Shown here piece by piece: positions 1-38,619 of a DNA stretch of 38,619 bases. The translations under genes were made by a program, and so were the position numbers. A model generated the notes under the pieces. That model searched no databases. It worked only from the letters and a program-made list of their open reading frames with translations, and was not told the origin of the DNA. Source of the DNA: a virus. Positions within the stretch are counted from its first letter, which is position 1. Every line of letters begins with the position of its first letter. The stretch is taken from positions 1-38,619 of the IMG/VR virus record IMGVR_UViG_3300028844_003867; one strand, 5' to 3'.

Positions 1-214
1 CAAGACTACTTTCTGTTCTTGAAAAAGACATCTGTAATTTAGTAGACCTACTACTTATACTTTTTTCTTTTCTTTTTTGATTATTAATGTTATCACAATT
101 GACTTGAGATTCATGCAATATTATTAAATCTTTATGTTTACCATAATATTCAGGTACATCGTAACATTGAAATCTATGGTAATTGTCTACAAAATATTGT
201 TTTGTTGTTTTCAT
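1..214 (-). CDS. Partial hypothetical protein, 3' end beyond left edge
   Basis: An open frame starts with ATG at 212-214 and runs about 71 codons without a stop to the left edge, so the C-terminus is missing. An AGGA ribosome-binding sequence lies six bases before the ATG. The visible N-terminus (MKTTKQYFVDNYHRFQ...) is followed by a Lys/Arg/Ser-rich stretch (about residues 50-70). I recognise no domain. It is the last gene of the transcript that includes the 297-656 gene. The gap between them holds a strong inverted repeat that could act on this gene as a leader. Confidence 0.6.
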   Translation of the reverse strand, partial: MKTTKQYFVDNYHRFQCYDVPEYYGKHKDLIILHESQVNCDNINNQKRKEKSISSRSTKLQMSFSRTESSL

Positions 215-231
215 TTTTTTTCCTAAAAGTT

Positions 232-290
232 TGGGTGGTTCCAGATGTCTCCGAAGAGAATCAAGCAGTGGTATTAACCTTAACCACCCA
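232..290 (-). other. Possible structured RNA leader or intergenic hairpin
   Basis: A perfect 9-bp inverted repeat (TGGGTGGTT at 290-282 with AACCACCCA at 240-232, minus-strand reading) encloses 41 bases. Inside it are a 4-bp stem capped by a UUCG tetraloop (TCTC-TTCG-GAGA, 259-248) and a possible 3-bp stem GGT-TAAT-ACC (279-270), so a three-way junction can be drawn. It fills the gap between the 297-656 gene and the partial gene at 1-214, whose ribosome binding site follows about ten bases later. The U-run after the outer stem is short (CTTTT), so it is a poor intrinsic terminator. I match it to no known riboswitch class. Confidence 0.35.
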
Positions 291-296
291 TTTATT

Positions 297-656
297 TTAT
301 AAGTACCTTGGACCAGTCCAACTGAACCAAGAAGTTGAGTCATCAAATACTGACCCTCTAACATGCTTTGCTGGAGATGCCCATCCTGCTGCCATAAAGA
401 CATCACCTCTTCTATAAGGAATACCTTTTAATATTCCTTCACTCTTGGCGATAAATCCCCAAACAGAACTACCACAAATGACCTTAATATACTTTTGACC
501 ATTCCTAAGTTTGATACCTTTTTTAAATTCACGAGTCATTCTTTTTTTAATCTCACTACCACTATCGTTATCTTTTGATGCTGGTTTACCCCATCCTTCA
601 TAATCTTTTCCAATGTTGATGACTAACTCGTCTAATGCTTTATCAAATTTACTCAT
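297..656 (-). CDS. Conserved marine T4-like phage hypothetical protein
   Basis: This 119-residue protein starts with AAGGA seven bases before its ATG and is the first gene after the promoter at 688-717. The C-terminal half (GDVFMAAGWASPAKHVRGSVFD, split here as GDVFMAAGW at about residues 84-92 and ASPAKHVRGSVFD after it) resembles a motif I associate with small conserved orphan proteins of marine T4-like phages (GD-hydrophobic-KAASW-x-APAK-x-RGNVFD type). That resemblance is from memory. It has no signal peptide or membrane segment. Function is unknown; early expression is suggested by the promoter. Confidence 0.7.
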   Translation of the reverse strand: MSKFDKALDELVINIGKDYEGWGKPASKDNDSGSEIKKRMTREFKKGIKLRNGQKYIKVICGSSVWGFIAKSEGILKGIPYRRGDVFMAAGWASPAKHVRGSVFDDSTSWFSWTGPRYL

Positions 657-687
657 TTTATTATCCTTTTGTTTTTGTTTACACCTA

Positions 688-717
688 AATATAATACATA
701 AATGCTATATGAGTCAA
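688..717 (-). promoter_or_regulatory. Strong sigma70-like promoter, copy 1 of the phage box
   Basis: On the minus strand TTGACT (717-712) is followed after 18 bases by TATATT (693-688). Directly upstream is AAAAAAACAC, giving the block AAAAAAACACTTGACT that also occurs at two other promoters in this window. It fires the 297-656 gene, with transcription expected to start near position 681, about 25 bases before the ATG. Confidence 0.8.
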
Positions 718-726
718 GTGTTTTTT

Positions 727-957
727 TCATTTATTTTTAAATAAATTATCTTTGAATTTCTTACTAAGTTCTTTAATGTGTCTACAAGTTTTTCTGAATG
801 AATAACCTTTACAACCACAACTATAATGTTTGTGAAATGGATGCCACTCTACCCAGTAATGATTACCATTGGAACCAGATACTCTCCATTTGTTGTCTTC
901 AATTATACTACCATCAAACTTTTCAATTAATAAATCAATTAAGTGTTGATTAGACAT
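727..957 (-). CDS. Small SWIM-type zinc-finger protein
   Basis: This is a 76-residue basic protein. Residues 47-60 carry a CxC...CxH pattern (CGCKGYSFRKTCRH), the signature of the SWIM zinc finger (CxC-xn-CxH), which is known to bind DNA or protein in many small phage and host proteins. The first half is a short helix-like segment and a Trp-rich strand region (HYWVEWHPFHKHY). Its ATG overlaps the stop of the preceding gene. Its TGA sits just before the A-tract of the promoter at 688-717. A DNA- or RNA-binding role is likely, but the target is unknown. Confidence 0.65.
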   Translation of the reverse strand: MSNQHLIDLLIEKFDGSIIEDNKWRVSGSNGNHYWVEWHPFHKHYSCGCKGYSFRKTCRHIKELSKKFKDNLFKNK

Positions 958-1222
958 ATGGATTTACCTTAGTTAAATCTCCTTCAACCCAACCTTTTGA
1001 CTCAGAGTATACTTGTTTGAATCTCCTACCAAGTCCAGTAACATCTTTGGATATCCTAACCACATCTAAGTTTTGACTAAGGAAATGTTTTTGCATTATC
1101 CAAGTGATGTACCACTCTTTAGTTTTATCAGCGATACTTAAGTGGTCGGTATAACTGAATGTTTTACCATTCAATTTGTTTCTAAGTACGAACCTAAATG
1201 ATTTCATTTCTTTCCAACTCAT
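950..1222 (-). CDS. Hypothetical protein, 90 residues
   Basis: I place the start at 1220-1222 (MSWKEMKSF) because GGAGG lies eight bases upstream. A longer reading from 1276 would overlap the preceding gene deeply and has no such site. The protein is basic, with two segments that look like short strands and a helix (WYITWIMQKHFLSQ). No domain is recognised. It sits between the LPD-like gene and the SWIM gene in one transcript from the promoter at 1633-1662, with overlapping ends that indicate translational coupling. Confidence 0.6.
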   Translation of the reverse strand: MSWKEMKSFRFVLRNKLNGKTFSYTDHLSIADKTKEWYITWIMQKHFLSQNLDVVRISKDVTGLGRRFKQVYSESKGWVEGDLTKVNPYV

Positions 1223-1223
1223 A

Positions 1224-1577
1224 TTACTTACCTCCAGTATAAACATAAGGTTTATCGTATTTTCCAAGGTTAACATCTACATACCAACCGACATGAAAAT
1301 AATCTGTCATAATATCTGAGTTATCAAAGTTCCCAACATTCAACGCAGGAATAACTTCACTAAGAAAACCAAGTGCTTCTGGGTTATCTGAGAAGTGGTC
1401 TTTGTACCAATACTCGTTGATAGAATCAGTTCCAAAATCAATAGAACCAGACTTAAGTGTCAATCGTATTGTTGAATAGTTATCAATAGAAAGAGTACCT
1501 TTCATACCATGTTTCTTAAGAACATGCTTGATTCTTGGTGCCAACTCTTTTTTCTTTTCTTGATTTATATAAGCCAT
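1224..1577 (-). CDS. Conserved phage protein, possible LPD29-like domain
   Basis: This 117-residue protein begins MAYINQEKKKELAPRIK and continues with HGMKGTLSIDN and an aromatic C-terminal block YFHVGWYVDVN. The order 'YIxQExKK-APxIKxVLKKxGxKGxL...VGWYVDVN' is one I associate with a small family widespread in phages and plasmids (large polyvalent protein-associated, LPD29-like). That assignment is from memory and uncertain. AAGGA lies eight bases before the ATG, and the gene is first after the promoter at 1633-1662. The function of the family is not known. Confidence 0.65.
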   Translation of the reverse strand: MAYINQEKKKELAPRIKHVLKKHGMKGTLSIDNYSTIRLTLKSGSIDFGTDSINEYWYKDHFSDNPEALGFLSEVIPALNVGNFDNSDIMTDYFHVGWYVDVNLGKYDKPYVYTGGK

Positions 1578-1632
1578 TATTTATTTCCTTTTATTTTTAA
1601 ATTCTTAGTTAATCTCTCATTTCTCATACTTG

Positions 1633-1662
1633 AATATACGGCAAAACCTGTATACAAGTCAA
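1633..1662 (-). promoter_or_regulatory. Strong sigma70-like promoter, copy 2 of the phage box
   Basis: TTGACT (1662-1657) and TATATT (1638-1633) are separated by 18 bases and preceded by GAAAAAAACAC. The TGA stop of the 1659-2099 gene lies inside the -35 hexamer (ACT TGA CT), so promoter and coding end share bases. It drives the three-gene unit 1577 to 727. Transcription is expected to start near 1626. Confidence 0.8.
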
Positions 1663-2099
1663 GTGTTTTTTTCACTTTTTTTAATATTTTTTTCAAAGAT
1701 GGTATTAACAAACTCCATTTGTTTTTTAGTTAAACGACCCCACTTATGTGTATTTTCCATCATAGATAATACAACTTTTTGTGGATATTGATTACTTCTA
1801 ACCTCAACTAATTTATCGTATAGGAATTGTAACTTACGAAGAGTTCTTTCTTTTCGTAGTCTTTTCTTTTCTCTCTCTACTGGTTGATTTCTCTTAACAA
1901 TATTATTAATTGAGTCCAACATCTTTGGTGTAATCTTTCTACCAGTAACGAGTGCTTGGTACATATCTCTGACAAATTTTGATTGGTCTTTGTCATTGAC
2001 CAATTTTTTTAGTTCAACAATCTGAAACGTATAAGTTTCTTTGTTCTCTAATATTCGTTTTGCTATGGTTTCTGGTTTTGGTTTCTTAAAGTAACCCAT
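1659..2099 (-). CDS. Hypothetical basic helical protein with internal duplication
   Basis: This is a 146-residue, very Lys/Arg-rich and probably all-helical protein. Two stretches look like a repeat: about residues 52-71 (GRKITPKMLDSINNIVKRN) and about 119-137 (GRLTKKQMEFVNTIFEKN) share G-R-x-hydrophobic-T-x-K-x(3-4)-hydrophobic-N-x-I-x(2)-[KR]-N. Between them is a charged coiled-coil-like segment (REKKRLRKERTLRKLQFLYDKLVEV). It overlaps the end of the 2086-2346 gene and has GAGG five bases before its ATG. A nucleic-acid-binding role fits the charge but is inference. Confidence 0.6.
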   Translation of the reverse strand: MGYFKKPKPETIAKRILENKETYTFQIVELKKLVNDKDQSKFVRDMYQALVTGRKITPKMLDSINNIVKRNQPVEREKKRLRKERTLRKLQFLYDKLVEVRSNQYPQKVVLSMMENTHKWGRLTKKQMEFVNTIFEKNIKKSEKNT

Positions 2100-2346
2100 T
2101 CACCCCTCGGTCAAAATCATATTTCTCTTTATCAGAAAGAAATAAATCTGAAACCTCTCCAACGATATCAAAATCTTTTTCACTCAAAGATTCAAACCAC
2201 TCTTCGTTTTCTATGTCATGTATATGAGTCCCACCATCCCAATCAATCGTATCGTCTGTATGTATAGGAAAGGTAATACCAGTTGACTTATCAATTACAC
2301 ATCCTACACTTGATAGGACTACTTTGTCTTCTGTAACTAACTTCAT
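2086..2346 (-). CDS. Hypothetical acidic protein
   Basis: The start at 2344-2346 (MKLVTEDKVV) has AAGGAG seven bases upstream and lies about 20 bases after the predicted transcription start of the promoter at 2373-2401. The in-frame ATG at 2367 lies at or before that start and is less likely. The 86-residue product is acidic (FPIHTDDTIDWDGG, ENEEWFESLSEKDFD) and has no recognisable domain, signal peptide or membrane segment. Its acidity contrasts with the basic protein encoded directly after it, with which it overlaps. Confidence 0.6.
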   Translation of the reverse strand: MKLVTEDKVVLSSVGCVIDKSTGITFPIHTDDTIDWDGGTHIHDIENEEWFESLSEKDFDIVGEVSDLFLSDKEKYDFDRGVNGLL

Positions 2347-2372
2347 TGTTTTTCTCCTTTTATTCATATATG

Positions 2373-2401
2373 AATATACAAAGGATTTATTATAAAGTCA
2401 A
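2373..2401 (-). promoter_or_regulatory. Strong sigma70-like promoter, copy 3 of the phage box
   Basis: TTGACT (2401-2396) and TATATT (2378-2373) are 17 bases apart, with AAAAAAACAC immediately upstream. The -35 box is coding: AAA AAA CAC TTG ACT TTA TAA is the end of the 2390-2992 gene (KKHLTL stop). It drives the 2086-2346 and 1659-2099 genes. Confidence 0.8.
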
Positions 2402-2992
2402 GTGTTTTTTTAATCTTTCTTGAAAATGTTTTACACCATAAACTCTGTTTTTTGTTTTGATATGTCTGTTATAAGGAGCATCTTGTAGATAGAATCCAAA
2501 CTCACCACCTCTACCTTGTACCCAATGCTCATAATTTTCTGGAGAATCATCAAGTAGAAAGTCAATTGGAACTCTCCATTTATCTTGACCTCTCTCAAAA
2601 TATACCGCTCCAGGATTTAACTCATGTGAAGATAACCAGTTAAGTGTTAAATGTCTGGCGTGTTGTTTCTGTGATGTTACGATACTTAACTTATGTTCTC
2701 CATCAAGACACCAGTCTGTTAGTTCTTTGAACTCTGTTACCGCTCCAGTTATTTCTGGTCCGTTACCCATTATTAAATGAGAGTGGTCATGCCAATATAC
2801 TTGTTGTAATTCTTTTTTAGTGGCATTAAAGTTCTTATCCAAATCCCAATGTCGTAGTGGTTCTGTATCTTTTTTTATGTACTCTGGATATTCACTCTTA
2901 ATAGTGTCTAAGAGTGCTTTACAGAAGTCTCTCAGTACCCCGTCTACATCTATACCAATATGTAAGTTTGAATCTTTAAATAAATTTAACAT
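2390..2992 (-). CDS. HAD-superfamily phosphatase, 5'-nucleotidase-like
   Basis: This 200-residue protein has HAD motif I near the N-terminus (GIDVDGVLRD, nucleophile Asp about residue 15), a motif II-like IVTSQ (about residues 103-107) and motif IV DDSPENY (about 146-152). This architecture fits small phage HAD phosphatases related to 5'(3')-deoxyribonucleotidases. The substrate cannot be told from sequence; a sugar-phosphate role is possible because it ends the carbohydrate island. Its start overlaps the heptosyltransferase-like gene (AAGG five bases upstream). Its last codons double as a promoter. Confidence 0.7.
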   Translation of the reverse strand: MLNLFKDSNLHIGIDVDGVLRDFCKALLDTIKSEYPEYIKKDTEPLRHWDLDKNFNATKKELQQVYWHDHSHLIMGNGPEITGAVTEFKELTDWCLDGEHKLSIVTSQKQHARHLTLNWLSSHELNPGAVYFERGQDKWRVPIDFLLDDSPENYEHWVQGRGGEFGFYLQDAPYNRHIKTKNRVYGVKHFQERLKKHLTL

Positions 2993-4175
2993 TGTTACCT
3001 TCCCATACAGATTTTACTTTTTGTATTACTTGTCCTGGTGTTATTGTTTCCATTTTATGCCAATCTTCTTTTGTGTTACATTTAATTATTGGATTCCAAT
3101 TCCAATTTTTTCTATCATATGTTCCAGTATTATAATAACCACTAATTGGATTATCATTGTATAATCTATGACAACTAAATTCTGTATAAGGTTTACTAAA
3201 TGATGAAATCATTATGACTGGTTTTCCTATTGCCCACGCTAACCAAGATAATCCAGAACCAATACCAATAAAAAACTCCGAATTATATATCATTGATGCT
3301 CGTTCTTTTAATGGTTTGTATCCAGTATCGTCAATTGCTCCTTCTGGTGTTTCATTAAATACTTGTCCATTACCCCAAATATTTTCTGCATCTATACAGA
3401 TAACAGAAAGTTTTAATTCTGATTTTATATAACTGATGACCTCATCCCAACCACCTATCCAATTCCAATATTTTGCTTGTGAAGAAGATTGTATTGAAAT
3501 ACAAACATACTTACCAAACATTTTAGTATTTTTTTTAGTCGTCTTAAAACTAAGTACTGGTTTTTTCTCTTCGTAATCTAAACCAAGTATATCAGAACCT
3601 ATCTTTTGTTCTGGTATAAAAAATGGATTCATAGGATTACGAGTGTAGTCTGTTCTGAATACATCTACACCATCCAACACTTTACTTTCTTTCCAACTTA
3701 TCTCCATCTGATATCTTTTGTAGATGTTAGTGTATGAACTGGAGATAAAGGTAATATCTTTATAATGATTTTTATCAAATAGTGGTCGTGTTACTTCACT
3801 ACAATATACAAAAGATATACAATTATGTTTCTTTGTAAACTCTTCTATGTATGGCATCCATGCCAATATATCACCTATTGAGTCTGAACCATATTCAAAT
3901 AAAACTCTCTTACCATCTAAATCATATTTATCAACATGGATTAATTCGTCTGTATCTTTAATCTTTACTTTGATTATCCAGTCTGTATGATATTTACGAT
4001 TATGTTCGTAATACATATTACTTTGTATAGTGACTTCATCAATCAGTTCATCGTTATCGTAGAATGAAATGATAAAATCAAGGGTGGTATCTGATTCTAT
4101 GGTTACTTTAGGGCCATCAAAGTAAGTAACAACAACATTTATATCATCTCTTGTTATTAGGGAACTTGATTCCAT
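2976..4175 (-). CDS. Heptosyltransferase, autotransporter O-heptosyltransferase-like
   Basis: This 399-residue protein has an N-terminal beta-rich domain (residues 1-85) and a GT9-type GT-B catalytic region. Recognisable segments are GDILAWMPYIEEFTKKHNC, AKYWNWIGGWDEVI, FFIGIGSGLSWLAWAIGKPV and ISSFSKPYTEF, followed by NWNWNP. As I recall the family, this order matches the 'autotransporter strand-loop-strand O-heptosyltransferase' group (TibC/Aah), which moves heptose from ADP-heptose to Ser of autotransporter passenger domains. The start at 4175 has AGGAG nine bases upstream; the ATG at 4181 has only three bases. The family's C-terminal CxxC appears as ISGYYN here, so a metal-site cysteine pair may be missing. 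Acceptor unknown. Confidence 0.75.
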   Translation of the reverse strand: MESSSLITRDDINVVVTYFDGPKVTIESDTTLDFIISFYDNDELIDEVTIQSNMYYEHNRKYHTDWIIKVKIKDTDELIHVDKYDLDGKRVLFEYGSDSIGDILAWMPYIEEFTKKHNCISFVYCSEVTRPLFDKNHYKDITFISSSYTNIYKRYQMEISWKESKVLDGVDVFRTDYTRNPMNPFFIPEQKIGSDILGLDYEEKKPVLSFKTTKKNTKMFGKYVCISIQSSSQAKYWNWIGGWDEVISYIKSELKLSVICIDAENIWGNGQVFNETPEGAIDDTGYKPLKERASMIYNSEFFIGIGSGLSWLAWAIGKPVIMISSFSKPYTEFSCHRLYNDNPISGYYNTGTYDRKNWNWNPIIKCNTKEDWHKMETITPGQVIQKVKSVWEGNNVKFI

Positions 4176-4968
4176 GTACATAATCTCCTGGGCTATGTGA
4201 ATTATTAGAATGTCTCATCGGTTGGAACCCCCACTTACTATAAAATATTTGAGAGGCAACAACTTCACTTTCAGTAAACTCTTGTTTCTCTTGGTTATCA
4301 TCTCTGTTCTTTGTTGCTTTACTTCCAAAATGATAGAAATGTGTACCATGAGTCATCTTGAATTTACAACCAATTAGCTCAAGCTTCAAGAAGAAATCCC
4401 AATCACAAATAAATGGTGATGGGTATATTAAATCAAATCCACCTACTGCCATATAGTATTTTTTCTTCATCAAAAAAGGAAATATTTCTCCACCATTAGA
4501 TAGTTTCTGTTGTGATATTGATTTTTCATATTCTATGTAGTCGTCATATCTAAAATCTTTAGCATCTCTACCAAAGTCTTTTATGTTGAAATCAAATATA
4601 CTTGGACCAGTAGGTTCTATCTGTCTCGGTGTTAGTACAAATTTATCGTTCTGTGGTAGAACATGAGACATCATTTTTTCATCCCACTTATCTGGAAATA
4701 CATTATCATCATTAACAATTAAGAAATACTCATTAGTGACATACCACATTCCAGTATTTAGTGCATAACACATACCTTTGTTTGTACCTAAATCTATTAG
4801 TTTTATTTTACCCTCGTACTTATCAAGAACCGATTTACTCATATCGTAATGACCATCAACTATAACTATAATCTCATTTGTATCATATACTTGTCCTTCA
4901 ATACAAGAATGTAAACACCAGTCTAAATACTCTGGTGATTTATATGTAGGTATCACTACCGATATCAT
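4144..4968 (-). CDS. GT2-family glycosyltransferase
   Basis: The start at 4966-4968 (MISVVIPTYKSPEYL) has GGGGAG seven bases upstream and overlaps the preceding stop as ATGA. The 274-residue protein has a GT-A fold: the nucleotide-binding strand SVVIPTY, EIIVIVDG, then the metal-binding motif VNDDN (about residue 85), and a C-terminal acceptor part with FICDWDFFLKLELIGCKF. GT2 enzymes use UDP-, GDP- or dTDP-sugars and act in the cytoplasm. Neither donor nor acceptor can be deduced. It probably adds one residue of the glycan built by the surrounding genes. Confidence 0.8.
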   Translation of the reverse strand: MISVVIPTYKSPEYLDWCLHSCIEGQVYDTNEIIVIVDGHYDMSKSVLDKYEGKIKLIDLGTNKGMCYALNTGMWYVTNEYFLIVNDDNVFPDKWDEKMMSHVLPQNDKFVLTPRQIEPTGPSIFDFNIKDFGRDAKDFRYDDYIEYEKSISQQKLSNGGEIFPFLMKKKYYMAVGGFDLIYPSPFICDWDFFLKLELIGCKFKMTHGTHFYHFGSKATKNRDDNQEKQEFTESEVVASQIFYSKWGFQPMRHSNNSHSPGDYVHGIKFPNNKR

Positions 4969-5648
4969 ATTAACTCTCCCCAATTTCTGAATGGACTTAA
5001 CCAAGCAGTCTCTCCATGTGTTGAATAACCAGGTATTGGACTAACTAATGTCCTACCTTTTTCTCTAAGTTGTGTAAATGCTTGATGGTCTGTTGGATAA
5101 GAACCACCAGTATTTTCTATCCAAATGTCTTTATCTTCCGTTAGTGTTGAAACCTTTGCTGCAAATGTCATCGTGGTTGAAATGGTCATTTTCCAATGAC
5201 AAACATTTCCTTTCATTACTCTTGTAGGTTCTCCGTAATCATAAGATGATATGTATTTATCTGGGTGGTCATATAATGTGACATAATGTGCTCCAATATC
5301 AAACCCATCAAATAATGCATTCATAGAATTAGGAGCATGAATGTAATCATTTTCAAGAAAATATACAATCGTATCATCATCAAGATTTAACGAGTCCATA
5401 AATACATTATGAAATGTTCCTGCTGAACTTCCAATACTTGTGTAATGAATGTCCAAACCACTTGATTCTTTTTCAAGTTTCTCTTTGGTTTCATCAGAGA
5501 CATTATCTGCCATTACTATTATATTGACACTCTTAAATGGAAATTCTTTCAGAAAATTATATAGACAACTAAAGTTATTTACATAACTTGGTTTATCTTT
5601 CGGATATCCAGCATCACTTGTTCTGTAGTATACTACTAAGTCTTTCAT
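4965..5648 (-). CDS. GT-A-type glycosyltransferase-like protein
   Basis: This 227-residue protein begins KDLVVYYRTSD and has VNIIVMADNVSDET and VYFLENDYIH (about residues 93-102). The latter is a plausible metal-binding acidic motif at the end of a Rossmann-like strand, as in GT-A enzymes. The C-terminal part (GSYPTDHQAFTQL, PIPGYSTHGETAWLSP) has conserved-looking His residues. I know similar proteins from phage and cyanobacterial glycan clusters only as putative glycosyltransferases. It overlaps both neighbours by ATGA. Confidence 0.65.
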   Translation of the reverse strand: MKDLVVYYRTSDAGYPKDKPSYVNNFSCLYNFLKEFPFKSVNIIVMADNVSDETKEKLEKESSGLDIHYTSIGSSAGTFHNVFMDSLNLDDDTIVYFLENDYIHAPNSMNALFDGFDIGAHYVTLYDHPDKYISSYDYGEPTRVMKGNVCHWKMTISTTMTFAAKVSTLTEDKDIWIENTGGSYPTDHQAFTQLREKGRTLVSPIPGYSTHGETAWLSPFRNWGELI

Positions 5649-6637
5649 TTATTCTTCCAAAAATCGTAGATACCTTTATCTAATTCATAACTATCCCAAG
5701 TCTGTCTTGGTCTTTTTGGTTGTTCTTGAGCCCAATCCCACATCTTTTTCAAACCTTCTTTCAATTTTGTTTTGTATGTATAACCAAGTATTTCCTCAGA
5801 CTTTTCATGGGTACTCCAAGCATATTTTACCTCATGTCTATTCTCTAAAAACTCAATCTCTCCATAACCAACTACTTCTTGAAGAGTCTCTGCTGCTTCT
5901 AATATTGTACAACTTACTGGTCCACCAACATTTATTATCTGTTTACTTGCTTTAGGTGATACTGCTGATTCCCATAGTGGTTCGTTTATATCATCCATAA
6001 AAGTAAATGCTCTCTTCTGTGAACCATCTCCGAATACCGTAATCTTGCCACCATTCATTAAGTTATACATCCAAATACCTAATACATTTCTATATCTATC
6101 CCATATATTTTGATTAATACCATAAACATTATGTGGTCTGATAACACAATAGTCAAGACCATGTTGTTCTTCTGCTACTCTGTAGTCCATTTCACAACCA
6201 TATTTTGCAATACCATACGGGTCAACTGGTGATGGTTGTTCGTCTTCACTAAAGGGTGGATTACCTCTACCATATACTGCCATTGAAGATGTGAATATAA
6301 CTCTCTTCACATCGTGTCGTATACATTCATTAATAATATTAGCATTAGAAATCATATTTGTTTTATAGTTAAACTTTCTGATAAATGGTGATAGTCCCTC
6401 TGCGGCATATGCTGCAAAGTGATATACATACTTTGGTTTATGTACATCAAAAATATCTGTTATATCATCCACTGCTAAATCTCTATTAAACAGAGTAACT
6501 TCTTCATCAACGAAATCTTCATATCCACCAGAAAAATCATCTATACCAACTACCCTGCATCCTTTATTTTCTATTAACCATTTACTAAACCGAGACCCTA
6601 AAAGTCCTCCAACACCAGTTACTAATACTACTTCCAT
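5645..6637 (-). CDS. NAD-dependent nucleotide-sugar epimerase/dehydratase
   Basis: This 330-residue extended SDR (GalE/GDP-sugar epimerase type) has the dinucleotide-binding GxxGxxG at residues 8-14 (GVGGLLG), the active-site strand TSSMAVYG, and YxxxK as YGIAKYG (about residues 141-145). It also has RPHNVYG and the substrate-domain block KRAFTFMDD. Such enzymes epimerise or dehydrate UDP-, dTDP- or GDP-sugars with bound NAD. The substrate is not determinable; the RPHNVYG segment is common in UDP-glucose 4-epimerase-like proteins. AGGGA lies seven bases before the ATG. Confidence 0.85.
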   Translation of the reverse strand: MEVVLVTGVGGLLGSRFSKWLIENKGCRVVGIDDFSGGYEDFVDEEVTLFNRDLAVDDITDIFDVHKPKYVYHFAAYAAEGLSPFIRKFNYKTNMISNANIINECIRHDVKRVIFTSSMAVYGRGNPPFSEDEQPSPVDPYGIAKYGCEMDYRVAEEQHGLDYCVIRPHNVYGINQNIWDRYRNVLGIWMYNLMNGGKITVFGDGSQKRAFTFMDDINEPLWESAVSPKASKQIINVGGPVSCTILEAAETLQEVVGYGEIEFLENRHEVKYAWSTHEKSEEILGYTYKTKLKEGLKKMWDWAQEQPKRPRQTWDSYELDKGIYDFWKNK

Positions 6638-6639
6638 TA

Positions 6640-7506
6640 TTAATTCCCTATTATGTTTATGATTTGTTCTACAACCTCTTCGTCTGTTAGATATGGATTT
6701 AAAGAAACATGACCATTCTCAAAGTAGAACTCTGGTCCTAACTTTGGTTCTTTTAATTTTCTAATAACCCCATTGTACCCATATAATTGGTGAACATAAT
6801 CACCAGTTATTATAGTTTTTGTTCCAACACCTGCTGCTAAATTTATTAACCCACTTTCTCCACCAACCATAAAATCACATTGTGATATTATTGCTGCTGT
6901 ATGAGTATACAATCCAGTAGTCAATAACCCTATACTACTTTGTGTAACACCTGGGTCAAATCCCACCTTGATTAATAAATATCTCTTAGATAGTTCAGAA
7001 ACCAAAAAATTTATATCTCTTCTCTTACCACCATAACCAAGATTTGGTACATCAATTCCTCTTTTATATTCCTCTTCTGTATATCCAAAACTTTTCTCTT
7101 CCCAATTACCCTGCCACGCTACAATCTTTTTACCTTGGTTTTTATATGGTTTCATCATATCAAAAACAGAATCTATAGCAGATTTTGGTACTTGTATTTG
7201 ATATGATGGGTCTAAATTTTTCAACCCACAATGTTTTTGATATTGTATCGTAGGTGGGTCTTCTTGAGTACAAGGTGGAAGTGTATAAACTTCATTATAC
7301 ATAGATTCGTCTACATCTTCGTTAGGAAGAAATACTCTATTTATATTAATGTCCAGTTCTAATAACTCATATGGTTGATATACTGGAATCTTATAATCAA
7401 TCAAACAATCTCGTCTGTCTCTTTTTATTTGTCTTGCTACTGAAGTTGAAAATAAAGTATCTCCTATAAATCCAGTAGACTTTATCAGTATGTTATTACT
7501 TTCCAT
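6640..7506 (-). CDS. GT9-like (heptosyltransferase-type) glycosyltransferase
   Basis: This 288-residue protein opens with ILIKSTGFIGDTLFSTSVAR, the N-terminal GDxxxxTP-like loop of ADP-heptose:LPS heptosyltransferases (GT9). It later has VAWQGNW and the donor-site motif GGESGLINLAAGVGTKTI (about residues 225-243), where GT9 enzymes have a D/GSGxxHLAAAxG block. GT9 members normally transfer heptose from ADP-heptose to LPS core. Kinase and epimerase genes for heptose lie directly upstream, supporting an ADP-heptose-type donor. It starts inside the end of the oxygenase gene, with a weak ribosome binding site. Confidence 0.75.
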   Translation of the reverse strand: MESNNILIKSTGFIGDTLFSTSVARQIKRDRRDCLIDYKIPVYQPYELLELDININRVFLPNEDVDESMYNEVYTLPPCTQEDPPTIQYQKHCGLKNLDPSYQIQVPKSAIDSVFDMMKPYKNQGKKIVAWQGNWEEKSFGYTEEEYKRGIDVPNLGYGGKRRDINFLVSELSKRYLLIKVGFDPGVTQSSIGLLTTGLYTHTAAIISQCDFMVGGESGLINLAAGVGTKTIITGDYVHQLYGYNGVIRKLKEPKLGPEFYFENGHVSLNPYLTDEEVVEQIINIIGN

Positions 7507-8182
7507 ATTGCCAATTTAATTTTTTGTCACCATTATTTTTCTTTGCTGCTTCATCTGTTAGTTCTAAGTCATACCACCAATTAGCACATAACCAAGAAGT
7601 TATAATATATTTGTCATTAGATATCGGTGTTTCTGCATTATGAACCCAAGGCCAACCTGCTGGCCAAGTGACTAATGTACCTGCTTCAGGAGTAACTTTT
7701 ATATCAGATAATGGAAAACAAGTTTCTCCACCCTTTTCTACATCGTTTAGATAATACATACTAACCATCAATCTTTGAGCAGTGTCTCTTGAATAGTTCT
7801 GTTCGGTATGCCACGCGTGGTAGTGACCTTCTTGTTTTTTATATTGTTGTATTTTCCACAACGGATAGTAAACTCCTCCACCATGAACTTCCATTGGATT
7901 AAATCTTTCAAGATGTCCAAACTTTTTTAGATACCTTTTATTTAATCTTACTGCAGTTTCTTCTATAGTTTCAACCCATCCATTATATTTTTTATTACCA
8001 GTATTTTTTAGGTTTAATTCAAATGTTCTCTTAGAGTTATAATTCTTTCCACCAAGTGTAAATCCTTCGTAAACACCATCTTCTTCCTGGTCTTTGAACT
8101 CTTGTATCATCTCATTACATAAACTTTGGTCTAATGCTCCAGGATACACTCCTATTGTATCTTTGAAATATTCTAACTTCAT
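7496..8182 (-). CDS. Prolyl-4-hydroxylase-like Fe(II)/2-oxoglutarate oxygenase
   Basis: The start at 8180-8182 (MKLEYFKDTI) overlaps the kinase stop as ATGA and has AGGAG ten bases upstream; a TTG at 8191 is less likely. The C-terminal jelly-roll of this 228-residue protein shows WHTE (His125, Glu127), LMVSMYYLNDVEKGGETCF, WPWVHNAE (His181) and KYIITSWL (Lys191 in the 2-oxoglutarate-binding position). The iron ligand triad is therefore HxE...H rather than the usual HxD...H; I recall HxE in other marine phage members. The substrate may be a protein side chain or a sugar. It may decorate the glycan or prepare its acceptor. Confidence 0.8.
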   Translation of the reverse strand: MKLEYFKDTIGVYPGALDQSLCNEMIQEFKDQEEDGVYEGFTLGGKNYNSKRTFELNLKNTGNKKYNGWVETIEETAVRLNKRYLKKFGHLERFNPMEVHGGGVYYPLWKIQQYKKQEGHYHAWHTEQNYSRDTAQRLMVSMYYLNDVEKGGETCFPLSDIKVTPEAGTLVTWPAGWPWVHNAETPISNDKYIITSWLCANWWYDLELTDEAAKKNNGDKKLNWQYGK

Positions 8183-8928
8183 GGTGTACAAACTCCTAAT
8201 TTTCCAACAACTCTTGATGCCATACTATTTGCAAAATTCATTGCGTTATATGGTGTTTCGTGTTTTAAAAACCACAAAACAAATGCTGACATATAAGTGT
8301 CTCCTGCTCCAGATAAATCCATAACTTCAATTGGTTTAGTTAGTGGTACAACTTCATCACCCAACCTTGAACCATCTCCACCAAGTGTGACAATACATTT
8401 ATCTACAACAGAATCAATAAACTCCCAATCACAATTTTCTTTCCATTCTTTTTCATTTATCTTTATGAAAGTGTATCCTTGAATCCATTTACCAAATCTT
8501 TTTTTAGTGTCAATAAAAGTATATGGTGCTATTTGTGATAGTAATTCTAAGTCATCTTCTGATAAAAATCCCTTATCATAATCTGCTACTATTATAGCAT
8601 CGTAATCATCGTTTAAATCTTTGAAATCAAATTTTTGTTTTGAGTAATCGTTTGAGTCAACCCTTAACAACATCTGATTAGATTTCTCATCTACATACCG
8701 AGTTTTAACAATGTCATTCTTATTACTGATTAACTCTATATCATGTTCATGTTTATAAAAAGAATTACTTATCTTTTTTACATTCTCATATACATTTGCT
8801 GCCATTCCTGGATTTGTTTTTTCTCTTTGTGAAACCATAACTGGTACTGGAGCTTCTGGACTAATTCTATCTACATTACCATATACAAATCTATCTGTAC
8901 ATTTATCACCGATAACTAATATTTTCAT
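8179..8928 (-). CDS. hldA: D-glycero-beta-D-manno-heptose-7-phosphate kinase-like (PfkB)
   Basis: This 249-residue protein resembles the N-terminal domain of HldE/RfaE: GDKCTDRFVYGNVDRISPEAPVPV (split, residues 7-16 and 17-30), the gly-rich NPGMAANV, VADYDKGFL, and the anion-hole motif SGAGDTYMSAF with catalytic Asp210. In the ADP-heptose pathway this kinase makes heptose 1,7-bisphosphate. It is shorter than the usual kinase domain (about 310-330 residues), and no C-terminal adenylyltransferase domain follows. GmhA, GmhB and an adenylyltransferase are not in the window, so the host or another part of the genome must supply them. ATGA overlaps on both sides. Confidence 0.8.
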   Translation of the reverse strand: MKILVIGDKCTDRFVYGNVDRISPEAPVPVMVSQREKTNPGMAANVYENVKKISNSFYKHEHDIELISNKNDIVKTRYVDEKSNQMLLRVDSNDYSKQKFDFKDLNDDYDAIIVADYDKGFLSEDDLELLSQIAPYTFIDTKKRFGKWIQGYTFIKINEKEWKENCDWEFIDSVVDKCIVTLGGDGSRLGDEVVPLTKPIEVMDLSGAGDTYMSAFVLWFLKHETPYNAMNFANSMASRVVGKLGVCTP

Positions 8929-9713
8929 TCTTCTAAGTAACCCTTATATAGTTTAAGACCTTTTTCTATACTATAAATAGTCATAAACTCATTTTTATTT
9001 GCCTCAGTAAAGAATTGATACCCACTTGGTGTATCACTATCGCCTCTGTATGTATATTTTATATTTAATATTCCCAAGACATCTTCAAATGTTCTTGCTT
9101 CTCCACTACCAACTTCGTAAATGCCAGGATTAACCTTATTGAATATAGGGAATATAGTTGCTCTTACGACATCGTCTATGTAAACAAAATCTCGTTTTGG
9201 ATTACCTCTAAACAACTGAAACTTACCTTGTCTGTGTGCTTGAAATGCTACAGATGCCATTTTACCTTTGTTCTGTTCTCCTGGTCCATACACATTGAAG
9301 TACCTCAACCCAACAAAATTACTTACAGATTTTTCACCATATTTTTCTGCAATATACTTTGACCAACCATATAAGTTAGATGGTGTCTGTCCACCATCAC
9401 CCTTATTTGCTGCTGATGAAGAATACACCACCTTTTTACCATACTCTTCTGAGAAATCAAACAAGATTCTACTAAACTCAAAGTTATACTTCATCATTTC
9501 ATTTGTGTCTTTTAACATAGTATCGGATATAGCTCCTACATGAAGAACCACATCACATCTTGATACTGCTTTTCTTAGTGCTTCTTCCCACCCATCATGA
9601 TTCATATAGTCTTTTTCTATACCATAAACACTAACTATATCTGGGTGTTTTATCAAAGTATCACTTATATTTTTTCCAATAAACCCTTGACATCCTGTTA
9701 ATAATATTCTCAT
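8925..9713 (-). CDS. hldD: ADP-heptose 6-epimerase-like extended SDR
   Basis: This 262-residue protein has GCQGFIG at residues 7-13, VVYSSSAA, and YGWSK with Tyr115/Lys119. It also has LRYFNVYGPGEQNKGKMASVAF, KRDFVYIDDV and YQFFTEANKNEF. The 'NVYGP...KGxMASVAF' and 'YQxFTxA' blocks are what distinguish HldD/RfaD (ADP-L-glycero-D-manno-heptose 6-epimerase) from other epimerases in my recall. It is shorter than E. coli HldD (about 310). Immediate coupling to the heptose kinase (ATGA) strongly supports the heptose assignment. It would supply ADP-L,D-heptose for the GT9-type enzymes downstream. Confidence 0.8.
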   Translation of the reverse strand: MRILLTGCQGFIGKNISDTLIKHPDIVSVYGIEKDYMNHDGWEEALRKAVSRCDVVLHVGAISDTMLKDTNEMMKYNFEFSRILFDFSEEYGKKVVYSSSAANKGDGGQTPSNLYGWSKYIAEKYGEKSVSNFVGLRYFNVYGPGEQNKGKMASVAFQAHRQGKFQLFRGNPKRDFVYIDDVVRATIFPIFNKVNPGIYEVGSGEARTFEDVLGILNIKYTYRGDSDTPSGYQFFTEANKNEFMTIYSIEKGLKLYKGYLEE

Positions 9714-10081
9714 TTCTGACTATCTCCTTTTGTAACTCTATACGAATCTGAATCTTCGTGGTGGGTTGATACTTCAAATATTCTACCATTAGATAACGCT
9801 TCTAATTGATGTGGTTGTCCTGGTCGTTGTCTTACTACATCACCCTCTACTAATTTTTCCTCGTTTATATCAGCAGTTTCTGTATCTATCCACCTATATA
9901 AAAACTCTCCATACTCTACATACCAGGTTTCATCTTTAATCATATGATAATGCATTGAGAACTTACAACCTTGATTAAAGATAAGAACCTTACCACAATA
10001 CATTTCATTATTCTCTATGATAATTTCTTCTCCCCAACCTTTGGGAACACAACATCCATTTGTTACTTCTGGTTTAACCAC
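9710..10081 (-). CDS. Cupin-fold sugar-metabolism protein
   Basis: I take a GTG start at 10079-10081 because AAGGAG ends seven bases before it; the in-frame ATG at 10102 would overlap the preceding gene by 29 bases without a clear site. The 123-residue protein is one cupin barrel: motif 1 is SMHYHMIKDETWYVEYGE (two His and a Glu as metal ligands) and motif 2 is RPGQPHQLEAL. The tail THHEDSDSYRV is typical of cupins related to type II phosphomannose isomerase. It may isomerise or epimerise a sugar phosphate or nucleotide sugar; the exact reaction is unknown. Confidence 0.75.
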   Translation of the reverse strand: MVKPEVTNGCCVPKGWGEEIIIENNEMYCGKVLIFNQGCKFSMHYHMIKDETWYVEYGEFLYRWIDTETADINEEKLVEGDVVRQRPGQPHQLEALSNGRIFEVSTHHEDSDSYRVTKGDSQK

Positions 10082-11045
10082 CCACCAACTCCTTAATACC
10101 ATGAATCCATAGAACCTCTCCCATAGATGAGTATTTTTTTGCTACTTCAAAATTATTCTTTATAGAATCTCCTCTTGAAATATATTCTCCTATATTAAAA
10201 TATGAATTTCTCATATCCATCATGTTTTTTAAATCTTGTATAGTATCAAATGTTATTATTCCATTTGTATCAAAAATACTAAGACTTTTATCTTTCTCTA
10301 CACCTTCACTCCAGTAAATAGGAATACTCCCCACCAACATTGCGTCAATTATTTTTTCAGAGAAAAAATTTCCTTTCTCATTTTCCACCACTACCTCAAA
10401 CATATAATTACCAGTCAAATCCATTTTGTCTGAATACAATTCAGGGTCATCAACTGGATTGGTTGTCGTTGGAAAATGTATTTTTGGTATGAAACTTAAA
10501 AGTGATTCTATTGTTCTTTGATGAAATAATGCTCTGTAGTTTATGTTACTCATTTCTGGAACACAGGCCCATTTTATTGCTTGTCTTAATTTGTGACCCT
10601 CTAATATATTTTTTTTAGATACCAACATACAAGTATTTTCTAATTTTTTATAGATACCCCAATGTCCTTTTTTTATATAACTTCTTAGACCACCAGGATA
10701 ATACTTGAATCTATCATCTATATCAGAATACTCTGGATAGGTTGTAAAAATCATATCAAACAACTCGTAATTTTCTTTCAATTTTATAATATCATAAACC
10801 TCTGTATCAGTAGAAGTTTTGTGCTTGGTAAGACTTATCGGTTCAATCATAACTAAAACATTATACTTTGAACCATTACCATTTTTAAGATACTCTATCC
10901 AATGTCTTGGATTTTCAAGATATATACTTAAGTCTGTTTTATCATGTGTCCAACTTAAGTTTTCACTTTTTATGGTTGGCCATTTTTCTTCAATTTCGTA
11001 TCCAGTATAACCACCATAAAATTCGTCATGTAAATTAGCTTTCAT
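10074..11045 (-). CDS. GT10-like glycosyltransferase, copy A of tandem pair
   Basis: This 323-residue protein is clearly paralogous to the gene directly upstream (same length; shared KYNVLVMIEP/KYKVCVLVEP, FDMIFTTYPEY/FDLIFTTYPHY, YYPGGLRSY/YYEGGIRSY). Its C-terminal core FEVVVENEKGNFFSEKIIDA followed by MLVGSIPIYW fits the GT10 (fucosyltransferase) signature FxxxxENS...YxTEKxxDAxxxGxxPVYxG, with Phe in the Tyr position. GT10 enzymes use GDP-fucose, though phage members may differ. The starts are coupled: its ATG follows the previous TAA at once, with AAAGGA upstream. Confidence 0.75.
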   Translation of the reverse strand: MKANLHDEFYGGYTGYEIEEKWPTIKSENLSWTHDKTDLSIYLENPRHWIEYLKNGNGSKYNVLVMIEPISLTKHKTSTDTEVYDIIKLKENYELFDMIFTTYPEYSDIDDRFKYYPGGLRSYIKKGHWGIYKKLENTCMLVSKKNILEGHKLRQAIKWACVPEMSNINYRALFHQRTIESLLSFIPKIHFPTTTNPVDDPELYSDKMDLTGNYMFEVVVENEKGNFFSEKIIDAMLVGSIPIYWSEGVEKDKSLSIFDTNGIITFDTIQDLKNMMDMRNSYFNIGEYISRGDSIKNNFEVAKKYSSMGEVLWIHGIKELVGG

Positions 11046-12017
11046 TTAATAAGTTCCTTTTACAAATTCTTCCAACCCACATTTCCAAAGTGTATCTCCC
11101 ATTGAAGAATATATTTTGGCAACCTCAAAGTTATGTTTAACTGCCTTTAACTTTGAATTATAAACATCTATACTAAAATGGTCTGGTTGATTATCTAACA
11201 TTTCATATAATTCATTGACATCATCAAATGTTATTATACCATCTCTATCAAAAACATCAAGTGAGACATCACTAATTCCGTTACTCCAATATATAGGAAT
11301 ACACCCTACTAACATACAATCTATTAGTTTTTCTGAGAAGAAAGGCCCTTGTTCATTTTCAATTACAAGTTCAAACATAAAGTCTTTATTACCAAGATGT
11401 TTCTCTGCCTCTGGTGGATTATTATAAGATATTATTGATTGTTGAAGATTATCATTATGTAGTCCCCACTTTGGAATCACTTGACTCTTCTGACCTATTC
11501 TATCTCTGACTTCGTGTCTTAATATATGTCCTGGCATATATTTCTTTCCAGACATTATACAAGTTATACCACTTGTCTTGGGATGTATTTTCCAATAATC
11601 TTTCTTTACATAAGACCTAATACCACCTTCATAATATCTAAACTTTGGATGTAGTTCTTGATAATGTGGGTAGGTTGTAAATATCAAATCAAAGTAATTG
11701 TTATATACTTCTGGATTTTCAATCAAGTCATAATTAGTAGGTGTATCTCCATGTCTAAAGTGTCCTTGTTCAAGTAACTGCTTTGGTTCTACCAACACAC
11801 ATACTTTGTATTTTGAATCAGAGTTTCCTACATCTATATGTTGTAACCATTTCAAAGTATCATCTACATATATTTCTATTTCAATCGGTTCATCTTCATT
11901 TATCGCCAATTCTGGTCTAACCCACTTTAGATTTTTACTTGGTACAGATGGCCAGTTTCCGAACATTTCGTTCTCACCAAAGTTACCATAAAAGTTTAAC
12001 CCAGCATAGTATGACAT
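11046..12017 (-). CDS. GT10-like glycosyltransferase, copy B of tandem pair
   Basis: This 323-residue protein has FELVIENEQGPFFSEKLIDC then MLVGCIPIYW as the GT10-type donor-binding core (about residues 217-246), and a C-terminal HNFEVAKIYSSMGDTLW that is nearly identical to the copy A ending. AGGAG lies seven bases before the ATG. Equal lengths and alignable ends point to tandem duplication and divergence, giving two linkages or two acceptors. No dedicated GDP-fucose gene is obvious, although the epimerase at 5645-6637 could be involved. Confidence 0.75.
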   Translation of the reverse strand: MSYYAGLNFYGNFGENEMFGNWPSVPSKNLKWVRPELAINEDEPIEIEIYVDDTLKWLQHIDVGNSDSKYKVCVLVEPKQLLEQGHFRHGDTPTNYDLIENPEVYNNYFDLIFTTYPHYQELHPKFRYYEGGIRSYVKKDYWKIHPKTSGITCIMSGKKYMPGHILRHEVRDRIGQKSQVIPKWGLHNDNLQQSIISYNNPPEAEKHLGNKDFMFELVIENEQGPFFSEKLIDCMLVGCIPIYWSNGISDVSLDVFDRDGIITFDDVNELYEMLDNQPDHFSIDVYNSKLKAVKHNFEVAKIYSSMGDTLWKCGLEEFVKGTY

Positions 12018-12020
12018 AAT

Positions 12021-12545
12021 CTAACTCCTACCAGTTATCTGTAAAGTATATCTGTAATCAACCCCAATATTTGCTGCCATGTGTTCTACATCACCATTCC
12101 ATTCTGAATAAGTTCCTTCTTTATAACCAACTAAAGGTTTTCCATCTAATTCAAAATAGTGACCACTTTTCCAATCCTCTAAAAACACAATGATTCTTTT
12201 GATATCCTTCAGTTCACAATTAAATTTCTTTCTATATACATTATATGTATCTTTATGAAGTGGTAATATTACTCCAGTTTCCATACGATAGTAACAACAA
12301 CCAACATCTTTTAGTCCCTTTGACTCCGCCCACTCAATAAATTTGTCATTCCAACTTGGTTGTGTTTTACTAAACGGACACATTTGACCAGTAAAATATT
12401 TAGTATCATTCATATATCCTTCATGTCTCCATTTCTCAATCATCTCTTTGTTATTGAATGGTTCTTTGTGATACTCTAAATGTTTGTACTCATCATCCCA
12501 AAATTTCTTTATTCTATAAATTTTCTCTACCTTAGTTTCTACCAT
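12021..12545 (-). CDS. Fe(II)/2-oxoglutarate oxygenase, aspartyl-hydroxylase-like
   Basis: This 174-residue protein has VILPLHKDTYN with His97 and Asp99 (HxD), GHYFELDGKPL, and the distal VEHMAANIGVDYRYTLQITG with His155 and Arg165 (the 2-oxoglutarate anchor). The core order fits the aspartyl/asparaginyl beta-hydroxylase and small phage oxygenase group. GGAG lies seven bases before the ATG, and the gene overlaps the DegT-like gene. It is one of three oxygenases in the island, each of a different subfamily. The substrate is unknown. Confidence 0.7.
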   Translation of the reverse strand: MVETKVEKIYRIKKFWDDEYKHLEYHKEPFNNKEMIEKWRHEGYMNDTKYFTGQMCPFSKTQPSWNDKFIEWAESKGLKDVGCCYYRMETGVILPLHKDTYNVYRKKFNCELKDIKRIIVFLEDWKSGHYFELDGKPLVGYKEGTYSEWNGDVEHMAANIGVDYRYTLQITGRS

Positions 12546-13131
12546 TGAATATCTCCATCTTTGTTAGGTCTGGCCAATCATTAAGTTCCCACTTCCTCGG
12601 TGTTGATGTCATAGCATCAAAGAACTTATCAACCCCAAGTTGAGCAGTTTCTGGTGTCATATAATAATGATAACCGATAGTATCAATATTCTGGTCTTTC
12701 CAAGGAATACCAGGTTCTCTTCCATCATAGACCATCTTTCTCAATTTATTATATGCCTCTTCGTCATCAAGTAGAATCATACCACCCCTACCAAGACTCA
12801 AATGTTTTTGAAACTGAAAACTTAAACACATAAATGTATCTTCTATGTAACTACCCTCTCTCCACAATACTGCCGCATCATAAACTCCAGTATTTCCAAT
12901 CTCGTAGTAGTCTCTCCAATCTTCATCCTTCCATTGTAATGGTACATTCAGTTTATGTGAAAGAAAAGGAATAGACAAATAAGTTCTTTTTGGAACAACC
13001 AATTCATCTACTCCTATATATCTTAGACATAGTTCAATACCATGTGTACAACTATCTACCGCTATACCATACTTAGAACCAAAGAAAGATGAGACTAAGT
13101 CTTCAAGTTGGTGTACTGGTTTCCAACTCAT
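12532..13131 (-). CDS. Half-length DegT/DnrJ/EryC1-type PLP protein
   Basis: This 199-residue protein matches only the large PLP-binding domain of sugar aminotransferases: FFGSKYGIAVDSCTHGIELCL at the N-terminus (substrate/phosphate loop), then LSFQFQKHLSLGRGGMILL, where Lys aligns with the Schiff-base lysine of DegT enzymes (SFxxxKxxxxGxGGM). The family normally has about 370-400 residues; the C-terminal small domain is absent, and none of the neighbouring frames supplies it. The first gene below it is an intact oxygenase. It may be a compact aminotransferase/dehydratase or a relic kept for another role. ATGA coupling to the dehydrogenase gene argues for real expression. Confidence 0.7.
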   Translation of the reverse strand: MSWKPVHQLEDLVSSFFGSKYGIAVDSCTHGIELCLRYIGVDELVVPKRTYLSIPFLSHKLNVPLQWKDEDWRDYYEIGNTGVYDAAVLWREGSYIEDTFMCLSFQFQKHLSLGRGGMILLDDEEAYNKLRKMVYDGREPGIPWKDQNIDTIGYHYYMTPETAQLGVDKFFDAMTSTPRKWELNDWPDLTKMEIFNGRN

Positions 13132-14384
13132 CCCTCGTATCCCTCTCCAACACCAATACTAATTAATTTGTATTTATCACTTTCTGGAATATATCTCCAA
13201 GGGTCAATTACAACTGAACCCTCTTCAAAATTGTAGTCTAAAAACTCATCATGTTTAGTACCAATAAAGTAACACCTTGGTGTATTCGGTAATAATTTAA
13301 GTTCATCTTCATCAACAAACGGGTCCCAATCAATAACATCAATACCCTTTTCTACCAACAGATTTTTTAGTAATACTGCTGCACTTCCAGTTGTGATGTT
13401 AGTTTCTGGTTTAAATGACTTTCCAAGTATAACAATATCTCTACCATTAGAATTAGAAATTACTAAATCTGCCATCCAATCTGTTTGGTTTTCTCTTTGT
13501 TTCATAATATTGTCAAACCAATTGTGAGACAAATCTAAGTTGTTTGACAACCAACTTAATGCTATATTATCTCTTGGATGACATCCACCACCATCTCCCA
13601 TACCACCAGACCAATAACTTGGTGCCAATATTCTTTTGTTTCCTAACACAAGAGCATTCATTACATCGTCACAATTTGTGTTTGGTAACTTACTACACAT
13701 TTCCATTACTACATTTGTAAAAGATAATTTAGTAGAAATAAATGTGTTATACAATACCTTAACTAACTCTGCGTTTTCAATTGTCGTATCATATACTGGA
13801 GCATGCATTATTGTTTTATAGAACTTCTTAGCAGTTTTTAATGCCCATTTATCATCATATCCAAACAGAATAAACTCTGGATGTAGAAAATCTCTCATCG
13901 TTGTTCCCATAGCAATAAAGAATGGATTGTAACATAGTTTGGTATGTTTTCCAAGTAATGGTTTTATCTGATTACGAATAGTGCCAGGTAATACTGTAGA
14001 TATTACTATAACAACTTTATCTTGTCCTTGTCTTTCTATTTCGTCTGATAATTCTTTTAGACCATTCTTTAGGTATGTGTAGTCAAAGTCTGCTCTCTCA
14101 TCTGGTATACGAGTTACTCCTTCAAATTTATCACCATGTGGTGTTTGTATAGGAACAAAGATAATATCAGAATGAGAAACAACATCTTCTACTGATTTAA
14201 TTTCAATCTTACTTTTATCAAGATGTTTTTGTGCCCAAATTTCTCTGTAAACAAGTTTCTTTGTATCTACAATTTCTTTGACTTGTTTAGATGGGTCGTA
14301 TCCCACAACACTATGTCCTCTTGACTCTACTGCTAATGCTACTGGTAAACCTAATTTACCAAGTCCCATAAATCCTACATTCAT
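13128..14384 (-). CDS. UDP-glucose/GDP-mannose dehydrogenase family protein
   Basis: This 418-residue protein contains the full three-part architecture: NAD-binding domain with GLGKLGLPVA (residues 7-16), central domain with NAELVKVLYNTFIS, catalytic-Cys segment GDGGGCHPRD (Cys268), and C-terminal UDP-binding domain with GKSFKPETNITTGSA. These enzymes oxidise UDP-hexoses or UDP-HexNAc twice to uronic acids. The typical GGxCxPKD motif is GGGCHPRD here. AAGGAG lies seven bases before the ATG. It would supply an acidic sugar to the island. Confidence 0.88.
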   Translation of the reverse strand: MNVGFMGLGKLGLPVALAVESRGHSVVGYDPSKQVKEIVDTKKLVYREIWAQKHLDKSKIEIKSVEDVVSHSDIIFVPIQTPHGDKFEGVTRIPDERADFDYTYLKNGLKELSDEIERQGQDKVVIVISTVLPGTIRNQIKPLLGKHTKLCYNPFFIAMGTTMRDFLHPEFILFGYDDKWALKTAKKFYKTIMHAPVYDTTIENAELVKVLYNTFISTKLSFTNVVMEMCSKLPNTNCDDVMNALVLGNKRILAPSYWSGGMGDGGGCHPRDNIALSWLSNNLDLSHNWFDNIMKQRENQTDWMADLVISNSNGRDIVILGKSFKPETNITTGSAAVLLKNLLVEKGIDVIDWDPFVDEDELKLLPNTPRCYFIGTKHDEFLDYNFEEGSVVIDPWRYIPESDKYKLISIGVGEGYEG

Positions 14385-14385
14385 T

Positions 14386-15141
14386 TTACAACTCCTTGAA
14401 TACTGGTATCTCTACCATTTTATGCATATTTGCGTTTCTATGTTTATTATATGTTTCAACTACTAATTTTTGTCTGTCTGAAAGTGGTTCATCAACATTA
14501 AGTGAATGTTCTCCATAATCCATTGCCCACTCAAGTTCTTCATAAGATACTCCAAGTTGGTCTTCATCAGTTCTTCTATCTTCCCACAAACCATCTGTTG
14601 GTTGAGCATCAATTATACTCTGAACTACACCTAAATCTTTTGCTAAGTCATATACTTCTGATTTCATTAGGTCTCCAATCGGACTTATGTCTACTCCACC
14701 ATCACCATACTTAGTATAAAATCCAACTCCAAAGTCTTCCACTTTATTTCCAGTACCGACTACCAGTCCTTTTGTACTTCCTGCTATCATATACAATGTT
14801 GTCATTCTAATTCTTGCTCTTGTGTTTGCTAATGCTAACTCATTGTGAAATTTAACTGGTACATCTTTTCTAAATCTATCATACACATCTGTTAGTTCAA
14901 CATCAACTCTTTCAACATTTGGATAGTTATCTTCTAACCATTTACAATGTTCTACTCCCCTTGAAGTTTCTTCAGGGTTTTGATATATTGGCATTATTAG
15001 AACATATGTTTTCATACCAGTTCTTGCTGATAGTGTTGATGAAACAGCAGAATCAATACCACCAGATACACCAACTACGAATGATTCCATATTGTTCTCT
15101 GTTGCATAATTATACAACCAACTTGTTATCTTGTCTTTCAT
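14386..15141 (-). CDS. nadE: Ammonia-dependent NAD+ synthetase (NadE)
   Basis: This 251-residue protein has the N-type ATP pyrophosphatase P-loop SGGIDSA (residues 26-32), ANTRARIRMTTLY, GTGNKVEDFGVG, FYTKYGDGGVDISPIGDL and DGLWEDRRTDEDQLGVSYEE. These are the ATP-, deamido-NAD- and metal-binding blocks of NadE. There is no glutaminase domain, so it would use free ammonia. It converts deamido-NAD+ to NAD+. It lies in the sugar island between the dehydrogenase and an oxygenase and is coupled to both by TAATG/TAA-ATG junctions. It could replenish NAD for the oxidoreductases or counter NAD depletion by host defence. Confidence 0.9.
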   Translation of the reverse strand: MKDKITSWLYNYATENNMESFVVGVSGGIDSAVSSTLSARTGMKTYVLIMPIYQNPEETSRGVEHCKWLEDNYPNVERVDVELTDVYDRFRKDVPVKFHNELALANTRARIRMTTLYMIAGSTKGLVVGTGNKVEDFGVGFYTKYGDGGVDISPIGDLMKSEVYDLAKDLGVVQSIIDAQPTDGLWEDRRTDEDQLGVSYEELEWAMDYGEHSLNVDEPLSDRQKLVVETYNKHRNANMHKMVEIPVFKEL

Positions 15142-16082
15142 TAACCTTTATCCCTTATTAGTTTCTTATCAAATAAATTAACATACCCATTCTTCAAGTA
15201 TGTTTCTATGTTATTAGTATCACTACACCACTTACTTGCGTATTGACCTTTATATTTTTTTGAAAACATCGGATGATAATATTCATTACACCCTTCAAAG
15301 AAGTAATGTTGTGCTTGTGTTAGTCTTGTTTTACTAAAATCCGTAACACCTTCTATATTAGAACCACCATGTAATAAATTTGATGCCCATATTAATGCTT
15401 GTCCTTTTTTTAATTTAGCGGTATATGGTTCTGCTTTCTTCTCTTGTACTAATTGTTGTAAGAAATTTTCATATTCTCTGTATAGAACCTCTTGTCCATT
15501 TTCAACATCATCTGGATTAGGTAAATTTAATTCTTCATATTCCATAAGATTCCATTTATGACTACCAGGTACTATTGATAAACTCCCATTTGTCTCATCT
15601 ACATCTTCAAATGCTACCCAAACACCAACCATCCAAAGTGGTGGATTAGTAAAGAAATGGATTACATCACTATGAAGTGGTTGATTACTACCTTTTATAA
15701 AATTTATTGTAGAGAAAGGATATGGTTTTCTATCATATAATATTTCTAATGTATTCATTACTTTTTTATTCACACACAACTCTGCTGCAGCATCACTCTT
15801 CTGCCACAATTCAAATATTCTTTTACTTTCAGTATATTGATAGTGGTCTTGATGAAAAGTAGTATCTTCTTCTGATAATGAAGAATACATATCATCAACC
15901 ACTGGTTGTATCTCATCATCTGTTAAATTTAAATCAATGATTAAGTATCCATTTTCGTGATAGAATTTACACATATCTTTTACCTCTTGTGTAAAATCTG
16001 AGTTTTCTAATAGACTATAAAAGAATGGAGATTCAATCCAAGGTGTAGTAAGTGTATCTTTTTGTTTGAAATAATTTCTCAT
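15141..16082 (-). CDS. PhyH-family Fe(II)/2-oxoglutarate oxygenase
   Basis: This 313-residue protein shows YLIIDLNLTDDEI near the N-terminus, the iron motif LHSD (His137, Asp139), the conserved VAFEDVDETNGSLSIVPGSH, a second iron ligand in LLHGGS (His238), and Arg253 in TRLTQAQHYF as the 2-oxoglutarate anchor. This is the complete phytanoyl-CoA dioxygenase (PhyH) layout. Members hydroxylate small molecules, often acyl or amino-acid groups. The acyl-chain genes directly upstream make an acyl or acyl-sugar substrate attractive, but that is inference. AGGA lies seven bases before the ATG. Confidence 0.82.
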   Translation of the reverse strand: MRNYFKQKDTLTTPWIESPFFYSLLENSDFTQEVKDMCKFYHENGYLIIDLNLTDDEIQPVVDDMYSSLSEEDTTFHQDHYQYTESKRIFELWQKSDAAAELCVNKKVMNTLEILYDRKPYPFSTINFIKGSNQPLHSDVIHFFTNPPLWMVGVWVAFEDVDETNGSLSIVPGSHKWNLMEYEELNLPNPDDVENGQEVLYREYENFLQQLVQEKKAEPYTAKLKKGQALIWASNLLHGGSNIEGVTDFSKTRLTQAQHYFFEGCNEYYHPMFSKKYKGQYASKWCSDTNNIETYLKNGYVNLFDKKLIRDKG

Positions 16083-16083
16083 A

Positions 16084-16611
16084 TTAATATCCTAACTCTT
16101 TAGCATACTCTAATGCCTTTTTATCGTCTCTCTTACCAATAGGTTTAGCAGGAGACCCACCATAAATAGTCCAAGGTTCTGTATCAGATGTTATCAAAGA
16201 GTTCGCTCCAACAATTGTTCCCTCTCTCAAAGTTACTCCAGGTAGAACAGAACATTGTACTCCAAGTGTTGCGAAGTCTTCAAACACGATTGGTTTACAT
16301 ATACTTGTACGATATTTCAGAGGTACAACTGGAGATATTAAACCTTCTTTAAAATCGTCTGTTGAACAAACAATCCTACCACCATCACCTATGTTTGTAA
16401 AATTACCCATTGTTAGTGATGCTAACTTTCCACCTATTATAGTTACACATCTTGCTATGTGAACATAGTCTCCTAATTTTACTTGAGTAGAGATATAACT
16501 AAACCCATCTAAAGCAACATGATTACCAATTGACATTAACTCTGGATAAACTATTTTACATTGTTCATCTATCAGAACATCTTCACCGATATGTTTAAAT
16601 TTACTACTCAT
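16084..16611 (-). CDS. Left-handed beta-helix (hexapeptide) acyltransferase
   Basis: This 175-residue protein is made of hexapeptide repeats ([LIV]GxxxxI type: IGNHVAL, LGDYVHIARCVTIIGG, MGNFTNIGDGG, LGVQCSVLPGVTL, EGTIVGANSLI) and ends YGGSPAKPIGKR, the usual closing block of WbbJ/LacA-like O- or N-acyltransferases. These trimeric enzymes transfer acetyl or longer acyl groups from CoA or ACP to sugars. It overlaps the ketosynthase gene upstream by eight bases, so it may accept that enzyme's product. Confidence 0.85.
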   Translation of the reverse strand: MSSKFKHIGEDVLIDEQCKIVYPELMSIGNHVALDGFSYISTQVKLGDYVHIARCVTIIGGKLASLTMGNFTNIGDGGRIVCSTDDFKEGLISPVVPLKYRTSICKPIVFEDFATLGVQCSVLPGVTLREGTIVGANSLITSDTEPWTIYGGSPAKPIGKRDDKKALEYAKELGY

Positions 16612-17545
16612 GATTAACCACCAACGAACCCCAAGACCAACCAGAACCTATGGCAGTCAATAATAATTTATCACCATCTTGTATTTGATTCTTCTTAAAT
16701 GCATCATCTAATGCTATCGGTATTGATGCTCCAGCAATGTTTCCATACTTCTCCATTACTGCTTTTATTTTATGAGTTGGTAAACCCACTTCTCTTGCTA
16801 TATCTCGTAATACATTTATACTTGCTTGATGTGGTATGAACATTGAAATATCATATGGTTTTAAATCAGTTTGTTTTAATACAGACCTAATTGAATCTGG
16901 TAATACTTTTATTGCTTGTTCTCTAACTTCTCTTGGTGTTGTCTTATACTTTGTATCTAAGCCACAATTGAAGCCACTAAAACCAGTACCACTACCATCA
17001 CTTTTTATTTCAGTAAATATCCACCCTTTTTCTGATTGACCAAGTATTACTGCTCCTGCTCCATCACCAAAGAACACACAATCTCTATGTGAGTAATCGG
17101 TTATGTTTGAATATGTCTCTGTTCCTATGAGTAATATGTTTTTGTACATACCACAACTAATCAAAGGAGCGGTAACTCCAACCGAAAATACAAATCCTGC
17201 ACATACTGCGTTCATATCAAAACAAGGTATCTGTCTTGTTAATCCTAACTTTCTATGAATAGTACACGCAGTTGATGGTGATATTCTTTCTGGACTTGAT
17301 GTTGCTACAACAATCATATCTATATCATCATAACTTATACCAGAACTTTTTACTGCTTTGATAGCAGCGTTGACTCCTATATCAGAAACACTTTCAGATT
17401 CAACTGCTCTTCTTTCTCTAATACCCAAACTATTATAAATCCACTCGTCTGTCGTGTCTGCAGTTTTTGTTATATCGGCATTTGTTATTATTTTTTCAGG
17501 TAGATATGAACCAACACCTTTAATCTTTACATTTTTAAAATACAT
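16604..17545 (-). CDS. fabH: 3-oxoacyl-ACP synthase III family (KAS III)
   Basis: This 313-residue thiolase-fold enzyme has the full KAS III triad: Cys115 in MNAVCAGFVF, His239 in FIPHQASIN, and Asn269 in YGNIAGASIP. It also has the N-terminal YLPEKIITN and WIYNSLGIRERR blocks typical of FabH. KAS III condenses a short acyl-CoA with malonyl-ACP. FabH-like proteins also occur in surface-glycan clusters, where they build unusual acyl groups. Its start overlaps the SDR stop (TAATG) and its end overlaps the acyltransferase. The chain starter and the carrier protein are unknown; no acyl carrier protein is encoded here, so host ACP would be used. Confidence 0.88.
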   Translation of the reverse strand: MYFKNVKIKGVGSYLPEKIITNADITKTADTTDEWIYNSLGIRERRAVESESVSDIGVNAAIKAVKSSGISYDDIDMIVVATSSPERISPSTACTIHRKLGLTRQIPCFDMNAVCAGFVFSVGVTAPLISCGMYKNILLIGTETYSNITDYSHRDCVFFGDGAGAVILGQSEKGWIFTEIKSDGSGTGFSGFNCGLDTKYKTTPREVREQAIKVLPDSIRSVLKQTDLKPYDISMFIPHQASINVLRDIAREVGLPTHKIKAVMEKYGNIAGASIPIALDDAFKKNQIQDGDKLLLTAIGSGWSWGSLVVNHE

Positions 17546-18195
17546 TACATACCACCATCAATTTTTAGATTAGTCCCAGAAACATATTCGGTGTCAACGA
17601 TAAAGTTAATTGTTCTTACCAACTCTTCCATCTTACCACATCGTTGTAGTCCAATCTTGTTTATTGCTCGTTGTTGTAAATCTTCTGGGACATCGTAAAA
17701 CATACCACCTTCCCAATAACCAAGTTGAATACTATTACAAGTAACACCTTTTCTAACATTCTCTTTGTTTGCATTTGATACAAATCTATCTAAGAAACTT
17801 TTTGAAGAACAATATATAGAATTTTTCGGTACATTTAGTTTACTAAATATAGAAGATATTAATATTACTCTACCCCAACCAGTTTCTCTCATATATGGTA
17901 GACATGATGCCATGATGTTTATATTACCCATTATGTTTACATCAATCATCTTCCTAATTTCATTTATATCATCGTGGTCAATCTTATGTAAAAAAGTATC
18001 ATACTTCTTTCCACTTAGATTAATTACGATATCAATATCTAATTCAGAACCAAAGAAATATTTTACCTCTTCAAAATTAGTGACATCAATATCTGAACTT
18101 CCTAATGGTATTACATCATACTTATCTGTAAGTCCTTTGTACACCCCACTACCAAGACCACCAGTTGCTCCAAATAAAACTAATCTTTTCTTCAT
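17545..18195 (-). CDS. Short-chain dehydrogenase/reductase, FabG-like
   Basis: I choose the start at 18193-18195 (MKKRLVLFGAT) because it overlaps the preceding stop as ATGA; an upstream ATG at 18210 is possible, and neither has a strong ribosome binding site. The 216-residue protein is a classical SDR: GATGGLG (residues 9-15), Asn87 in DVNIMGN, SSIFSK, and YCSSK with Tyr128/Lys132. The closing YVSGTNLKIDGGM is FabG-like. It could reduce the 3-oxoacyl product of the adjacent ketosynthase, or a sugar ketone. Confidence 0.83.
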   Translation of the reverse strand: MKKRLVLFGATGGLGSGVYKGLTDKYDVIPLGSSDIDVTNFEEVKYFFGSELDIDIVINLSGKKYDTFLHKIDHDDINEIRKMIDVNIMGNINIMASCLPYMRETGWGRVILISSIFSKLNVPKNSIYCSSKSFLDRFVSNANKENVRKGVTCNSIQLGYWEGGMFYDVPEDLQQRAINKIGLQRCGKMEELVRTINFIVDTEYVSGTNLKIDGGM

Positions 18196-18893
18196 CTTAT
18201 TTTTAACCATATTAAATTTTCATTATTAGTTTCAAACTTTTTAACAACACCCTTTGAATCTTTGTAACCATACTTCAATTTATTCTGAAAGTCTTTCGCT
18301 ATCTCAACATTTTTCAAGTAACTTTCATCATCAATACCAGGATGGTTATCATCATGTGGTAGTATAAAAAAAGTTCCAACTTCTTTATCTGGTCTAAACC
18401 ATTCCTGTCCATATGCTCTAACTCTCTGTCGTGTATCATCGTCTTCAAGTCCCCATCCTACATACAAAGGATTTAATCCACCTATTTTTTCCCATAACTT
18501 TCTCGTCATCATAAAGACAAACCCAGAATGGTCATCTACATCATTACGAAATCCTCTATAACCAAGTGGAATGTCATCCAACTCTTTTACTTTACCATCG
18601 GTATTTAAAAATACTGCTCTACGGCAAGGATACATACATTGGTCGTCACCTAAATCATATGTAACACTTTCATCTGGAACACAATCAACATCATGAAATA
18701 TCAAAACATCTCCTTTAGCATATTCTCTTACTGCTAAATTGTACAAGTCATTTTTTCTAAACTTCTTGTCATCATCTTGTTCAGAAATTATTATCTCATA
18801 GTCTTTATCTTGAAACTTTTTCTGTAATACTGGAAGTAGTTGTGATAGATGTTTTTCTCTATCTCGGTATGTTATTATTATTGAGTATTTCAT
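18192..18893 (-). CDS. GT7-like (beta-1,4-galactosyltransferase-type) glycosyltransferase
   Basis: This 233-residue protein has a GT-A start (SIIITYRDREKHL), the metal-binding IFHDVDCVP (residues 66-73) and the C-terminal signature YVGWGLEDDDTRQR (acidic GWGxEDDD, residues 146-153). The HDVD plus GWGxEDDD combination is characteristic of the GT7/galactosyltransferase C-domain family. These enzymes usually use UDP-Gal or UDP-GalNAc; the phage donor is unknown. It is coupled by ATGA to both the SDR and the next glycosyltransferase-like gene. Confidence 0.83.
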   Translation of the reverse strand: MKYSIIITYRDREKHLSQLLPVLQKKFQDKDYEIIISEQDDDKKFRKNDLYNLAVREYAKGDVLIFHDVDCVPDESVTYDLGDDQCMYPCRRAVFLNTDGKVKELDDIPLGYRGFRNDVDDHSGFVFMMTRKLWEKIGGLNPLYVGWGLEDDDTRQRVRAYGQEWFRPDKEVGTFFILPHDDNHPGIDDESYLKNVEIAKDFQNKLKYGYKDSKGVVKKFETNNENLIWLKIR

Positions 18894-19774
18894 AATGGGT
18901 ACTTTTTCTCAACAATTTCATTCCACTCGGGTATTCTTTCATATTGATGAACCATACAAAAGACATCATCTTTTGAATTTCTAACTAATCCATCCATTCC
19001 CATGTAAGGTGGTTTATCAATCAGAACACTTTTTAGTTTATCATAACTCTCTACTAATGTACCAACTTGACATGCCCAATAATCGTCTGGTGTAACAACT
19101 TGTGTTACATCTTTGTATGATGTGTTAATTAAAATATTAAACATTGATTGGTCTGCTACCCAATTACCAACAGACATTGTGTATATCATAAAACACAACT
19201 CTCTAAATTCTTTCATAGTTCCTGCTATAGTACCGACATTACAAACAAGTAAATCTTTTCCGAAATATTCCCATGTAATACCACCAAGTCCATCTATAAA
19301 GTTTTTCATATTCCAACTCTCATCTTTATACATAACACTTTCTGATGGTGCTATAATTGGTTTTTCTTGATATTCATCTAACCAATCAGATGGATTTCCT
19401 TGGAACATTACATCCCTTACATCAGTAGTTATCACCCTATTATATTTTCTACCATCTCTTTCAAACTGGTTTAGTAGTTGCCAGATATGAAAAAATCTTA
19501 AATTATGAATCAACCTATATGCGTTCTCTCGTGTTACTACACCCGTATGTGTAACCAACTCATTCGGGGGTGATAGAGGCTGTCCTTTACCATCCCAACT
19601 TATCTCAAACACTTCAAACCCATTCTCTTTTATTTCGTCAATCAAGTTTTGTGGACAATCATAACATAACATTATCCTATCACCATCAAATCCAGTTGAG
19701 TTTAATGAATACACCCAATTCTTTATTTGGTTAAATTGATACCCACCTATTGCTCCAATTACAACATCATTCAT
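18890..19774 (-). CDS. Putative GT-A glycosyltransferase (DxD protein)
   Basis: The start at 19772-19774 (MNDVVIGAIGG) has AGGAG seven bases upstream and lies inside the FkbM gene end; a longer frame to 19801 lacks such a site. The 294-residue product has DVVIGAIGGYQFNQIKNWV, then RVITTDVRDVMFQGNPSDWL, where DVRD sits at the end of a strand like the DxD of nucleotide-diphospho-sugar transferases. Later VADQSMFNIL and VHQYERIPEW resemble acceptor-site blocks of such enzymes. I cannot name a CAZy family with confidence. Confidence 0.65.
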   Translation of the reverse strand: MNDVVIGAIGGYQFNQIKNWVYSLNSTGFDGDRIMLCYDCPQNLIDEIKENGFEVFEISWDGKGQPLSPPNELVTHTGVVTRENAYRLIHNLRFFHIWQLLNQFERDGRKYNRVITTDVRDVMFQGNPSDWLDEYQEKPIIAPSESVMYKDESWNMKNFIDGLGGITWEYFGKDLLVCNVGTIAGTMKEFRELCFMIYTMSVGNWVADQSMFNILINTSYKDVTQVVTPDDYWACQVGTLVESYDKLKSVLIDKPPYMGMDGLVRNSKDDVFCMVHQYERIPEWNEIVEKKYPL

Positions 19775-20420
19775 ATACAAACTCCTTATTAACAAATACA
19801 TAGTCTCGTTGTATTATACCATCTTTTGTTTGAAAATCGTTTGAATAACTTCTTCCTATTTCCATATTATAAACAAATCCTATACTTTCCATATACTCTT
19901 TTACCTCATCAACCAATGGTGCTTTTTCATTATACTCTACATGAGAAACCTCAAGTATTACTACTGCCGTATTCTTTAGTAAACGAGAACCACCATTCAT
20001 AATGTCTATTTCAGAACCTTGAGTATCTAACTTTACCAAATCAAATATCGTAGTATAACCATCATACAACTCATCTAATGTAGTAGTTTCTCTATCCTCT
20101 ACTATCAAATTATCATCTGAATATGCTGATGTTAGTTCTCTGTAAACAGAATTTCCAGTATTGGTCTCTGCTAACTTAGTTTTGTAAAATGGTATTGTCT
20201 TTTTTTCATCACTCAGAACTGCTATTAAATAATTACCACCAGTATCTTTAAGGTATGGTTCACATTCTTGAGTTGCTTCTATCATCATTACTTGTGAGTC
20301 TGGCCATGTCTGTTTACATTCTCTGTAAAAATCCCCCACTTGTGCTCCTATATCAAGGATAGTTCTTGGTTCAAATTTAAGTTCATGTTTTAGTTTTAGT
20401 AAGTTTAATCCAGTAGCCAT
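19767..20420 (-). CDS. FkbM-family SAM methyltransferase
   Basis: This 217-residue protein has a class I methyltransferase core: TILDIGAQVGDFY (motif I), MMIEATQECEPYL (motif II with acidic residue), NYLIAVLSDEKKTIPFY, TTTLDELY, and LVKLDTQGSEIDIMNGG, the sequence that defines the FkbM group. FkbM proteins O-methylate sugars and polyketides. Methyl capping would protect or terminate the glycan. It starts with a TAATG overlap after the GT2 gene. Confidence 0.87.
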   Translation of the reverse strand: MATGLNLLKLKHELKFEPRTILDIGAQVGDFYRECKQTWPDSQVMMIEATQECEPYLKDTGGNYLIAVLSDEKKTIPFYKTKLAETNTGNSVYRELTSAYSDDNLIVEDRETTTLDELYDGYTTIFDLVKLDTQGSEIDIMNGGSRLLKNTAVVILEVSHVEYNEKAPLVDEVKEYMESIGFVYNMEIGRSYSNDFQTKDGIIQRDYVFVNKEFVYE

Positions 20421-21073
20421 TACTTCCTCACATTCATCTCTTTACTAAAATTTTCATTATAGTACATATTCTGACTCTCTTGTTTTTCTATTGTCTTTGG
20501 ATGGTATAAACTTAATTGTTCATATGGTGGTAAATGAGAATAAGTTTCACAACCACTTATATACTCATGTAATGGTCGTACCCATCTTATAGATTCTTTT
20601 CTACGAAATATTCTCGCTTGATAATCTGGAAAGTTTACCCAATTTTTTTCTGAAACATTCCATCCCCATTTATGAATATGTTCTGGTTTCATACCCTCAA
20701 TAGTATTCACCCTTGGAACCCAAACCAAATCAACATCGTTTATTTCCAGTATCTGTTTTAGTTGTGCTAATAAAGTCTCATGTGGATATTCATCAGCATC
20801 TATATGAAAGATATAATCACCAGTTGACTTTTCTATTACATAATTTTTTTGGTCTGAGAAGTTACCATCAAGTTTTCTTGTATACCAATAAATACCCTTG
20901 GCATCTAAGTATTGTTGTGACCACGATGATATAACTTCTTCTACTTTTTTATCATCACCATCTTGTACAATTACTATCTCGTCATCTGGGTCTGTCTTAT
21001 GTACTAATATTTCTAATAGTTTATTTAGTTCTTCAGATTCATTGTGAACCGTAATTCCGTAACTTATTTTCAT
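20420..21073 (-). CDS. GT2-family glycosyltransferase (WaaE/KdtX-like)
   Basis: This 217-residue protein has ISYGITVHNESEELNKLLE, DEIVIVQDGDD, LDGNFSDQKNYVI and FHIDADEYP (metal-binding DADE about residue 94). The 'FSDQKN...HIDADE' arrangement is typical of the LPS-core GT2 subgroup that includes WaaE. The C-terminus is short, ending with PKTIEKQESQN. It opens the carbohydrate island in transcription order. Confidence 0.82.
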   Translation of the reverse strand: MKISYGITVHNESEELNKLLEILVHKTDPDDEIVIVQDGDDKKVEEVISSWSQQYLDAKGIYWYTRKLDGNFSDQKNYVIEKSTGDYIFHIDADEYPHETLLAQLKQILEINDVDLVWVPRVNTIEGMKPEHIHKWGWNVSEKNWVNFPDYQARIFRRKESIRWVRPLHEYISGCETYSHLPPYEQLSLYHPKTIEKQESQNMYYNENFSKEMNVRK

Positions 21074-21074
21074 T

Positions 21075-21479
21075 TTATATTAAACTATCAAAATCAATTG
21101 GTCTAATTCTAACAAGGCTCATTTCTGTCATAATGAACTTTCTGTAATATTGTATAAGATTCAATCTTTGAATCAGTTGATATGATTGTTTCCCTTTTTC
21201 TGGAACATCAAGTACTCCAAACTCTTCACCTCTTTGTTCTTTGACTATTGTTCCAAACCTTTCCACTACTCTTTTAAATTCAGTTTTTCTCATATCATTT
21301 AACTTAAGTGCCCAAACATAACCACCAGGTGGATACACATCAAGAACAATACAATCGTATTGTTGAGAACTCCCATCTCTTTTTTTGTAATTGAACTCAA
21401 TAAAATATCCCTCTTCCAATCTTCTTGGATTGATAGTTATTTTTTTTGTTGAGTCAAAGTTTGATGGTTGAATTAACAT
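21075..21479 (-). CDS. Hypothetical phage protein, SH3-like beta-rich
   Basis: This 134-residue protein consists of alternating short strands (GYFIEFNYKKRDG, YDCIVLDVYP, YVWALKLNDM) followed by a helical stretch and a final strand (MTEMSLVRIRPIDF). The pattern 'FxYxKxxG...VLxVxPPGGYxxALxL' reminds me of beta-barrel orphans in marine T4-like phages, but I cannot name a family. It lies between glycosyltransferase blocks. Whether it is structural or regulatory is unknown. Confidence 0.6.
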   Translation of the reverse strand: MLIQPSNFDSTKKITINPRRLEEGYFIEFNYKKRDGSSQQYDCIVLDVYPPGGYVWALKLNDMRKTEFKRVVERFGTIVKEQRGEEFGVLDVPEKGKQSYQLIQRLNLIQYYRKFIMTEMSLVRIRPIDFDSLI

Positions 21480-21481
21480 TT

Positions 21482-21961
21482 TTATTTCTCAGTAACGATA
21501 CCCATTGCTTTACAAGCATCGGTAAATTTAGTATTTGGAAATGATTCTTTCTTTTCAATAGCAAGTCTTTCACTATATGGTGTACCATCTGGTTTCATAT
21601 ACTTACTTTGTTCTTCCTTCTCTATTTCAACAAGAGGTGCAAAAGTCCATGTCCAATTAAGTGTATCTCCTTCTGGAAAAATCATACCTTTCTTTGTAGT
21701 AAGAACACAAGGTAACCAACATAACTTAGTCTCTTTATCTTCTTTCATTAAGTTTCTTACTAACTGAGCAGTATTCATTAACTGACTTTGAAACTCAAGA
21801 TTTGTTTTCTTGTAAGTTTCACTTGTCATAAAACCACAACTAAAACACATTAGTGTATCTACACCATTTAACTTTTCCATAAAACATTGGTCTGAACCAC
21901 AATTAAAACATGGTGTTTTTGTTGGTTGTGGATTGTCTTGACTTGCGTTTGAAAATTCCAT
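21482..21961 (-). CDS. Zinc-ribbon hypothetical protein
   Basis: This 159-residue protein has an N-terminal zinc ribbon formed by CFNC (about residues 18-21) and CFSC (about 39-42), with a Cys also at CFM. The rest has a helical region (SQLMNTAQLVRNLMKED) and a Trp/Phe-rich strand part (LNWTWTFAPLVEIE). AAGGAG lies six bases before the ATG, and the start overlaps the GT4 stop (TAATG). A zinc ribbon suggests nucleic-acid or protein contact. Its specific role is unknown. Confidence 0.6.
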   Translation of the reverse strand: MEFSNASQDNPQPTKTPCFNCGSDQCFMEKLNGVDTLMCFSCGFMTSETYKKTNLEFQSQLMNTAQLVRNLMKEDKETKLCWLPCVLTTKKGMIFPEGDTLNWTWTFAPLVEIEKEEQSKYMKPDGTPYSERLAIEKKESFPNTKFTDACKAMGIVTEK

Positions 21962-23262
21962 TATGAACTCCTTAGTGTTGGTAACTCCATTGTTGGTAGG
22001 TCTGGAAGTTTTATATCTATTTGTTTAGCGGTTTTTGGAAATTCTTTTTTTACCAACTCTTTGAATTTCTCTTTCATTTTATCTAAACTAAAATTTTGAT
22101 TTATATGTTTTGCTTGTTTATGCCCACGAGATTTATATGCTTTCTGATTGTTATAAAAGTTCTTTAACATAGTAGATGCTACTGCGTAATCTACAGTAAA
22201 CCAAGCAGAACCTTTATCTATTACCCCTTCCCATACTGCAGTATCATGTACTGGAGTCAAATTACCAGAAAACAATATGGTGAACTTTGGGTCTAAGAAA
22301 TCTACATGACCACTCCATTTAGGTGCCATGACAAGTTTACCACTACAAGATGCTTCTGCTAATGGTCTACCATAACCTTCACCCTTAGTAAAACTTATAT
22401 GTGACTTTACTTTTGAATGGTTGTATAAGTGATTCATTTGTTTTTCTGTCATGTCCCCATGAATAAAATAGACATCTGGTAGATTTCCTTGTCCTACCGT
22501 AGACTTAACTTGTTGTATCTTACTTCGTATATCTCTTCTGTCTATATGAGAAAAATCTGCTCCACTTGTTTTAATTACAAGTGATGGTGGTTTTTTCAAC
22601 CCCTTGAAAGTTTCACAGAAAACTTTAATTAGACCACTAACATCTTTTCTATCTTGACCCATCTCTCCTTTTAACCAATGACCAATAAATAGAAAACAAT
22701 CACCATCTACTTCTGACATTATCTTTTCTACTTCATCATCTTTTTCAGTTGTCTTATGAAATATATCAGTATTAACTCCTTCAAATAAAACATGAATTGG
22801 TTTTTCACATTTAAGTGTTCCAATTGTATTTCCAGTATTTTCATCTTTCTGTTCAAATACCGTTTTTTCAAATACATCTTTTGCATGCTCTGATGGTACT
22901 ATAATCATATCCATTTTATTACAACCTTGTAACCAGTCTGCTGAACATTGTGTAGTCTCAATACCTGCCGTAATTCCTATATTGAACTTACCCCAGTTCT
23001 GAAATTCATTTGGAACTCCAATATGTATCATAACATCTGGTTGTATATTCAACCCTTGTTCGTGATATAATCTTTTTTCTATTTCCATATGGTCGTCTCT
23101 TGACAAATCAAGTCCAGTCATTGGTGTATTACCCCACTTCACTCCTTTGATTTTTATATCAAACATATCCATTTCAATCAAACTTGTAATTAGGTCTCTT
23201 GAGTGGTCACCATATCCAGAACGAGTCTCAACTGGTGCCATAATAAACATAAATGGTTTCAT
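21961..23262 (-). CDS. GT4-like GT-B glycosyltransferase
   Basis: This 433-residue protein begins MAPVETRSGYGDHSRDLI, the N-terminal GG/SGYG acceptor-domain loop of GT-B enzymes, and continues with HIGVPNEFQ, MIIVPSEHAKDVF and HVLFEGVNTDIF. The C-terminal donor domain has FLFIGHW, SGADFSHID and the GT4 signature FTKGEGYGRPLAEASCSGKLVM, with Glu pairs near residues 313 and 321. GT4 enzymes are retaining and cytoplasmic. Together with the next gene it forms a tandem pair separated by only three bases. Confidence 0.83.
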   Translation of the reverse strand: MKPFMFIMAPVETRSGYGDHSRDLITSLIEMDMFDIKIKGVKWGNTPMTGLDLSRDDHMEIEKRLYHEQGLNIQPDVMIHIGVPNEFQNWGKFNIGITAGIETTQCSADWLQGCNKMDMIIVPSEHAKDVFEKTVFEQKDENTGNTIGTLKCEKPIHVLFEGVNTDIFHKTTEKDDEVEKIMSEVDGDCFLFIGHWLKGEMGQDRKDVSGLIKVFCETFKGLKKPPSLVIKTSGADFSHIDRRDIRSKIQQVKSTVGQGNLPDVYFIHGDMTEKQMNHLYNHSKVKSHISFTKGEGYGRPLAEASCSGKLVMAPKWSGHVDFLDPKFTILFSGNLTPVHDTAVWEGVIDKGSAWFTVDYAVASTMLKNFYNNQKAYKSRGHKQAKHINQNFSLDKMKEKFKELVKKEFPKTAKQIDIKLPDLPTMELPTLRSS

Positions 23263-23265
23263 AAA

Positions 23266-24648
23266 TTATACCTTATATATTGAAAATTTATTTCTTGGTT
23301 TAAAGTTATCAAATGTCTGTTCTATATCATGAATGAATCTGTCACACATATGTTTTGCTGTCATACCAATCTTCTCATCAGTAACAAACTCTCTTCCTTT
23401 TGCTCCCCTATCAATTAACTCATCTTTAACACTATATACTTCGGACATCTTATCTGCTACATCTTCATATGATGCTCTATCATCAAAGATATAAGGTGTT
23501 GGAACAGAACCTTGGATAGACCTATTAGATGGAAATACTGGGAATGCCCATTCTCCACACTCTGTATATCTACCATCGTGGTTTGAACCCCACTCTGTTG
23601 TGTAATCATCTTCAGTTAACAAGCTACCATCTTCTTTTTTAAATCCACATTGGTCTTGTAATCCACCAGTAACATTAACAAGAATTGGTGTTCCTGCCAT
23701 TAATGATTCACAAGTTCCTAATCCAAACCCTTCATTAGATGCTATATTGATAGTTACATCTGCAAAGTTGTATAGATAATTTAGAAGTTTTGTTTCTAAT
23801 TTCTTACCCGAAAATGCTATGTTGTAACCAGGTGCCAAGTGATGTGCTACTGATGGTAAATCAGTTCCATTAGGGTCTTTTGGTTGAGTATGCATTATTA
23901 GTAAACATTTATCTGCTTGTTCTTTTGTTAAGGTGTCACAAAATGTTTTGAATGCTAATATAATATCAGATGGTTGTTTTCTTCTGATGTTACGATTGTT
24001 CCAAAATATAGTAAACTCTGGTTCTATACCACCAAGTTGTTGGTTACACCAAGTGACCATTTCTGCATATTCTTCGTGTTGTTCATCAATTGGGTAGTAT
24101 TTATTTTCATCAATCCCATGTGGTATGTAAGTACACTGCCAATCCTCAACTGGAATTTCTTGTCGTACATTTTTAACAATGTTATGTGTTTGTTTAGATA
24201 TGTTCATTAGAGTATCAACAGACTCATAAAAGGGTTCATTCCACATCGGATAAGGTAAGTCATCCCAAATATTATAATAAAGAATCGGAATCTTACTACG
24301 AATCTCATGTTCCATATGAAACAACCAATCCCAAAATCTTGGGTCTGTATAAATCATTATAGCATCTGGTTTTTCTACCTTGATTAATTCTCTCATTAAA
24401 TCTTGATTACCATAACCATTGAAAGGTAGTATCTTGAGATATGGGTCTTTTACATCGTTAGAAATTTCTTTTTTTACTTGTTCAGACAAGTCAACCAACT
24501 TACCATTTTCTGGGTGGTCTATTGCTGCTCCCACTTGAAACCAATCATATTTATGTATTGTACCAAAAACTATTTCTTTTGACATAGTACCTACTCCAGA
24601 TGATAGTCTTAGGTCATCTGCAAGTAAAACAATCTTCTTTTTAGCCAT
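23266..24648 (-). CDS. GT4-like GT-B glycosyltransferase
   Basis: This 460-residue protein has VLLADDLRLSSGVGTMSKEI at the N-terminus and YIPHGIDENKYYP before the donor domain. It then has FWNNRNIRRKQPSDII (the conserved NRxxxRKxxxxxxxAF block), NIASNEGFGLGTCESLMAGTP (EGFGLxxxE motif) and NVTGGLQDQCG. Family GT4 fits well. A homologous-looking glycosyltransferase is common in marine T4-like phages, as I recall. It is separate from the 23-gene island by two small genes, so it might act on a different acceptor. Confidence 0.85.
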   Translation of the reverse strand: MAKKKIVLLADDLRLSSGVGTMSKEIVFGTIHKYDWFQVGAAIDHPENGKLVDLSEQVKKEISNDVKDPYLKILPFNGYGNQDLMRELIKVEKPDAIMIYTDPRFWDWLFHMEHEIRSKIPILYYNIWDDLPYPMWNEPFYESVDTLMNISKQTHNIVKNVRQEIPVEDWQCTYIPHGIDENKYYPIDEQHEEYAEMVTWCNQQLGGIEPEFTIFWNNRNIRRKQPSDIILAFKTFCDTLTKEQADKCLLIMHTQPKDPNGTDLPSVAHHLAPGYNIAFSGKKLETKLLNYLYNFADVTINIASNEGFGLGTCESLMAGTPILVNVTGGLQDQCGFKKEDGSLLTEDDYTTEWGSNHDGRYTECGEWAFPVFPSNRSIQGSVPTPYIFDDRASYEDVADKMSEVYSVKDELIDRGAKGREFVTDEKIGMTAKHMCDRFIHDIEQTFDNFKPRNKFSIYKV

Positions 24649-24886
24649 TTAAAACCTCTTTATTTGAGTCGTAATCTGAAGAGAAATATTTATTAAGTAC
24701 AGATAGTTTGTCATCATACTCTGCCATGATAGCAAGTTCCTTTTCTATTGAGTCCATAATGTCAGGATGTTCTGATACACCAACTGCATTCTCCATCATA
24801 TTCTCAACATTTACTTTATGTTTTTGTATATGTGCCTCAAAGTGTAACCTACTTGCTTTAATCAAGTCTTCTCTCATGTTAATCAT
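24641..24886 (-). CDS. Conserved small T4-like marine phage protein
   Basis: This 81-residue protein has MREDLIKASRLHFEAHI, HKVNVENMM, NAVGVSEHPDIMDSIEKEL and YDDKLSVLNKYF. This helix-helix arrangement with a central VGxxEHPDIxxxxExEL block matches a small orphan I recall from cyanophages of the T4 group. GGGAG six bases before the ATG at 24886 decides this start over the ATG at 24877. It is an all-helical soluble protein. Function is unknown. Confidence 0.68.
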   Translation of the reverse strand: MINMREDLIKASRLHFEAHIQKHKVNVENMMENAVGVSEHPDIMDSIEKELAIMAEYDDKLSVLNKYFSSDYDSNKEVLNG

Positions 24887-25077
24887 AAGTTACTCCCACT
24901 AATTGTTAATGATATTTCTTCGTTTATTTGTTCTCTAAAAGTTGAATCGTTTACATACTTAAACAATGACCTATTGACAACTTTCTGTAAAGTTTGGTCA
25001 CTTTTTAGTGCTTCATATTTAAACTCTTTATATAAGTCTTTTAGTAATTTTACTGATGTTAGATGTAGTTTGTTCAT
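24883..25077 (-). CDS. Small ribbon-helix-helix-like protein
   Basis: This 64-residue protein begins LHLTSVKLLKDLYKEFKYEALKSD and continues QTLQKVVNRSLFKYVN. A strand-helix-helix of this size with a [KR]xLxxxVNRxLxxY second helix fits small ribbon-helix-helix regulators, although the first strand is not obviously basic. GGAG lies eleven bases before the ATG, with GAGG closer. It overlaps the next gene by four bases. DNA binding is likely but not shown. Confidence 0.6.
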   Translation of the reverse strand: MNKLHLTSVKLLKDLYKEFKYEALKSDQTLQKVVNRSLFKYVNDSTFREQINEEISLTISGSNL

Positions 25078-25115
25078 AACCTCTTCTCCATAAATACATA
25101 TATAAATATATGAGA

Positions 25116-25517
25116 CTAAGAGATAACGATGGTTTTTTTTCTATACTTTTCGGCTCTTTTTAGTGTATCTCTTGAACCACTTGATTTAATGTCTTCTGGA
25201 ATAAATGCTATAACCATATCAGAATATTTTGCTATATGGTCATTTCTTATGTGATAGTGTCCAGTACTATATGCTGCACCATAAAACTTTCGTGGTAAAG
25301 CACAATGTATATTGTACTTATAATGAGCTGGTGCAAACTCTTTGTAGTCTATTTCATACTCTAATGCTACTTTTTTAGCAATACCATCAGCACCTTTTAG
25401 TTGTCCACCTGATATTATCTCAAGTCTCTCTCCAAATTTTTTCTTTAGAGTTAATATAAACTCTTTTATTTTTGTCTTGTTTGTATATTCTCTACTTCCT
25501 ATAACCGCTATTTTCAT
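25116..25517 (-). CDS. SLOG-family (YspA/DUF2493-like) nucleotide-binding protein
   Basis: The start at 25515-25517 (MKIAVIGSREYTN) has AAGGA upstream. The 133-residue protein has IAVIGSREY, EIISGGQLKGADGIAKKVALEY and FAPAHY, then RNDHIAKYSDMVIAFIPED and GSRDTLKRAEKYRKKTIVI. This is the order SGG...GADxxA...RNxxIxxxxDxxIAF of the SLOG superfamily (cpYpsA-related), related to lysine-decarboxylase-like and DprA folds. Known SLOG domains bind nucleotides or NAD-derived ligands. The ligand here is unknown. It overlaps the preceding gene by 26 bases. Confidence 0.75.
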   Translation of the reverse strand: MKIAVIGSREYTNKTKIKEFILTLKKKFGERLEIISGGQLKGADGIAKKVALEYEIDYKEFAPAHYKYNIHCALPRKFYGAAYSTGHYHIRNDHIAKYSDMVIAFIPEDIKSSGSRDTLKRAEKYRKKTIVIS

Positions 25518-25938
25518 TTTTTCCTTTTCTTTTGAAGTCATAACCATTTTTTGTTACAAAGATAAATATGGATAAATCTTTTAGTGATATTATTGTATCT
25601 ATAAGTTCATCTTGAGTGGATACAATACTACTAAACCTTGATATATCAGATAGGTTACCTTTTGTATCTACTTCAAACCATATAGGTCTGTTATCCATTT
25701 CTTCATCTTTTACTATAGAAGTTCCTAAAGTCTCTAATACTTTTTCATTATCTTTAGCAAACTTCAATACTCTTTTTTCTTTAGTCTTCCTTGATATAAA
25801 TGTGAAAAATAATCTATTTCCAATTTCACTATTTATTCTTTTAAGTAACTCAAGAATTATTTTTTCGTTTTTTCCTACCACCAAATCAAGTGGTAACTTA
25901 CAATTACTTCTACCATAATATTGTCCTGCTTGTCGCAT
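25492..25938 (-). CDS. Hypothetical protein downstream of nuclease
   Basis: I put the start at 25936-25938 (MRQAGQYYGRSNC) because GGAG lies seven bases upstream and the ATG overlaps the nuclease stop as TAATG; the ATG at 25959 would overlap further with no better site. The 148-residue product begins with a conserved-looking GQYYGRSNCKLPLDLVVG and then alternates helices and strands (RLFFTFISRKTKEKRV, PIWFEVDTKGN, SIFIFVTKNGYDF). No family is recognised. Coupling to the nuclease suggests a DNA-metabolism role. Confidence 0.6.
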   Translation of the reverse strand: MRQAGQYYGRSNCKLPLDLVVGKNEKIILELLKRINSEIGNRLFFTFISRKTKEKRVLKFAKDNEKVLETLGTSIVKDEEMDNRPIWFEVDTKGNLSDISRFSSIVSTQDELIDTIISLKDLSIFIFVTKNGYDFKRKGKNENSGYRK

Positions 25939-26861
25939 TATTTCACTCCATCTTGGCATAGTTCTTTGTTATCTTTGAACTCGCACCATCTACATGCTTT
26001 CTTAGATGGATTTGTTTCATATTCTTTTAATACATGACCACCATTATCATCAAAAGCATTATCTACAAAGTTTTCTATAGAAGTTCTAACTCTCTTGCGA
26101 GTCACAGTGCCAGATGCTGGTACTATCTTCTGTATTCTCTTTTGTGGAAATGCCGATGATTCAAATAGTCTCCTCTTTAATATCATAAACTCTACATCAA
26201 TATTATCTACTGGTACACCATATTGTTTTGCATAGTATTCCTTATAGATAATAAGTTGTGATGTTTTCATTGGGTCATTCTTTTGATATTTATTCCAACC
26301 ATTAGTTGATGTCTTTAAATCAACAATCTTATACATATTATGAATAGTATCTCTAATTACTAAGTCAATATAACCTTTCATGTAGACACCATTCTTTATT
26401 TCATAACTGATTGGTGTTTCTATCCCAACCAACTCAAACCCTCTGTTTGAAAAATATTCTCTTCTATGACTCTTTACAAAATCAATTATATCCAACCCAT
26501 CATAATAAAACTCTTTCATTTCTTTTTGTGAAGTGAAGTGTACAAAGTTTTCATCTTGCATTAGATTTGACATTATTGCTTGCATTCTATCTTTTAATAA
26601 AAGGTCAAGGTCAAGACCATCCGCATCAGAAACACTTTTGTTATATAGTACATGAAGATATACTTGAATCACTTCATGCATTGCCGTACCAAATAATGTA
26701 TGAATTGAATCAGTAAATGTTCTATGTTTATCAATGTAGTTAAGTTTCCACCTATGATTACATTGTTCATACATACTATATTGGGAATATGAGATAGAGT
26801 TTTTCTTTTTACTCTCATCTATGGTTAATTGTGTAAAGTCTTTTATTTTAGAAGAAGTCAT
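25938..26861 (-). CDS. PD-(D/E)XK nuclease, Cas4/AddB-like with likely Fe-S cluster
   Basis: This 307-residue protein has YSQYSMYEQC (Cys34), the RecB-family GTAMHEVIQ (His62), GYIDLVIRD (Asp166), YKIVDLKTS (Asp181, Lys183; D-x-K core) and SQLIIYKEYY (Gln202). Near the C-terminus CRWCEFKDNKELC gives Cys290, Cys293 and Cys302. One N-terminal and three C-terminal Cys residues are the arrangement that holds a 4Fe-4S cluster in AddB and Cas4 nucleases. It probably acts in recombination or end processing. It overlaps the glycosyltransferase-like gene upstream. Confidence 0.85.
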   Translation of the reverse strand: MTSSKIKDFTQLTIDESKKKNSISYSQYSMYEQCNHRWKLNYIDKHRTFTDSIHTLFGTAMHEVIQVYLHVLYNKSVSDADGLDLDLLLKDRMQAIMSNLMQDENFVHFTSQKEMKEFYYDGLDIIDFVKSHRREYFSNRGFELVGIETPISYEIKNGVYMKGYIDLVIRDTIHNMYKIVDLKTSTNGWNKYQKNDPMKTSQLIIYKEYYAKQYGVPVDNIDVEFMILKRRLFESSAFPQKRIQKIVPASGTVTRKRVRTSIENFVDNAFDDNGGHVLKEYETNPSKKACRWCEFKDNKELCQDGVK

Positions 26862-28263
26862 GTTTACTCACTATTTCTGCTTTTTTTCTTTGTGTTGGTT
26901 TAAATGTTAAATCTACTTTTGATTTAACCTCATCTAATAACTCTTGGTCAAATCCTTCTGGTATAAAGTAAGATGGATAAGGTGATTCAATATTATCTTT
27001 TACTCCTTTATATATCATCCATCTACGAATATACTGCCATACCCCATTCAATCCCATATTTGGTTGTACTTGTTCTGTTATTTCTGCTTTTGTCTTATAA
27101 CCATTCATAACACAATACAACCAGTTAAACCCATCTTTAGGTGTATGTTTTCTTTCTTTTGTAATCAATTCTTCCATTCTCTTCAAAAGATTACCCTTAA
27201 ATATACTATTAAAATCAGGTAAGTTCCAAGAGAAATCTTCAGTTTCTTTTGAAATTAATTTAAGTTTTTCTTGAAACTCTTCTTTAGTCTTAAATAAATA
27301 GGGATAGTTATCACCAACAATCTTTTTTATATTAGATTGTTCATAAATTAATACTGGTTTACCCAATCTCATCCCATCTTGTATTGCTAAATTCCAAGTA
27401 GCATAGTTGTCAACGAAACAAATTGATGCTTCTGTATTCTCTAATAAATATCTATATTGTCCAGAGTTTAACTTTGAACCCACATATTCTTTTGGTGCAT
27501 TATAATCAGTACACCAAACTTGATACTCATCTTCAAGTCCTTCCATATATTCCATCATACGATTAAACCCAGTAGACTTTGCCCATCTGTGATTAAACAC
27601 CAATACCTTTTTGTCTTTTGGTATATCAACCGGTATTGGGTCTGGTAGAACCTCAGATGCTAATGGAAATGTCAATGTCTTTTCCTTCACATAATCTAAG
27701 TTTATACTTGTTGACTTTTCTTTCTTAAAGTTTTCTTTTAACCAATCGTTAGCAATTTCTGTATGAAAGAAAGTAGAGTCTGACTGGTCTATACCCTCTA
27801 ATTGTCTCATAAAAGAATCTGGTATCGCAGTACTTGCTCTTGATTGTGGACAATCTACCCAATGAAAAAATAAGAACCTATTCAATACTTGACCATATCT
27901 CTTATCATTTAATGCTACGAATATGTTATATAACATTTCTGGTTGATGACAGAAAACAAAATCTATGTCTTGTGTCTTTAGGTCTAATAGTCTTTTGAAC
28001 CTTGAACCATAGAAGTGACTTCTGTTGGATAGAGCATCTCTATGATACGGATAATGTAGTAATGTTACATTCTTCCTATTATCTACCACATCGTGTTTTT
28101 CTGGCATTACAATATAATGATGACACATAGGTAGAAAAGAAATCGTTTTCTCTACTACTTTATAATTAGAATCAAATTCACTTTGAAATCTTCCAGTAGT
28201 ATCATATCTAACTGGGTTTAAATAGTGTAATATCCTTAAACCATATAATGGACTATCAATCAT
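26848..28263 (-). CDS. Glycosyltransferase-like protein with C-terminal winged-helix-like region (copy 2)
   Basis: This 471-residue GT-B-like protein shares many blocks with the protein at 33143-34657: FLPMCHH, FCHQPEMLYN, FFHWVDCPQSR, LVFNHRWAKSTGFNRMMEY, ASICFVDNYATWNLAIQDGM and RLGKPVLIY. LVFNHRW...KSTG and FVDNYxTWNxxxQD resemble donor-side loops of GT-B enzymes; I cannot assign a CAZy family. Residues about 385-450 (NWLYCVMNGYKTKAEITEQV...VWQYIRRWMIYKGVKD) look like a helix-turn-helix/winged helix. The start overlaps the gp62 stop by ATGA. DNA glycosylation is a possible role. Confidence 0.6.
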   Translation of the reverse strand: MIDSPLYGLRILHYLNPVRYDTTGRFQSEFDSNYKVVEKTISFLPMCHHYIVMPEKHDVVDNRKNVTLLHYPYHRDALSNRSHFYGSRFKRLLDLKTQDIDFVFCHQPEMLYNIFVALNDKRYGQVLNRFLFFHWVDCPQSRASTAIPDSFMRQLEGIDQSDSTFFHTEIANDWLKENFKKEKSTSINLDYVKEKTLTFPLASEVLPDPIPVDIPKDKKVLVFNHRWAKSTGFNRMMEYMEGLEDEYQVWCTDYNAPKEYVGSKLNSGQYRYLLENTEASICFVDNYATWNLAIQDGMRLGKPVLIYEQSNIKKIVGDNYPYLFKTKEEFQEKLKLISKETEDFSWNLPDFNSIFKGNLLKRMEELITKERKHTPKDGFNWLYCVMNGYKTKAEITEQVQPNMGLNGVWQYIRRWMIYKGVKDNIESPYPSYFIPEGFDQELLDEVKSKVDLTFKPTQRKKAEIVSKHDFF

Positions 28264-28712
28264 TTCATAACCCTCTTTAGTTCTTTTTCATCAACACCAT
28301 ATGTCTTGACAATATTAGTCAAAGACTCTATACCCTTTTCATCTCTACCTAAAATATCTATATAGTCTTTTGCTTCTACACTACTAACTTCATAGTATTG
28401 TCTAACATAATCAACAAGTTTATCATTATACTTCTTGCTTGATTTACCTTTTATCCATTTTAGATATACTTTACCCTTTGGTATAAATTCTTCATATACA
28501 TGATATATCTCTCTTGGTTTTAATAAACCAATGGTATATTTTTGTAATGAATTGATAAAGTCAACCCAATTTACATTCATGGAAAGATAACGATTGACAA
28601 GATAAGTACTGAACGATTTCCTTTCGGATTCAGATAAACTTTCCCAGTAACCTTTTGATACTTTCTTTTCTGTAATCTGTTTTATATGGTCAAATAGAGT
28701 CTTTGGTTTCAT
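28260..28712 (-). CDS. gp62: Clamp-loader small subunit (T4 gp62-like)
   Basis: This 150-residue protein follows the gp45-gp44 genes in the T4 order. FINSLQKYTIGLLKPREIYHVYE (split; residues 54-76) and PKGKVYLKWIKGK are what I recall from gp62 proteins of marine T4-like phages. T4 gp62 is 187 residues; shorter forms are common in marine phages. It forms the gp44(4):gp62 complex that loads gp45 at primer ends. Its ATG follows the previous TAA directly. Confidence 0.85.
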   Translation of the reverse strand: MKPKTLFDHIKQITEKKVSKGYWESLSESERKSFSTYLVNRYLSMNVNWVDFINSLQKYTIGLLKPREIYHVYEEFIPKGKVYLKWIKGKSSKKYNDKLVDYVRQYYEVSSVEAKDYIDILGRDEKGIESLTNIVKTYGVDEKELKRVMK

Positions 28713-28946
28713 TTACGCCTCTCTTGGCATAAACTCTTCATTTACATGACCACATTTATTACACCCAAACACTTGAACTGGTGCTATAATTTCTTGTCCA
28801 TTTGGACTCATAATAGCACTAACTTTCTTTATCAAGAATACTGGGATAAATGTATCATGACCACACTCATCACATTTGATATCATCAGCCTTACTTATAT
28901 CAATATTTGCTTGTGTTGGTAATGGTTGTTTTGGTTTCATTGTCAT
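28713..28946 (-). CDS. Zinc-ribbon protein of the clamp-loader operon
   Basis: This 77-residue protein has KCDECGHDTFIPVFLIKK and GCNKCGHVNEEF, two CxxCGH knuckles that form one zinc ribbon. AGGAG lies seven bases before the ATG at 28946, whose ATGA overlaps the gp44 stop; MKPK at 28940 is a weaker choice. A similar small zinc-ribbon gene between gp44 and gp62 occurs, as I recall, in marine T4-like phages. It probably contacts replication or transcription machinery. Confidence 0.75.
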   Translation of the reverse strand: MTMKPKQPLPTQANIDISKADDIKCDECGHDTFIPVFLIKKVSAIMSPNGQEIIAPVQVFGCNKCGHVNEEFMPREA

Positions 28947-29872
28947 TTTATTTCTCCTAAGATTTTAACAATCATTGACATTACATTTATTTCTTTATCA
29001 ACAACAGATGTGTCCATATATTGATGTTCTGCTATTATCAATATAACTCCTGCTTTATGTCCTTCTGCGTAAGAGTCCAATTCATCATATAATAATTTAT
29101 ATAAGTCTGTGTAGTCTCTGACTTTAGCATCAGCAAGTAGTTTACGGATAGAGTTAAATCCATTTTTCATATCACTTTTTTGGAGATATTCTAATAACTT
29201 TAACTTATAATCGTTTTCAATAACAGATTTTTCATCTATATCAAGAACACCATCAATAACTTGTCTTTGTGCAGAATTAATAACCCTACGAATATCTGGA
29301 TAACCAGAATCAATCAGTATCTTAATCTTATCAACATCATATTTAATTTCTTCCATTCCAAGAATTAAGGACACTTGTCGTGCAACATCTGCTTTAGATG
29401 GTGGTGTAACACCAAATACTTGACATCTACTTTGAATTGGGTCAATGACTTTTTCTACATAATTACAAGTCAAAATAAACCTACAATGTCTTGAAAAAGT
29501 CTCCATCAAGTTTCTTAATGCTGCTTGTGCATTAGGTGTCAAGAAATCACACTCATCCAAGATAATAACCTTGAGTGGTTTAAACCCAACCGAAGACGCA
29601 AAGTCTTTGATTTTGTTTCTCATGACATCAACACTATTCTCATCAGAAGCATTAATATACATATGGTCACATTCTATATTTTGAACAATCAACTTTGCAA
29701 GAGTAGTCTTACCAGTCCCTGCGTTACCGAATAAAAGAAGATGTGGAACATCTCCTTCTTTGAGATACCTACTTACTTTTTTCTTTAGGTTCTCATTTCC
29801 GACATAACTATCCAGATTTTTTGGTCTGTACTTCTCAACCCAAAGTGAATTTTCTTTTGGATTTCCGAACAT
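28943..29872 (-). CDS. gp44: Clamp-loader AAA+ ATPase subunit (T4 gp44-like)
   Basis: This 309-residue protein has LWVEKYRPKNLDSYVG at the N-terminus, the Walker A loop GNAGTGKTT (residues 49-57), the Walker B DECD box (106-109), sensor 1 LTCNY and the SRC arginine-finger motif (148-150). All are hallmarks of RFC/gp44 clamp loaders (T4 gp44: 319 residues). The start forms TAATG with the gp45 stop. It hydrolyses ATP to open and place the sliding clamp. Confidence 0.95.
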   Translation of the reverse strand: MFGNPKENSLWVEKYRPKNLDSYVGNENLKKKVSRYLKEGDVPHLLLFGNAGTGKTTLAKLIVQNIECDHMYINASDENSVDVMRNKIKDFASSVGFKPLKVIILDECDFLTPNAQAALRNLMETFSRHCRFILTCNYVEKVIDPIQSRCQVFGVTPPSKADVARQVSLILGMEEIKYDVDKIKILIDSGYPDIRRVINSAQRQVIDGVLDIDEKSVIENDYKLKLLEYLQKSDMKNGFNSIRKLLADAKVRDYTDLYKLLYDELDSYAEGHKAGVILIIAEHQYMDTSVVDKEINVMSMIVKILGEIK

Positions 29873-30591
29873 TAATTAGCCTCATCTACCGCTACGAAGT
29901 AGTAATCGGAAGTGTACTCTCCATCAGTAAAACTTACATGAGCCAATCCATTACTTGCTACTTTCATTGTTGATGTTTTAGCACCTCTGTTTGCTTTCAA
30001 CACTTCATTAAATAAACCAGAAGAAAAAGAGACTTTACCAATATCTTTATACTCTTTTGTATCAATAGTAAATTTAACTTGGTTAGATGCAACACTTGTG
30101 TATCCAATGATTAAAGTTGCAGCACCATCTTTACAATCAATAGTAAAAGTAGTAACATCAGGAAGTGCTGATTTACCTTTTGTGAAACGAGTAATGAACT
30201 CTGAATCAAGGTTGACTTCTACTTCAAACTCTGGTAATTGTTTTAAAGGTGGTGGTGATGGAATAACAGATAAGTCACTACACATAAATGTAACTTTACT
30301 CTTCTTGTCTTGTGCATGAAGACTAAATACCTTGTCATCTGCTTTACTTTTATCAATTTCTATGTCACTATCAAGAACATCTAATAGTTTCTTGAGATGT
30401 GATGTGGTATACAAACCGAACTCAAGTTTCTCAAATGGAAACTTAGAAAGTTTTACCTCACCTAACATAGAACGATTTTCAGATATGAAACTGGTCTTTA
30501 AACCATTTCCATCCGTTTCCCATTTTACAGACTCAATATTACCACCAAGATGGTATCTATCTATAAACTTTGTAATAACCGCTTTATTCAT
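29872..30591 (-). CDS. gp45: Sliding clamp (T4 gp45-like)
   Basis: This 239-residue protein is close to T4 gp45 (228 residues). The sequence has FIDRYHLGGNIESVKW, LYTTSHLKKLLDVLD and SVIPSPPPLKQLPEFEVEV, the last a Pro-rich linker between the two clamp domains. It ends SDYYFVAVDEAN, as clamps of this group do. AGGAG lies six bases before the ATG. The trimer encircles DNA and tethers gp43; in T4 it also activates late transcription. Position just after the polymerase and before gp44/gp62 confirms the call. Confidence 0.92.
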   Translation of the reverse strand: MNKAVITKFIDRYHLGGNIESVKWETDGNGLKTSFISENRSMLGEVKLSKFPFEKLEFGLYTTSHLKKLLDVLDSDIEIDKSKADDKVFSLHAQDKKSKVTFMCSDLSVIPSPPPLKQLPEFEVEVNLDSEFITRFTKGKSALPDVTTFTIDCKDGAATLIIGYTSVASNQVKFTIDTKEYKDIGKVSFSSGLFNEVLKANRGAKTSTMKVASNGLAHVSFTDGEYTSDYYFVAVDEAN

Positions 30592-30613
30592 TTATAACTC
30601 CTATGTAGTTAGT

Positions 30614-33139
30614 TTAGAAATCAAAGAACTTTTGTGCATTCGCATAAGCATTATCAGGTACTTGACCCCAACCCAATGCAGAATAAAAATCCTCTAATTT
30701 GTTTTTTAAATCTGACACGAATATCTTTTCGTAATCAATGTTTTCTTCAATGAAATCAAGTATGTCTTTTGGGTCATCTTCATCACCTTTAAGAGCACAA
30801 GTTTCAATTCCAAATTTATTATCTTTTAACCATACCCATTTTAACTTATCCCCATCATGTAATGGTGATACATTTTTATGACCAAAATACTTCAACAAGT
30901 CATTATACCTTGCTGCTGCTTTAACATGAGCTGGTGTACCAAGTGCCATTTCTGTAAATAGACCTTTCTTATATTTAGTACTATACTTCTTCAACCCTTT
31001 CAGACCACTTGGTTTTGCAATATCAATTATGTTAGACTTACTAAGATTTTTTCTGAAGTCTAATACATTATTATCAATATCATTTTTAGGTTTTATCTCT
31101 AATATGTCTTTCAACATACCACTCATAAACTTTTTAAATCTTGGTGGAAAATTAGAACGGACAACATCCAAACCCTTTACTTCAAGTTCATCACAATCAA
31201 CACCATTGTTATTTATAATCCATTGTGCATATCTCTTTTTTGCTACCCATAGACCAGACTTTGCTATAACTTCTTGTTTAATATCAAACCGATGGTCTGT
31301 GACATTTAAGAACTTTTTTGCGAACATATCATATGAACTATTCATAAAGTCTTGTACTTCTTTAGATATAACCAAAATTTCCTTTGACATTAACTCGTCA
31401 TTGTTTTCGTCTATTGATGGATTTCTCTTCTTCACGATTGGTAAAGCAGAATAAAAAACTGAATCTGTATCAATATATATACAGAAGTCATCCGAAACAC
31501 CCAATTCTTTTTGATAATAAAAATTACCCATATTTTCTGTATACTTAATCAAGGATTGACCAGTCAAAGTAACTGCTTCTGCGTTGTCTGAATCATAAAA
31601 TCTAAATGTAGGTAATCCCAATACACCATATAAAGAGTTTAACAATACCTTTTGTACATATTGTCTTGCTTTAAAGTATTGATGTTTTTCTTTATCACCA
31701 GATTGACCATACTTCTTTTCAAGTTTTCTAAACTCAACTCTTTCTTGAAACCACTTATCAAGTATATCTGGTATAAGACCTTTGTCATCTGTTCTATACA
31801 GACAACCATTTGATGCTATTGTGAACTTTGACTCTTCAAGAAAATCATTCAATCTCTCTTTATTAAGAGATAGTGTTTGTCCCTCAAAGTAAACCTCATA
31901 TGTGATGTCTTCTTTTTTATTGAGATATTTCTTAACATCCCAATCAAGAACCTTTCCGACTTTTGTTTCTGGGGATATATTCAACGACATAATAATAGAT
32001 GGATATAGTGAAGTTAAATCCAAATCATATATCCAACGATACAATCCAGGTTTTGGTTCTTTTACATATGCTCCAGTAAACTTATCTGGTCTTCCACCGA
32101 CCTCTTCTAATGACCGATGTTTTTTGTTAGTAGAAACTACACCAAGTCTCTTTGTATAAGTTAATATAGCTCCCTCAAGAAATCTTGATGAAAAGAATAC
32201 ATCTTCATAAGGGACATGACCTTTGTGACAAATACCACGAACCAAGTCTAAGAACTTTAATTTCTCATCAAGAGCAACAACAATCTTAACATCGTTTAAG
32301 TTATATTCAATGAACTTCTCAATATCATCTCTAAATAAATCATCAAGGTTTCCTTGGTATTCAATCTTTCCCATATCAACTTCAAGTTTACCTATCATAT
32401 CAAGTCTATATGATGATTGTTCTTTGAAAGTAAATTTTCTATATAGTGCAAGATAATCAAGAACTGAAACACCTGCTATTTTATATCTACCTCTGAATTG
32501 ATTCCATTGTACATCTTGAATAGGACTCAATAGTTTAGCAGTATCAACATCTTTTATACGAGTAATTCTATTATATAAATATGGAACATCAAAAAACTCT
32601 ACATTCCAACCAGTTAATATAGTTGGGTTGTAATCTCTATACCTTTTTAGAAATGCATTTATCAACTCAGACTCAGTACTAAATCTAAATACCTTACAAT
32701 CATCTGTTTCATAATCGTCAACCCTAAGTTGTTCATCAAGAACAAGTACAACATATTTACCAGTATCACTCATGTGGTATGCAATAGATGTTATCTTATT
32801 TGCTGCTTTTTCTGGTTCAGGAAACCCATCAAGAACTTCAACCTCAATATCAAATGTAAATATCCTATGACCACTTGACGGGTCATCACTATCAGTATAT
32901 GTATCAATTAAGATTCTTGCCTCTGGGTTTACATCTTGTTCATAGATGATACCCGATTTCTCGTCTTGTTCACTCCATTGAGTAATCTTTTTTACCTTCT
33001 TACCATCTAATGCAACCATATCACCATACGGGTCTTGAATATAAGCATACTTTTTCATATGATATTTTAAGTAACCCTTTTCATCATCCCATAGATGAAC
33101 CGTATTTTTATTTTTCTGATACCAAATATTCTGATACAT
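30614..33139 (-). CDS. gp43: Family B DNA polymerase (T4 gp43-like)
   Basis: This 841-residue protein (T4 gp43 is 898) carries all catalytic motifs. Exonuclease residues are Asp97/Glu99 in FTFDIEV, Asp184 in NVEFFDVPYL, and Tyr279/Asp283 in YNLND. Polymerase motif A is DLTSLYPSII with Asp374, motif B is KVLLNSLYG (Lys497, Asn501), and motif C is IDTDS (Asp557, Asp559). Proofreading and polymerisation should both be intact. It is a single unsplit gene without intein or intron. It begins three bases after the glycosyltransferase-like gene. Confidence 0.97.
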   Translation of the reverse strand: MYQNIWYQKNKNTVHLWDDEKGYLKYHMKKYAYIQDPYGDMVALDGKKVKKITQWSEQDEKSGIIYEQDVNPEARILIDTYTDSDDPSSGHRIFTFDIEVEVLDGFPEPEKAANKITSIAYHMSDTGKYVVLVLDEQLRVDDYETDDCKVFRFSTESELINAFLKRYRDYNPTILTGWNVEFFDVPYLYNRITRIKDVDTAKLLSPIQDVQWNQFRGRYKIAGVSVLDYLALYRKFTFKEQSSYRLDMIGKLEVDMGKIEYQGNLDDLFRDDIEKFIEYNLNDVKIVVALDEKLKFLDLVRGICHKGHVPYEDVFFSSRFLEGAILTYTKRLGVVSTNKKHRSLEEVGGRPDKFTGAYVKEPKPGLYRWIYDLDLTSLYPSIIMSLNISPETKVGKVLDWDVKKYLNKKEDITYEVYFEGQTLSLNKERLNDFLEESKFTIASNGCLYRTDDKGLIPDILDKWFQERVEFRKLEKKYGQSGDKEKHQYFKARQYVQKVLLNSLYGVLGLPTFRFYDSDNAEAVTLTGQSLIKYTENMGNFYYQKELGVSDDFCIYIDTDSVFYSALPIVKKRNPSIDENNDELMSKEILVISKEVQDFMNSSYDMFAKKFLNVTDHRFDIKQEVIAKSGLWVAKKRYAQWIINNNGVDCDELEVKGLDVVRSNFPPRFKKFMSGMLKDILEIKPKNDIDNNVLDFRKNLSKSNIIDIAKPSGLKGLKKYSTKYKKGLFTEMALGTPAHVKAAARYNDLLKYFGHKNVSPLHDGDKLKWVWLKDNKFGIETCALKGDEDDPKDILDFIEENIDYEKIFVSDLKNKLEDFYSALGWGQVPDNAYANAQKFFDF

Positions 33140-33142
33140 ATT

Positions 33143-34657
33143 CTACCAGAACTTATTTTCTTTGATTGTGAAATTTGGGTTTTTCATACTTCCCCTATCT
33201 TTAAACACCTCATCTGTTTTCTCAAGAATTGGCATATTATCTATGATTTGTTGAACTTTGTCTCGGTTCTTTTCTGGAATAGTGAACCTTGTGTACTCAC
33301 TTGTTGGGTCATCAACTGCTCCATGTGACAATACCCATAACCTAATCTTTTCCCATGTGTTAGATAAATATAACTTAGGATGTGTATTAAACAATAGATT
33401 TTTCTTGTACCCATTGTCTTGCATTGTGTGCCATAACCATTGTATTGCTTTTCTTGGAATCCTAACCACTTTCTTTTTAGGAGAGTTTTGAACTGCATCA
33501 ACAAATGTATCAACAAAATTCTTTTTAAACACCTCGTCATGTGGTGGTAGTTTCCAATCAATTGACTCTGGTACATTCTCCACTACACTTTCAAACTCTT
33601 CTTGTGTTTTAAAATAGTGTGGGTAGTCTTTTCCAAGTACATACTCTTGTACTGGATGGTCAAACACAATTGCAGGTTTACCCATCTTTAATGAATCTTG
33701 TACTGATAAATTCCAAGTCATATAGTCATCTACAAAACATAATGTTGCGTGACAATTTTGTAACAAGTATTTGTAGTTTGCTCCAGATGGTAAGTTCTGT
33801 ACTCTCATCCACTTTGGTGCTGGTGTCTTAATCATACCACCACTTTTTTGGTCTCCTGCTGCTTCATCTGTAACCCAAACAAGATACTTATCTCTATCTA
33901 AATTCTCGGTATACTTAATAAGTTTTTTTATACCAGTAGTGTTATTCCATCTGTGATTAAATAATAAAATCTTTTTGTCTGTTGTAAACGGAAATTCTTT
34001 TGCTCCATCTGGTTTTATATCAGACTCAAGTGGCATGTATACTAATTTTTCTTGTGTTGTTTCTTCATCAAGAGTCATAGTATGTGGTTTCTTGTTCCAA
34101 TTTGTACCTAAGTATTTTAAAGTTTCTGGACAATGTACGAATGACTTATAACTTAAATTGATTGATTCAAGTTGTCTAAAGAATCCATCTGGCCATCCAG
34201 AAGTTGGACGACTCTTTGGACTATCACACCAGTGAAAGAAAGGAAATGAGTCAACCGTAGTTCCGTACCTATCAGTTAACATAGCATTATAAACATTGTA
34301 TAGTAATTCTGGTTGATGTGTAATAATAAAATCTACATCTGTTTTTGAAAAATCAATTGTATCTAAAAATTTCTTTGAGTTGAAATAACCACGATTAAAT
34401 AAAACACTTCCTGCATAATCAAAAGGAAGTAATGTAACATTTTCCCAACTATTTTCAAGTGTATTATTTGGTGGTACTAAAGCAGTGTGGTGACACATAG
34501 GTAACCAATTAATTGTCTTCTCCATTACCTTCCAATTTGAATCACCATGATGTAACCATTTTGTAGACTTCCATCTTACTGGAGACATCACATGAAGAAC
34601 TCGTCTTCCAAATAGTGGATGGTCTCCATACTCTTCATATAACTTGTTAAAACCCAT
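33143..34657 (-). CDS. Glycosyltransferase-like protein with C-terminal winged-helix-like region (copy 1)
   Basis: This 504-residue paralogue of the protein at 26848-28263 shares WLPMCHH, ITHQPELLYN, FFHWCDSPKSR, LLFNHRWNNTTGIKKLIKY, ATLCFVDDYMTWNLSVQD and KMGKPAIVF. The C-terminal third (IQWLWHTMQDNGYKKNLLFN...TWEKIRLWVLSHGAVDD...TRFTIPEK) aligns with the same region of the other copy and looks like a winged helix. It is the first gene after the promoter at 34682-34711 and sits directly before the DNA polymerase. The GT-B assignment comes from the LLFNHRW and TWNxxxQD loops and is moderate; the acceptor may be DNA. Confidence 0.6.
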   Translation of the reverse strand: MGFNKLYEEYGDHPLFGRRVLHVMSPVRWKSTKWLHHGDSNWKVMEKTINWLPMCHHTALVPPNNTLENSWENVTLLPFDYAGSVLFNRGYFNSKKFLDTIDFSKTDVDFIITHQPELLYNVYNAMLTDRYGTTVDSFPFFHWCDSPKSRPTSGWPDGFFRQLESINLSYKSFVHCPETLKYLGTNWNKKPHTMTLDEETTQEKLVYMPLESDIKPDGAKEFPFTTDKKILLFNHRWNNTTGIKKLIKYTENLDRDKYLVWVTDEAAGDQKSGGMIKTPAPKWMRVQNLPSGANYKYLLQNCHATLCFVDDYMTWNLSVQDSLKMGKPAIVFDHPVQEYVLGKDYPHYFKTQEEFESVVENVPESIDWKLPPHDEVFKKNFVDTFVDAVQNSPKKKVVRIPRKAIQWLWHTMQDNGYKKNLLFNTHPKLYLSNTWEKIRLWVLSHGAVDDPTSEYTRFTIPEKNRDKVQQIIDNMPILEKTDEVFKDRGSMKNPNFTIKENKFW

Positions 34658-34681
34658 TTTAAATCCTTATTATCTTAGTTA

Positions 34682-34711
34682 AATATACAACCATTTTGCT
34701 ATACCAGTCAA
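34682..34711 (-). promoter_or_regulatory. Sigma70-like promoter for the replication block (copy 4, variant)
   Basis: TTGACT (34711-34706) and TATATT (34687-34682) are 18 bases apart, identical hexamers to the other three promoters. Upstream it lacks AAAAAAACAC; instead the U-tract of the terminator reads TTTTTTCC up to the -35 box. It would start transcripts near 34675, about 18 bases before the ATG, serving the genes from copy 1 and gp43 onward. Confidence 0.78.
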
Positions 34712-34712
34712 G

Positions 34713-34741
34713 GAAAAAATGGGGGGATTTTAGTCCCCCCA
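34713..34741 (-). terminator. Intrinsic terminator after the TonB receptor gene
   Basis: Read on the minus strand, TGGGGGGA (34741-34734) and TCCCCCCA (34727-34720) form an 8-bp, almost all G:C stem with a six-base loop (CTAAAA) followed by TTTTTT. It begins eleven bases after the receptor stop codon and is by far the most GC-rich hairpin in the window. It should insulate the receptor transcript from the replication block. Confidence 0.9.
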
Positions 34742-34752
34742 AATTTAACCAT

Positions 34753-37482
34753 TTAGAAATTAACAGAAAGTCCTAAGTTGAAATGTCTTGGTGTACCCAA
34801 GAATACTTCAGCGTTATGTGCAAGGTGCATTTTGTCACCATACCCATTGTACTTACTATTATCTACTGCATCTTGAACATATACATTATCAAGTGCGTTA
34901 AACATATGACCATGTAAGGTCATATCAAGTCCTGCTATCTCAGGTAACTTATAAGACAAGTGTAAGTCTAACTTACCATAAGATGGAGTTTTCCATACTT
35001 GTGCTCTATCTGCATCACCTTCAACTTCACGACTATCTGGACTCCAATCAGAATAATGATTGTCATACCATTTATAGAGACCTTGTACTCTTAAACCATC
35101 AATTGGTTTTAGTGTAAGACCACCAACATAGGATGTCTGTGGCATATCACCAACCTTTAGTTTGTCAAGAGCATATCTATATTCTGTAGATGTTGTGCCA
35201 ATTACTTGACCATCTTCATTATATTCCATCTCTGTGTAGTCACCATTAGCGTCTCCATCAAAATACCAATCACCAAAACTTACGATGAAATCTACATCAA
35301 CCATTTCGTGAAGAGCGACTTTAGATTCAATCTCTACACCAGAGTGACTTTGATTTACACCAGTAAGGTAAATGATATCAGTATCACCAGAGTCACCTTG
35401 ACCTGTTTCTACAGATTTAGTAAGGTTTCTGTCTTTCCATTGGGTGTTATAATAACTACCCTTGATAGACACTAACCCACTATTGTACTCTCCACCGATT
35501 TCCATAGATGTGAATTTCTCATTTTCTGGGTTTGTAGATACATTCCCATCATAATCAATTACATTATCTAAGATTGGTGGTTTCTCAACATAACCAAGGT
35601 TTGCAAATGCTGATAGTCTATCATCAAGATTATATCTACCACCACCTTTAACTTGAAAGGTTGTGATTGCATCTGCTTCTACAAGTTCTTTCTCAACAGA
35701 AAAATGGTCTTTGTATGTATAACCGATGGTAGAAATACCACCCATTCCATACAGACTCATCTTATCCATTTCATATTTACCTTGTAAGAAAGCTCCAAAC
35801 CAATCTACGGTTGTTTCGTTGTGATAAGCAATAATATCACCTAACCCAACTTTCTTTCCATCAGGAGCATTGTTATCAGCATAGTCTACATAGTAGTCTC
35901 CACCGAGTAAGTCACGAACTTCTCTTGCGTGTTCAATACCAGCAGTTCTCCAATCAATACCAACTTGAAGTTCAAGTTCGTCTGAAACATCATAGTTTAA
36001 CTTTGAAATCAAACCATAAGTATCTTGTCTATTGATTGAATTACGAAGAATACCAGTTGAACGATTTTCTGTGTCTGAAAAAGCAGAATCTACATTAGCA
36101 GAGTTCTGTGCTATTTCAGCATTCCAATCCCAAGTCCAAGGTGAACTTGCATACCAAGGGTTTCCTTCTATCGCGGGTGTCCTACTTACGCTACCATAAG
36201 TTCCTGTACCACCACCAGAACCACCGCTCCAATATGCTACTGAACTTAACCTCATGTCATCGTTAATATCATAGAAATGATTTAAGTTGACAAGTGGTTT
36301 ATGAAAGAAGTTTTCTCTTTCATTTAAGAAGTTAGGGTCATACCTATCTTGTGTTTTGTCACCATACATATAAAAGTATTGTTTACCTTTATAGTCTGAA
36401 CTAACTGGAGCAACATTCTGATTATAGAACCTTCCTGCTTCATGTTCAAACTTCTCGCCTGAAACGTAAGCAGAATCATTATAACCATCAATGTCACCTG
36501 CTAACTCTTGTGAGTAAGTGGCAATATTCTGTTTATATAGGTTCTGACCATGTCGTTGTGGTGCTCCTATTGCGTACAACTCAAACCTTTGGTCATCATT
36601 TACTGCGTAACTTGCACCTGCATAGTATGCCCATGCGTCTGTCCAAGTCCCATCAATGAATCCATCACCAGTTTTACGAACAATAGTACCACTAAGTGCT
36701 AACTTATCGTTAATAAGACCAGAGTTATAGTTAAGAGTTGATTTTAGAAATCCACCCTCTCCTACTTCTTGTTTGATTTTCCCGCCCTTCTCTTGTGAGG
36801 CTGGGTCTGTGATTATGTTCATAGTTCCACCAATAGATGGTGTTGCAAGATTAACGGCTGATAGACCTCTTTGCATCTGAATTGAGGAAGTAGCATCACC
36901 TACTCCATCCCAATTAGACCAATAGACCCATCCGTTCTCCATGTCATTCTGGGGAACACCATTAATCATAACTGCAACATTTCTTTGATTGAATCCACGA
37001 ACATTGATGCGAGCATCGCCTGCACCACCACCTTGTTGAGTTGCGTATACACTTGGTGTAGTGTTAAGAATCATTGGAATGTCTTGTGAACCAAGACGAA
37101 CTTCCATTTCTTCTTTAGTAACATTAGTGTATGCAACGGGGGTTGTTTCGTCCGCTCTTGAAGCTAATACTTCAAGTGCTGATAATGCCACCACATCAGT
37201 TGCTAATGCAAAACTAAGTGTTGACACGATATCTGACACACTAAGAGACTTAGTATGTGAGACATAACCAATGAATGAAGCAGTAATGTCAAAAGTACCA
37301 GGTCCAGTTTCAATGGTGAATTTTCCTTCACCATCGGTAACTCCACCGAGTTCGGTTCCCTCAACGATTACATTCGCTCCAACAAGTGGTTTTGAGTCTA
37401 CATCGGTTACAACTCCAACTACTGATTGTGCAAACAATCCAGTTGTCATTATAATAGATGTAATTAGATTACGAATTTTCAT
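34753..37482 (-). CDS. TonB-dependent outer-membrane receptor
   Basis: The start at 37480-37482 (MKIRNLITSI) has AGGAG seven bases upstream, and 909 residues follow. Residues 1-19 form a signal peptide (MKIR...TTGLFAQ). Residues 20-95 are a carboxypeptidase-regulatory-like domain (VVGVVTDVDSKPLVGANVIV, GGVTDGEGKFTI). A plug follows at about 115-228 (DIPMILNTTPSVY, INVRGFNQRNVAVMINGVPQ, QRGLSAVNLATPSIGGTMNI). The rest is a beta-barrel ending GLSVNF, with the terminal Phe that BAM recognises. Such receptors import chelates, vitamins or oligosaccharides with TonB-ExbBD of the host. Its G+C looks higher than its neighbours: 29/60 and 27/60 in two sampled lines against 21/60 in gp43 and 20/60 in the reductase. 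It appears intact. Confidence 0.95.
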   Translation of the reverse strand: MKIRNLITSIIMTTGLFAQSVVGVVTDVDSKPLVGANVIVEGTELGGVTDGEGKFTIETGPGTFDITASFIGYVSHTKSLSVSDIVSTLSFALATDVVALSALEVLASRADETTPVAYTNVTKEEMEVRLGSQDIPMILNTTPSVYATQQGGGAGDARINVRGFNQRNVAVMINGVPQNDMENGWVYWSNWDGVGDATSSIQMQRGLSAVNLATPSIGGTMNIITDPASQEKGGKIKQEVGEGGFLKSTLNYNSGLINDKLALSGTIVRKTGDGFIDGTWTDAWAYYAGASYAVNDDQRFELYAIGAPQRHGQNLYKQNIATYSQELAGDIDGYNDSAYVSGEKFEHEAGRFYNQNVAPVSSDYKGKQYFYMYGDKTQDRYDPNFLNERENFFHKPLVNLNHFYDINDDMRLSSVAYWSGGSGGGTGTYGSVSRTPAIEGNPWYASSPWTWDWNAEIAQNSANVDSAFSDTENRSTGILRNSINRQDTYGLISKLNYDVSDELELQVGIDWRTAGIEHAREVRDLLGGDYYVDYADNNAPDGKKVGLGDIIAYHNETTVDWFGAFLQGKYEMDKMSLYGMGGISTIGYTYKDHFSVEKELVEADAITTFQVKGGGRYNLDDRLSAFANLGYVEKPPILDNVIDYDGNVSTNPENEKFTSMEIGGEYNSGLVSIKGSYYNTQWKDRNLTKSVETGQGDSGDTDIIYLTGVNQSHSGVEIESKVALHEMVDVDFIVSFGDWYFDGDANGDYTEMEYNEDGQVIGTTSTEYRYALDKLKVGDMPQTSYVGGLTLKPIDGLRVQGLYKWYDNHYSDWSPDSREVEGDADRAQVWKTPSYGKLDLHLSYKLPEIAGLDMTLHGHMFNALDNVYVQDAVDNSKYNGYGDKMHLAHNAEVFLGTPRHFNLGLSVNF

Positions 37483-37572
37483 AATCGTTCTCCTATCATT
37501 GTTGTTATGAAATGGCACATTTTTCTACAGGTGTGCCGTCTGCCTGTCCGCTTTTGGTTCTGTAATTTGATT
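37483..37572 (-). other. Leader of the TonB receptor gene with hairpin
   Basis: This 90-base gap holds the receptor's AGGAG site and a hairpin, GGCACA (37537-37532) with TGTGCC (37519-37514), loop of 12. A weaker stem (CAGG/CCTG) would compete with it. No U-tract follows and no clear TTGACT-like promoter is seen, so read-through from the reductase or an undetected promoter is possible. It is too short for a cobalamin riboswitch. Confidence 0.35.
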
Positions 37573-38619
37573 CTAATTCGCATAGTCTTGGTCGTCATTA
37601 TCACCAGTCATCGGTACAATCTCACACGAATCGTTATTACAAAATTTATCCACATCTGCTTCTTCATTTTTAATAGAACCAAATGTAAGTTTTCCAAGTT
37701 TGGATACTTCTTTATTATATGTTTCTTCATCTATTGACTCATATGGCATTTGTTGATAAGCACCATAATCATGTCTTGGTAATAAACTGATACCTTTTAA
37801 ATGATATTGAAAATAATTTAAACAAGGTGCTATCTGTTCCGACTCTTTTTCCGGGTTAAATGTCACGGTACAACTAACTTGGTTATCAGCCCAATGCCTT
37901 TGCATAAATGCTGCTAAACTAAATTGTTCCCATATAGATAAGTCACCCACAGTGCGTATCCCTTCACCAACATCTACTGGAACCTCAACAACCATTGTTG
38001 TATCTTCTGAACCAAATGCTGGTTCTACCTTGTAATTATACTTTTTCAATGGTTCTAACAATTCAGAATGTTTTGATAACCTCATTCTCCTAATGTAAAA
38101 ACGACTCTCAGGGTAATGTAATCCTGGAGTCGCTCCTGCTAATAGTGAAACTGTGCCACTTGGTTTTACTGATGTCGTCTTGATTGACTTTGGTACTGCT
38201 AACCAATCTGAATATATTTTATCCCATTCTTGTATCGTATCATATCCATTTTCTAACCAATCCCTTAGACTTTCCATACCACGATTGGTAATAAATTGTG
38301 CTACTCCACTAACAGAACATCCGATTCTACGATTTCTCAACATCACACGATTAGTATCACTCCAATGTGTTTTACCTAATGTTACCGTTTTTGCATAGAG
38401 ATAAGCATACTTTAATGTTTTCTTGTAGTCCTCTAATGAATCATGGTTTGATGGAAATGTTTCTACAAGACAACATAATTCATATGACTCCAGAGATTGT
38501 TCTAAACAAGGATTACCACCTGCTACTCTATGGTCTTTCCAATCTCCACCATTTTTCATACGAGAATATTTTTGCATATTCTCCAACCAAGCAAGACCTG
38601 GTTCACCATTATCTACAAT
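37573..38619 (-). CDS. nrdJ: Adenosylcobalamin-dependent ribonucleotide reductase, C-terminal part
   Basis: The frame is open through the right edge (upstream residues IVDNGEPGLAWLEN), so only about 348 C-terminal residues are seen. NPCLEQSLESYELCC carries the active-site thiyl Cys, catalytic Glu two residues later and the redox partner Cys eleven residues after the first. This spacing equals Cys408/Glu410/Cys419 of the Lactobacillus monomeric RTPR. KPSGTVSLLAG follows, and the end has CNNDSC, the CxxxxC tail pair that re-reduces the active site. The class II enzyme makes deoxynucleotides for phage DNA synthesis and needs vitamin B12. The TTG at 38586 is not a start; the gene simply continues beyond the window. 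Confidence 0.92.
   Translation of the reverse strand: MVDNGEPGLAWLENMQKYSRMKNGGDWKDHRVAGGNPCLEQSLESYELCCLVETFPSNHDSLEDYKKTLKYAYLYAKTVTLGKTHWSDTNRVMLRNRRIGCSVSGVAQFITNRGMESLRDWLENGYDTIQEWDKIYSDWLAVPKSIKTTSVKPSGTVSLLAGATPGLHYPESRFYIRRMRLSKHSELLEPLKKYNYKVEPAFGSEDTTMVVEVPVDVGEGIRTVGDLSIWEQFSLAAFMQRHWADNQVSCTVTFNPEKESEQIAPCLNYFQYHLKGISLLPRHDYGAYQQMPYESIDEETYNKEVSKLGKLTFGSIKNEEADVDKFCNNDSCEIVPMTGDNDDQDYAN

Follow-up and report, generated by a model that had tools for sequence, protein, structure and literature searches.

TonB-dependent receptors (TBDRs) take up a wide variety of small nutrients and are mostly known in phage biology as the doors through which phages enter the cell. The locus described here raises the question of why a phage should carry such a receptor in its own genome and what it might do with it. 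The window, meaning the whole stretch of DNA that was analysed, comprises the 38,619 bases of an IMG/VR virus record, in which a TBDR gene of 909 aa occupies positions 34753-37482 on the minus strand (the strand of all single genes and signals of the window given below). It was recognised by its Pfam matches, a structure model and its relatives in 325 stretches of viral contigs. The start was placed at the ATG at 37482, ahead of which a Shine-Dalgarno (SD) sequence, AGGAG, can be read at 37494-37490; the GTG at 37518 was merely the pick of the open reading frame lister and was discarded. The protein comprises a signal peptide (residues 1-18), a CarboxypepD_reg-like domain (about 19-94; CarbopepD_reg_2, 4.5e-15), a TonB-box region (about 103-111), a plug (113-230; Plug PF07715, 3.6e-14) and a barrel of the 22-strand type that runs up to the terminal Phe909. 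In PHROGs, one family, of unknown function, matches the plug region. The TonB-box-like segment (LEVLAS, in the ALEVLASRAD region encoded at 37150-37176) is conserved in phage and host copies: EVLAS is identical across all those compared, and E104-D111 is invariant in 20 viral copies. Judged by position and conservation, a TonB box is present ahead of the plug.

An AlphaFold model built from 80 aligned sequences (a model from 20 close sequences was poor) reached a pLDDT of 84.7 and displayed a complete plug-and-barrel fold that aligns to structures of TonB-dependent transporters (TBDTs) through residue 909. The phage protein shares this fold with BtuB, FhuA, FoxA and PqqU (VIA-align, Z 35.6-39.8), from which it differs in sequence (12-17% identity); no ligand can be transferred, and its CarboxypepD_reg-like domain falls outside most of the alignments. 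BtuB was the top match at Z 39.8, only about 2 Z units over FhuA and FoxA, and the comparison with solved TBDTs does not decide the ligand. Plug, plug-enclosing barrel, terminal aromatic residue and TonB box, the marks of a TonB-dependent outer-membrane transporter, were thus all found. Pfam and model agree with the sequence-only reading of the window, which had seen a complete receptor, with signal peptide, regulatory-like domain, plug, barrel and terminal Phe, in a genuine T4-like phage genome. As far as sequence and model tell, the protein is an intact outer-membrane receptor, for which TonB-driven uptake is predicted.

That reading had also placed the gene between a phage ribonucleotide reductase (RNR) and the gp43/45/44/62 block. 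Both flanks were confirmed, with the correction that a 504-aa protein (33143-34657) separates the receptor from gp43. This protein has no Pfam or PHROG match, is provisionally labelled a putative glycosyltransferase, has a sigma70-like promoter match ahead of its gene (34711-34682) and has relatives in 7 of 80 TBDR loci. It is followed by the T4-like DNA polymerase gp43 (30614-33139; phrog_262, 8e-184) and by a replication block at 28260-30591, made up of the gp45 sliding clamp (29872-30591) and the gp44 clamp loader (28943-29872), both with PHROG matches, a small ORF (28713-28946) and a gp62-like clamp loader (28260-28712). On the other side lies the C-terminal part of the RNR (37573-38619; phrog_367), which is cut by the record end. 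Its class was read from full-length relatives, the window holding the C-terminus only: these scored 354.5, 371.7 and 341.8 bits on TIGR02505 (cut-off 340) and match the structure of the Lactobacillus leichmannii enzyme, 1L1L. By this homology, the phage RNR is a class II, monomeric, adenosylcobalamin (AdoCbl)-dependent ribonucleoside-triphosphate reductase (RTPR). In one other contig (L051:4908-6284) the RNR frame seems to start with an intein-like or host-intervening sequence, IMDIVDDGKIEKTWDIEVEDKHHFFVKNPENRVDEIIVSHNT, which suggests an RNR intein. Elsewhere in the window, a big block of sugar genes on one strand (2976-24648) includes a heptosyltransferase (TIGR04414, over cut-off), a UDP-glucose dehydrogenase, a nucleotide-sugar epimerase and glycosyltransferases; such a load of genes for glycan building is unusual in a T4-like phage.

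TBDRs of this family come from bacteria, and a gene of this kind in a viral record might reflect bacterial contamination or a chimeric assembly. The scan of viral contigs tells otherwise. Among the best 80 of the 325 stretches, which were taken for locus comparison, none has an internal stop and 76 are essentially full length; among viral copies whose start is intact, nearly all have a GGAG-type SD ahead of it, and the terminal Phe is found in nearly all complete ones. When the gene was sought next to gp43 in these other phage contigs, all independently assembled, the RNR adjoined the TBDR in 75 of 80, the other five beginning too close to the TBDR, and a gp43 relative was present in 72. The same junctions thus recur in dozens of independent contigs. 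In addition, the GC3 of the window gene (0.246) resembles that of its neighbours (0.20-0.26), the viral copies form a clade separate from the cellular ones and their leader is phage-specific. The recurring junctions refute an artefact, to which we attach a negligible probability. A search that started from the RNR found the TBDR next in 64 of 75 contigs with sufficient downstream sequence, nearly always 76-94 nt past the end of the RNR alignment. Far from being very unusual, as it had first been called, the receptor gene is common and old in a large group of marine phages. Pairwise dN/dS values of about 0.11-0.13 indicate that the viral TBDR is under purifying selection. Being host-derived, intact and under selection in a lytic-type phage genome, it can be described as an auxiliary metabolic gene.

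The TBDR is absent from 11 of the 75 RNR-bearing phages. In four of these a deletion scar is visible, in which the leader pseudoknot described below, the SD and the first TBDR codons are left before the next gene (L209:6001-6160, and the same in L210, L211 and L260). In other phages the slot between RNR and gp43 contains a glutamine synthetase (PF00120) or a tRNA-like sequence in place of the TBDR, or is empty. Loss and replacement in some phages suggest that the receptor is useful but dispensable. The glutamine synthetase of this slot is short (328 aa; L278:6034-7020, also in L217, L277 and L281), and a glutamine synthetase also occurs beside the TBDR in L026, L027 and L077. Sequences resembling tRNA-Ala follow the RNR in L259 and L273 and the TBDR in L069 and L074. 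Two contigs (L045 and L047) show, by eye, a peroxiredoxin-like gene some 0.5 kb ahead of the TBDR, where it separates the RNR from the pseudoknot.

Database searches and a tree of the receptor returned both viral and cellular relatives and pointed to the source of the gene. The closest cellular relatives are proteins of Ca. Neomarinimicrobiota (SAR406, also called Ca. Marinimicrobia), with 60-69% identity. The tree, built from 75 sequences, unites the viral copies in a single clade (SH-aLRT 97) that is nested within the SAR406 TBDRs and has as its sister a cellular contig from a metagenome-assembled genome (L082), a position that argues for a single capture from SAR406. The cellular ortholog is one gene in each of the six host genomes examined, whose other TBDRs are less than 40% identical. 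This single-copy core TBDR of SAR406 (e.g. G047/L082, G121, G036) and the phage protein are full-length orthologs (62-69% identity) with the same domain order, a 91% identical plug and an identical TonB box; the phage copies differ in forming their own clade, in standing behind a phage RNR and in having a pseudoknot leader, which no host copy was seen to have. On the ancestry of this gene, SAR406 is probably also the present host of the TBDR phages. The phage RNR, sought in 245 Marinimicrobia genomes, gave one partial match of 48% identity (G180). Among 31 phages, pairwise identities of TBDR and RNR correlate with each other (rho 0.39), as do those of gp43 and gp44 (0.78), while TBDR/RNR identities against gp43 and gp44 give rho 0.02 and -0.08; phage pairs at about 50% identity in gp43 reach 85% in the TBDR. 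Because TBDR and RNR track each other and not gp43 or gp44, they appear to travel as a module among distantly related phages.

The short sequence between the two genes, GCGGACAGGCAGACGRCACACCTGTAGAAAAATGTGYC, folds as an H-type pseudoknot (37514-37551; 64.6 bits to model R1). In its first helix ACAGG (37547-37543) pairs with CCTGT (37531-37527), in its second GGCACA (37537-37532) pairs with TGTGCC (37519-37514), and loop 3 is A-rich. Across 38 distinct sequences 97.8% of the cells pair, and 27 cells show double changes against 6.1 in shuffles, a value reached in 0 of 500 shuffles; slid controls fail. Compensatory changes thus support the two interleaved helices, and the element is, by covariation, an H-type pseudoknot. 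A pattern scan of viral contigs detected the motif in 108 stretches, with a TBDR next in 104 of the 104 that were testable; insertions of a glutamine synthetase or peroxiredoxin-like gene behind the RNR leave the pseudoknot next to the TBDR. An Rfam scan for known riboswitches and leaders produced no match at the gathering score, and an RsaE hit (E 6.2, opposite strand) was at chance level. The model searched against 244 host genomes gave weak partial matches only, none ahead of the TBDR. One Marinimicrobia genome contains a 22-nt match to the inner pseudoknot (L394, G106:C6:32368-32389; E 1.5e-4 for one genome), at a site with no CRISPR-like repeat pattern. The leader resembles the translational operator of T4 gene 32 (PMC535899) in being a phage mRNA pseudoknot that precedes a single-stranded, A/U-rich segment and an SD, and differs from it in preceding a TBDR instead of gene 32 and in being known here from sequence. 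The inspected gp32 leaders of these phages show no such pseudoknot, and its identity as a gp32 operator was rejected. At the other end of the gene, just past the stop, a hairpin resembling an intrinsic terminator (GGGGGG-loop-CCCCCC and a T run) lies at 34720-34741; a G/C hairpin occupies this place in 13 of 15 phages inspected and a tRNA-like sequence in the other two. The conservation of these parts defines a cassette of pseudoknot, SD, TBDR and, usually, terminator, in which the pseudoknot may affect TBDR translation. Leader, terminator, B12-dependent RNR class and SAR406 origin had all escaped the sequence-only reading.

What, then, might the receptor do? TBDRs such as FhuA, BtuB and Cir often serve as receptors for phages and colicins, and a phage-borne copy might act as a decoy, replace a host receptor or shield the cell from competing phages or bacteriocins, the last two having been proposed from the sequence at the outset. 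The long extracellular loops are 85-96% conserved among the phages, equal to or above many barrel strands, which argues against diversifying roles of this kind; the low dN/dS with no diversifying pattern, the kept TonB box and the loss of the gene from some phages, in which the scar remains, point in the same direction. These roles are disfavoured and we rate them as very improbable. Feeding the infected cell, which had been proposed with B12, iron and glycans as candidate cargoes, is the best-supported role, and the cargoes fare differently. Glycans are opposed by the SusC/RagA profile (TIGR04056), which scored 60.4 bits on the window receptor, far under its cut-off of 368, and no SusD partner was noticed; nothing indicates iron.

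Cobalamin is a more serious candidate. Since the adjacent RNR is AdoCbl-dependent, a receptor importing B12 for it would make sense, and the joint exchange of RNR and TBDR among phages, together with the small lead of BtuB among the structural matches, is consistent with this role. Evidence from the hosts speaks against it. Cobalamin riboswitches above cut-off are present in 185 of 245 Marinimicrobia genomes, where they stand with different TBDRs or with other genes: no member of the family occurs in the 30 best riboswitch loci, and seven of these loci show only TBDRs of 21-26% identity. In five genomes checked (G001, G002, G004, G005, G006) the riboswitch is on another contig than the ortholog; neither the surroundings of nine host orthologs nor the window showed a cobalamin riboswitch, and no cobalamin gene was noticed by eye beside host orthologs. 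Import of B12 is therefore possible, not favoured, and we consider it unlikely.

The gene neighbourhoods of the cellular relatives offer another clue. In 17 loci of non-SAR406 bacteria of the FCB group, the gene for a phosphodiesterase/nucleotide pyrophosphatase of type I (PF01663) lies less than 500 nt downstream of the TBDR and shares its strand; two further loci have it within about 3 kb. These loci span Balneolota, Bacteroidota, Ignavibacteriota, Calditrichota, Chlorobiota and KSB1. At least 10 SAR406 genomes have the phosphodiesterase and the TBDR on a common contig and strand, against a roughly estimated chance expectation of about 1. Seven of these genomes add an S1/P1 nuclease gene (PF02265) at the locus, the gene order being phosphodiesterase, nuclease, histidine phosphatase, SRAP, TBDR. 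Both enzymes begin with signal-peptide-like sequences. No other TBDR was found within 10 kb of the phosphodiesterase in six genomes compared by eye. In many Marinimicrobia (L401-L406, L084) the SRAP gene (PF02586) is the immediate upstream neighbour of the TBDR, also in loci that have neither nuclease nor phosphodiesterase (L409, L410). The recurrence of nucleotide phosphodiesterase and nuclease neighbours suggests nucleic-acid or phosphodiester products as the cargo of this TBDR lineage, and the favoured reading is that the phage receptor would import such breakdown products. The linkage is uneven: within the DNA read it is missing from many host orthologs, L083 and G030 among them, which rank with the closest, and the phage loci that were searched have neither enzyme. 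The neighbouring enzymes could also serve phosphate supply generally. Import of some other scarce nutrient unrelated to nucleotides (general organic phosphorus, a metal complex, a peptide or a glycan) would fit such phosphate scavenging, the breadth of the TBDR family and the glutamine synthetase found in the RNR-gp43 slot of some phages, which makes general nutrient supply plausible. The recurrent nucleotide phosphodiesterase and S1/P1 nuclease neighbours and the constant RNR linkage point instead to nucleic-acid products, and we regard this more general role as doubtful, less so than B12.

With a phage RNR as its neighbour, a receptor that takes up nucleic-acid products would make nucleotides or phosphate available for phage DNA. 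In the proposed sequence of events, the TBDR would be co-transcribed with the RNR, its translation tuned by the pseudoknot, and its product exported via Sec and BAM and energised by the TonB-ExbBD of the host; the receptor would then bring in breakdown products of nucleic acids or other phosphodiesters, and the imported nucleotides and phosphate would feed the phage RNR and DNA synthesis. The steps read from sequence are that the gene is phage-resident, intact and under purifying selection, has export, plug, TonB-box and barrel parts, stands directly after the phage RNR and is framed by a pseudoknot leader of its own and, in most cases, a terminator hairpin. Taken as a whole, the explanation that a functional TonB-dependent importer was captured once from the SAR406 core TBDR and kept by widespread T4-like marine phages as an auxiliary metabolic gene for nucleic-acid or phosphodiester products has, in our estimate, about even chances of being correct. 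A narrower version is put forward tentatively: T4-like phages infecting SAR406 might give their host an extra receptor for nucleic-acid products, linked to the RNR and governed by a new phage-specific pseudoknot (a small riboswitch or a protein operator), and so import raw material for their genomes from the surrounding water.

The association matters because a globally distributed marine phage group has a TBDR as a standard gene, which goes back to a single capture from an abundant uncultured phylum and which selection has maintained. If the proposed role is true, phages boost outer-membrane nutrient import during infection, and auxiliary metabolism widens from enzymes to active receptors, which bears on ocean nutrient flow. 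The gene also ties the phage group to SAR406; phages with, without and with a deleted copy provide a natural comparison, and the trigger of the new conserved RNA element may reveal the TBDR ligand.

What appears to be new is the scale and age of the phage-TBDR association, the SAR406 origin, the RNR module and the pseudoknot, which make this an auxiliary metabolic gene of an unusual type. Other outer-membrane proteins are encoded by phages: the Lc porin of phage PA-2 is one, and BFVD holds OmpC-like proteins of uncultured Caudovirales. Such porins share with the TBDR a phage-encoded place in the outer membrane, and differ from it in being passive and not TonB-gated. In a literature search conducted outside subscription journals and preprints, the only earlier phage TBDR found was a SusC-like one of a marine megaphage (PMC9723777). 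In the passage on it, a putative SusC of Mar_Mega_1 and related megaphages is given as one auxiliary metabolic gene among others; it is likewise a TBDR encoded in a phage genome, and the account, unlike the family described here, comes without family-wide conservation, leader or host origin (PMC9723777). The related megaphage records (LR745206, LR756501-3) match the window TBDR only with 27-29% identity over 17-27% of the protein.
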